The notes beneath the pieces were generated by a model. It was not told the DNA's origin. It did no database searches and saw only the letters and a list, made by a program, of their open reading frames with translations. Source: a virus. From it: a stretch of DNA of 38,482 bases. Shown piece by piece: positions 1-38,482 of the stretch (positions within the stretch are counted from its first letter, which is position 1; the number at the start of each line of letters is the position of its first letter). Location: positions 1-38,482 of IMG/VR virus record IMGVR_UViG_3300033141_001674; one strand, 5' to 3'. The position numbers and the translations under genes are program-made.

Positions 1-114
1 GATTGTTCTTCCGCTTGGCAATTTCAGATTCGTACAACTGCATGTACTTCGCGGCGTGCTCCGGGGACCCTTGAATCTGCGACAATTGGCCAAGCCACAA
101 CAAAACCAGCACGC
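1..114. repeat. terminal direct repeat, left copy
   Basis: These 114 bases are identical to the last 114 bases (38369..38482). The repeat lies inside a protein-coding gene that reads through intact when the ends are joined. This shows the contig is a closed circle or a circularly permuted, terminally redundant molecule with a 38,368 bp unit. The short length suits an assembly overlap better than a biological terminal repeat. Confidence 0.97.
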
Positions 115-811
115 CGTTATAGATGCATTCGCGGAATCGCTCGGAAAACCTGATGTTGGTTAGATCATTGGGATGATAGTAAGAGTAATCCAGGTTGATC
201 GTATACACGCCGTCGGGGTGCGGCTTGAGATAGATCACACTGCAAACCGCACCATCGAGAATTACATATTCTTCCGGCTCACCTGTGGAAGGCGAAGATT
301 CTCCCTCTATATAATCCTGATATTCGCCAGGCGTGATTAGGTCCAAGTGATTCCCCGCCGAGATAGCAATCTCAAGGCTTCTCTTGAAATTCACCCCCAA
401 CCCATAAGAACCATCAGCGGTAACGGTGATCGTATCGCCGTCACTCTCACCGCTGGCGTCCCCGCTGACCTTAATTACGGTGCTGCTCGTATAAGCAGTA
501 ATAACATAACTGTTCTCGGTGGCAGTAAAAGCGATTGCTTTTCCCACCATCGAGGGATAGAACGTTGCCGTCGGTGCCGTAATAGTGCTCTCGCCAGTGA
601 TCGTACTATAAATCGGCGCACCGTCGGCGGTGTTAGTCGCCGTCATCCACGTAGTGATTGTGCCGGAGGTCTTGAGAAAATCGTCGCGACTGCTGACGTC
701 ATATAAGACGCTTCGGATTTCTTCGTCGATATCGTTGGGAGGCGACATGACTCCCAATCCCCGAAGCCGCTTAATAACGACTGACTGCACTTCCGATTTT
801 TTGATGCTCAT
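1..811 (-). CDS. head-to-tail or tail structural protein, N-terminal 270 codons (gene continues at 38368)
   Basis: This minus-strand frame opens with ATG at 811 (MSIKKSEVQSVV) and stays open to base 1. Joining the circle adds 38368..38328 and a TAG stop, giving a 283 aa protein. The start overlaps the stop of the 46 aa gene upstream as ATGA, which implies translational coupling. The middle (about residues 60-130) is rich in Thr, Ser and Gly with a beta-sandwich look; the C-terminal part is alpha-helical and ends in a basic tail (KRKNNLRRQPAFTKYRDL). No family is recognised. Its place between the head-connector candidate and the tail genes suggests a connector, tail-adaptor or tail protein. 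It is split only because the contig ends fall inside it. Confidence 0.85.
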   Translation of the reverse strand, partial: MSIKKSEVQSVVIKRLRGLGVMSPPNDIDEEIRSVLYDVSSRDDFLKTSGTITTWMTATNTADGAPIYSTITGESTITAPTATFYPSMVGKAIAFTATENSYVITAYTSSTVIKVSGDASGESDGDTITVTADGSYGLGVNFKRSLEIAISAGNHLDLITPGEYQDYIEGESSPSTGEPEEYVILDGAVCSVIYLKPHPDGVYTINLDYSYYHPNDLTNIRFSERFRECIYNGVLVLLWLGQLSQIQGSPEHAAKYMQLYESEIAKRKNN

Positions 812-948
812 TTCGATCTCTTACGCTTGGCGATGGATCGTTTAACGGCGGCGGTCGCCTGTGCGCCACTGCCGGTTCTGTTATAAACATGTCGCCACTG
901 CCGATGTTCCTTGGCGGTCAACTTGTGTTTGCCGATCTTAGCTGGCAT
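808..948 (-). CDS. small basic protein in the virion operon (46 aa)
   Basis: A 46-codon frame begins at ATG 948 with a good ribosome site (AAGGAGAAACAAACG) and stops at 808, overlapping the next start as ATGA. The product is strongly basic, beginning MPAKIGKHKLTAKEH and ending SIAKRKRSK. It may bind nucleic acid or an acidic partner. It lies between two connector-type genes in the late operon. The coupling at both ends and the ribosome site make it a real gene despite its size; the function is unknown. Confidence 0.7.
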   Translation of the reverse strand: MPAKIGKHKLTAKEHRQWRHVYNRTGSGAQATAAVKRSIAKRKRSK

Positions 949-961
949 CGTTTGTTTCTCC

Positions 962-1537
962 TTATTCTTCCGCCCTATCTGCATAGCGAATCTTTAACGC
1001 CTCGACCTGTTCATCGTAGAAAGCCTTATGCATCTGCGCCGCCGTCGCCTCAGCCATCTGACCAAGGCCCTCGTAAACCTTCCAGCAGACACCTTCGATA
1101 ATCGCCTCCTTGAAGTCATCGCTGAAGACGATGGTATCCACGTCGGAAGTCTCGTAGGCATGATAGATCGTTAGCCCCGTTTCAGCCGATGCTATGGGAT
1201 GAACGTAAATGGAATCGTTGAAAATGGCGAAGCTGTTAGGTGTACCTTCGATGGTATCAGCGCTCAATCGGGTTAGAAACTCCGGAAACGTGAGCTTGTC
1301 CAGCTTGACCTTCGTCACCGTGATAGTCACGCCACGAAGCGGGCGACGATACTCCGACGGCAGCGCAACGGTATGCCCACCGGCGGAAATCGTCACCGTA
1401 TTGGACTTCTCCAAAAACGGCCACTTGGTAGACAGATCCAGCAGGACCGCCGCCAACTCATCATCCACATCCGCCAGAGTTGTCCGCGTAGTCCGAGCCT
1501 TCACTTCCGCCAGAACAGCATCTTTGGTGATCGCCAT
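962..1537 (-). CDS. head-tail connector / adaptor-like protein
   Basis: This 191 aa protein starts at ATG 1537 behind a GAGGTTTTGCT spacer. An N-terminal helical segment (residues 1-40) is followed by a beta-rich stretch containing ALPSEYRRPLRGVTI (about 58-72), then a C-terminal helix pair ending in ADRAEE. Layouts of this kind occur in adaptor or head-completion proteins that sit beneath the portal of short-tailed phages. The placement after capsid and decoration genes agrees with that. The family is inferred from context and general shape, not from a diagnostic motif. A stable hairpin lies immediately upstream. Confidence 0.65.
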   Translation of the reverse strand: MAITKDAVLAEVKARTTRTTLADVDDELAAVLLDLSTKWPFLEKSNTVTISAGGHTVALPSEYRRPLRGVTITVTKVKLDKLTFPEFLTRLSADTIEGTPNSFAIFNDSIYVHPIASAETGLTIYHAYETSDVDTIVFSDDFKEAIIEGVCWKVYEGLGQMAEATAAQMHKAFYDEQVEALKIRYADRAEE

Positions 1538-1548
1538 AGCAAAACCTC

Positions 1549-1589
1549 AGTTAGTGGGATGAACCGAGTTGCGATTCATCCCACTAACT
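1549..1589 (-). terminator. 15-bp stem hairpin before the connector gene
   Basis: A perfect 15-bp inverted repeat (AGTTAGTGGGATGAA and its complement) encloses an 11-nt loop. On the transcribed minus strand the stem is followed by GAGGTTTTG, so the T-run is short and merges with the ribosome site of the next gene. It could be a weak terminator, an RNA 3'-end stabiliser for the upstream mRNA or an RNase processing site. Confidence 0.6.
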
Positions 1590-1601
1590 CTTAAATGCTT
1601 G

Positions 1602-2432
1602 TTAGACATTACCGTTGTGGTGGACAAAGACCTTCAAATCGATCAAATATGCTTCGTTGTCCTCATGCTCCGCACTATAATCACCCTGACATTTGATAAG
1701 AACATCGCCAGAGATATCCTCAGCCAGTTCCTTGGCAGCACCCGTTGGAGCAACAATGTGATTAACCACAGTGCCATTAAGATCGGTTTCCCACTTGCCG
1801 ACAACTTTGATCTTGCCGCTCGATCCAGCGGTATTAACTGTTACCCAAAGATCGAAGCTGATTGTGTCATCATTAGCCGCCGGCGTTACATCGCCGGTCT
1901 GAAGAATGGCTTCGGTCCCCAATAAGACTTTCAGGTCCATCGTGTCGCCGCTATTGAAATCAGCGAACAGGACCATGCCTTGAATATGGATTACATCTCC
2001 TGCTTTGAGTTCTTCACCTGAAAGGGTAACAGTGCCGGGAAAGTCCACGAAGGTAGCTTCCGTATCCACCAACTCCGCTCCAGCTGCGGTGGTTGCATAA
2101 ACTAATTGGCAATCCGAACGGTTCGGATCGTAGACAATCCGATGGTCGGCTCCGGTGAAGCCCTGGACCTTCATGTGACCGCCAACCTCATCCACGATTT
2201 CGATGTCGAAGTCCGTACCGGCTGACCAGAACTCGACAATGCCGTTGCCCAATGCAGCGTAAGCCGTTGAACTCAGCACTCCCGACACCCAGGGCAACTC
2301 CGTCTTGATCGCATCCGAATACACGGTGGCGATAGCACCGTCAGCCGTCAGAATCGACACCTTGAGCCCCGATACGATCGGTTCGCCATTGGGGTCGACA
2401 ACTTGAAAAAAATACTTTTTCAATCCGTACAT
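1602..2432 (-). CDS. beta-rich virion protein, probable capsid decoration or head fibre
   Basis: The 276 aa protein starts at ATG 2432 with ribosome site AGGGAG. It follows the major capsid gene directly. It opens with KKYFFQVVDPNGEPI, a style typical of Ig-like or decoration folds, followed by about 240 residues of alternating beta strands rich in Gly, Thr, Asp and Val. It has no membrane segment, coiled coil or catalytic motif. Placement and composition suggest a decoration or minor head protein. No named family is claimed. Confidence 0.7.
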   Translation of the reverse strand: MYGLKKYFFQVVDPNGEPIVSGLKVSILTADGAIATVYSDAIKTELPWVSGVLSSTAYAALGNGIVEFWSAGTDFDIEIVDEVGGHMKVQGFTGADHRIVYDPNRSDCQLVYATTAAGAELVDTEATFVDFPGTVTLSGEELKAGDVIHIQGMVLFADFNSGDTMDLKVLLGTEAILQTGDVTPAANDDTISFDLWVTVNTAGSSGKIKVVGKWETDLNGTVVNHIVAPTGAAKELAEDISGDVLIKCQGDYSAEHEDNEAYLIDLKVFVHHNGNV

Positions 2433-2497
2433 GATTTATTCTCCCTGGTCTCAAAGACCGTTAAGGATCACTTTTCTCAGTCAAGGTCTACGCAGCC

Positions 2498-3619
2498 TTA
2501 ATCAGGATCTACGCAGGTATCCACAGTGATGACACCGTAATCTTCACCGTTGAATCGAGGTTTCCCGGCAACGTAAATTAGGTCAGTCGCCACGCCGGGC
2601 TTGCGTCCATAGTCGAACATTTTGGCGTACCAACTGGGGCGCTGAGCGTAAGCGTGAACACCGGCTTGGGCACCCAGGAACAGCGCACGAGCAATACTCA
2701 CAGTATAGGTCGCATTAGCCGAATCGCCGGATTCAAAGTATGTCTCCGGACCATTACCAGCCGCGCCCGTACGAGTCTGAATCGACTCGCTTTCGTGAAT
2801 GACCACACCATTCCAGATACCTAACGCGCCGGAGAAGATCGGGTTCTTGCGACCGCGAATGTTCGCCGCCTGCTGTGCCGCAAGCCACGCAGTCTCACCG
2901 CGCAGGGCCTTGGCCTGAAGGGGGTGAATAAGCATCACGTAATGGTCTTCACCGTCAACCTTCACCGGGCGAATCTTAGGGATCGCCGCTTGCGCCTTGC
3001 GCTTGATGATGTCGATGACCTTAGTACCGAACAGAAAATCCAAGTAATCGGTGGCATCATCTTGACCGATCGTCGCATCAGACGTACCGGTCGTAACGAC
3101 ACCGGCAGCAGTTTGACCGCCGTACCATTTCCTGTTATTGCTAGGCGACACCGCTGCAACAATCGTCCCGTCATCATCCCGAATTGCAGGATTGGCGAGA
3201 CCTGAGAGCGCAAGGAACGTATCGTTGTCGAACATGTTAGCGAGCCACTCCGACAATGCATCCTTGGCCTCGGCCATAAGATTGAAAACGGTTCGCTGCG
3301 CCGTCATCTTGCCCTTGAGCCTTACACCATTACCACGCTCGTGAACCGTCGTAGACCAATCATAGAGGGTCAAGTTTTCCTCATTGCCTTCGATTGTCCC
3401 ATCATCGCCAGTGCCCTGACCCTTCAACTGCATGCGCAGGCCAAAGGTGATCTTATCACCCTTGGATTTGGTCAGTTCGTTCTTGACTTGAATGATATTG
3501 CTGGCGGTTTCACCAACGAATTTGCCAAACCACATCTTCTTCAAGGCATCCCGAAACAGGGCCGCAGACCACACCTCTTTCGTTAGATTGTCATCACTTC
3601 TAAAAGCTGTATCAGCCAT
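2498..3619 (-). CDS. major capsid protein, N4-gp56 family
   Basis: The frame could start at 3670, but ATG 3619 (MADTAFRSDDNLTKEVW) is preferred: GAGAAAGGAAACTTAATC lies just upstream, and starting earlier would run into the terminator hairpin. The product is 373 aa. The beginning (TKEVWSAALFRDALKKMWF), the central GNEENLTLYDWSTTVHERGN and the long segment GEDHYVMLIHPLQAKALRG match the N4-gp56 type of HK97-fold capsid proteins. It forms the icosahedral shell. It is the first gene after a strong leader-terminator module, so its expression probably depends on readthrough or on a promoter not recognised here. Confidence 0.92.
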   Translation of the reverse strand: MADTAFRSDDNLTKEVWSAALFRDALKKMWFGKFVGETASNIIQVKNELTKSKGDKITFGLRMQLKGQGTGDDGTIEGNEENLTLYDWSTTVHERGNGVRLKGKMTAQRTVFNLMAEAKDALSEWLANMFDNDTFLALSGLANPAIRDDDGTIVAAVSPSNNRKWYGGQTAAGVVTTGTSDATIGQDDATDYLDFLFGTKVIDIIKRKAQAAIPKIRPVKVDGEDHYVMLIHPLQAKALRGETAWLAAQQAANIRGRKNPIFSGALGIWNGVVIHESESIQTRTGAAGNGPETYFESGDSANATYTVSIARALFLGAQAGVHAYAQRPSWYAKMFDYGRKPGVATDLIYVAGKPRFNGEDYGVITVDTCVDPD

Positions 3620-3651
3620 GATTAAGTTTCCTTTCTCCGCAGCCGCCGAAC

Positions 3652-3717
3652 AAAAAACCCCGGCAAGCAACGCCTTCGCGCTGCCTACCGGGGCTCGGAT
3701 TGTTTCCGTTATCCCTA
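3652..3717 (-). terminator. leader-terminator module between scaffold and capsid
   Basis: On the minus strand a 16-bp stem (3658..3693, all positions paired if G-T pairs are allowed) closes a GAAG loop and is followed by TTTTTT, a textbook intrinsic terminator. The preceding leader TAGGGATAACGG (3706..3717) and AATCCGAGCCC are shared with a second terminator at 4618..4687. It would stop or attenuate transcription before the capsid gene. Confidence 0.9.
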
Positions 3718-3748
3718 AGCTGCGTCTGTTATGTTCAGCCTGTCAGGG

Positions 3749-4504
3749 CTACTTCTTGACGGTGAGCATGTCTTCTAATTTAGAATTGGCCCGAAGCTGT
3801 TTTTCCAACTCAGCCTCAGGCATGCTCATAAACCTGTCATATTCCGCACCCAATTCCGACACGTCGCCACCGCCGCTGCCCTTAGGGGTCGAACCTTCCT
3901 TAAGTTTGTCCACGAGGCGGGCATTTCTGACCGCCTCACTACGCTTGCGAAGCATAGGAGAACGCCGCAAGCAGCATTCATACGCTTCGCGTGCGGGGTC
4001 GGGGCTGTTGTTGATATTGATCTTGTCACCCTTGGTCAGGTGCGACCCGCCCTCTCGAAGAACGGTATCGTAATCCAGCCCTTCACCCATCTTTTCAGCC
4101 GTCAATTCCGCTCTGGCCGTTTCCTCGGATTCCATATACCGGCGACTAAGAGCTTCCTGTTCGTTTTTTTGAACCTGAGCTTTGTCTTGCTCGCGCACCT
4201 TGGCGAATAACTTTCTCGCCTCGGCAACGGTAAGAACATCATCATCGTCAAGCTCATCATCAGTGTCCTCCTTGCTCTTGGCTCGATCAGCCAATTGCAA
4301 GTTGAGATCGGTCAGTTGTTGTTGGAGTGATCCTATCTGCTCCTCCAACTGTTGCCGCCTCTGTCGCTCGGCTTGAACATCCTTGACCAGCCCCTTCGCT
4401 TCCTTGGTCTGCATTATGTCGAAACCATCCGGAAGCTTCGGCTGCTCATTAGTGTTCTGCGACTCCGAGTTGTCGCTACCAGTATTTTTTTCTTCGTCAG
4501 CCAT
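3749..4504 (-). CDS. capsid scaffolding protein
   Basis: ATG 4504 (MADEEKNTGSDN) follows AAGGAGTAATCGC, so it is preferred over an in-frame ATG 12 codons upstream. The 251 aa product is highly charged and mostly helical. A long coiled-coil segment (about residues 35-80, rich in Q, E, R and L) is followed by an acidic patch (DTDDELDDDDVLTVAEA). It lies between portal and capsid, the usual place for a scaffold that directs procapsid assembly and is then lost. Low sequence complexity is normal for these proteins. The gene is bracketed by two related terminator modules. Confidence 0.85.
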   Translation of the reverse strand: MADEEKNTGSDNSESQNTNEQPKLPDGFDIMQTKEAKGLVKDVQAERQRRQQLEEQIGSLQQQLTDLNLQLADRAKSKEDTDDELDDDDVLTVAEARKLFAKVREQDKAQVQKNEQEALSRRYMESEETARAELTAEKMGEGLDYDTVLREGGSHLTKGDKININNSPDPAREAYECCLRRSPMLRKRSEAVRNARLVDKLKEGSTPKGSGGGDVSELGAEYDRFMSMPEAELEKQLRANSKLEDMLTVKK

Positions 4505-4617
4505 TGCGATTACTCCTTCCTTGGTTTTTGCGGGCTCCAAGTCGCCCGATACCTGCTATACCCAGCAGTAAGGTTATCCCGTGAAATACCCGTCACGGTT
4601 GCGGTGATTCCCCAAAC

Positions 4618-4687
4618 AAAAAGCCCTGACCAGACCATGCCAAAAGGAATGGCCTAACCAGGGCTCGGATTTTTGCCGTTGTCCCTA
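4618..4687 (-). terminator. leader-terminator module upstream of scaffold
   Basis: On the minus strand a 20-position stem (4622..4641 with 4646..4665) with one mismatch and several G-T pairs closes a TTTT loop and is followed by TTTTTG. The leader TAGGGACAACGG (4676..4687) and AATCCGAGCCC match the module at 3652..3717 almost base for base, while the stem interiors differ but still pair. Confidence 0.88.
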
Positions 4688-4706
4688 CGTATTCAATTGT
4701 CAATGA

Positions 4707-4871
4707 CTACTCCAACCGCACACACTCTTCCCTGTTTATGTTGGGTGCATGCCCGTTGAAAAAATTTACCTTAATGGACCCATGAAAGTCCGGTTGCTCT
4801 TCCAATAAACTTTGAAAGTATCGAAGAAGCTTCTCTAAAGTCGCCTTCGTCTTGGTTGTCTTATCCGTCAT
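4707..4871 (-). CDS. small protein after portal (54 aa)
   Basis: ATG 4871 overlaps the portal stop as ATGA; the frame ends with TAG at 4707. The product begins MTDKTTKTKATLEKLL and has an amphipathic helix (LEKLLRYFQSLLEEQ) followed by a short beta-like stretch (GSIKVNFFNG). The translational coupling to the portal gene and the ordinary amino-acid make-up support a real gene. Function is unknown; small portal-linked proteins are often assembly factors, but nothing in the sequence proves that. A terminator module follows it. Confidence 0.7.
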   Translation of the reverse strand: MTDKTTKTKATLEKLLRYFQSLLEEQPDFHGSIKVNFFNGHAPNINREECVRLE

Positions 4872-6736
4872 GACGCCGCCCCCGCAAGCTCGACCTGGAG
4901 CTTCGCCATTTCCATCTGCTGTTTTTGCATCTCCATCTCTTGCTTCTGCACATTTATCCTGCGCTGTTCTTCCGCTACTTGAGCCGCCGCCGCCTCCCGC
5001 TGCTCAATGTCCTTGACCATCTCATCCTTATTCGGGAGATTCGATACTTCCAGAATGTGTTTCGGATTGATCGGCAACCCAGCGCGAAGAGCCTCGATCA
5101 ACAACTCATAATTGGCAAGCTGAATCGTCGGAGCGGTCGGACTCTGAGATACCTTGACTCCGTATCGCCCCGTGGCGAATGATGTAAGCTGCTCCATATC
5201 CACATCGAGATTCTTCTCGCTGATGAGCGCAGCGATCTCCGCATCAGAATACAACTTCGATCTGCTGTTTCCAGTTATGTCCGGTAGACGAATGAAATCC
5301 ACCAGGGTTTGCGCGTAAATCTGGCGGGTGAAGTTGAAGTTATCAAAGAGGATTTCGTTAACGAGCATCCCCTGATTCTTCCGCAAAAGCGCCAGCCGCC
5401 CGGATTCGTGTGCCGAGGATTCTCGCCCTTGAAGATCGGGGTTCACCCCGCTAATCCGGTCTATATCCGCCGAGCTCTGCTCCGCTATCGTCATATGTCC
5501 TACCGAAAGCGGAGAAGGATTGATCCGCTCCAATGTCTTACCCGGGTTAAGCTTGATCTGATGACCGGGTTTAGAGCCGAACTCTTTCAACTCATCCCAG
5601 CCTTCAGAAGTCAGGGCGTCACGATCCCCCATCCATCCGCTATTCGCCGATTGATTCAGATGATGAAGCACCTGAGATCGCCGCTTATTGTGTTCCTTTT
5701 GCGGGTCGACAAGGTTGTCTATTACCCCCATGATGTTATCGTTTACGTGATAAGGGCAGAATCGAGCAAAAGGATAAACCGTCAAACCGCCATACGGATC
5801 GTCCCTGTTTTCCAACAGAATATCACCGGTAAACGTAGTGACGTGGAGCACGGGCGCAATCCGCTCCTTGATCGTCCATACTCCCTTTTCGTTTGCCGTT
5901 CTCGCCAGTGCCTTGGCGACGTCCTCCTTCTTGGGACCAATGCGCATAAACTCCAAAGTGGATACATTCACCAGGAATTTCCGCCGCTCGTAACTGCGCC
6001 ACCAGCATTCGTAAACCCGGAACCGATATTTCCGTTCGCTGACTCCGTCGCCCCCTTGCTGCTCATCGCTGTAATCGTTGGTCTCATGAAGTGGATCAGC
6101 ATCACCGATATCATTACCAGGCATTGCAGGATCGGCTCCTTCCCTTAACGCCGCCACGTCAATCTCATTTTTCATATCCGGGTATCGGAGCAGCAATTCC
6201 TCCTTATCCGCCCAAAATCGTCGAATGATGTACTTAGCGCTGCGATTGAGATCATACTCCATCACTTCGCGATCTTCGATCACATCGAAGGGAGAGAGCT
6301 TTTGGATAACCAAATCCCCGTTCAACGGATCGTTATTGTAGTCGATATCAAAACTCAACCAGCCCTTACCGCAGATAATCCCATCAAGAAACGCCGCCGA
6401 AAATTCCCATTCGCCATTAGAAATGTCCTGAGTATGCTTGGCAAGTTCCGTCAATACAGCTGCAACCTTCTCTGTGCCCCCACGCCGGGCGTAAACCTTG
6501 ATGTCCTGACGGTTCTGTCGCTGCACGCCGCTCAAAAGATTGATGACTGGCAAGATTCGATTAATGGTAAAAGCGGGCCGTCCCTCATTTTTAAGTATTT
6601 CCAAATCAGCCGAGTCCCATTGCTCCCCCAGATAGAACCGATACGCCGTCCGTGCGCGACTACACCAGTTCTGGTTGTCCGCCAGACCTTTCTTAAGAAA
6701 ACCCTTAACCTTCGCCAATAGTTCTTCGTCGTTCAT
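4868..6736 (-). CDS. portal protein, P22-like family
   Basis: The 622 aa product is read from ATG 6736; an in-frame GTG lies two codons upstream. Landmarks are the N-terminal YRFYLGEQWD, GRPAFTINRILPVINLLSG and RQNRQDIKVYARRGG, followed by the repeated-aromatic core of P22-type portals and a C-terminal coiled coil dominated by Q, M, E and K (about residues 570-620, MEMQKQQMEMAKLQVEL). The last resembles the long barrel helix of P22 gp1. The dodecameric portal is the DNA entry channel and terminase dock. The gene follows terL by two bases and overlaps the next small gene. Confidence 0.92.
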   Translation of the reverse strand: MNDEELLAKVKGFLKKGLADNQNWCSRARTAYRFYLGEQWDSADLEILKNEGRPAFTINRILPVINLLSGVQRQNRQDIKVYARRGGTEKVAAVLTELAKHTQDISNGEWEFSAAFLDGIICGKGWLSFDIDYNNDPLNGDLVIQKLSPFDVIEDREVMEYDLNRSAKYIIRRFWADKEELLLRYPDMKNEIDVAALREGADPAMPGNDIGDADPLHETNDYSDEQQGGDGVSERKYRFRVYECWWRSYERRKFLVNVSTLEFMRIGPKKEDVAKALARTANEKGVWTIKERIAPVLHVTTFTGDILLENRDDPYGGLTVYPFARFCPYHVNDNIMGVIDNLVDPQKEHNKRRSQVLHHLNQSANSGWMGDRDALTSEGWDELKEFGSKPGHQIKLNPGKTLERINPSPLSVGHMTIAEQSSADIDRISGVNPDLQGRESSAHESGRLALLRKNQGMLVNEILFDNFNFTRQIYAQTLVDFIRLPDITGNSRSKLYSDAEIAALISEKNLDVDMEQLTSFATGRYGVKVSQSPTAPTIQLANYELLIEALRAGLPINPKHILEVSNLPNKDEMVKDIEQREAAAAQVAEEQRRINVQKQEMEMQKQQMEMAKLQVELAGAAS

Positions 6737-6738
6737 CG

Positions 6739-9264
6739 TCACATCGCCATTACACTAAGTTCGCTGCCTTCGCGATAGGCATCCTTGTAACTCCTACGCC
6801 TGCGCGGCAGGTCGGGCGAAATCCGATCCAGGGCATAGTTTCCCATGATCCAGGCGTCCGCCCGGTCGGGACTCCGACCCAGTCGCTTCTTGATGTCCTC
6901 TTTAGGCTCGATCACGATCCGCGTGTTACGAAAATGGTATCGCGGTGCACACAGTTGCCGCCTCAATTCCAAATCGTCATGCTTCAATTCCACATCGCCC
7001 GCTGCTAAATCCTCCGCCGCCTTCCACCACATCTCAGCGCGGACGTTGTGAAACTTCGCCAGGTTGTTCGACTTTGCGGCGGAATTAATCTCGATAACCT
7101 CATATTGGTCCCCGGCCATCTGTCGAAGTTGATCCACCACTCCACCGCCCACGCCGTCACCATCTACCACGACGGCCTTTACCTTCCGCTCCAAGGCCGT
7201 CACATGCAGAAGATTCGCCGTATGCACCAAGTCTTTCTTGCCGTAAATCTTCTCATCAAGAATGTCCGTCTCTTCCATGTAGTAGATGACGGTCTCATCG
7301 TCGCCGAATCGGGCAACGTCGCAGGCCAGCAGCCGCCGCTTGTAGGGCTTGTGGAAAGTCACTTCCGCCGCGTTGCGCAGCCATGCGGCCTGTATGACCT
7401 GATCCGTACCTTCCAATACATCCCAGGAACCATATAGATATGCCTCGATCAATTCGGGACGATGCTTGAAACTATCCTTCAACTCGTCGACATATCCTTG
7501 AGGCAACCAGGGATTATCAGCAGGCAGCGATTGAACGAACCGCCGATCAGCCGTAGGCTTATCGATGAATTCTTCTTTCAAAAAAGAGGCAGCGGGATTC
7601 GCCGTGAACAACCCCTTGGGCGGGATCGTAATGTCATTGATGACAAGCCGTCGCGTGGCGCGAAGCGTGCTCACATCATCCCGCGTGCATTCTTCAGCCT
7701 GGTCGAGGAAGAAGAATGCATACTCTGCCGAATTGAACTTGCTGAGTGTTTCACGGTTATCAAGCCCACCGTAATCAAGCTTCACCTTACCACCTATGAC
7801 GATTTCCTTATCACCTGTCCGTAACTCATATACGTCAGATGGAATAGCCTTTATCCACGTCTCCAACGTAGTATCAGTGAAGTGCTTGGAAATCTTACGA
7901 CCCAAGAACCCAACTGGGATAGGGCGCTTGCATGATTCGATCTTGCAATCCTCAATGATCTTCAAACAAAGCCAAAACGACCACATGCAGCCCAGGTAAC
8001 TGTTATGAGTCGGAATCAATGATTTCCCTGCAAGGTAGAGACGGCTTGGGCTGTCGACTTCAATACATCTAACCGGGACCGTTGTAACTCGGTCACAGGC
8101 TACAATATATCGCCTTCTTGTGCGTAAAGTTGGATTGGTGTTCTGTCGAATCTTCTTGCGATAGAGTCTACATACAGGCAAGGCCGTGCAGAATTTTATA
8201 CGATATCTGTCCTTGCATCGCTTCCCCTTCAGCCAAGCCTCTGATTGCCGAATAGTTACCTTAATCCCCAATCCCACAATCAACTCATGCACGTCATGCG
8301 CAAGACGTTCGTCGGACAAACATATCTCTACGCTACCGCGATCCGTCACATGGCCATCTGAATCAATTAACCCCTGCAACAGCGATAGCCGTTGCTCGAT
8401 GGAACCTCTCTTATACTCGTCGGGAATATGCTTATTGCGATACAGCCCCATTGCTTTCAACATGACCGCAAGACCGCGAATGCCCCAACCAAACTTATTG
8501 GACTTCTGCTTTTTGAGGACAAAGCCATCCTTGCGTATCTCGTCGATTACTTGCAAATCCGGGTTAGTAATTGCTCCATTGCGAGCAGTGCCATCTCCTA
8601 ACCACACCCCTAACGTATAAGGCGGAATCGACAGATCGGCCTGTGGATATTGCAGCGGATCACATACTCGAACGGAATGATTTATAAACTCATTGTGATA
8701 TAAAGTTTGGGCTATCTCTTCCGTGGTCCTGATCCCGCCAGCATTGGATTGTTTGTATTTATATTGCCGTGCAGCATTCCGCAGAGCCAAGTCCGGTTTC
8801 TTACCAGTGCCACGCGAGGGGCGCCTCAATCTCCGGGCCGCTCTAAATTCTTCCGTATGCCTAGCATTATTGCATCGCTCTCGATACATTTCGGTAAACC
8901 ATTCATGCCCCTTGTCGGCAACAATCTCAGACCCATCGCTAAAACGAACCTTGTAACAATCATGCTTACGATAGACAGGACTACGCCCAATAACAGAGCA
9001 AGGAACACCGCGCTCATCAAAAACCTGGTTACCAACACGAATGGTCCCCATTGTTTTCCAACCATCTACCGTAAGTATTGGCGTATCAAGACTTGTGGCT
9101 TTCCCGCCTCCCTTTGCCCCGCCGAACAGAACTTCCTTAACAGACGGATTTTCCAGCAAATCCCATGCAGTGGTCTGCCGGGGAGACAGTTGGAATCGAA
9201 CAGCCGATTCAGTTGTTGCCGAACCGCTCGATTCTTGCGGCTGATTGTTCTGCATTTTGACCAT
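6739..9264 (-). CDS. terL: terminase large subunit with in-frame intein
   Basis: ATG 9264 is chosen over TTG 9279 and ATG 9255; none has a strong ribosome site, and the start lies inside terS. The precursor is 841 aa. Residues 56-421 are an intein inserted inside the Walker A motif GGAKGGGK|S; the spliced protein would be 475 aa, normal for TerL. The ATPase part keeps Walker B FFFLDQAEE. The RNase H-like nuclease keeps acidic residues in LACDVARFGDDE, VVVDGDGVGGG and SPDRADAW. It packages DNA into the procapsid by ATP-driven translocation and cuts at the end. Packaging therefore depends on splicing, because the P-loop is interrupted in the precursor. Confidence 0.95.
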   Translation of the reverse strand: MVKMQNNQPQESSGSATTESAVRFQLSPRQTTAWDLLENPSVKEVLFGGAKGGGKATSLDTPILTVDGWKTMGTIRVGNQVFDERGVPCSVIGRSPVYRKHDCYKVRFSDGSEIVADKGHEWFTEMYRERCNNARHTEEFRAARRLRRPSRGTGKKPDLALRNAARQYKYKQSNAGGIRTTEEIAQTLYHNEFINHSVRVCDPLQYPQADLSIPPYTLGVWLGDGTARNGAITNPDLQVIDEIRKDGFVLKKQKSNKFGWGIRGLAVMLKAMGLYRNKHIPDEYKRGSIEQRLSLLQGLIDSDGHVTDRGSVEICLSDERLAHDVHELIVGLGIKVTIRQSEAWLKGKRCKDRYRIKFCTALPVCRLYRKKIRQNTNPTLRTRRRYIVACDRVTTVPVRCIEVDSPSRLYLAGKSLIPTHNSYLGCMWSFWLCLKIIEDCKIESCKRPIPVGFLGRKISKHFTDTTLETWIKAIPSDVYELRTGDKEIVIGGKVKLDYGGLDNRETLSKFNSAEYAFFFLDQAEECTRDDVSTLRATRRLVINDITIPPKGLFTANPAASFLKEEFIDKPTADRRFVQSLPADNPWLPQGYVDELKDSFKHRPELIEAYLYGSWDVLEGTDQVIQAAWLRNAAEVTFHKPYKRRLLACDVARFGDDETVIYYMEETDILDEKIYGKKDLVHTANLLHVTALERKVKAVVVDGDGVGGGVVDQLRQMAGDQYEVIEINSAAKSNNLAKFHNVRAEMWWKAAEDLAAGDVELKHDDLELRRQLCAPRYHFRNTRIVIEPKEDIKKRLGRSPDRADAWIMGNYALDRISPDLPRRRRSYKDAYREGSELSVMAM
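8002..9099 (-). mobile_element. class-3-type intein with LAGLIDADG endonuclease
   Basis: The insert is 366 aa. It begins ATSLDTPILTVDGW, so residue 1 is Ala rather than Cys or Ser, and ends IPTHN followed by extein Ser. Block B has GHEW with Trp at intein position 67. Block F has VRCIEVDSP with Cys at 345, and the end has Thr364-His365-Asn366. Ala1 with the Trp-Cys-Thr set is the published signature of class 3 inteins, in which the block F Cys starts splicing. Two dodecapeptides, YTLGVWLGDG (161-170) and LLQGLIDSDG (240-249), mark an apparently intact homing endonuclease. The site is the P-loop of TerL, a conserved target. Confidence 0.92.
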
Positions 9265-9691
9265 ACGTTTTTTCAACAACGATTTTCACGCCGCCCGTAA
9301 CAGCAACATCCTGACGATTGCTCCATCGTAAGCGGTTGCGATTCGTCAGCCAAAGAGTTATCGCCTGTATACTCGGTTGAACTTGTTTTGTGACGATCTT
9401 GCGACCGACGAGATCGCCGTCCTCGTCGAATTTTTCCGTAACCTCGTCATACTCATAACCCAGGGCGATCTTCTTCAGCGCCCCCTCGATCTGGGTCGTG
9501 TCGTATTCGTCCATCCCGCGCAAGACCGCCTTAGCGAACTCAGGATACTCACGCAGCCAATCGTCAATCTCGTCCTTGCTTACATCGAACAACTTACCCA
9601 GATGCGCCCTGTCAAAACCTCCGGCAGAAGCAACGTAAGCTTGCCTGCAATACTCAGGCTTGTACTTGCTGATTGTGTCTGTTTCAGTCAT
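9209..9691 (-). CDS. terS: terminase small subunit
   Basis: The 160 aa product starts at ATG 9691 and ends inside terL, a normal overlap. The N-terminal 60 residues contain a helix-turn-helix: YCRQAYVASAGGFDRAHLGK, then LFDVSKDEIDDWLREYPEF. This resembles the DNA-binding part of many TerS proteins. The middle (GALKKIALGYEYDEVTEKFD and QPSIQAITLWLTNR) matches the usual oligomerisation core. It would recognise packaging sites and feed DNA to the TerL-portal motor. Direct adjacency to terL supports the call. Confidence 0.88.
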   Translation of the reverse strand: MTETDTISKYKPEYCRQAYVASAGGFDRAHLGKLFDVSKDEIDDWLREYPEFAKAVLRGMDEYDTTQIEGALKKIALGYEYDEVTEKFDEDGDLVGRKIVTKQVQPSIQAITLWLTNRNRLRWSNRQDVAVTGGVKIVVEKTYGQNAEQSAARIERFGNN

Positions 9692-9699
9692 CGCACAAC

Positions 9700-11124
9700 C
9701 TATAAAATCCCATATGCGTCGTTATTGGCGTACAGATCATTGTTCGGTAATCCATACGGGCTTGTGCCATACTGGTCGTTAAACTGACTGGCAAGAATAT
9801 TCTGACCACCAGGGCCATATTGATCATTTCGGTCATAAATCCCAAAGTAAACATTCACGTTGCCATCGCCATCGGTCACGTTATCCGTAGCACGGATTAT
9901 GTTGGTCCCCGAAGCATTTACGTTCTGGACCGTACCACCATGTATCCGACAATCTGTGTTCAAGACGGAAATGTTGTCCCCGTCCAATGTACCCGTCAAC
10001 GTCACCGACGCACTTACTAGATTGAATTCGTTCCCGCTGTTATCCGCATGTCCCTTCAAAATGCTGTTGACGTTTGCTGTCGATGCAAGTTTAAGTTTCC
10101 CATGCCCTGTGCTATTAGAGTCGCCCAATATAACATCGTTACACGCCAAGTCACCCGTCAGAATCAGACTCATTGAATCCCCCGCACCGTCACCATATAC
10201 CTTCAGATCCCCTGCTCCGAGGTCAACCCCAGCTAGTGTTAGTTCTGTAGATCCAACCGAATTAACTATAAAATTCATATCTTCTATGACAATATCCGCC
10301 CCTGGTGCATAAGAAACATTCTGTATTCCAACATGACAAGAGACAGTTCCTGTTACATTCCACCAATTTGCAGCGGCAGGAGAGATCCAAAGAGTTTTGT
10401 CATCAGGAGACGCTGGAGTCGTTAGCGTTCCTGCGACAGTCAATTTCCTAACCTGTGAAGGATCGACAACGCTGCATGTGACCCCTTCAGGAACAACAAA
10501 CTCCTGAATCCTTTTCCAAGAAAGATCAAGATCTCCATCAGCACTCATTGTCCATTCGCCTGTTGAAGTGAGTGTTCCTCCATCTACGACAATATCTCCT
10601 GCAACGGTATGGTCACGGCCATCGTCATTATAAGTCCCTGCACTAAGCTTAAACCCGTCTGGAGAATGAATTGAAACCGCCTTATAACTAGTACACGTAC
10701 CTGCACTTTTATTTATCTCCACCGCTGGCAGAGTTATAGACGGGTCTACACTCAGAGCCTGAGAACCATAACCATCAATCACCAACTTTCCATTCCAACC
10801 AGACAGATCCGTTCCTAATGCCGCTTGAACACTTCCCTCTGCTCCACAAGAAACATCACCTGCTCCAGTTATTGTTCCTCCGAAGATAATGTTTCCATCA
10901 ACGTCTATATTGTTCGTAAGTGTTAATGTCGATGTATAAGTCGTCATTGATAGCGTATAAAGAGCATTTGAATTCACGTTCACAGTAACGGCACCTGAAT
11001 TGGAATCAAAGACGACAATGTCGCCATTGGCAGGTACATTCCCTGATCCCGCTACTCCCCCAGACTCATTCGCCCAGGTATTGTCAGCGGACCAATCTCC
11101 CGTCAGTGCATACTGAGTAGCCAT
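9700..11124 (-). CDS. beta-helix-like adhesin or receptor-binding protein
   Basis: The 474 aa protein starts at ATG 11124, overlapping the upstream stop as TGATG. It begins MATQYALTGDWSADNTW and consists of repeated short beta runs rich in Gly, Thr, Ser, Asp and Val with few charged residues. This is typical of right-handed beta-solenoid adhesins and tailspikes. The C-terminal 50 residues contain related units (DRNDQYG, QFNDQYG, NNDAYG), perhaps a trimerisation or attachment tail. Its location between the late promoter and the terminases, far from the other tail genes, is unusual. No enzymatic motif is visible; the role is inferred from composition. Confidence 0.65.
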   Translation of the reverse strand: MATQYALTGDWSADNTWANESGGVAGSGNVPANGDIVVFDSNSGAVTVNVNSNALYTLSMTTYTSTLTLTNNIDVDGNIIFGGTITGAGDVSCGAEGSVQAALGTDLSGWNGKLVIDGYGSQALSVDPSITLPAVEINKSAGTCTSYKAVSIHSPDGFKLSAGTYNDDGRDHTVAGDIVVDGGTLTSTGEWTMSADGDLDLSWKRIQEFVVPEGVTCSVVDPSQVRKLTVAGTLTTPASPDDKTLWISPAAANWWNVTGTVSCHVGIQNVSYAPGADIVIEDMNFIVNSVGSTELTLAGVDLGAGDLKVYGDGAGDSMSLILTGDLACNDVILGDSNSTGHGKLKLASTANVNSILKGHADNSGNEFNLVSASVTLTGTLDGDNISVLNTDCRIHGGTVQNVNASGTNIIRATDNVTDGDGNVNVYFGIYDRNDQYGPGGQNILASQFNDQYGTSPYGLPNNDLYANNDAYGIL

Positions 11125-11405
11125 CAAACACTCTCCGTGAAGTTGCTTTGGTCACAGTCATCACTAACCCTCAATCTGACATCTACTAGAGCATTTTTGC
11201 CATCCTGGGCAGTTACTCTATAAGGTCCAAGAGTCTCCAGGAGCCGTCCATCCAATTTGACTTCCACAGTCAATTCTCCACCTTTTGGAAGAATATAAGC
11301 CCCGTACTGGTGTCTTCCCTTTACCGAATCTCCTTCTCTTTCAATAAAGGGGACCGGCTGGGCATCGCGAATAATAGGCTCAGTCACACATTGCAATTCA
11401 GGCAT
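11124..11405 (-). CDS. first late-operon protein, beta-rich, unknown function
   Basis: ATG 11405 (MPELQCVTEPI) is preferred to a TTG five codons upstream, though the ribosome site is weak for both. The 93 aa product is mostly beta, including the run GELTVEVKLDGRLLETLGPY, and ends CDQSNFTESV. It lies about 40 bases downstream of the late promoter and is coupled to the adhesin-like gene. It could be a chaperone or partner of that protein or a small virion protein. No family was recognised. Confidence 0.6.
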   Translation of the reverse strand: MPELQCVTEPIIRDAQPVPFIEREGDSVKGRHQYGAYILPKGGELTVEVKLDGRLLETLGPYRVTAQDGKNALVDVRLRVSDDCDQSNFTESV

Positions 11406-11444
11406 TGGTCTTATTCCCAAAAAGACATTATATTTTCAACGGTC

Positions 11445-11473
11445 ATTAAACACACTTATTTGTTGATCGTCAA
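11445..11473 (-). promoter_or_regulatory. late-operon promoter, sigma70-type
   Basis: On the minus strand TTGACG is followed after exactly 17 bases by TTTAAT, close to the sigma70 consensus. It lies in a gene-free stretch (11406..11525) between the early block and the first late gene and points into the late operon. TTTTTTG (11474..11485 region) lies just upstream but has no convincing hairpin, so a terminator for the early operon is not claimed. Confidence 0.75.
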
Positions 11474-11525
11474 ACAAAAAATCCCCCAGGTTTGTAATAA
11501 ACGGTAAAACAGGAAGTTATGGCTG

Positions 11526-11810
11526 TTAATTTCCCCCCGCCTCGAACCATTGACGACTCAAAATCATGGCTTTTTCCCAGGAATCAGCGGCAACGGAATA
11601 GTGCGTCCGCCAACCGCGGGCTTCGTCCGTATGATTGGTATGCTTGATATGCAGAACCTTGCCAAGTTCTCGGAGGGCACGTCGCACACGACCCCGGGGT
11701 ACCCGATCATCAGGAAAGCAATCTTCCGCCAGGTCCGCCACACAGGCCCCTGCAGGCTCCCTAGGTAGATACGTCAAGACGAGTAAAGCATCCTTGCTTA
11801 ATCTTATCAT
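11526..11810 (-). CDS. winged-helix DNA-binding protein, candidate late regulator
   Basis: The 94 aa product starts at ATG 11810, overlapping the previous stop as ATGA. Residues 6-50 (ALLVLTYLPREPAG, VADLAEDC, RGRVRRALRELGKV) resemble a helix-turn-helix, and the following HIKHTNH...GWRTHYSV looks like the beta wing. It is the last gene of the early operon and sits directly upstream of the late promoter. This suggests, without proof, a role in the early-to-late switch. A replication accessory role is an alternative. Confidence 0.65.
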   Translation of the reverse strand: MIRLSKDALLVLTYLPREPAGACVADLAEDCFPDDRVPRGRVRRALRELGKVLHIKHTNHTDEARGWRTHYSVAADSWEKAMILSRQWFEAGGN

Positions 11811-12064
11811 TTTTCATCTTCTTCCTCGTCCCCCAAAAACTCACTCAAATCATCATTCACCAATGGCATGCTGCGAAGCAAGGCACGATTGATATGCTGT
11901 ACCAAACCAAGACAAACGACCGCATCACCACGATATAACGCAACAACACGCCACGGATCCTCTTCCCGCTTCCCAGGTACCATGAAGCCCAGCACCACAT
12001 GAGGGAATCTGCTCCTTATCTCCTTCCACAAACCGCCCGTCGGAACTGTTTCAAGATCGATCAT
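11807..12064 (-). CDS. small early protein, unknown function (85 aa)
   Basis: This frame starts at ATG 12064 (MIDLETVPTGGLWKEI) and overlaps both neighbours by 4 bases. The centre carries beta segments (PHVVLGFMVPGKR, PWRVVALYRGDAVVCLGL) and the C-terminus is very acidic (EFLGDEEEDEK). The acidic tail recalls ssDNA-binding or DNA-mimic proteins, but nothing diagnostic is present. The tight stacking with VRR-NUC and helicase genes suggests a replication or recombination accessory. Confidence 0.65.
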   Translation of the reverse strand: MIDLETVPTGGLWKEIRSRFPHVVLGFMVPGKREEDPWRVVALYRGDAVVCLGLVQHINRALLRSMPLVNDDLSEFLGDEEEDEK

Positions 12065-12267
12065 TTTGTCGTGAATCTTAGCATTAATACGTAATCTTCA
12101 TTGCCATCTTTGCATACTTCGGCAATGCCGATACGTTTTCCAGCTTCTCTCCGCAATACAACCGCTATCCGGTCGATCTCGACTGCTTCTGCGTCTGTTT
12201 CCGACGCAAGTCGTAAGGTAATCCCCCGCCGATCCCATGCATGTTGTTCCGCCAACTCAACCTTCAT
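12061..12267 (-). CDS. small early protein, unknown function (68 aa)
   Basis: ATG 12267 (MKVELAEQHAWDRRG) begins inside the end of the VRR-NUC gene; the stop overlaps the next start. The pattern of alternating strands (ITLRLASETDAEAVEIDRIA, then EDYVLMLRF) suggests a small beta fold. No motif or family is recognised. Its reality rests on the coupling at both ends within a compact operon. Confidence 0.6.
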   Translation of the reverse strand: MKVELAEQHAWDRRGITLRLASETDAEAVEIDRIAVVLRREAGKRIGIAEVCKDGNEDYVLMLRFTTK

Positions 12268-12571
12268 TGCCCTTGCCTTTGTTTCCTATCGCCATAATCT
12301 TGGATACATCGTCCCAGGATGTAACCACTTCCGCCGGTGCCCCCGCTCCCCTGATCCGCTCCAAGGTATGTTGCTGCAACGTCGTCGGTTTCCCGCCAGC
12401 ACGCTTGACCTCGAAAAAAAAGACCATGCCCTCAGCCACGACCAACAAATCAGGCAATCCACGCTGCTGATAAATCGAACCATGCAGCTTGACCCACCAG
12501 ATCCCCAGCCTGTCCAAGTGCCGTGTAATGTCCTTAATGATCGCCTTCTCACTTCGCAACTGTTTCGTCAT
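12257..12571 (-). CDS. VRR-NUC domain nuclease
   Basis: The 104 aa protein consists of a single VRR-NUC (PD-(D/E)XK) domain. Visible landmarks are the N-terminal helix with SEKAIIKDITRHLD, RGLPDLLV (Asp41), FFFEVKRAGGKPT (Glu54, Lys56) and the downstream LQQ. These give the catalytic D...ExK arrangement. VRR-NUC proteins of phages are structure-specific DNA nucleases, often beside helicases. Here the gene overlaps the end of a UvrD-type helicase by 23 bases, so they may act together in replication-fork or recombination processing. Confidence 0.92.
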   Translation of the reverse strand: MTKQLRSEKAIIKDITRHLDRLGIWWVKLHGSIYQQRGLPDLLVVAEGMVFFFEVKRAGGKPTTLQQHTLERIRGAGAPAEVVTSWDDVSKIMAIGNKGKGNEG

Positions 12572-14267
12572 GTTGCACCACCTTTTGAATGTTCACCGAA
12601 GAAACGCCGGCGGGGTCACAGAGAATCAACGTCTCTCTTGCCCTGGTCAAACCAACGTAAAAAAGCCGTATCACACTGTCCCGAGGCTCACCCTTACTAT
12701 CCCATGCCCGCATACCGGACGGCGACAGGTCGGGAAAGAGAATTACTACATCCGCCTCAGAACCCTTGAAGCTGTGGATCGTGCCCACATAAAGACGCGG
12801 CGGAGCCGTCAGCGCCCGGGCGCCATGGACCTCAGCCACCTTGAGCGGATACCTGGCAGCCTTGACCTTAGTCCCCAATAACCGATCCGACCACCACGCC
12901 ACTATCCTCTGTCGTGACACTACCGACTCACCGGCATCGCCACCACGAGCTGCGAGCATCCCCAACAGATTATTTAATGGATCAGATCGAAACAGCTCTA
13001 GAAGACTAGCAATCCCTATCTCCTTGTCCAATGATAGAGCCACCCGTATCTGCTTCTTGGCACCATAGACTAGCAATCCCTCACTCCTGAGCACGGACAC
13101 CCACCGATTAAGTTCCGCCGGCGTCCAGGGACGGGCTTTGTCCCCGTAGCTCGGTACGTCGTACCGGAGGAAATCCGCCAGCCGCTGAGCCATCGTAACG
13201 CCTCGAGCCACCGTCAACGGATTCCAGCCGCCCCGCTTCGGTCGCCAAGGATTAGCATAGGGAAGCCCGCGACGCCGCAGAACCTTGAGCAACGGATAGA
13301 GAAAGAACGAACATGACGCCGCAAACATCACAGTCTTGCCCTCTGCCAAATACCGCTCGGCCAGGTCCACCGCCCGCTCAGGCGCCCGCCACGTAGCCTT
13401 GTGCCGCAGCACGGTCCCATCGTAATCGCGCGGCTGATAATCGATAGGTCGATAGGTCGACAACTGCTCCACCCATCGCATCGACGCCCGGTAGACGGTT
13501 CTGGGGACGCGATAGGACTGCGTGAGCACGCGCCTCCGCTCCCGGGGGATGGACTCATCCAGGAATATCTCCGGGTGAGCGCCTCGCCAGACATAGAGGG
13601 CCTGGTATGGGTCACCCGTGACGATCAGCCGCCCGCAAGCCGCCCCCCACTTGCAGAGCAACGCATACTCCAGCGCCGATAAGTCCTGCGCCTCATCCGC
13701 GATGACGATCAACGGACTGCCCGGCGCATGCTCTGTATCATGTAACGCCATCTCAATCATATCCGTGTAGTCTATCACACCCGCATCGGCCTTCCACGCC
13801 TCCCACGCCGCGACGAACGCTTGCACGCGCGACGGCCACAAATCTCGCTCGACCATCCTCGCCCGCAACAGGTGATACCGCCTCGCAAGCTCATCGCCCA
13901 TTGACCGCTCGTGGGCCATCTGCTCCCAATCGGGATCGTCGGGATCCACCTCACGGCCCGCCAGCCGGTAGGCCGGATGGGCCTCCCCAAAGTCCGCCAG
14001 ATGCGCCTCGGCCACCTCCGGGCAACCCAGCGCCCGATAGGCGTGGCTGTGCAACGTCCCCACACACTTCTCCGGTAGCGGCAAGTCACGTCCCGCTATC
14101 TCAGCGGCGGCGTTGCGCGTAAGCGAGCACAGCAGGACCGGCGTCTTGTTCTCCGGATGCCACTTCCGCGCCCACGCCACCCACTGGCGCGTTTTTCCGG
14201 CCAGATGAGACGTCTTACCACAGCCGGGGGGGCCTATGATGATGTATGTGCCATTGATTGCTCTCAC
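12549..14267 (-). CDS. superfamily I (UvrD/Rep-like) DNA helicase
   Basis: The 572 aa product starts at GTG 14267 behind GGAGTTGGAATC. Motifs in order: Walker A GPPGCGKT (12-19), motif Ia region LLCSLTRNAAAEI (about 46-58), motif II DEAQD (191-195), motif III GDPYQALYVWRGA (218-230) and motif VI RLFYVGLTRARETL (near 534-547). It lacks an RNase-like or FeS domain. It would unwind duplex DNA 3'-5' in replication or recombination. It is the first gene after the candidate origin and is followed by a VRR-NUC nuclease. Confidence 0.93.
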   Translation of the reverse strand: MRAINGTYIIIGPPGCGKTSHLAGKTRQWVAWARKWHPENKTPVLLCSLTRNAAAEIAGRDLPLPEKCVGTLHSHAYRALGCPEVAEAHLADFGEAHPAYRLAGREVDPDDPDWEQMAHERSMGDELARRYHLLRARMVERDLWPSRVQAFVAAWEAWKADAGVIDYTDMIEMALHDTEHAPGSPLIVIADEAQDLSALEYALLCKWGAACGRLIVTGDPYQALYVWRGAHPEIFLDESIPRERRRVLTQSYRVPRTVYRASMRWVEQLSTYRPIDYQPRDYDGTVLRHKATWRAPERAVDLAERYLAEGKTVMFAASCSFFLYPLLKVLRRRGLPYANPWRPKRGGWNPLTVARGVTMAQRLADFLRYDVPSYGDKARPWTPAELNRWVSVLRSEGLLVYGAKKQIRVALSLDKEIGIASLLELFRSDPLNNLLGMLAARGGDAGESVVSRQRIVAWWSDRLLGTKVKAARYPLKVAEVHGARALTAPPRLYVGTIHSFKGSEADVVILFPDLSPSGMRAWDSKGEPRDSVIRLFYVGLTRARETLILCDPAGVSSVNIQKVVQHDETVAK

Positions 14268-14339
14268 GATTCCAACTCCACAATGCTACTTCACAATCTC
14301 TCTCTTTATCTAGAGATTTTATTTTTCCATCTCTCGCGC

Positions 14340-14480
14340 GCGGGCGCTCGTGTCCCTTTTGTCATAACTGTCATAACGTTGCTATAATATCTCTTATGAC
14401 GGTTAAGATACTGTGTGATAAGGATATATATCTGTATCATAACGTCATAACCAATTTTGCTTTTTGTTTTTCAAACTCTA
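14340..14480. other. candidate replication origin with TCATAAC iterons
   Basis: The gene-free stretch between primase and helicase (14268..14489) is markedly A/T-rich. It holds TCATAAC at 14362..14368, 14371..14377, 14437..14443 and 14445..14451 and the inverse TTATGAC at 14394..14400. TATAATAT and ATATATATC lie between them as possible melting elements. A hairpin made by AATCTCT and AGAGATT lies beside it (14303..14330). Iterons, A/T-rich DNA and flanking primase and helicase genes are the usual marks of a phage origin. A regulatory region is an alternative. Confidence 0.55.
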
Positions 14481-14489
14481 TATACATAG

Positions 14490-16271
14490 CTATGACATTA
14501 TGGCTTTGGCCCAGAACGATCTTGTGCTGCGCTCACCACCATAACGGAAGAATACCGTAACTCTAGCATAGCCACAGACTTTCAAGCAATCACATAGTTC
14601 TGCATGTGTGATCTTCTCGTGTTGAAGTATGCGCATATGCTTATGTAGTTCGCCGGCATGGATATGACACATATCGTTTCTGATGAATGGTTCGGAGATG
14701 GATGCCGCTTCTTGCCAGTCTTCCTCTTTCATGGGTGGATGGTCATCGAGATAGGATTTAATCCATTGTTTTGTTTGGTACGCGTCGGTCATTTCTTCGT
14801 TTTCGACTACTTCAACGACCTTTGCGAGGCATTGACAGACATTATCCCAAGTCTTTCGTTTGGTGGTCTTTATAAGAACTCGTGTTGCCTCATATAGACG
14901 TGAGCGGAAGTGATCCGGCGACAGAACATCTTTTGTGGTTCCCATGCGCACCCAACGTCCGTCGCTTAATTGGAGGCTGTATCTGGCATTTTCCTGTCCA
15001 TGCTGAACCCACCGCAGGATAGGGATTCCCAATACGGCTGAAAGCTTTTCCAGGAGGGCCTTTTTTGTCGTAGCGTCCGCAGTGCCATTTTGTGTGTATT
15101 CGGTATCGGCGTCTTTGATGGCATCCGCCAGTATGGTTATTGTTTGTTTATTGTTCATCTCGGCCATAGTCCTGTTTTCCCGTATTGCTTCAGCCTCGGT
15201 TATGATCTGATCCTCGGCCATTGCCTGCATTGCAGTTTCAGCCAGTTTTGCTATTGTTCGGTCATGTTTTGCTGTCTTTATCGCCTTTCCGATGGTTCGC
15301 TGCATATAATCTCGGCGCAGTGCTTTGGTCACGTCCAGATCGTGCAATCGGCGGAAGGCGATGATGGTATTGGCGATTTCCTGCTCCGTCCAGTTGGCGT
15401 AGGCCGTGGTATTGGCGATACTTTGGTCGTACTCGCTCGGGCTGGGGAACTCGGGGCGTCTACGTTGCCACGTTTTTTTGAATTTCGCATCATTTTCGAG
15501 TAAGGGGATAAGTTTGTTCGGCGGTGGTTCAGCGTCGGATCGAAGGATCAGCGGGTCCATCTTCAAGCCCTGGTCTTCTTGCGGCTCGTATTCTTCAGCG
15601 ACGAGGACCAGGTCGAAGTCGTCGACATCGTAGCGTAGGCCGGGGTTCGCATGAACAATTTTGACAGGAAGGGGCATTGCGGCAGGGTCGGGGTCTTTGT
15701 GATTGAACGTTCCCGGCAGGCGGAAGATGCGGGTCAGATCGCCCACGCTATCTATATCGTCGAATCCTTGGGCCTTGGCGACCGCCCTGATCGTCGCAGT
15801 CCATCGTCGGGCAAGTGTGGCTGCTTTGTGGCGGTCGGCGTCGTCGGCGAACGTCCACGGCTCTTTCAGGAGCCAGTAGGCATGTAAGCCGTGTCCGCTG
15901 TTTACCACGATAGAGGGAGCGAGCCCTACGTGGTTCAATAGCTTCTGAGCGGCGGGCAAGTCGGGCGGTAGGAGTTTTTTCTTGTGGACGGGGTCGGCCA
16001 GGTCGATATCCGCCCACAGGCAGGCGATCGCAGCCATATTCGCGAATTTCCCTCTGCCGGTGGGGTCACCGGATACGAGTGACAGGCCGAAGTAGACATC
16101 CTGGTCTACCGCTTTTTTCAAGGCGTATGAGACTGCTGTGTCGACATTGGAGAAGAATCGGCTCGTCTTATCTGGGAATGTCCAGATGAGCAGTCGCCGC
16201 TGCCGTATAATCTCATTTGGCCATAGAGTATTTAGAAACGTTTTCGCGTCCATGCGACTTTGATCCATCAT
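14490..16271 (-). CDS. DNA primase, archaeo-eukaryotic (RepB-like/Prim-Pol) type
   Basis: The 593 aa protein starts at ATG 16271 without a strong ribosome site. The catalytic triad of the AEP superfamily is clear: motif I LWADIDL (Asp88, Asp90), motif II SGHGLHAYW (His130) and motif III GDLTRIFRLPGTFNHK (about 177-192). The C-terminal 350 residues are mostly helical with charged repeats and no Walker motifs, so it is a primase or primase-polymerase without a fused helicase. It would make primers at the adjacent iteron region. It is likely the initiator or partner of the origin candidate. Confidence 0.9.
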   Translation of the reverse strand: MMDQSRMDAKTFLNTLWPNEIIRQRRLLIWTFPDKTSRFFSNVDTAVSYALKKAVDQDVYFGLSLVSGDPTGRGKFANMAAIACLWADIDLADPVHKKKLLPPDLPAAQKLLNHVGLAPSIVVNSGHGLHAYWLLKEPWTFADDADRHKAATLARRWTATIRAVAKAQGFDDIDSVGDLTRIFRLPGTFNHKDPDPAAMPLPVKIVHANPGLRYDVDDFDLVLVAEEYEPQEDQGLKMDPLILRSDAEPPPNKLIPLLENDAKFKKTWQRRRPEFPSPSEYDQSIANTTAYANWTEQEIANTIIAFRRLHDLDVTKALRRDYMQRTIGKAIKTAKHDRTIAKLAETAMQAMAEDQIITEAEAIRENRTMAEMNNKQTITILADAIKDADTEYTQNGTADATTKKALLEKLSAVLGIPILRWVQHGQENARYSLQLSDGRWVRMGTTKDVLSPDHFRSRLYEATRVLIKTTKRKTWDNVCQCLAKVVEVVENEEMTDAYQTKQWIKSYLDDHPPMKEEDWQEAASISEPFIRNDMCHIHAGELHKHMRILQHEKITHAELCDCLKVCGYARVTVFFRYGGERSTRSFWAKAIMS

Positions 16272-16306
16272 GTTATTGCGGGATCGTTCTTCACTGGTTG
16301 AGAAGT

Positions 16307-16486
16307 TTATGTCTCATGCTCGATATCCGACGCTCCAAAGGCCCGCCATGTGTGCATCCATGCACGCGGCTGGTCCGTCCATGTGTGCATCATGGCGGGT
16401 GATAAAGTGGTCAAAGGGCCAGGACGGACAATCCGCCCTGTGGAACCCTTTGACCACACTTCATGGATATGGCGATCAGCAATCAT
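16307..16486 (-). CDS. possible small Trp/His-containing protein (59 aa)
   Basis: ATG 16486 lies 3 bases beyond the stop of the upstream gene; the frame runs 59 codons to TAA. It contains two similar units, MMHTWTDQPRAW and MHTWRAFGASD. The same DNA carries two perfect inverted repeats (CCCGCCATG..CATGGCGGG and GTGGTCAAAGGG..CCCTTTGACCAC). The stretch may therefore instead be a structured untranslated RNA. No ribosome site is evident. Either way it fills the gap between the ssDNA-binding candidate and the primase. Confidence 0.4.
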   Translation of the reverse strand: MIADRHIHEVWSKGSTGRIVRPGPLTTLSPAMMHTWTDQPRAWMHTWRAFGASDIEHET

Positions 16487-16488
16487 TG

Positions 16489-17280
16489 TTAAACGGGTAC
16501 TTCTTCCACTTGTTCGCTTTCTTCTTCGGTGTTGATATAATCTTCTTGCGTGATTTGCACCTGGCGCAGAGTCGGTTCCAGCTGTTGTTTCAGCGCCTTG
16601 AAGAACTCCGACTGCTCCGGTGAAAGGTCGCAGACGACTTCCAGGTTGACCTTGGCATATTCGATTCCCGCCTTGTTCTTGTCTTTTTCAAGCGAGAACC
16701 GTGTCAAGACCGACCAGAATGGCCTGCCGTATGCAGCGAGCCGGCGAAGCATGAACTCCTTGGCAGCCGCTAGAGAGGTAGGAGGCAGCGTGAGAACAAC
16801 TGGCAGGAGTGACTCATCCCGCATGATGAACAACTGTTTCATCTGTTTGCACGCCTGTCTTCGTCCGCCCTTGGGATCGGAGCCGAACTGAGCGAGCGGG
16901 CATTTGGCGCATTGGCCGCCTGGTGTCCCGATTCCGATTTGTCCGTCGTCGCTGGTGCAGTCGGGTGGGGAACCACCGCCGGATTCCTCCATGCCCTCTT
17001 GCCAGTATGCCCGACCGAGCTTATGGAAGATGATTACACCTTCAAAACTCTTGGCGGGCACTTCGCCGTTACGGGTGGGCAGTGTCCAAGCGATCCCGCC
17101 GCCTGATGGAATCTTGATCCTATCAAGGTCGAAGGGGGTAAGCCCTTCGCTCCCGACGTTCTCGGCAATGATTGCCGACAGCGTTTCGGGATTCGCCTTG
17201 AGGATCGCAAACTCCCTGTTTTCAATTACTGCCAGTGCCGCCTGTTTGCTCTTGATCTTTTTCCCGTTTCCGTTAGCCAT
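16489..17280 (-). CDS. zinc-binding phage protein, ssDNA-binding candidate
   Basis: The 263 aa product starts at ATG 17280 after AAGGAGAAAGAAC. A four-Cys site (Cys108, Cys124, Cys127, Cys144; GGQCAKCPLAQFGS) sits in the middle, between beta-rich halves. The C-terminus is acidic (EEESEQVEEVPV), as in many ssDNA-binding proteins, where such tails recruit partners. I recall similar Cys-containing proteins in phage replication modules, where gp32-like roles have been proposed, but no functional motif proves it. It precedes the primase and follows the RAMP-like gene cluster. Confidence 0.65.
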   Translation of the reverse strand: MANGNGKKIKSKQAALAVIENREFAILKANPETLSAIIAENVGSEGLTPFDLDRIKIPSGGGIAWTLPTRNGEVPAKSFEGVIIFHKLGRAYWQEGMEESGGGSPPDCTSDDGQIGIGTPGGQCAKCPLAQFGSDPKGGRRQACKQMKQLFIMRDESLLPVVLTLPPTSLAAAKEFMLRRLAAYGRPFWSVLTRFSLEKDKNKAGIEYAKVNLEVVCDLSPEQSEFFKALKQQLEPTLRQVQITQEDYINTEEESEQVEEVPV

Positions 17281-17328
17281 TGTTCTTTCTCCTTGTTTTT
17301 TGATCCTTGGTCCTTGTTCTTTGTTAAA

Positions 17329-17757
17329 TTACGCTGACTTCTTGACCCCGGCCCTGAACTGCTCATAGATTTCCACGAAGTCTTTGATGCTGTCCGGCAG
17401 GATCGGCAGGCCCGTTGTTTCGTCCAATTCACATTCACGCACCCTTGCCGCTAGTTGGGTTGCGTTGACGTTATCTTTCACCAGGAACGTCCAATTCTCA
17501 TCGCCGCAGGCCTTCAGAGCTGCGCACATGGCCTCTTTGTCACCGTTCTTGGGTCCAGCCCACAATTTGCGGATCAGATGGATGGTGTGTCCGTCGATGT
17601 TGAGTGACTGTACACCTTCAGCCTGGAACTGTTCGACGATCTGAGGCTCCAGGTCAGCCAATCTTGCCTTGGTGTCCTTGAGCTGTGTTTCCAATGCTCG
17701 TTTCTTTTCGGTCAGCTTGACGAAGTCGCCGATTCTCGTTCGTGTTGCTAGTGGCAT
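17329..17757 (-). CDS. early phage protein with N-terminal coiled coil (142 aa)
   Basis: ATG 17757 follows CGAAAGGAAAAAATC. Residues 10-50 form a charged helix (KLTEKKRALETQLKDTKARL) like a short coiled coil. The rest is mixed, with QSLNIDGHTIHLIRKLW and a helical C-terminus ending GVKKSA. This type of small protein is common beside phage recombination or ssDNA-binding genes, but I cannot name it. Its 5' untranslated region contains an 18-unit GGCNN array ending 30 bases upstream of the start. Confidence 0.75.
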   Translation of the reverse strand: MPLATRTRIGDFVKLTEKKRALETQLKDTKARLADLEPQIVEQFQAEGVQSLNIDGHTIHLIRKLWAGPKNGDKEAMCAALKACGDENWTFLVKDNVNATQLAARVRECELDETTGLPILPDSIKDFVEIYEQFRAGVKKSA

Positions 17758-17786
17758 GATTTTTTCCTTTCGTGTCAGTTAAAGTT

Positions 17787-17876
17787 CCTTGCCTTGCCGA
17801 GCCGCGCCTTGCCCGGCCCAGCCGAGTCGGGCCCAGCCCCGCCGCGCTTGGCCATGCCCAGCCTCGCCTCGCCACG
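17787..17876 (-). repeat. GGCNN pentamer array A (18 units)
   Basis: Eighteen consecutive 5-bp units of plus-strand form CCNNG, equal to CNNGG on the transcribed strand, stay in perfect register for 90 bp without any insertion or deletion. Only TCGGG (17827) and CTTGG (17847) break the fixed positions. The two middle bases vary freely (TT, GA, GC, CG, CA, CC, AT, TC, AC). The array lies between the RAMP-like gene and the ribosome site of the next gene. It is not a CRISPR array. Confidence 0.9.
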
Positions 17877-17882
17877 CATTAC

Positions 17883-18452
17883 TCAATTCTCTTTCCATTC
17901 AATCACCACAAATTTGCCGAACGGACCTTTGCACGCGGGCCGAAAGTCTCCAAGGCCAACACGCTTACCGGCAGCATCTATAATCTCTCGCATCAGTTTC
18001 AGGGACATCATCTCTGTATCGACGCTGAGCATAAACGATAACCGCCAGTCATTGAAACACGGACGATGACAGAGAATACGACCACCCGTCGATGGTATGC
18101 GGACGGCCCGCGTGTCAACCGTCCACGGCTCCTTGTGTTGAATTGAAATTTCCAGGCCGTCGATCTCAACACACGCCGGGATTATGGACGTCTTCTGGGT
18201 TGTGATCTTAGACTTGCCGTTCTTGAAAAATTGGCCTGCGTCGATAAGGCATCGAAACAGATTGGGTTGCGGGATCATGGGCTTGTCATTGTGCCCGATG
18301 TAAAGCCGTTCTGTCGCCTGCGTAGTAGGCGAGCCTCTGTCGCCAACCGATGAAAGCCTAGTTCCGTTCGTTGCCGACATCTGCGCCTTATCGGTGAAGC
18401 GATTGCAGAGCAGCGGTGTCGTTCCTTCAATAGTAATTTTTACACTTTTCAT
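17883..18452 (-). CDS. RAMP-like conserved phage protein, flanked by repeat arrays
   Basis: ATG 18452 (MKSVKITIEGTTPLL) follows AATCGAAAGGAACGTATT, so the longer in-frame start at 18506, which would fall in the repeat array, is rejected. The 189 aa protein begins with a beta strand, carries MIPQPNLFRCLIDAGQFF in the middle, and ends with a Gly-rich loop VGLGDFRPACKGPFGKF. The first strand plus that loop resemble the RRM-derived RAMP fold of Cas7-type proteins. This is an impression from pattern, not an alignment. The gene lies exactly between two GGCNN arrays. It could equally be a recombination or ssDNA-binding accessory. Confidence 0.6.
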   Translation of the reverse strand: MKSVKITIEGTTPLLCNRFTDKAQMSATNGTRLSSVGDRGSPTTQATERLYIGHNDKPMIPQPNLFRCLIDAGQFFKNGKSKITTQKTSIIPACVEIDGLEISIQHKEPWTVDTRAVRIPSTGGRILCHRPCFNDWRLSFMLSVDTEMMSLKLMREIIDAAGKRVGLGDFRPACKGPFGKFVVIEWKEN

Positions 18453-18475
18453 AATACGTTCCTTTCGATTAAGTT

Positions 18476-18555
18476 CCTTGCCATGCCGTGCCGAGCCCAG
18501 CCCCACCGCGCCCGGCCACGCCGCGCCAAGCCCTGCCGCGCCAGGTCCCGCCGCG
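18476..18555 (-). repeat. GGCNN pentamer array B (16 units)
   Basis: Sixteen 5-bp units of form CCNNG (plus strand) run in perfect register, with CCCCA (18501) and TCCCG (18546) as the only core changes; CCGAT follows as a partial unit. The array begins immediately after AAGTT, as array A does, and ends 23 bases upstream of the RAMP-like start codon. The array therefore sits in that gene's 5' untranslated region. Confidence 0.9.
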
Positions 18556-18562
18556 CCGATTT

Positions 18563-19876
18563 TTATTTCTGGGAAAATTGGTTTTGTTTTATGGTCTCAA
18601 GTATTGCATCAATAACGTTTTTTCGCTTCTCTAGCGCAGAGTAGATTCTTTTATCGATGGTGCCTTTTGCAATAAGCGATATGGAGGTTACCGATCTTGT
18701 TTGTCCTTGCCGGTGCAGGCGCGCCAAGCTCTGCTCGTAATCTCCAAGGCTAAAGCCCAGCGAATAGTAGATGCAGTACGCCGCCCGCGTGAGGTCGATG
18801 CCCAGCCCGCCGGCCTGGATTTGGACGGCAAGCACGTCGCCGGTGTCGCTTTCGGTCCACTCTTGTAGCTGCTTGATCCGACCGGAAATCTCATAGCTCA
18901 TTCGGCCTCGTTCCTTGGCGGCGAGGTGCACGCGGTCCAGGTCGTGCCGGAATCGGCAGAATACAACTACCGGCTCAGTCAATGGCAGATCTTCCAGCAG
19001 GTCTATCAGGGCTGCGTGTTTGGCGTTATCCACATCGAGGATTTTTTTATCTTCGGTTACGCCGAATCCGCTGGTGATCTGCTGTAACCGCAGCAGGCGG
19101 GCCAGTACATTGACGGCTGTAATCTTCCCCTCACCCACATCTGCGATGAACTCATGCTCTAATTCGTAATAGAGCCGCTTGGCCTCCGGCCCCAATTCCA
19201 CCGAACGCATTTCGTGGACCACTTCCGGCAGGTCCAGAACGTCATTCTTGGAAACTCGATGGGCGATGGAGTAGAATTTCGCGTTTAGCTCATCCATGTT
19301 CTGATATTCCAGGATTTCATGTCCGCCGTAGCCACCCATGATGGCGTAGCGGTTGCGGAAGCGGACGAAACTCGTACCGAAGATGCCCGGGTCGAGAAAG
19401 CGATATTGCGCATAGATATCCATCGGGGAATGTGGCATAGGCGTTCCAGTAAGCCCCACACGTCGTTTCGCTTTGGGGCTGAGCTTTGCCATGAAGCGGG
19501 ACATACGGCCCCCGGGCTGTTTCATTCGATGCGCTTCGTCAGCTACTACCATGTCCCAGTTGCGGCTCAGGATGATCTTCGCCAGATCGTCTCGCCACAC
19601 CGCCTCGTAATTGATGATGGCTGCGAATTTCCGGTTAAGCGCTCTGGCAAGTTCGAGCTTGTGATTCAATTCCCTTGCGCGTTGTGTTGTGCTACCTTTG
19701 CGGAGAGGGAGAACATCAATTGGTTTGCTTGCCCACTTATCAAATTCGCTTGGCCAAACAGTAATCACCGTCTTTGGGCATACGATTAATGTTGTGCGTA
19801 TATCAAAATTTACGATGTAGTCTACGATGCACCTGCTTTTGCCAGCTAAGTGCCCATATCGTAGGCCAACATGCAA
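18563..19876 (-). CDS. SNF2-family helicase, C-terminal piece (frameshifted)
   Basis: This frame opens at a TTG within the P-loop region and runs 437 codons. SF2 motifs present: Ia TLIVCPKTVI, II ADEAHRMKQ, III VGLTGTPMP, IV VVVFCRFRHD, V IQAGGLGIDLTRA and VI SLARLHRQGQTRSV. The natural upstream reading is in another frame: ATG 19893 with a near-perfect ribosome site (AAAGGAGGTGATGCA) gives MSHNAGCMLAYDMGT and then TAG. Five extra bases (TAGCT) separate that from the GKS of the P-loop. The gene is thus broken by an HNH gene and, separately, by this frameshift. Helicase activity is doubtful unless recoding occurs. Confidence 0.85.
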   Translation of the reverse strand: MHVGLRYGHLAGKSRCIVDYIVNFDIRTTLIVCPKTVITVWPSEFDKWASKPIDVLPLRKGSTTQRARELNHKLELARALNRKFAAIINYEAVWRDDLAKIILSRNWDMVVADEAHRMKQPGGRMSRFMAKLSPKAKRRVGLTGTPMPHSPMDIYAQYRFLDPGIFGTSFVRFRNRYAIMGGYGGHEILEYQNMDELNAKFYSIAHRVSKNDVLDLPEVVHEMRSVELGPEAKRLYYELEHEFIADVGEGKITAVNVLARLLRLQQITSGFGVTEDKKILDVDNAKHAALIDLLEDLPLTEPVVVFCRFRHDLDRVHLAAKERGRMSYEISGRIKQLQEWTESDTGDVLAVQIQAGGLGIDLTRAAYCIYYSLGFSLGDYEQSLARLHRQGQTRSVTSISLIAKGTIDKRIYSALEKRKNVIDAILETIKQNQFSQK

Positions 19877-19899
19877 CCTGCGTTATGGGACATATTGCA

Positions 19900-20391
19900 T
19901 CACCTCCTTTCTTTTTCTGCGTGAAATCTGATTGCATGTAACCTTGCATGTTCAACTTGATTCATGATTTGAAGATTTGATGGATCGTTATTTCGTTTGT
20001 CATTATCAATATGATGAACTATCTCATCTGGTTTTAAGTCTCGTCCAAGCATTTGCTCAGCTACCACCCGGTGTTCGTGTCGCCCATAGAATTTTGCATA
20101 TGTTTTGCCGTTGTTTTTTCTCTTTTTTACATGGGTTGCGCGGTTTTTGTGACGATTATCAATTGCGATTTTCTTATTCCGTCCTGGTGTAAGATTAAGT
20201 TTTCTTAACCAAGGTGCTTTGTGGTGATTTCGGGCACGTTTATGATTTTCGCTATGCTTTATAATCCAGCGATTTGCGCATAGGCGGCTACAGAATCGGC
20301 ACGGTGAACTTTTGAACGTTGAAGGTAAAACTTCAAACGTTTCGCCGCATTCTTCACATATACAGGGAATTTTGGGGACTCGTTTACCCAT
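19900..20391 (-). CDS. free-standing HNH homing endonuclease
   Basis: ATG 20391 overlaps the stop of the helicase N-terminal piece (ATGGGTAA). The 163 aa product has an N-terminal four-Cys zinc site (CICEECGETF and CRFCSRLC) and a C-terminal HNH motif: HRVVAEQMLGR, then VHHIDNDKRNNDPSNLQIM and HARLH. It lies inside the SNF2 coding sequence just before its P-loop. Only about 24 bases separate its stop from the resumed helicase sequence, so there is no room for a group I intron core. It is best seen as an intron-less homing gene that splits its target. Confidence 0.92.
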   Translation of the reverse strand: MGKRVPKIPCICEECGETFEVLPSTFKSSPCRFCSRLCANRWIIKHSENHKRARNHHKAPWLRKLNLTPGRNKKIAIDNRHKNRATHVKKRKNNGKTYAKFYGRHEHRVVAEQMLGRDLKPDEIVHHIDNDKRNNDPSNLQIMNQVEHARLHAIRFHAEKERR

Positions 20392-20767
20392 TTTGCACCT
20401 TGTCACCGAATATCTTTGCCATGAACCAAACCCCCTGTGTTTGATGATGCCAGGGCTTCGTTTTGGTCAGTGGGATGGGCGGGAGTTGGCTTTTAGGTAA
20501 CTCTTTAATCATTTCGCAGACTTGGGCTTGGGAGATGAACGCGTGAAATTCTTCGGTGTACCTGAGTCCGTGAGATGTCAATGCTTCGACTACTGCCCTT
20601 GCCGCCCCCGGTGTTGCCGGAACGCTCCACTGTCGGCGCAGAGCGTTCCAGCGGGCACCCGGCAGCGCCTTGATCGTGTCTTTCAATCGGTAAGGAGCCT
20701 GGATGACGATTCGGCTGTCATCAACATAGGCCCTGACTTGCTGCTGTTTCGTTGTTGTCATTGTCAT
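20384..20767 (-). CDS. SNF2-family helicase, N-terminal piece
   Basis: ATG 20767 (or ATG 20761) follows AGCAGGAAAC. The 127 aa fragment has an N-terminal beta domain (VRAYVDDSRIVIQAPY, GARWNALRRQWSVPATP) and then KPWHHQTQGVWFMAKIFGD, the Q-motif-like lead-in to SNF2 motif I. It stops where the HNH gene begins. The expected continuation (GCMLAYDMG) is found 500 bases downstream, beyond the HNH stop. Similar N-terminal modules occur in phage SNF2 proteins. The piece may be translated as a separate polypeptide. Confidence 0.85.
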   Translation of the reverse strand: MTMTTTKQQQVRAYVDDSRIVIQAPYRLKDTIKALPGARWNALRRQWSVPATPGAARAVVEALTSHGLRYTEEFHAFISQAQVCEMIKELPKSQLPPIPLTKTKPWHHQTQGVWFMAKIFGDKVQNG

Positions 20768-20955
20768 GTTTCCTGCTTATCCTTTCCAATAGGGGCTTCC
20801 GCCGCAGATCGATATCCGATATGAGATATTCGATATAGGTGCCGGCGTGGGTTGGCCTTCTCGCACCCGCCAACAAGGTTTAGTGCCCGATCGCTAGTCA
20901 GCACTAATGAGGACACGTGTTTTCTGCGCCGCACGCCAGCGCCGTTATTTACTTT

Positions 20956-21558
20956 TCAAGTCGACCTACCAGCAGTTTGCAGTAATGGCTGGCCCTCGGT
21001 TCGTTGTACGCGAACCAAAGTGATTCCCCGCTCGGTTAGACGTTTAAGCTTTTCTTCCGAGTCGTCATCCTTCACGACGTACTCGATGCGCTGGGGCCGG
21101 AAGACCTGAAACACCGCCGGCGTGTAAGACTTATCAGGATTTTCTATTCCCTTGCGATGAGCCACAAACACCCAAGTCTCGCCTAGCTTAAAGTCACGCG
21201 GAATGGCGGCGATACGACGGCTAACACCCATTCGCCCAGCTTCATCTAGGAATTGTTGAGGGGATCGATAGAATTTCTCGCCGATCCACAACAGGCCGAC
21301 CCTGCCAAGCGGCATACTCAGCGGGCACGTAGCGCATTGTTCCTGGAGACTGCATTGGCGGTCTGCAGTTAGGGCCGTCGCATTGACCCACGTCCAGCCA
21401 CGACTTGGCTTGATCCCGTTTCCGCAGGTCGGACAGACTTCCAGCGGGATTGGCAACTTGCCGCATGGATGAAATTCGCCGAGCGAGATCAAATACAGAC
21501 CGCCGGGCTTTCGGTAACCGCAGCCGCGCCTGCCTTCTATTCGCAATTCAATGTTCAT
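20956..21558 (-). CDS. conserved Cys-rich phage protein (200 aa)
   Basis: ATG 21558 follows TTGAAAGGATAAAGTC. The N-terminus (MNIELRIEGRRGCGYRKPGG) and a CPTCGNGIKPSRGWTWV segment (about 42-57) are followed by a second Cys cluster (CSLQEQCATCPL, about 69-80), giving one or two zinc sites. The second half contains VSRRIAAIPRDFKLGETWVFVAHRK. I recognise it as a widespread conserved hypothetical protein of phage early regions; its biochemical role is unknown to me. Its leader carries a very stable hairpin, and the next gene downstream is the split SNF2 helicase. Confidence 0.8.
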   Translation of the reverse strand: MNIELRIEGRRGCGYRKPGGLYLISLGEFHPCGKLPIPLEVCPTCGNGIKPSRGWTWVNATALTADRQCSLQEQCATCPLSMPLGRVGLLWIGEKFYRSPQQFLDEAGRMGVSRRIAAIPRDFKLGETWVFVAHRKGIENPDKSYTPAVFQVFRPQRIEYVVKDDDSEEKLKRLTERGITLVRVQRTEGQPLLQTAGRST

Positions 21559-21577
21559 GACTTTATCCTTTCAATTC

Positions 21578-21643
21578 CGGACGGGTCGCGGCCTGCGGCG
21601 TTTCCCTTCGGGACCACAACCGCAGCGCCGCGATTCCCGCCCG
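21578..21643 (-). ncRNA. long stable RNA hairpin upstream of the Cys-rich gene
   Basis: The minus-strand RNA folds into one 66-nt arm. CGGGCGGG pairs with CCCGTCCG (one G-U), TCGCGGC with GCCGCGA, CTGCGG with CCGCAG, and TCCC with GGGA around a small GAA-type loop. There is no U-run after it and it lies 20 bases before the next start codon. A structural barrier, mRNA 5'-end stabiliser or protein-binding site is more likely than a terminator. Confidence 0.6.
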
Positions 21644-21646
21644 TTG

Positions 21647-21748
21647 TCATCTCGGTGACTCTGGCACGTTTGTGCTGATCCGGACCTGATAGGGGGAGAT
21701 CCAAAACCCTTCCGCATCACCGTGTTCTGTGTGAATATCAATTGTCAT
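21647..21748 (-). CDS. possible 33 aa peptide at the end of the hexamer array
   Basis: ATG 21748 lies within the last codons of the Gly-rich frame. The 33-codon product starts MTIDIHTEHGDAEGFW and ends VPESPR. The same frame continues upstream through the hexamer repeat as Ala-Thr/Ala-Pro, so the non-repetitive tail could also be the C-terminus of a protein translated in that frame. The non-repeat part looks like real protein, but there is no ribosome site. Confidence 0.35.
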   Translation of the reverse strand: MTIDIHTEHGDAEGFWISPYQVRISTNVPESPR

Positions 21749-22100
21749 CGTCGTAGCCGGAGCCGTCACCGTAGCCGTAGCCGGAGCCGGAGCCGTCGCC
21801 GGAGCCGGAGCCGGAGCCGTAGCCGTAGCCGTAGCTGGAGCCGGAGCCGTCGCCGGAGCCGTAGCCGTCGCCGTAGCCGTCGCCGTAGCCGTCGCCGTCG
21901 CCGTAGCCGCAGCCGTCACCGTAGCCGGAGTCGGAGCCGGAGCCGGAGCCGGAGCCGTAGCCGTAGCCGTCGCCGTAGCTGTAGCCGTAGCCGTCGCCGC
22001 AGCCGAAACCGGAACCGGAACCGTCGCCGTAGCTGTAGCCGGAGCCGGAGCTGTAGCCGGAGCCGGAGCCGTAGCCGGAACTGTTTCTTATGCTGTCCAT
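21738..22100 (-). CDS. Gly-Ser/Tyr/Asp low-complexity protein (120 aa)
   Basis: ATG 22100 overlaps the end of the preceding conserved gene and follows AAAGGTG. Nearly every second residue is Gly, and the alternating residue is Ser, Tyr or Asp (SGYGSGSG, YGDGYGYG), ending YDDDN. The DNA is an uninterrupted hexamer repeat, so all frames are open and openness is no proof of coding. Support comes from translational coupling and the ribosome site. If made, it would be an intrinsically disordered, possibly phase-separating or adhesive protein. Confidence 0.45.
   Translation of the reverse strand: MDSIRNSSGYGSGSGYSSGSGYSYGDGSGSGFGCGDGYGYSYGDGYGYGSGSGSGSDSGYGDGCGYGDGDGYGDGYGDGYGSGDGSGSSYGYGYGSGSGSGDGSGSGYGYGDGSGYDDDN
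21753..22080 (-). repeat. degenerate GGCNNC hexamer array (about 54 units)
   Basis: On the minus strand the unit is GGC followed by TCC, TAC or GAC, repeated for about 328 bp without loss of register. Core changes are few: AGC for GGC in several units, GGT in three consecutive units, and one TTC and one TGC. It shares the GGC core and the two variable bases with the pentamer arrays at 17787 and 18476 but has a period of 6. Confidence 0.9.
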
Positions 22101-22372
22101 GTTGGCACCTTTGCAATGCTTGCTACAGCTTCGGGTGTCATATCAATAATTTCGATAGCTCCAGTCAGAATGATCCTGTCAACTGCAACGGGAAACTTAC
22201 ATTTCTCCGGTTTGCTCGTACCACGTTGCGCTAACTCGCTCAGCGTAGCAGCTCCGTCCCAATACCAAAGTCTTCTTGCGTTTTTGAGCGTAACCTCTTT
22301 GCCGTTTCTCTCGATCAATTGACCAACGAAAGCCCCCGCCGAATACGTTCGTACAAGTACATACTTAGCCAT
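22088..22372 (-). CDS. conserved phage protein, DUF6948-like
   Basis: ATG 22372 follows GAAAGGAAAGAAC. The 94 aa product contains MAKYVLVRTYSAGAFVG, then RNGKEVTLKNARRLWYWDGA (about 23-42) and, later, KCKFPVAVDRIILTGAIEI. I recognise this as a small conserved family of phage early regions, known as DUF6948 to my recollection, without assigned function. It is beta-rich and of full length. It is followed by, and coupled to, the Gly-rich repeat ORF. Confidence 0.8.
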   Translation of the reverse strand: MAKYVLVRTYSAGAFVGQLIERNGKEVTLKNARRLWYWDGAATLSELAQRGTSKPEKCKFPVAVDRIILTGAIEIIDMTPEAVASIAKVPTWTA

Positions 22373-22384
22373 TGTTCTTTCCTT

Positions 22385-22513
22385 TCATGATGTTAAAAGA
22401 TTGATTGTTTGCAGTACTAGCCACATCAACAGTCCACCGAGCATACCCGCGGCAACGTGGATGCCAATCCACCCAGCCCATTGTCCAGCATTCCAATTGT
22501 TTGTGAGTTTCAT
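22385..22513 (-). CDS. small membrane protein (42 aa)
   Basis: ATG 22513 follows GAGGAATAAATA at the end of the preceding gene, a good ribosome site. The 42-codon product begins MKLTNNWNAGQWAGW and contains one hydrophobic helix (IGIHVAAGMLGGLLMWLVLQ), so it should insert in the inner membrane. It is tightly packed between two early genes. The role is unknown; small early membrane proteins of temperate phages are often involved in exclusion or host modulation, which is only inference here. Confidence 0.65.
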   Translation of the reverse strand: MKLTNNWNAGQWAGWIGIHVAAGMLGGLLMWLVLQTINLLTS

Positions 22514-22516
22514 TAT

Positions 22517-22837
22517 TTATTCCTCATGCACGCTGTACAGGGCTACGCGATTCTCGTCGACGGAGATCAGCCACAGGCGATATTTCGCCCAATAATGCTG
22601 GCAAGAGTCGTCCTTGCAAAGTACCCGAACGACAAGCGTCGGCTGGATGCCGTCGGGGTTGTCGTCCCACCAGAAATCCGAATAATCTATTTGTAGCCTG
22701 TGCGTTAGCAGTTCGCGGTCATCTCCGCAGGGGCGAACATCTATTATTTGCTCGTCCGTCAGGAAATTTTCCAGGTCTGCCCTAGTGCCACCGTCGCAGT
22801 TAGCTAAATTGATTATGCGTGTTTCAGTCGCCAACAT
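22517..22837 (-). CDS. early protein, unknown function (106 aa)
   Basis: ATG 22837 follows GGAAGGAGCAAACCC, a strong ribosome site. The product is acidic, with an N-terminal helix (GGTRADLENFLTDEQIID) followed by a beta-rich half containing several Trp (YSDFWWDDNPDG, HYWAKYRLWLISVDENR). No motif or family was recognised. It is followed at four bases by the small membrane protein gene, so they are probably cotranslated. Confidence 0.7.
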   Translation of the reverse strand: MLATETRIINLANCDGGTRADLENFLTDEQIIDVRPCGDDRELLTHRLQIDYSDFWWDDNPDGIQPTLVVRVLCKDDSCQHYWAKYRLWLISVDENRVALYSVHEE

Positions 22838-22893
22838 GGGTTTGCTCCTTCCGCTTTGGTGATAGCGGCTTTCGCTGCATCTTGCTTATTCAT
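22813..22893 (-). CDS. possible 26 aa peptide, doubtful
   Basis: ATG 22893 overlaps the stop of the HTH gene as ATGA, and the frame runs 26 codons (MNKQDAAKAAITKAEGANP...) into the next gene. Its DNA contains the ribosome site of that next gene. It may serve only as a coupling mini-frame. Confidence 0.25.
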   Translation of the reverse strand: MNKQDAAKAAITKAEGANPCWRLKHA

Positions 22894-23084
22894 GGTTTCA
22901 CATCCGGCAGCAGGTCCACGGCTTCATCCACCGCTTTGGCAGGCCAAAGGGCGCGCTTGCCGATTTGCTTCGGGTAGATTCGCAGGTCGGCGAGTTTCTT
23001 GCGGAGGCCGCTTCTATAGAAGTGTGGCTGGCTGATTCCCAATGCCTTTGCGAACTCCGTAGTTGTCAATAATGCCTTGTTCAT
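22890..23084 (-). CDS. helix-turn-helix protein, excisionase or MerR-like
   Basis: ATG 23084 (MNKALLTTTEFAKALGIS) is preferred to the longer frame, which overlaps the previous gene heavily. The 64 aa product has a clear HTH: TTTEFAKALGISQPHFYRSG (about 7-26). It is followed by a wing-like IYPKQIGKRALWPAKAVDEA. Small proteins of this shape act as excisionases or transcription regulators in temperate phages. It lies far from the integrase, so excisionase is only one option. Confidence 0.75.
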   Translation of the reverse strand: MNKALLTTTEFAKALGISQPHFYRSGLRKKLADLRIYPKQIGKRALWPAKAVDEAVDLLPDVKP

Positions 23085-23109
23085 GCTTGCGCTTCTTTTC
23101 TGCGATTTT

Positions 23110-23355
23110 TCAGTTTTCCAACATGCGAATTGCATTGGCCTGATATCCGGTTACATCATCAATGGGTCCAGCATAACCGCCGGGGGGCTTATGGCCATTA
23201 CAGGCGGAGCACTTTATCGGGGCATCTGGATAGGGTGTGCGAATCGGTGCACCACAGGCTGGGCAGTAGCCTCGAACGAATCGACTACCAGGTATAGGTG
23301 ATCCTGGCTTGCCGTAGGTTTCGTAATCGAATGGCTTCATAACCTTCTTGCTCAT
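23110..23355 (-). CDS. zinc-ribbon protein (81 aa)
   Basis: ATG 23355 (MSKKVMKPFDYETYG) follows AAAGGAACTTCCGCT. The protein has two Cys pairs, GYCPACGAPI and IKCSACNGHKPPGG, about 19 residues apart. This forms a typical zinc ribbon. The remainder is short and ends in a helix (VTGYQANAIRMLEN). Such mini-ribbons in early regions commonly bind nucleic acid or host RNA polymerase, but its partner cannot be told from sequence. It is one of three different zinc-ribbon genes in a row. Confidence 0.7.
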   Translation of the reverse strand: MSKKVMKPFDYETYGKPGSPIPGSRFVRGYCPACGAPIRTPYPDAPIKCSACNGHKPPGGYAGPIDDVTGYQANAIRMLEN

Positions 23356-23570
23356 AGCGGAAGTTCCTTTCCATGGCTCTCGCACCACTGGCGTAGCGCC
23401 TTTTCGTTCCGGATCGGCTTCGTTGAGGCGACGAGGGCCTTGGCGAAGCGGACGGTCATATCCAGCTCGTCGAAGTAGATCTTGTTGTAGAAGAAGTGGA
23501 ACGCCCGAAGGCGGAGTCGCTTTTCGACTTTGGCGGGCAGTTGATCGGTTTTGTCAGTAGCTACGATCAT
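23352..23570 (-). CDS. early protein, unknown function (72 aa)
   Basis: ATG 23570 (MIVATDKTDQLPAK) is preferred to a TTG two codons earlier. The product is basic and helical: VEKRLRLRAFHFFYNKIY, then DMTVRFAKALVASTKPIRNEKALRQW. The stop overlaps the next start as ATGA. No family is recognised. Coupling to the zinc-ribbon gene suggests shared expression. Confidence 0.65.
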   Translation of the reverse strand: MIVATDKTDQLPAKVEKRLRLRAFHFFYNKIYFDELDMTVRFAKALVASTKPIRNEKALRQWCESHGKELPL

Positions 23571-23679
23571 TCTCAAATTCGCTTTTTAAGGGCCTTTGTC
23601 CCCCAGTTGTTTGCCAAAATTGAATAAATCGACTCATGGGTCGGCTTTTCACGCTGTTAAAATAGGCAAGTCTATTCAT
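23554..23679 (-). CDS. possible 41 aa basic peptide, doubtful
   Basis: ATG 23679 opens a 41-codon frame (MNRLAYFNSVKSRPMSRFI...) that overlaps the start of the next gene by 17 bases. Amino-acid use is plausible and it fills the only sizeable gap in this cluster, but no ribosome site precedes it. Confidence 0.3.
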   Translation of the reverse strand: MNRLAYFNSVKSRPMSRFIQFWQTTGGQRPLKSEFENDRSY

Positions 23680-23693
23680 AGGGGTTCTGGGCC

Positions 23694-24086
23694 CTAAAAA
23701 TTCAACTTCTGGGGGACAGGCTCACCTCTTTTCCGCTGCTTTTTCCGTCTGTCGGCTTCACGGCGACGTTTAACTCTGCATTTGTCACAAAGACGCTGAT
23801 ATTTTCCTAAAATGCTGCCGCATTCAGGACATGTTCGATTGTTTGATTCATCCTTGCCCGCCACTAGAGCATGTTGCCCCAAATATGTTTCACGCGCTGC
23901 CAATCGTTTTGATTGCAGATCGGGCTGTGCGTGCGGGCTTGAGTCATCTGCCAACGGCAGAATACACCGCTCGAAATAACTACAGCGCTTGCCTTGCTTC
24001 AATAGGCATGGCTTCTCCGTCCACAAACATATGCCAACGGGTCGCATGTTGGCACACTCGGCTCTTGCAAATCCATAAGGACTCAT
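23694..24086 (-). CDS. zinc-ribbon protein with basic tail (130 aa)
   Basis: ATG 24086 overlaps the previous stop. The N-terminal half has several Cys (RAECANMRPVGICLW, CSYFERCIL). The C-terminal half has a clean ribbon CPECGSILGKYQRLCDKC followed by a very basic tail (KRRREADRRKKQRKRGE), suggesting nucleic-acid binding. The N-terminal Cys could form a second metal site. No named family is assigned; it is the second of three consecutive zinc-ribbon genes. Confidence 0.7.
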   Translation of the reverse strand: MSPYGFARAECANMRPVGICLWTEKPCLLKQGKRCSYFERCILPLADDSSPHAQPDLQSKRLAARETYLGQHALVAGKDESNNRTCPECGSILGKYQRLCDKCRVKRRREADRRKKQRKRGEPVPQKLNF

Positions 24087-24280
24087 ATTTTCACCTTGGT
24101 GAAAAGCGAACCATTAAGCAGCCATTGCGTACATTGCCAACAGACACAGGCGACGCCCCGAGCGCCGGGCACTTTATCGCCGCATCGGCTGCACCTGTCG
24201 CCCCTGGGGTTATCCCGCATGTATTGCCTGATGGTTTTTTCTCGTGATCGTTCAGCTTTTTCTGTTGACATCTCTGTCAT
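24083..24280 (-). CDS. small zinc-ribbon protein (65 aa)
   Basis: ATG 24280 (MTEMSTEKAERSREK) follows AAGGATAGGCACG and is preferred to an upstream in-frame start that would overlap the RHH-like gene. A basic helical N-terminus precedes two Cys pairs: RCSRCGDKVPGARG and VCWQC. These form a zinc ribbon. The stop overlaps the next gene. It is the third protein of this type in the leading early region. Confidence 0.65.
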   Translation of the reverse strand: MTEMSTEKAERSREKTIRQYMRDNPRGDRCSRCGDKVPGARGVACVCWQCTQWLLNGSLFTKVKI

Positions 24281-24335
24281 CGTGCCTATCCTTATGCGGC
24301 TCAAACACGGATGGGGGTAGGGCATGGAAGGCCCA

Positions 24336-24557
24336 TTAGGATGCCTTCCGATGCTCAGATTCAGACTCAACCGATTCTTGTTTGCGTTGTCGCCGCTCCT
24401 GCCGGCGGGCGATTCCTTCGCGGATCAAAAGCCTAGTCATCTGCGAGAACAGACGCGGCTCAAGTTCGTACGATATTTCCGCCTCGATCATCTCCACGAG
24501 TTCGCCTTCGATCACGATGCCTTTGCCTTTATTGTTCTTCGCTTCATTTTCAGTCAT
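24336..24557 (-). CDS. ribbon-helix-helix-like protein, first early gene
   Basis: ATG 24557 (MTENEAKNNKGKGIV) lies about 25 bases downstream of the early promoter, with GGGAG as ribosome site; the longer frame start is not needed. The 73 aa product has a beta-then-two-helix pattern (IVIEGELVEMIEAEISYEL, then PRLFSQMTRLLIREGIARR) reminiscent of CopG/Arc-type DNA-binding proteins, and a very charged tail. As the first gene under the leftward promoter it may be an early or Cro-like regulator. The fold is inferred. Confidence 0.65.
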   Translation of the reverse strand: MTENEAKNNKGKGIVIEGELVEMIEAEISYELEPRLFSQMTRLLIREGIARRQERRQRKQESVESESEHRKAS

Positions 24558-24587
24558 GGTGCTTACTCCCATATGTTCCTATGAAAA

Positions 24588-24616
24588 ACCATACGCTACC
24601 ATCGACACATTGTCAA
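24588..24616 (-). promoter_or_regulatory. leftward early promoter, sigma70 consensus
   Basis: TTGACA (minus strand, 24611..24616) and TATGGT (24588..24593) are separated by exactly 17 bases. The predicted start is about 25 bases before the first early gene. The -10 box forms part of two ATGGT direct repeats, which may be operator half-sites. Confidence 0.82.
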
Positions 24617-24630
24617 GAAAAATCTATAAA
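24602..24630 (+). promoter_or_regulatory. rightward promoter for the RHH-like regulator
   Basis: TCGACA (24602..24607) and TATAAA (24625..24630) are 17 bases apart, giving a plus-strand promoter that overlaps the leftward one head to head. The two cannot be occupied together, as expected for a lysogeny switch. Confidence 0.6.
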
Positions 24631-24644
24631 AAATCATGGTTATT

Positions 24645-24660
24645 TATGGCATTTACCATA
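24645..24660. promoter_or_regulatory. operator candidate TATGG-N6-CCATA
   Basis: A perfect palindrome TATGG-CATTTA-CCATA lies just after the predicted rightward transcription start. Related ATGGT/ACCAT half-sites occur at 24636, 24587..24592 and 24597..24602. Short clustered half-sites of this kind suit RHH dimers. Confidence 0.5.
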
Positions 24661-24686
24661 AAGAATTATGTTGCAAGGGGTTAAAA

Positions 24687-24950
24687 ATGGATAAAAATAT
24701 AGTTGTGGAAAGAAAAAAGCAGATTTTTCAAATGGATGCTCGGTTGAAAGAGCTTTTTAACGAGTACTGCTCAAAGTTAGGCATCATCCAAGAGCAGATT
24801 CTTGAAGCTCTTGTTTACATGCTTGTCGTTGAGGGTCGCATTGATCCGGCAATGCGAGAGCAACTTATGATGAACATAGCGGAGTGGAAAAAGAATCCAG
24901 AACGTTTCACGGGCTGTGGTGAAGAGAAAGGGGTTCTGGCTCCCGAGTAA
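24687..24950 (+). CDS. RHH-like regulator, candidate repressor
   Basis: ATG 24687 follows AAGGGG at 6 bases and is preferred to ATG 24636, which lies in the operator region. The 87 aa product has a beta strand (KQIFQMDAR), helix A (LKELFNEYCSKLG) and helix B (QEQILEALVYMLVVEG), the order of a ribbon-helix-helix protein. It is the only regulator gene read rightward from the divergent promoters, so it is the best candidate for the lysogenic repressor. The same frame continues after its TAA for 25 sense codons. Its 3' end overlaps an antisense ORF. Confidence 0.7.
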   Translation: MDKNIVVERKKQIFQMDARLKELFNEYCSKLGIIQEQILEALVYMLVVEGRIDPAMREQLMMNIAEWKKNPERFTGCGEEKGVLAPE

Positions 24951-25134
24951 TTGGCTCAAGGTATTCAGAAGATAGCTGATGAACATATTTCCAAAGCGAA
25001 GAAGCGGCGACGTAAAGATGTGGGATAGGAACTGTGTGCAAGAGTAGACTCAAGATTTCTGTTGCGTCCTCTCTTGGCAATCTGGACAACTGGTCACAGA
25101 TCGTTTTGATTAAAACTTCTCGGCTGGCGTTCAC
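24907..25134 (-). CDS. possible protein convergent with the regulator (75 aa)
   Basis: GTG 25134 opens a 75-codon frame (MNASREVLIKTICDQLSR...) with plausible helical content (REDATEILSLLLHTVPIP). A consensus promoter at 25174..25202 points into it. Against it: no ribosome site, a GTG start and 44 bases of overlap with the regulator gene. If transcribed, the RNA would be antisense to the regulator 3' end. This could matter for the switch even if no protein is made. Confidence 0.45.
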   Translation of the reverse strand: MNASREVLIKTICDQLSRLPREDATEILSLLLHTVPIPHLYVAASSLWKYVHQLSSEYLEPITREPEPLSLHHSP

Positions 25135-25173
25135 TTTTTATCTTGCTCACTTGTCCGGCTCCCTTATGGGTGA

Positions 25174-25202
25174 ATGTTAGGAGATGGTTAGGATGCTGTC
25201 AA
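25174..25202 (-). promoter_or_regulatory. leftward promoter facing the regulator gene
   Basis: TTGACA (minus strand, 25197..25202) and TAACAT (25174..25179) are 17 bases apart. The 12 bases around the -35 box (TTTTTCTTGACA) are identical to those of the early promoter at 24611..24622. The rest of 24951..25224 holds only the weak ORF above. Confidence 0.6.
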
Positions 25203-25224
25203 GAAAAAGTAGAAAGGAGAAATC

Positions 25225-25641
25225 ATGAAACAGCATGTGCCGGAGAAAGTTCTTGTGGCGATCCTGGTTACTTTATTCTCACCTGGTTGTTCGATCTTCA
25301 TGGCTGCAAGTCGGTCGACCAAGAGGGATGTTTCGTGTATCCGAACAGGAGAACATCGGGACGTTATCATTGCCTCTTTGGGCGTACCGAATACATCCGT
25401 CAAGATGGAGAGCGGGGGGTTTCGGGATTACTACAAGGTTGCACTGAACGCTCAAACCAAAGGCGGCAAGGTTGCCTCTGTGATTGGCCATACAGCAATG
25501 GACGTTCTCACATTGGGCATATGGGAGGTGGTTGGAACTCCATTAGAGTTAGCCGTACAGGACAAGATCACTACGTTCATCCTGAACTACGATGCGAATG
25601 GCAAGCTTGTTGATTACGAAACGATAACGGCAAAAGATTAA
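25225..25641 (+). CDS. phage-encoded lipoprotein, probable lysogenic-conversion gene
   Basis: ATG 25225 follows AGAAAGGAGAAATC. The 138 aa product has a signal peptide (residues 1-22, VLVAILVTLFSPGCSIF) with lipobox Cys22. The mature part (DVIIASLGVPNTSVKMESGG) resembles the short alpha-beta unit of BamE/SmpA-like lipoproteins, followed by a hydrophobic, Gly-containing segment and a beta end (TTFILNYDANGKLVDYETI). It lies between the regulator and integrase on the lysogeny strand, a typical place for genes expressed from a prophage, such as superinfection exclusion. That role is inferred. Confidence 0.75.
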   Translation: MKQHVPEKVLVAILVTLFSPGCSIFMAASRSTKRDVSCIRTGEHRDVIIASLGVPNTSVKMESGGFRDYYKVALNAQTKGGKVASVIGHTAMDVLTLGIWEVVGTPLELAVQDKITTFILNYDANGKLVDYETITAKD

Positions 25642-25676
25642 GGAAGACTATGTTCATTTTTCACCGCTCCCATCCT

Positions 25677-25758
25677 GTAGCGCTTCGCTGTAGCGCTTGC
25701 AACGGTTCTGCAAAAACACCGCAGCGGTTTGTAGCGATTCGTAGCGAATTGGCAACGG
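25677..25758. repeat. GTAGCG repeats next to the integrase, attP/arm-site candidate
   Basis: GTAGCG occurs at 25677, 25690, 25731 and 25741, in two imperfect copies of about 28 bp (25677..25705 and 25731..25758), both ending GCAACGG. A fifth GTAGCG at 25896 abuts the -10 box of the integrase promoter. Arm-type sites for integrase, sites for an accessory protein, or operators of an integrase regulator are the likely options. The remaining gene-free bases (25759..25877) are A/T-rich with no clear element. Confidence 0.55.
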
Positions 25759-25877
25759 ATATCCCTTGTTAGAATAGTGGCTTATGCACCGCCTCGGCAT
25801 GTAACTCGTGGGTTTGCAAACGATAACGAAAAGCCGCCTATATATTATACGTTAAGCTGCAAAATATGTCTTTTGAT

Positions 25878-25907
25878 TAGACAATTTATTTATTTGTAGC
25901 GCATAAT
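25878..25907 (+). promoter_or_regulatory. integrase promoter
   Basis: TAGACA (25878..25883) and CATAAT (25902..25907) are 18 bases apart, upstream of the integrase ATG with GGAG as ribosome site. The spacer ends in GTAGCG, the motif repeated four times upstream, so the repeat may serve as an operator. Confidence 0.5.
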
Positions 25908-25926
25908 ATAGCAAAATGGAGCGCTT

Positions 25927-26943
25927 ATGCCTACGTGGTATCGCCGTTATCTGCCTGTTGGGAGTCTCTATTTACGAGGACGTTTTTGGTGGTATGCCTT
26001 GCCGCTGCCCAATGGAGGGCGAAAGGTAGTTTCACTTAGGGTTATCAGGAAAACCGAAGCCGTGAGCTTAGCGCAAGAGCTCTATCGAAAACACTATCGT
26101 AATAATGAAGAACCCGTTTCGATTGAAGCGCTTCTTGCTGCTTTTGAAAGACACAATGCTCAAAGTCTTGACCGTGCGTACTTGAGAATACGGCAAAAGC
26201 GAATAGAGCGGTTCGTTAAGCATGCGAAGATTACTGACCCCGAATCTATTACCGCCAAAACAATTAATCGGTTCCTCGACGAACGCGCCCAGCATATTCA
26301 GCCAGGCACATTAGTCAATGAACGCGCTGCGATTAGTGCATGGTGTAAATGGCTGAAGTCACGAGGCCACATCAGTCGGAATCCTGTTCTGGATACCGAT
26401 CCGCCTCAGATTGGCGAGAAGGAAATCATCTATATGGGTCGAGATGAATTCAACAAAGCAATAGAAAAAGCCACGGAACTAAAGTTGTGGGCTGTGCATT
26501 TTGCGGCTTATCAGGCTTTACGTCGACATGAAATCGGACTGTTGAGATGGACAGACTTTGGACGAGATGCCAAAGGCCCCACGCTCAGAGTACGGGGTAA
26601 GGGGCGCAAAGGGAAAAAGAAGCTTATTACTCTACCGTTACATTCTAAGCTGATGCCGATCATAGAGAAGATCCCCCGCCAATACGAAACGGTATTCCCT
26701 CGCAGAGATTCCAAGTGGTGGGGCCAATATCTTGAACCCATTCGCAAGGTATGCCCTACCTTGATGAAGCGAGGTCAGGGTTGGCATACATTTCGTCGCT
26801 CTTTCGGGTCCATTTTGATCCAGGAGGGTGTCCGCGTTGAGGTGGTATCAAGATTGCTTCGCCATGCCAATATCGCTACGACCTTGAAATATTACGCGCA
26901 CCTTATACCACAGCATGGGCGAGAGGATCTGGAGCGGCTGTAA
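25927..26943 (+). CDS. int: tyrosine recombinase (phage integrase)
   Basis: The 338 aa protein starts at ATG 25927. The N-terminal half has an arm-binding-like start (WYRRYLPVGSLYLRGRFWWY) and a core-binding domain with RIRQKRIERFVKHAKI. The catalytic domain keeps all residues: Arg199 (QALRRHEIGLLRW), Lys225 (VRGKGRKGKK), His287 and Arg290 (WHTFRRSFG), His313 (LLRHANIATTL) and nucleophile Tyr323 (KYYAH). It inserts and excises the phage genome at att sites. It appears intact. The GTAGCG repeats upstream probably belong to its attachment or control region. Confidence 0.95.
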   Translation: MPTWYRRYLPVGSLYLRGRFWWYALPLPNGGRKVVSLRVIRKTEAVSLAQELYRKHYRNNEEPVSIEALLAAFERHNAQSLDRAYLRIRQKRIERFVKHAKITDPESITAKTINRFLDERAQHIQPGTLVNERAAISAWCKWLKSRGHISRNPVLDTDPPQIGEKEIIYMGRDEFNKAIEKATELKLWAVHFAAYQALRRHEIGLLRWTDFGRDAKGPTLRVRGKGRKGKKKLITLPLHSKLMPIIEKIPRQYETVFPRRDSKWWGQYLEPIRKVCPTLMKRGQGWHTFRRSFGSILIQEGVRVEVVSRLLRHANIATTLKYYAHLIPQHGREDLERL

Positions 26944-26950
26944 AGAAATC

Positions 26951-26973
26951 GCGGGAGGCACGCAGCCTCCCGC
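26951..26973. terminator. hairpin between convergent integrase and lysis genes
   Basis: A perfect 9-bp stem (GCGGGAGGC with GCCTCCCGC) with a 5-base loop lies between two converging transcripts. T-runs are poor on both sides (TAAAGTATT rightward, GATTTCTTT leftward), so it may be a bidirectional but weak terminator. Confidence 0.65.
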
Positions 26974-27021
26974 TAAAGTATTACTGTCCGGGACGCACCC
27001 GGACATCTAATACGGGTTTAT

Positions 27022-27240
27022 TCATTCACCTGTATCCGGTAGACACCACCAACCATGAGGAAGCATTACGCGGTTGGCACTTCGCTCACCGTTGACGTAA
27101 ACATAAGCCTTAACGTCCTCGGCCAGTTGTACCGGTTCGCCGGCGGGCACGAGCACGACTCTTTTCCCGCCGCACCCGCCGGCGAAGGCGCTGAGCAAGA
27201 TCAGCGTTATGATCGGCAATAGTAACGCGCGTAGGTTCAT
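27022..27240 (-). CDS. small lipoprotein, o-spanin-like candidate
   Basis: ATG 27240 (MNLRALLLPIITLILL) is preferred to ATG 27264. A signal peptide with lipobox FAGGC places the Cys near residue 23. The mature part is short (PAGEPVQLAEDVKAYVYVNG and WWCLPDTGE). It overlaps the 63 aa frame out of phase, the arrangement seen for Rz/Rz1 spanin pairs. It is the last gene of the late operon. It lacks the Pro-rich stretch typical of Rz1, so the spanin role is tentative. Confidence 0.6.
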   Translation of the reverse strand: MNLRALLLPIITLILLSAFAGGCGGKRVVLVPAGEPVQLAEDVKAYVYVNGERSANRVMLPHGWWCLPDTGE

Positions 27241-27301
27241 TTGCCTTCTTCCAAAAGAATTCAAGCAGCAGTTTCAGGATTGGTAGTATCGCCGCCCACA
27301 T
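27110..27301 (-). CDS. small membrane-anchored basic protein (63 aa)
   Basis: ATG 27301 follows AAAAGGCTG. The product begins with a hydrophobic segment (MWAAILPILKLLLEFFW) and continues with a charged helix (VTIADHNADLAQRLRRRV) and an Arg-rich tail. The tail overlaps the lipoprotein's signal-peptide coding region in another frame. Small proteins of this look occur beside lysis lipoproteins in phages. A short i-spanin-like or holin-accessory role is possible, but the cytoplasm-like basic tail is odd for a spanin. Confidence 0.5.
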   Translation of the reverse strand: MWAAILPILKLLLEFFWKKANEPTRVTIADHNADLAQRLRRRVRREKSRARARRRTGTTGRGR

Positions 27302-27450
27302 CAGCCTTTTCGCCCTGTCCCGCTACCGCGACCGCCGCCGCGACCATGCCCCGGGCCGCCTTTCTTGCAGCTGCCAGTATTTTTGCCAAGTCTACGACCG
27401 CCAGGCATCCCGCGACCTCTACCGCTTCCGTTTCTACTTGGTCTTGCCAT
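27301..27450 (-). CDS. small Gly/Arg-rich basic protein (49 aa)
   Basis: ATG 27450 follows GGGAGTTAATC at the end of the previous gene; the longer frame is not needed. The product is almost wholly Gly, Arg, Lys, Ser and Pro (MARPSRNGSGRGRGMPGG, then KGGPGHGRGGGRGSG). It should be disordered and nucleic-acid binding. Its position in the lysis cluster is unexplained. It may be a small packaged or regulatory protein. Confidence 0.55.
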   Translation of the reverse strand: MARPSRNGSGRGRGMPGGRRLGKNTGSCKKGGPGHGRGGGRGSGTGRKG

Positions 27451-27452
27451 GA

Positions 27453-27653
27453 TTAACTCCCGCTCTTCACTTTTGCTCTGCTGGCGTTGTAGCCCAAGGC
27501 TGTAAGAACGGCGACAACGCCGCCTACAACCTTCATAACCCAACTATCAGCCTCTTGTCCTTCCAGCAGGCCGCTGGCGAGCAGAAAGCCTATCACAGTT
27601 GCAACTGTACTCAACCAAAACTCCGTCGTCTTGTACCCTGGTTTCGTTTCCAT
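27453..27653 (-). CDS. holin, two-helix type
   Basis: ATG 27653 (METKPGYKTTEFWLST) follows GAAAGGAAACGAAACA. An in-frame ATG at 27737, overlapping the previous stop as ATGA, would add 28 residues. The 66 aa form has two hydrophobic helices (FWLSTVATVIGFLLASGLL and WVMKVVGGVVAVLTALGY) and a basic tail, the outline of class II holins. It would open the inner membrane at lysis. The two starts recall dual-start holins, though no evidence shows both are used. Confidence 0.72.
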   Translation of the reverse strand: METKPGYKTTEFWLSTVATVIGFLLASGLLEGQEADSWVMKVVGGVVAVLTALGYNASRAKVKSGS

Positions 27654-27733
27654 TGTTTCGTTTCCTTTCTCTTGCAATCCATTAACTTGATAAACTCGTG
27701 GCGCACGCTGCCACCACGACCATTTAGCCCAAT

Positions 27734-28051
27734 TCATTCCAAGTCTTGGTTCCGTGGCTCAAAGATTCGATCACCTTTCAAACAAGGTCGCGTCTCCAAG
27801 GCTGCGGCAATTCGCCTAAAGGAAGCGGAGTTATCCTTTAAGGCATTCATTACTTCTTTGTTCTTTTCGGCAAGCTCTTTTCGCATAGCTGCCATCTGGT
27901 GATAGTTCTGAAACACCATGAACCCACATAGACCCAGGGCCCCACACTGTATGATCCACTTAGCTATACTATCGGGAATGGCTTCGGTCTGGGTGATAAC
28001 GCCATACCCGGCGAGTACAGTCAAGGAACGAATTGACATCAGACGAATCAT
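27734..28051 (-). CDS. membrane protein with coiled coil, lysis cluster (105 aa)
   Basis: ATG 28051 (or ATG 28039) opens the frame. A hydrophobic helix (AKWIIQCGALGLCGFMVFQ, about 30-48) is followed by a charged helix (MAAMRKELAEKNKEVMNALK, about 53-72) that could form a coiled coil. One membrane segment plus coiled coil is also the plan of inner-membrane spanin subunits. An antiholin or holin partner is equally possible. It overlaps the holin frame and follows the giant virion gene. Confidence 0.6.
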   Translation of the reverse strand: MIRLMSIRSLTVLAGYGVITQTEAIPDSIAKWIIQCGALGLCGFMVFQNYHQMAAMRKELAEKNKEVMNALKDNSASFRRIAAALETRPCLKGDRIFEPRNQDLE

Positions 28052-28067
28052 CTATATTTATTCTCCA

Positions 28068-31000
28068 TCATTTCGCCCTGCGACTCTGCCATGCCTTAAT
28101 TGCCATACGATACGCCTCTGGCGACAGTTGTTCTTTGTGATATCGCAACGATTGTTTCATTCCTTCAGTCGTAACACCCAGGGCATCTAATGCCTTTGCC
28201 CAGCGATTACACGCCTTTATGTTTTGGTGCTGTAGCGCTTTCCGGAATTTACGGTAGAAGTGCGATCGTGCCTTTGCCCTTGCAGCATTTCGAGCCTTCT
28301 TCGGATCGACGCCGTTGGCTTTGCAGGCTTCGGCAATTGCATTCATAAGTGAATCGCTGTTCTTATCGAGAAGTCTGCTAGCCTTTGTCAAAAGTGCGCG
28401 AGGTCCACCAGCGGCTACATTGCCTTTGGCTTTATAAATGTCGTGATACGCCTTGATCGCCTTCCATTGAGTCATGCCCTTGCGTGAGGGAAAAGCGAGA
28501 AATGCATTGTTCCCGCTAAAAGCGAATGGCTTGAAGTTTTCCATCAGATGCTTGAACCGTTCGGAAACATTTTCCCACAAGTCCATATCCTCACGCGCCC
28601 AAGGTTCTTGCCAACCTGTACCGACACCCGTTCCGGTCAATTGTTCTACAAGGGTTCGAGCTACCGGGGAGAGTTTATAGCCGAACGCCTTGAGCGGTGT
28701 TTGCACCCAGCGGATTATCTCTCGCCCGGCCTTCCCCAAGGTGATGTATCGCCGTGCAGTGTCTCCGCGCTCTTTCCAACTCGGGCCGATAAGACCACTG
28801 TTCCACGGGAGCTTCCGCCATACGCTCGTCCAGTCAACGTCGAGCTTGTGTCCTTCTTCATTTTCCCAGGGCGGCTTGCCACCGGTCATCGCCATGTTGC
28901 CAAGGATAGTAAACCCGGCAATGGAGCTTAGATACCAGAACCAATGGCGCCGTCCGATCTTGCGCATGAACCTGCGCGCGGCCCGCTGTTGGGCGGTCTT
29001 GCTTCCAAAGCGCCACGGCCAGGTAGCAGTCTTGATCTGGCTCCACGTCCAGTTGAGCGACATCATGAGTTGTGTGAGCGCCCATCGTGTTTTAGGATTG
29101 CGGAACGCGGTGTTGAACCATTCCTGCCCGCCGAAATTATCAGCAACGTATTTGGCGGCTATCTCCTTGACTTGCTTCGGACTCAGATTGGAGTTCTGTA
29201 GGCCATCCGTTGTGATATTGTAGTAAGCCACCAGCTTAGCACGTTGCACGTTATCCCATAGAAGGTGCTGGAACCATGCGTAAGTTGCACGCGTGGTCTT
29301 TGTCGACACGTAAGGTGCCCAGACCGCCGCTCCCGTTACCGGTTTGTCGTGAATGATGTTGGCAAGATAATCTTCTGCTCCCTTTAACATCCGCTCGATG
29401 ATGTTGCGGCCTTCAGTGGTGATGTATCCCGTCTGCCCGCCGTGGCGGAGATAGTCCTCCATGACCTCCGGTGTGTTCTCCAGCATCTTGCCTGCCTTCA
29501 ATATGCCGATTCGAGCGGGCAGAAAACCGAGCGGTTTTGTCTTGCCGAATGCTTCTGCTTTCTTGCCCCACATCCCCGTAATCTCCGGACCCAGGGCGCC
29601 AATGGCGCTGAAGAACTCCGCCTGGTGATGGAAAAAACTGAACAAGGTTAACTGAAAACCTTTCCACACGGCATTCAATCCGGCAAGGGCACGGGCAGGC
29701 GTTGACGTGGGAGGAGAACCAAAGAGCGCATCGATATACGGTTTGACGCGGGGGTCGACGGCAACCCGGCCTTGAAAAAGCAACACGCCCTGGCCTTTGA
29801 ACGGCATAGCGTAGGTCCTGCGGATCGGCCAGTAATCCACAGTGGGCCAGTCGGGTTTGTTCTTGGGATTTTGAAGAATGCTTTCGCCGTCATCATTGGT
29901 GATTTTGGGCAGTTCTTTGAGCATGGCGATGTTTGTCGCTACGCGATAATTGATCCCAGCCCATAACTCTAAACCTTCGGCGATATCATGCGCGCGCGGC
30001 GTCAGTCCAAGTTCCACAGCTTCTTCAAGCGTGGGCAAAACGCGCTTGCGGGCCTGCGGTGATCGCTTCGCCCATTTGGAGATCGCACTGCGATACTTCT
30101 GTGTCATGGGCGTCTCGTAGGCGTGGATGAAGTAATCTTCGAGGAAGCTGATATACTCCGATATGCTCTCCCCTCGCAGATATTCGTTAACGGTTTGCCT
30201 TGCCCGTTCCTGGTAGGCACGATAAAGTTGTAAGGCTTTTCGGCCCTTCGGCGTCAATTCACGTTCAATCTCCGCTCGTGTCTTTCCAGTACGAAGATTC
30301 CGGGTACCATTCTCCGCCAGGACGCGCAAATCTTCACGCGTTTCGGCTGACGGCACAATGTCGCGTATCCGCTTGGCATCCTGCGAGGCCCGATATTTGA
30401 GCACTTTCTTGTGGCGAATGCCCGCAAGACCGACTTGCTTGGCTTGATTGACGTAATCTTCAGCTTCTTGTAGGTCCGCTTTCAAACTTAGAGGTTCGCC
30501 GGCGGGAGGCAGTTTCATCGCTTCGCGCGCATGAGCAGCGACGGGTGTTTCTTTCACACCTTCGGTCCGGCTTTCCTGCAGCCGCGTGATTTGCTTGGCG
30601 ATATCGGGATATTGTTTCAATTTGGCTGATAGTGCCTTGGTCATGTTCGGGGCTAGATCGGCGGTCTTTTTAGGATCGAGGATATAACCGCTAACAAAGT
30701 CAGCCATTAACTCTGTACCCCGACGCGCATAGGCTTTGGTAGATTTACTAAGCCCTTCGGCCCACAAATCCGGCCGGATTATCTTGGAAACTTTTTGCAG
30801 TTCGGTCCTCAGTGCCCGTTCGCCTGCATCCACATCCGGGAACCTGGCCTTGATCGAAGAAGGAAACGCCTTGTCGTTCAGCAGCCAATCGATGTTGTGC
30901 CCTAGTTCGTGAGTAGCCGTTAGCGCTTGGGCAACATCGCGCAGTTCAATACCTTCTCTTTTACCGCCATGACGAAATCTGCCCAAGGCACTGCGGAGCG

Positions 31001-33053
31001 CCTTGTAGCGATAGGGTGTAGCGAGTTGCTTGGCAGCATCCATTACCGCCGTCCAGAAGTCGGAGCCGACTTTGGGAATATCAGCAGGCCATCGGCGAAC
31101 CACATCCAATTTTACAGCACCGAGGGTTCGTGACTCTCTTACGGAGGGTCTGATTTCAGCTTCCCCCTTCGCCACTTCGGGGGCGGGCTTTATCTTTGCC
31201 AGGGCTTCGTCGGCCCAGGCTTCGCCTTTGTATTCCTCCAGAACATTGCGAGGGACAGGCTTGCCTTGGCATACAGCATCACGAACTCTCCTTTTATGGC
31301 CTTCACTTGTTCCAAAACCCTTCTTCACAAGTTTTGCATAATGGAATGGTTTAGCATTGCTCTTTCGTATGAGGTTCTCAGCTTCAGTTCTTGTCAATCC
31401 CGATAAGGTCATATGTGCCGATTCGGGGGACCAATCCGCCGCTCCTCGGCTTATATGCTCTTCAACACCATATAGGGGCGTTTTTGTATATTGTTCCTTG
31501 GTCATCTCCCACGGCTCTTTTGCCTTCGCCGCTTTAGCGACAGGTCCTTGACGCCTTGTGCTAGGGGCGGGCTTGGCTACGGGGGCTTTTGCGGGGACGG
31601 GTTTGGCTGCTCTGGAAGCTGTAAATTTCTGTGATATCGATGGCACCTTTGGTTCAACTATCACCGATTTCAAACCATCCATGATTTTTTGTCGCACCGA
31701 AGCGGGCAATTTCGATACGGCGGTCAACATGGCGACCGATTCGGTTTGACCATCGAGCAACGCCTGCACATACGCTTCGCGGGAAGCGCTGAAGTGCATG
31801 ATACGATCAAAGCTCTCGGTAAAGGCTTGTGCTGATTTGAGATGTTTAAGCGGAACCGTCCGGCCCGAATAATACCGTCCGATGATCTTATTGGCTTCAC
31901 GCCGAAACTGTGACAGTTCCCGCACCCCCTGGGGACTAGCGGGATGGATACCAGCTGCATTGATCCGATCCCAAGCGGTCTTAGGCGGCTTGATCTTATA
32001 CCAGAGCTTTCTTGCGCCTATACCCAGCCCGTGAAACGCTGCTCCCAGCCCGTAATACAGTGCCCCGCTGGTAAGAGAATTGATTGCCGCTTCCTCCTTG
32101 GGTTTGCCTTCGGCGACATTTCTTGCGAACACGTATCCCGAATACATTCCGGCCTGGTCGAGCAAACGCGCCGACCATCGTCCGGTAGGTATGCGGGACA
32201 AGCCCCCGATCGTGTGAAAGACGGGCATTGCGCCGATAACATCCGCCGCCATGCCACCAATTCTTTTCGTTCGCCCATATCTTTCGGCCTTAGCGGTACC
32301 GACTCGCCACTCGTATTGCTGCCACAACTTCTGCGGTCCTTTGGGCGCCTGTATTTCATGAGAACGTGCACCCAAAATTCTTGCCGCAAGATAGACGATT
32401 CCGTGAAATGTGTTGGACGCCATCCCCGCCAGGTAATCGCTTAAGGCCTTACCGTGCTTCTTTTCCGCCCAGTGAGGTACCACATCACGTGAAAATGGTC
32501 TATCAGCAGGCATAGCACGAAAAGCAGGCTCATCACGCTGTTTTTCGTATTCGGCGAGAAGCCGTGCCGCAACTTCCGGCTGTTCCCGACCGAAACGCTC
32601 GACCGTATCTATCCCCAATGTGGCGGAGGATGAAAACTCGCTCTCCTGCGCCAAGTCGACATCGCCCAAGGCTGAGTCGAGGGGGATTTCCGGTCGCATC
32701 CAGGGCTTCATAATAGACTGTTCGAGTAGTTTAGCCCACCCTGCGATCTCGGCTTCAGCCTTAGCTGAAGCTTCAGCTTCAAGTCGCTGCTGGGCGAATT
32801 GACGTAACTGCTCTTGCAAAGCTGGATCGGCCAGATCGACACCGCTCAAAAGCGGGTCTTGAGAAATTTCCGTCTGTATCCAATCGGGCAATTGCTCTTG
32901 TTTAACAGGCGGTTCCGCTACGGCAATAGCGGTTTGCTGCCGTCCTGGAGGCGGGTCGAGTGTGAAGCCCGGAGGTAAAGGTGGTATGCCCCGATCACCC
33001 GGAAGCGGGTCAAGAGTGAAGCCTGGTGGAAGTTTAGGTATCGCTTTTTTCAT
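28068..33053 (-). CDS. giant virion/ejection protein with zinc-protease motif
   Basis: ATG 33053 (MKKAIPKLPPGFTLDP) overlaps the previous stop as ATGA; ATG 33080 is an alternative. The product is 1661 aa, one of the largest proteins expected in a 38 kb phage. Two LPPGFTLDP units lie at the N-terminus. Residues 715-719 read HELGH, the HExxH zinc-protease signature, followed about 75 residues on by TELMADFVSGY as a possible third ligand. The C-terminal third (FFHHQAEFFSAIGAL, WALTQLMMSLNWTWSQ, HWFWYLSSIAGFTILGN) recalls large polyvalent phage proteins. It is probably packaged and injected with the DNA. Confidence 0.8.
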   Translation of the reverse strand: MKKAIPKLPPGFTLDPLPGDRGIPPLPPGFTLDPPPGRQQTAIAVAEPPVKQEQLPDWIQTEISQDPLLSGVDLADPALQEQLRQFAQQRLEAEASAKAEAEIAGWAKLLEQSIMKPWMRPEIPLDSALGDVDLAQESEFSSSATLGIDTVERFGREQPEVAARLLAEYEKQRDEPAFRAMPADRPFSRDVVPHWAEKKHGKALSDYLAGMASNTFHGIVYLAARILGARSHEIQAPKGPQKLWQQYEWRVGTAKAERYGRTKRIGGMAADVIGAMPVFHTIGGLSRIPTGRWSARLLDQAGMYSGYVFARNVAEGKPKEEAAINSLTSGALYYGLGAAFHGLGIGARKLWYKIKPPKTAWDRINAAGIHPASPQGVRELSQFRREANKIIGRYYSGRTVPLKHLKSAQAFTESFDRIMHFSASREAYVQALLDGQTESVAMLTAVSKLPASVRQKIMDGLKSVIVEPKVPSISQKFTASRAAKPVPAKAPVAKPAPSTRRQGPVAKAAKAKEPWEMTKEQYTKTPLYGVEEHISRGAADWSPESAHMTLSGLTRTEAENLIRKSNAKPFHYAKLVKKGFGTSEGHKRRVRDAVCQGKPVPRNVLEEYKGEAWADEALAKIKPAPEVAKGEAEIRPSVRESRTLGAVKLDVVRRWPADIPKVGSDFWTAVMDAAKQLATPYRYKALRSALGRFRHGGKREGIELRDVAQALTATHELGHNIDWLLNDKAFPSSIKARFPDVDAGERALRTELQKVSKIIRPDLWAEGLSKSTKAYARRGTELMADFVSGYILDPKKTADLAPNMTKALSAKLKQYPDIAKQITRLQESRTEGVKETPVAAHAREAMKLPPAGEPLSLKADLQEAEDYVNQAKQVGLAGIRHKKVLKYRASQDAKRIRDIVPSAETREDLRVLAENGTRNLRTGKTRAEIERELTPKGRKALQLYRAYQERARQTVNEYLRGESISEYISFLEDYFIHAYETPMTQKYRSAISKWAKRSPQARKRVLPTLEEAVELGLTPRAHDIAEGLELWAGINYRVATNIAMLKELPKITNDDGESILQNPKNKPDWPTVDYWPIRRTYAMPFKGQGVLLFQGRVAVDPRVKPYIDALFGSPPTSTPARALAGLNAVWKGFQLTLFSFFHHQAEFFSAIGALGPEITGMWGKKAEAFGKTKPLGFLPARIGILKAGKMLENTPEVMEDYLRHGGQTGYITTEGRNIIERMLKGAEDYLANIIHDKPVTGAAVWAPYVSTKTTRATYAWFQHLLWDNVQRAKLVAYYNITTDGLQNSNLSPKQVKEIAAKYVADNFGGQEWFNTAFRNPKTRWALTQLMMSLNWTWSQIKTATWPWRFGSKTAQQRAARRFMRKIGRRHWFWYLSSIAGFTILGNMAMTGGKPPWENEEGHKLDVDWTSVWRKLPWNSGLIGPSWKERGDTARRYITLGKAGREIIRWVQTPLKAFGYKLSPVARTLVEQLTGTGVGTGWQEPWAREDMDLWENVSERFKHLMENFKPFAFSGNNAFLAFPSRKGMTQWKAIKAYHDIYKAKGNVAAGGPRALLTKASRLLDKNSDSLMNAIAEACKANGVDPKKARNAARAKARSHFYRKFRKALQHQNIKACNRWAKALDALGVTTEGMKQSLRYHKEQLSPEAYRMAIKAWQSRRAK

Positions 33054-34069
33054 GGCATTTGATAGAAAATCGGCACCCATCGCCCATTTCGCAGGATAAG
33101 TTTCTGACCGTTCGGCCCTGTAGCGGTTCGGCCTTCGTGCAGCAACTCCTTTTTGCTCCCATCTGCCCTTTGCTCGTAATGGCTTTCGAGGTCTTTGTAA
33201 GCCTTATCTAATTCTTCTCGTTTGGTTTTAAGTCGAGCATTGAGTTTCCGCAACTTCATTCGTTTGTAAAGTTCGGCTGCCTTGAGTTGAACATCTGGCA
33301 AGTCAACAAAATTCAGAGTATCTTTTTCCGCTGCATCACGCTGCTTGATAAATCGAATGATCTCGTTCTCCAACCTCTTGATTCTTGCTTCGATTGCCTT
33401 GACATGAGCAGCGGATTGAGCCTTCGCCTTGGCTTCTTTAGGCTTGCCGATGTATTCCCTTTCCACTACCGCCTTTTTCTGTTCTTCCGTCAGACTATCC
33501 CACTTCTCGCGTGTCACACTTGGGGGTCTTTGTGTAGATACAGTCGCCCTGGGCTTTATACCGGCGGCAATTTCGGCTTCCTCCGACCCTCTGTATGATG
33601 GAGCCATATACCAAGGCAACTTGTCATAAGGAGAAACTTCCCTGGGTAGATTGCTCCGCTCCAACGCACCGATCCGGGCCTCTTTGAGCCTGCGGTCCAG
33701 TTCATCTTCTTTAAGCATCTGGGAAGTTATTGCAATGCCCATTGCCCGCTCCAGGTCTGTCACGTATGGGTATTCACCTTTGGGATTCAATGCATTGAGC
33801 ATACCTTCCAACAGACTGCGCTTGCGGTCTTGACGAGATTTTTGAAGCTCGGCGAGTTGGCTTCTCATCTCCTGTGGAGTTTCTGCCTGAGATAGTCGGG
33901 CAAACGCCATGTCTTCCGCTCGCTGCTTCTGAACGTCTGCTACACGGCTGGTGTAGTCGTCCACCATCTTGCTCAACTGCCACAGACCGTATCGATCCGC
34001 CGGGTAAGGGGATTGTATGAACGGGCTTCTGGTCTGAGGAAAGCTGATGTGCATAGGTCGTATAGGCAT
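33050..34069 (-). CDS. coiled-coil virion or internal protein (339 aa)
   Basis: ATG 34069 (MPIRPMHISFPQTRSP) follows AGAGGTAACACT; the longer start is rejected. Residues 30-110 and 200-300 are long charged helices rich in K, E, R and A (EARIKRLENEIIRFIKQRDA, RKLNARLKTKREELDKAYKD). The C-terminus ends PNGQKLILRNGRWVPIFYQ. It is coupled to the giant gene downstream by ATGA. Position and build fit an ejection or internal head protein, as in P22- or T7-like phages, but no family is assigned. Confidence 0.7.
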   Translation of the reverse strand: MPIRPMHISFPQTRSPFIQSPYPADRYGLWQLSKMVDDYTSRVADVQKQRAEDMAFARLSQAETPQEMRSQLAELQKSRQDRKRSLLEGMLNALNPKGEYPYVTDLERAMGIAITSQMLKEDELDRRLKEARIGALERSNLPREVSPYDKLPWYMAPSYRGSEEAEIAAGIKPRATVSTQRPPSVTREKWDSLTEEQKKAVVEREYIGKPKEAKAKAQSAAHVKAIEARIKRLENEIIRFIKQRDAAEKDTLNFVDLPDVQLKAAELYKRMKLRKLNARLKTKREELDKAYKDLESHYEQRADGSKKELLHEGRTATGPNGQKLILRNGRWVPIFYQMP

Positions 34070-34095
34070 AGTGTTACCTCTTAGTTTCCAAAAGC

Positions 34096-34890
34096 TCAAC
34101 CAAACTTAGAGCCGGGACCAACACCAGGCGCATATACCGGTGGGCGGGTATACATATTGCCAGCAGCACCGCCGCTGCCACCAAACGCACCACTCAATAA
34201 TCCAGCAGACAAAAGAGTTGTTCCCATACCCATAAGTGGCAAGATCGCACTCTGAAACGCACCCGGCTGATAATACATTTGTGGCTGATACCACGGCTGG
34301 TAGGCAAGCATCTGCTGCGCTAATGGTGCTTGTGTCTCATAGGGGAACATCTGAGTCCCAAGCCGCTGGGCATATCGGGCCTGAGCCTGTTGACCGGCAA
34401 TTTGACGGGGCAATGCTCCGTATTGCATCGCCGCGGCCAGACGGGAATACGGATTGTCCCTTGCCCGCTCCTGCTCGTAGAGACTGCCCAGGAGTGATGC
34501 ACGATTAGCAGCGAAGCGTGAACGGAGTTTTCCTTCCGCACCGATACTCGGCGATGAATAGAGCATACCGCCTAGCTGCGACCGGCGGCGCAGAGCGCTG
34601 GCGGCCTCTTCCTCTTCGAGCTTCAATTGCTCTCTCAAGCCTGCATAAAGCGGGGACATTCTAGGATCGGCGAATGCACCACCGCCCATGATGTTCATCA
34701 ATGTCGCTTGTCCCGCCCGCTCTGCTTCGCTCATGCCGGGCACTTCCAGGAGCGGCATCTGCTCAGCTCCCGCCCGTCGCATCAACCCTTGAAGCAACGA
34801 TCGCGCCTCAGGTGCCCAAGGCGTCTCTTTGATCCTCGGAGCCGGGGCCTCTTTCATCTCGCCGCCGAAAAAGTTGCTTAGCCATCCCAT
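34096..34890 (-). CDS. internal virion protein candidate (264 aa)
   Basis: ATG 34890 (MGWLSNFFGGEMKEAP) begins a protein with a helical centre (LREQLKLEEEEAASALRRRS) and a C-terminal part rich in Gln, Tyr, Pro and Met (MLAYQPWYQPQMYYQPG). A hydrophobic Gly-rich segment follows (LPLMGMGTTLLSAGLLSG). The start MGWLxxFFGG and the amphipathic C-terminal segment are common in small internal or ejection proteins of short-tailed phages. It is followed by two larger proteins of the same presumed class. Confidence 0.7.
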   Translation of the reverse strand: MGWLSNFFGGEMKEAPAPRIKETPWAPEARSLLQGLMRRAGAEQMPLLEVPGMSEAERAGQATLMNIMGGGAFADPRMSPLYAGLREQLKLEEEEAASALRRRSQLGGMLYSSPSIGAEGKLRSRFAANRASLLGSLYEQERARDNPYSRLAAAMQYGALPRQIAGQQAQARYAQRLGTQMFPYETQAPLAQQMLAYQPWYQPQMYYQPGAFQSAILPLMGMGTTLLSAGLLSGAFGGSGGAAGNMYTRPPVYAPGVGPGSKFG

Positions 34891-34901
34891 AATTTAATCT
34901 C

Positions 34902-35813
34902 CTAATCGCCTGACAAGGAAAAGCTCTTGTGATAATCAGTGTCCGTAATCTGTGGGGAATATCTTAAAAGTAAGGGAATCGTAGCATAAGTGATCGGCAT
35001 ATTACTACCAGGACCAAGGCCCCCTTTGTAGCAATACAAACCCAAATCGCCTGCAGCCAATCCCGCATCACCTCCGGCCGAGACCCATGCATATACCTTA
35101 TGCCCTATACAATGAAGCAAATATCCAAGATTAGTGCCATCACCTAATCTATACCTTCGGTTAGTATCAACCGCCGCTTGGTCATGTCCTGATCCATAAA
35201 ACTTTGCCTCTGTTCGCAATAGCGTATGGTCGTGACCAGATTCAGCAACAACCTCAGTTGCAGTATCATCTAACACATCTGCTGCTATGAAATTTTCATA
35301 AGGATCGGCATCATAATAAACATGGCCTTGGTTTAGATCGGAAAAAATGACCTCAGGAGAGATAATCCTATTCCTCCAATCAATTGAATGATCTAAAAGT
35401 ACAATATCGCTCTGGCTATTTTCAGCAGGTACAGCAGCCATTGTCAGTCGGAGAACGAACAATCTCAATCCAGGCAGATCCCATACGATCTGCGAATTTA
35501 TCTTCGTAAGCGCTTCGCCTTCCTCCCCATCCGATATCGGATAATCCTCCCAAACAGAAGGTGTGTCACCGGACCCGCGAATGATACTCCCCTTGGCGGG
35601 GTCGGCGTCAGCTACAGTATCCGTCCGTCGAATGGTGGACAGGAGCTTGCTCTTTGGCGTAGATTCGTAAATGTCGGCAATATCATCCCACGCCCGGCGG
35701 TGCGATTCGTCCAAAACCGCCGCCAACGCCCGCACCGCATTCGCTAACTTCTCGATGCTATCGAGATCGTCCATCGGCGGAATGAGCAAGTTTTTGCTTC
35801 CCGTCTGTCCCAT
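34902..35813 (-). CDS. virion-associated protein (303 aa)
   Basis: ATG 35813 overlaps the upstream stop as TGATG, so the longer frame is rejected. The N-terminal 70 residues form a helix pair (DDLDSIEKLANAVRALAAVL), and the rest is beta-rich with acidic patches (DTPSVWEDYPISDGEEGEAL, NQGHVYYDADPYENF). It lies between the large beta protein and the internal proteins. It may be a tail knob, tail needle or tail-accessory protein; no family was recognised. Confidence 0.65.
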   Translation of the reverse strand: MGQTGSKNLLIPPMDDLDSIEKLANAVRALAAVLDESHRRAWDDIADIYESTPKSKLLSTIRRTDTVADADPAKGSIIRGSGDTPSVWEDYPISDGEEGEALTKINSQIVWDLPGLRLFVLRLTMAAVPAENSQSDIVLLDHSIDWRNRIISPEVIFSDLNQGHVYYDADPYENFIAADVLDDTATEVVAESGHDHTLLRTEAKFYGSGHDQAAVDTNRRYRLGDGTNLGYLLHCIGHKVYAWVSAGGDAGLAAGDLGLYCYKGGLGPGSNMPITYATIPLLLRYSPQITDTDYHKSFSLSGD

Positions 35814-37444
35814 CAGTTCGTACCCACCAAAATGTACTCGAATACGACCCCGATAAATCGGAAATGATTCATCGCCGATATCTTTAGCAGAAAATGTCTC
35901 GCCCGGTAATCGCAGGGCAAATCGGCAACAAGGATATCCTTGCTTCCCGCAAGCGATACAGAACCCACCGGCTGCCACGCCGTCTCGTGGTCCCGTTTCA
36001 ACTCGACGGTCAACTCGCCCGCACCCTCCCTGCGCGCATAGACCTTGATCTTGCTGAGCCGTTTGAATGTGGCCAGAGCGTGCTTTTCGGCAAGATCGGT
36101 GCTCAGAACCGCGTAACCTGTATAATCATTTCCGGCATCAAGTTCGCTATTGTGCGGAGCGTAGCTATACCCATTGTTATCGCTGCAAAGATCAGTGCGG
36201 AAATTAGCATCGGCAACGATGTTATCAATAGTGTCCCACCCAATCTCATCAATGCTGGGGAATGGAATCGTATCAATGGTATAAGCAGTCTCACGCTCAT
36301 ACTCACCAAAGGCAACCACCGGCATCTTCCGACTACACCATCGCCCGTCAAGGTAGACCAGCACACGATTGTTTTCCGTTACCTCGCCCTCCGACATTGG
36401 TACGTTAGTCTTACAAGGGATCGCAAACCACATTTCGCCGTATTCGTAGACGTACGTTGCCTGTATTTTGTGAACGTATTCCGGCGGAATGTCCTTTACG
36501 AAGATGTCCACCGGATCGGAGATAACCGAATAATCATTCAGCGCCCCCCTAACCTGGCGAATGGTGTAGTCTGAAGCGAAGAAGTACAAGTCGCCGGCAA
36601 TACCGTTAACGATGGAATGCGGAGCGTAGGTGCCAAGGCTCTCACTCATCACCGCCGAGTTGAACACATCATCCGTCGATACCAGCCACATGCGGTAAAA
36701 GCTCCGCTCTTTGAAGATTAGGAGAAAGTCCTGAAAGTTACCCAATCCCATTATCTGATCCCCGCCAGGAAAGACCTTGGAACCGGCGTCAGAGCCAGCA
36801 TCAGAGCTATTCCACTCTTCATACTGACCGATCTTGCTCCAGTAAAGGGCCTGTCTCTTAGCGCTGCCGCCTACAGTAACGTTAGCCAAAAATAGGTAGT
36901 TCTCGAAAACCGCAACATACTTCGCCTTTGTCAAATAAACCTCATCATCTGCAACTTCAATGCCGTTATCAGCATCATCTACAACAGCAAAGTTACCCGT
37001 ACCCTTCCACCATTGCACCTTGTCGACGTTATTAGTCGCAACAACGATAGGCCCCAATGTATCATCATTAAATGTAACCACGCTCCAATCATCACAATTG
37101 CTGCTGCATTCAAATTTTTCATCCCAAGCGGACGTTCCTGTATTCCAGTGATAAATGTGGGCCTTGGTAAAGGCTAACAGAAACCCTCCACCATCCTTGT
37201 CTTCATACCAATGGTAGCACAAGATCGGATATGTATCGGGCGTCTGCACATGGGTAAAAACGGGTTCCTCACCACCGGTAGACGACTGCAATTCTTTCGC
37301 CCGCATAGTAGCGCGATGTATCTCGCCCCGGCGGAGCATGACGTTCTCATTGTTCACCGTGAACGCCGCAGGCAGGAGGATCGAGGGGAAGTCCTGCTTA
37401 ATCCCCATTACTGGTGCGAAGATGCCGAAACGCTCTAAAGCCAT
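35813..37444 (-). CDS. large beta-propeller-like tail protein (P22 gp10-type candidate)
   Basis: ATG 37444 (MALERFGIFAPVMGIK) follows AGGAAGTGTGTTT. The 543 aa product is almost wholly beta with repeated aromatic strands (PILCYHWYEDKDGGGFLLAF, VAVFENYLFLANVTVGGSA, LLIFKERSFYRMWLV), the look of packaged-DNA-stabilisation or tail-tube proteins of short-tailed phages (P22 gp10, T7 gp12). The central block YWSKIGQYEEWNSSDAG is a hallmark of such tail beta-propellers as I recall them. It is placed after the tail-fibre-like gene. Family assignment is tentative. Confidence 0.7.
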   Translation of the reverse strand: MALERFGIFAPVMGIKQDFPSILLPAAFTVNNENVMLRRGEIHRATMRAKELQSSTGGEEPVFTHVQTPDTYPILCYHWYEDKDGGGFLLAFTKAHIYHWNTGTSAWDEKFECSSNCDDWSVVTFNDDTLGPIVVATNNVDKVQWWKGTGNFAVVDDADNGIEVADDEVYLTKAKYVAVFENYLFLANVTVGGSAKRQALYWSKIGQYEEWNSSDAGSDAGSKVFPGGDQIMGLGNFQDFLLIFKERSFYRMWLVSTDDVFNSAVMSESLGTYAPHSIVNGIAGDLYFFASDYTIRQVRGALNDYSVISDPVDIFVKDIPPEYVHKIQATYVYEYGEMWFAIPCKTNVPMSEGEVTENNRVLVYLDGRWCSRKMPVVAFGEYERETAYTIDTIPFPSIDEIGWDTIDNIVADANFRTDLCSDNNGYSYAPHNSELDAGNDYTGYAVLSTDLAEKHALATFKRLSKIKVYARREGAGELTVELKRDHETAWQPVGSVSLAGSKDILVADLPCDYRARHFLLKISAMNHFRFIGVVFEYILVGTN

Positions 37445-37455
37445 AAACACACTTC

Positions 37456-38316
37456 CTAGAAGGGCAATTCCACGGCGGTCAACACTCGCGGATACGTTGC
37501 CCCATCTTGATAGTTAGTCGCATCGTCTTTTTTCCACTGCACTTTGAAATTGTGCGACGCCGAACTGAGTCCCGTTGCAAGCCATTGCATCATCGTTGAA
37601 TGATTCGCGGCATTACTTCCTACCTCCCAGACCACCACATGTTTTTCAACAGTATCAACAAGCAATCTCAAATAACCCTTGTGATATTCCGTTGTTCGCA
37701 TTGAAGCGGAGAACATCACGAGAACCTTTCCACCAGTTGTGGTCAGGTCTATGGACATATCCGTCATGTCCACCCAATCCCCCGTAGTCTCCGATATGTC
37801 CGATGATCCCACGGCTTGGCTCGCCTGACCGGACGCCAGCTTAGCAGCCGTTACCGCCCCAGCTGCAATCTGAGCCGTATCAACTCCAAGCGCCTTGATT
37901 TGAATACCATTACTGGCGTCAACCTCGATAGTATCATCGTCGACAATGGTGCTTGTTCCGGGGCTAAGATCGGCAATGACGATCTTCCAGTTTCCCTCAC
38001 TGGTCAATTGCTTGGGCATACCATCTACTTCGCTTCGGAAGAACAGTTCCGCCTTATTAGAAACATTTTTGGTATAAAGAACGAACTTATTCGCGGGAAC
38101 GGCGGGGTCCTCGGTAAGCGGTTTGCAAAACGTAACCTTTTTGTGTTGACATGCATCGGTATCTATTTGCTCATTACCAGTTAACGGAAAATAAATATCC
38201 CATGCATCAAACCGTTCCTGAAGTGCCCGTTTGATTAATCGTATCTCATCGTCAATAACGAAAGGCTTATCCGATCCGCTAGGGGTACTTACATCAAAGC
38301 TATATGACCATGCCAT
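37456..38316 (-). CDS. tail fibre or tail-tip protein (286 aa)
   Basis: ATG 38316 (MAWSYSFDVSTPSGSD) follows AGGAAGGTGAATT. The start, with IDDEIRLIKRALQERFD at residues 22-38, is the common N-terminal adaptor of small phage tail fibres. The middle contains ALGVDTAQIAAGAVTAAKLA, the repeated beta-helical knob-connector type, and the C-terminal 110 residues look like a beta-sandwich tip (SNAANHSTMMQWLATGL). It is a candidate receptor-contacting protein, in addition to the adhesin-like gene at 9700..11124. Confidence 0.75.
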   Translation of the reverse strand: MAWSYSFDVSTPSGSDKPFVIDDEIRLIKRALQERFDAWDIYFPLTGNEQIDTDACQHKKVTFCKPLTEDPAVPANKFVLYTKNVSNKAELFFRSEVDGMPKQLTSEGNWKIVIADLSPGTSTIVDDDTIEVDASNGIQIKALGVDTAQIAAGAVTAAKLASGQASQAVGSSDISETTGDWVDMTDMSIDLTTTGGKVLVMFSASMRTTEYHKGYLRLLVDTVEKHVVVWEVGSNAANHSTMMQWLATGLSSASHNFKVQWKKDDATNYQDGATYPRVLTAVELPF

Positions 38317-38327
38317 AATTCACCTTC

Positions 38328-38482
38328 CTAAAGATCTCTGTACTTCGTGAACGCCGGTTGACGGCGCAGATTGTTCTTCCGCTTGGCAATTTCAGATTCG
38401 TACAACTGCATGTACTTCGCGGCGTGCTCCGGGGACCCTTGAATCTGCGACAATTGGCCAAGCCACAACAAAACCAGCACGC
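38328..38482 (-). CDS. C-terminal end of the junction-spanning virion gene
   Basis: This frame is open from base 38482 to TAG at 38328 and is the end of the gene starting at 811. Bases 38369..38482 repeat 1..114, so only 38328..38368 add new coding sequence (NLRRQPAFTKYRDL and stop). The stop lies 11 bases before the tail-fibre gene, with its ribosome site between. Confidence 0.85.
   Translation of the reverse strand, partial: VLVLLWLGQLSQIQGSPEHAAKYMQLYESEIAKRKNNLRRQPAFTKYRDL
38369..38482. repeat. terminal direct repeat, right copy
   Basis: Identical to 1..114. See the left copy for its meaning: the sequence closes to a 38,368 bp circle. Confidence 0.97.

Follow-up and report, generated by a model that had tools for sequence, protein, structure and literature searches.

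Two GGYNN repeat arrays flanking a RAMP-family gene in a metagenomic phage very probably form a VIPR system

We report that a locus in the virus record IMGVR_UViG_3300033141_001674 (38,482 nucleotides, all of which were analysed and are henceforth referred to as the window) is very probably a VIPR system, carried by a probably temperate phage, in which two five-base repeat arrays would yield two vrRNAs that are coated by a small protein, Vipr, and lead it through their variable NN letters to double-stranded DNA, resulting in repression of a competitor. VIPR was described in a 2026 preprint as being based on a phage-encoded ancestral RAMP, Vipr (PMC13142463). There, a vrRNA consists of 9-16 YNNGG tandem repeats followed by a 3' tail and flanks the phage RAMP gene; the GGY triplets are the protein anchors on the vrRNA, and the NN pairs spell the DNA target, read as NNxNNxNN, so that binding to double-stranded DNA skips a single base in every unit and leads to repression of transcription, the targets being mainly competing phages and satellites (PMC13142463). 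RNA expression, co-purification, one-skip DNA binding and repression were demonstrated for the systems of SUSP1 and P. fulva (PMC13142463). A preliminary description of the DNA analysed here had stated that no described system with such a layout was known to its author, which no longer holds now that VIPR has been published: two arrays around a small RAMP gene are already known as a kind of system, though bench work covers few types. VIPR is the proposed ancestor of CRISPR effectors, and the locus in the window represents a deep clade with a minimal layout of one protein and two guides embedded in leaders. Its identification as a VIPR system follows from the association of arrays with vipr, from homology to the Vipr of SUSP1 and from the RAMP fold. 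The features of the locus are as follows:

17329..17757, minus strand: DUF7307 gene, Pam3 gp33-like (Pfam E 2.6e-16)
17758..17788, minus strand: tail of array 2, GGAACTTTAA...CGAAAGGAA, extending into the next gene's ribosome-binding site (presumed RNA extent)
17789..17878, minus strand: array 2, vrRNA-like, from the vipr stop codon to the next gene's ribosome site
17883..18452, minus strand: vipr, encoding a 189-aa RAMP-family Vipr protein (phrog_4652), between the two arrays
18453..18477, minus strand: tail of array 1, GGAACTTAA...CGAAAGGAA, extending into the vipr ribosome-binding site (presumed RNA extent)
18478..18557, minus strand: array 1, vrRNA-like, 16 GGYNN units, with the helicase stop codon on one side and the vipr ribosome site on the other
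18563..19876, minus strand: SNF2-type phage DNA helicase (phrog_62, E 1e-111), replication module

Both arrays lie on either side of the gene for the 189-aa protein, as the preliminary description had it, and their register is strict: the array pattern matched 26 times in the window and 0.00 times in dinucleotide-preserving shuffles of it. Read on the minus strand (18557..18478), the units of array 1 are GGC-GC GGC-GG GAC-CT GGC-GC GGC-AG GGC-TT GGC-GC GGC-GT, followed by GGC-CG GGC-GC GGT-GG GGC-TG GGC-TC GGC-AC GGC-AT GGC-AA. The count of 16 units given earlier for this array stands, but the 18 units given for array 2 resolve into a core of 17 (17873..17789), which includes an AGC and a GAC unit and is preceded in register by one TGC-GT unit. 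Across both arrays GGC predominates; the exceptions are two GAC units and single GGT, AGC and TGC units, and the units that are not GGY number three within the arrays themselves. With 16 and 17-18 units, the arrays compare with the about 9-16 GGY/NN units that flank the gene on the sense strand in VIPR. Each array starts close after a stop codon and ends 25-31 bases from the next ATG; their position just before ribosome sites had been correctly recognised, but the gaps of 30 and 23 bases proved to be 31 and 25. The common boundary that had been reported as AAGTTCCTTGCC corresponds to GGCAAGGAACTT on the minus strand, where it is the 3' boundary of both arrays, and matching sequence stands behind both; a short shared tail is also present in a related locus (L122; loci are referred to by L numbers). 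RNA folding gave z-scores of -1.6 for array 1 and -2.4 for array 2 and did not clearly predict a structured tail for either, and no sigma-70-like promoter was found ahead of the arrays. An Rfam search of the window returned no match, and hence no hammerhead ribozyme.

The 189-aa protein matches phrog_4652 (E 6e-19), whose function is entered as unknown in PHROGs and to which 54 of its 55 aligned homologues belong. Its sole significant relative by sequence in the PDB is 36pp, the 'SUSP1 Vipr protein', with an E of 2.5e-45 when a profile is used and of 1.2e-6 from the single sequence, and the match to the SUSP1 genome locus has an E of 7e-48. The AlphaFold2 model of the protein is of high confidence (pLDDT 91.7) and has Csm3/Cas7 RAMP subunits as its best structural matches in the PDB (Foldseek E 1e-6), with a Z of 13.2 to Csm3 over 163 residues, and a C-terminal glycine-rich motif (G-loop) is kept in the alignment, with G162, G166, G168, R171, G179 and F181 invariant or near-invariant. 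Judged by sequence and by the predicted structure, the protein is thus a homologue of SUSP1 Vipr with a Csm3/Cas7-type RAMP fold, in agreement with the earlier guess of a RAMP/Cas7-type fold, which an outcome lacking any RRM or RAMP fold would have contradicted.

When IMG/VR DNA was searched with (GGCNN)8GGC, a pattern holding no protein information, at least 120 loci were obtained, and a six-frame search found a Vipr homologue encoded in 86 of the 120 array loci listed. For all 86 homologues the distance to an array is at most 888 bp, and 84 share the array's strand; the arrays in the listed loci mostly stand between co-directional genes. In contrast, only one of 50 control loci fetched by unrelated patterns encoded a Vipr homologue, and no array was near it. 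An iterated profile seeded with the window protein and run over the ORFs of the array loci gave 75 homologues, a count that takes in the window and two loci fetched by protein. Approached from the protein, 19 loci collected by similarity (from IMG/VR, phages, plasmids and SUSP1) had a (GGYNN)n array in sense orientation no more than 1 kb away in 15 cases, against none for the antisense control and four for the reversed pattern; among the four loci without a called array, L121 has a degenerate one visible by eye. Phages with a homologue include LESphi2, wV8, LittleE and several Gordonia phages, and Mycobacterium phage Mattes, found via its array alone, encodes one too. The expectation that arrays would recur beside homologues of 17883..18452, and not at positions unrelated to them, was therefore borne out in both directions, and the DNA pattern alone is an efficient means of finding VIPR loci in metagenomic phages, one that also supplies the guide letters for target mining. 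In the remaining 34 of the 120 listed loci (e.g. L007, L035, L062, L066, L110, L117 and L120) no vipr was detectable; several of these have the array at the locus end, so that vipr has perhaps been cut off, and the arrays could possibly be orphan vrRNAs, partners of diverged Viprs or chance coding repeats. A metallophosphoesterase gene, possibly an accessory nuclease, adjoins or lies near vipr in L043, L063, L088 and the plasmid loci L136 and L138. In phage wV8 (L125) an annotated direct repeat, DR_4, stands at 1411..1468 and 2804..2861, immediately before and after the vipr homologue and near its arrays, and the post-array sequences of this phage are near-identical to those of SUSP1.

In a tree of the homologues, the window protein groups with those of L121 (76% identical) and L122 (67%) in a well-supported clade distant from SUSP1 and LESphi2. 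Between arrays of this clade, identity is 0.65-0.86 at GGY and 0.16-0.31, near chance, at NN, and all 16 dinucleotides occur at NN among 339 arrays. The preliminary description had taken the fixed GGC as the part contacted by protein, which agrees with VIPR, and the NN as free filler, whereas the NN specify the target (PMC13142463). A purely structural leader is accordingly an incomplete account, because the NN are the message, and vrRNAs are a better interpretation of the arrays than leaders that do no more than bind protein. As far as they can be read from sequence, the features of VIPR agree with the window except for the vap gene, the structured tail and the target. Like the type II systems of Escherichia phage SUSP1 and a Pseudomonas fulva prophage (PMC13142463), the locus is phage-borne, encodes a homologous RAMP of ~20 kDa and has GGY/NN tandem arrays on the sense strand on both sides of the gene, with a tail sequence common to the two arrays 3' of them. 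It differs from them in its distant Vipr, in having no recognised vap1-like gene adjoining vipr, in its GGC units with GAC, AGC and TGC tolerated (those of SUSP1 are GGT-rich) and in its short tail overlapping the ribosome site, where the type II tail is longer with a predicted pseudoknot. With the Cas7/Csm3 backbone of class 1 CRISPR-Cas the protein shares its fold, the G-loop and the expected polymerisation on a guide RNA; however, the window has a single gene among phage replication genes instead of a cas operon, a five-base GGY/NN period instead of near-identical long repeats with spacers, and a two-base code per five-base unit instead of a contiguous spacer.

In the mechanism that we propose, the arrays would be transcribed, probably within the operon mRNA, into two vrRNAs; each RNA would then be covered by a Vipr polymer, with one subunit for every GGYNN unit that holds the GGY and leaves the NN exposed; the complex would bind double-stranded DNA whose strand reads NNxNNxNN; and, once bound, it would keep a rival phage, satellite or prophage from being transcribed. 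The array RNA, the first link, is supported by the sequence itself; the later links derive from the work on SUSP1 and P. fulva, and for the window clade both this way of functioning and the targets are inferred. Tentatively, the vrRNA and the mRNA leader may be one and the same element in this clade, in which no vap gene is recognised: as the short tail enters the ribosome site, Vipr assembled on an array could also prevent vipr and the gene after it from being translated, guide loading would then be coupled to autoregulation, and the TGC, AGC and GAC units may in addition mark a variant repeat code. We consider this reading rather unlikely.

Array ends 25-31 bases ahead of an ATG and a common tail entering the ribosome site would also be expected of a cis-acting leader, through which Vipr would regulate translation of its own mRNA and of the one that follows by binding the array in each, the clade then lacking DNA targeting, and like placement is found in other loci (e.g. 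L009, L088, L109 and L116). However, the arrays of many loci lie at a distance from start codons, or follow the gene in long multi-array tracts, the combination of kept GGY with chance-level NN is not needed by a leader that only binds, and the vrRNAs of SUSP1 are guides (PMC13142463); we regard this explanation as very improbable. Even less can be said for simple-sequence expansion, in which replication slippage produced the arrays and they carry no meaning. The short tandem period and GC-rich units speak for it, but slippage copies neighbours, yet the NN differ between arrays at chance level; shuffles gave no array match, and the near-absolute association with strand and gene is such that we count slippage as refuted by the link to vipr. 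The location within a replication module is compatible with a DNA-level binding array (iterons, an origin or a partition site) for a phage protein, but 84 of 86 cases on the sense strand of vipr, and a partner that is a RAMP, an RNA-binding fold, leave this with next to no credence. The reading as a VIPR system is the one that we retain; counted against it are the failure of the searches below to find a target or a skip-rule signal, the lack of a recognisable vap gene and of a sigma-70-like promoter ahead of the arrays, the distance from SUSP1 in the tree and the units that are not GGY.

Exact 10-unit patterns and 8-unit cores from the arrays were run against IMG/VR and genome contigs. Under the one-skip rule neither vrRNA yielded a natural target in IMG/VR and 84,980 genomes, as the matches cover little beyond the searched core: the 10-unit matches in L130, L131 and L132 end at or at most one unit past the searched stretch and were therefore judged to be chance, and the about 50 matches of 8-unit cores agree at no more than 8-9 of 16-18 further bases. 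L192, which carries vipr, was considered as a target and dismissed as coincidence, the target-like match being 5.6 kb away and confined to the core. When skip lengths of 0-3 were compared using 339 arrays in 1.1 Mb, a database too small to give more than little power, the result did not differ from shuffled NN. The missing matches would be explained if the collections do not contain the targets or if the cores used mismatch them.

The gene at 17329..17757 is probably a bystander, since no homologue of its gp33-like product was found near other arrays in the listed loci; its candidacy as a system partner was rejected for the same lack of recurrence, and the suggestion that arrays recur upstream of its homologues found no support. 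A helicase like that at 18563..19876 occurs near vipr in two other loci only, and it is probably not a vap. A vap accessory gene is typical of VIPR without being universal. Two neighbour families of about 160 aa are common in other vipr loci, and no vap gene was recognised in the window, whose neighbours fall in no recurrent cluster of vipr neighbours apart from the helicase (three loci including the window). The record also contains portal, major head protein and terminase genes, and an integrase at 25927..26943, from which the phage is probably temperate. Elsewhere in the window, a 120-aa ORF (21738..22100, minus strand) consists of about 54 six-base units (GGCNNC-like) encoding a Gly-Ser/Tyr/Asp dipeptide-repeat protein, with no convincing family in Pfam or PHROGs. 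The leader of the gene at 16489..17280 (minus strand) contains, at 17290..17325, five loose copies of the seven-base unit TCCTTGT (plus strand), a second kind of repeat immediately ahead of a ribosome site. A LAGLIDADG-type homing endonuclease domain, probably an intein, splits the large terminase ORF (6739..9279, minus strand, 846 aa).
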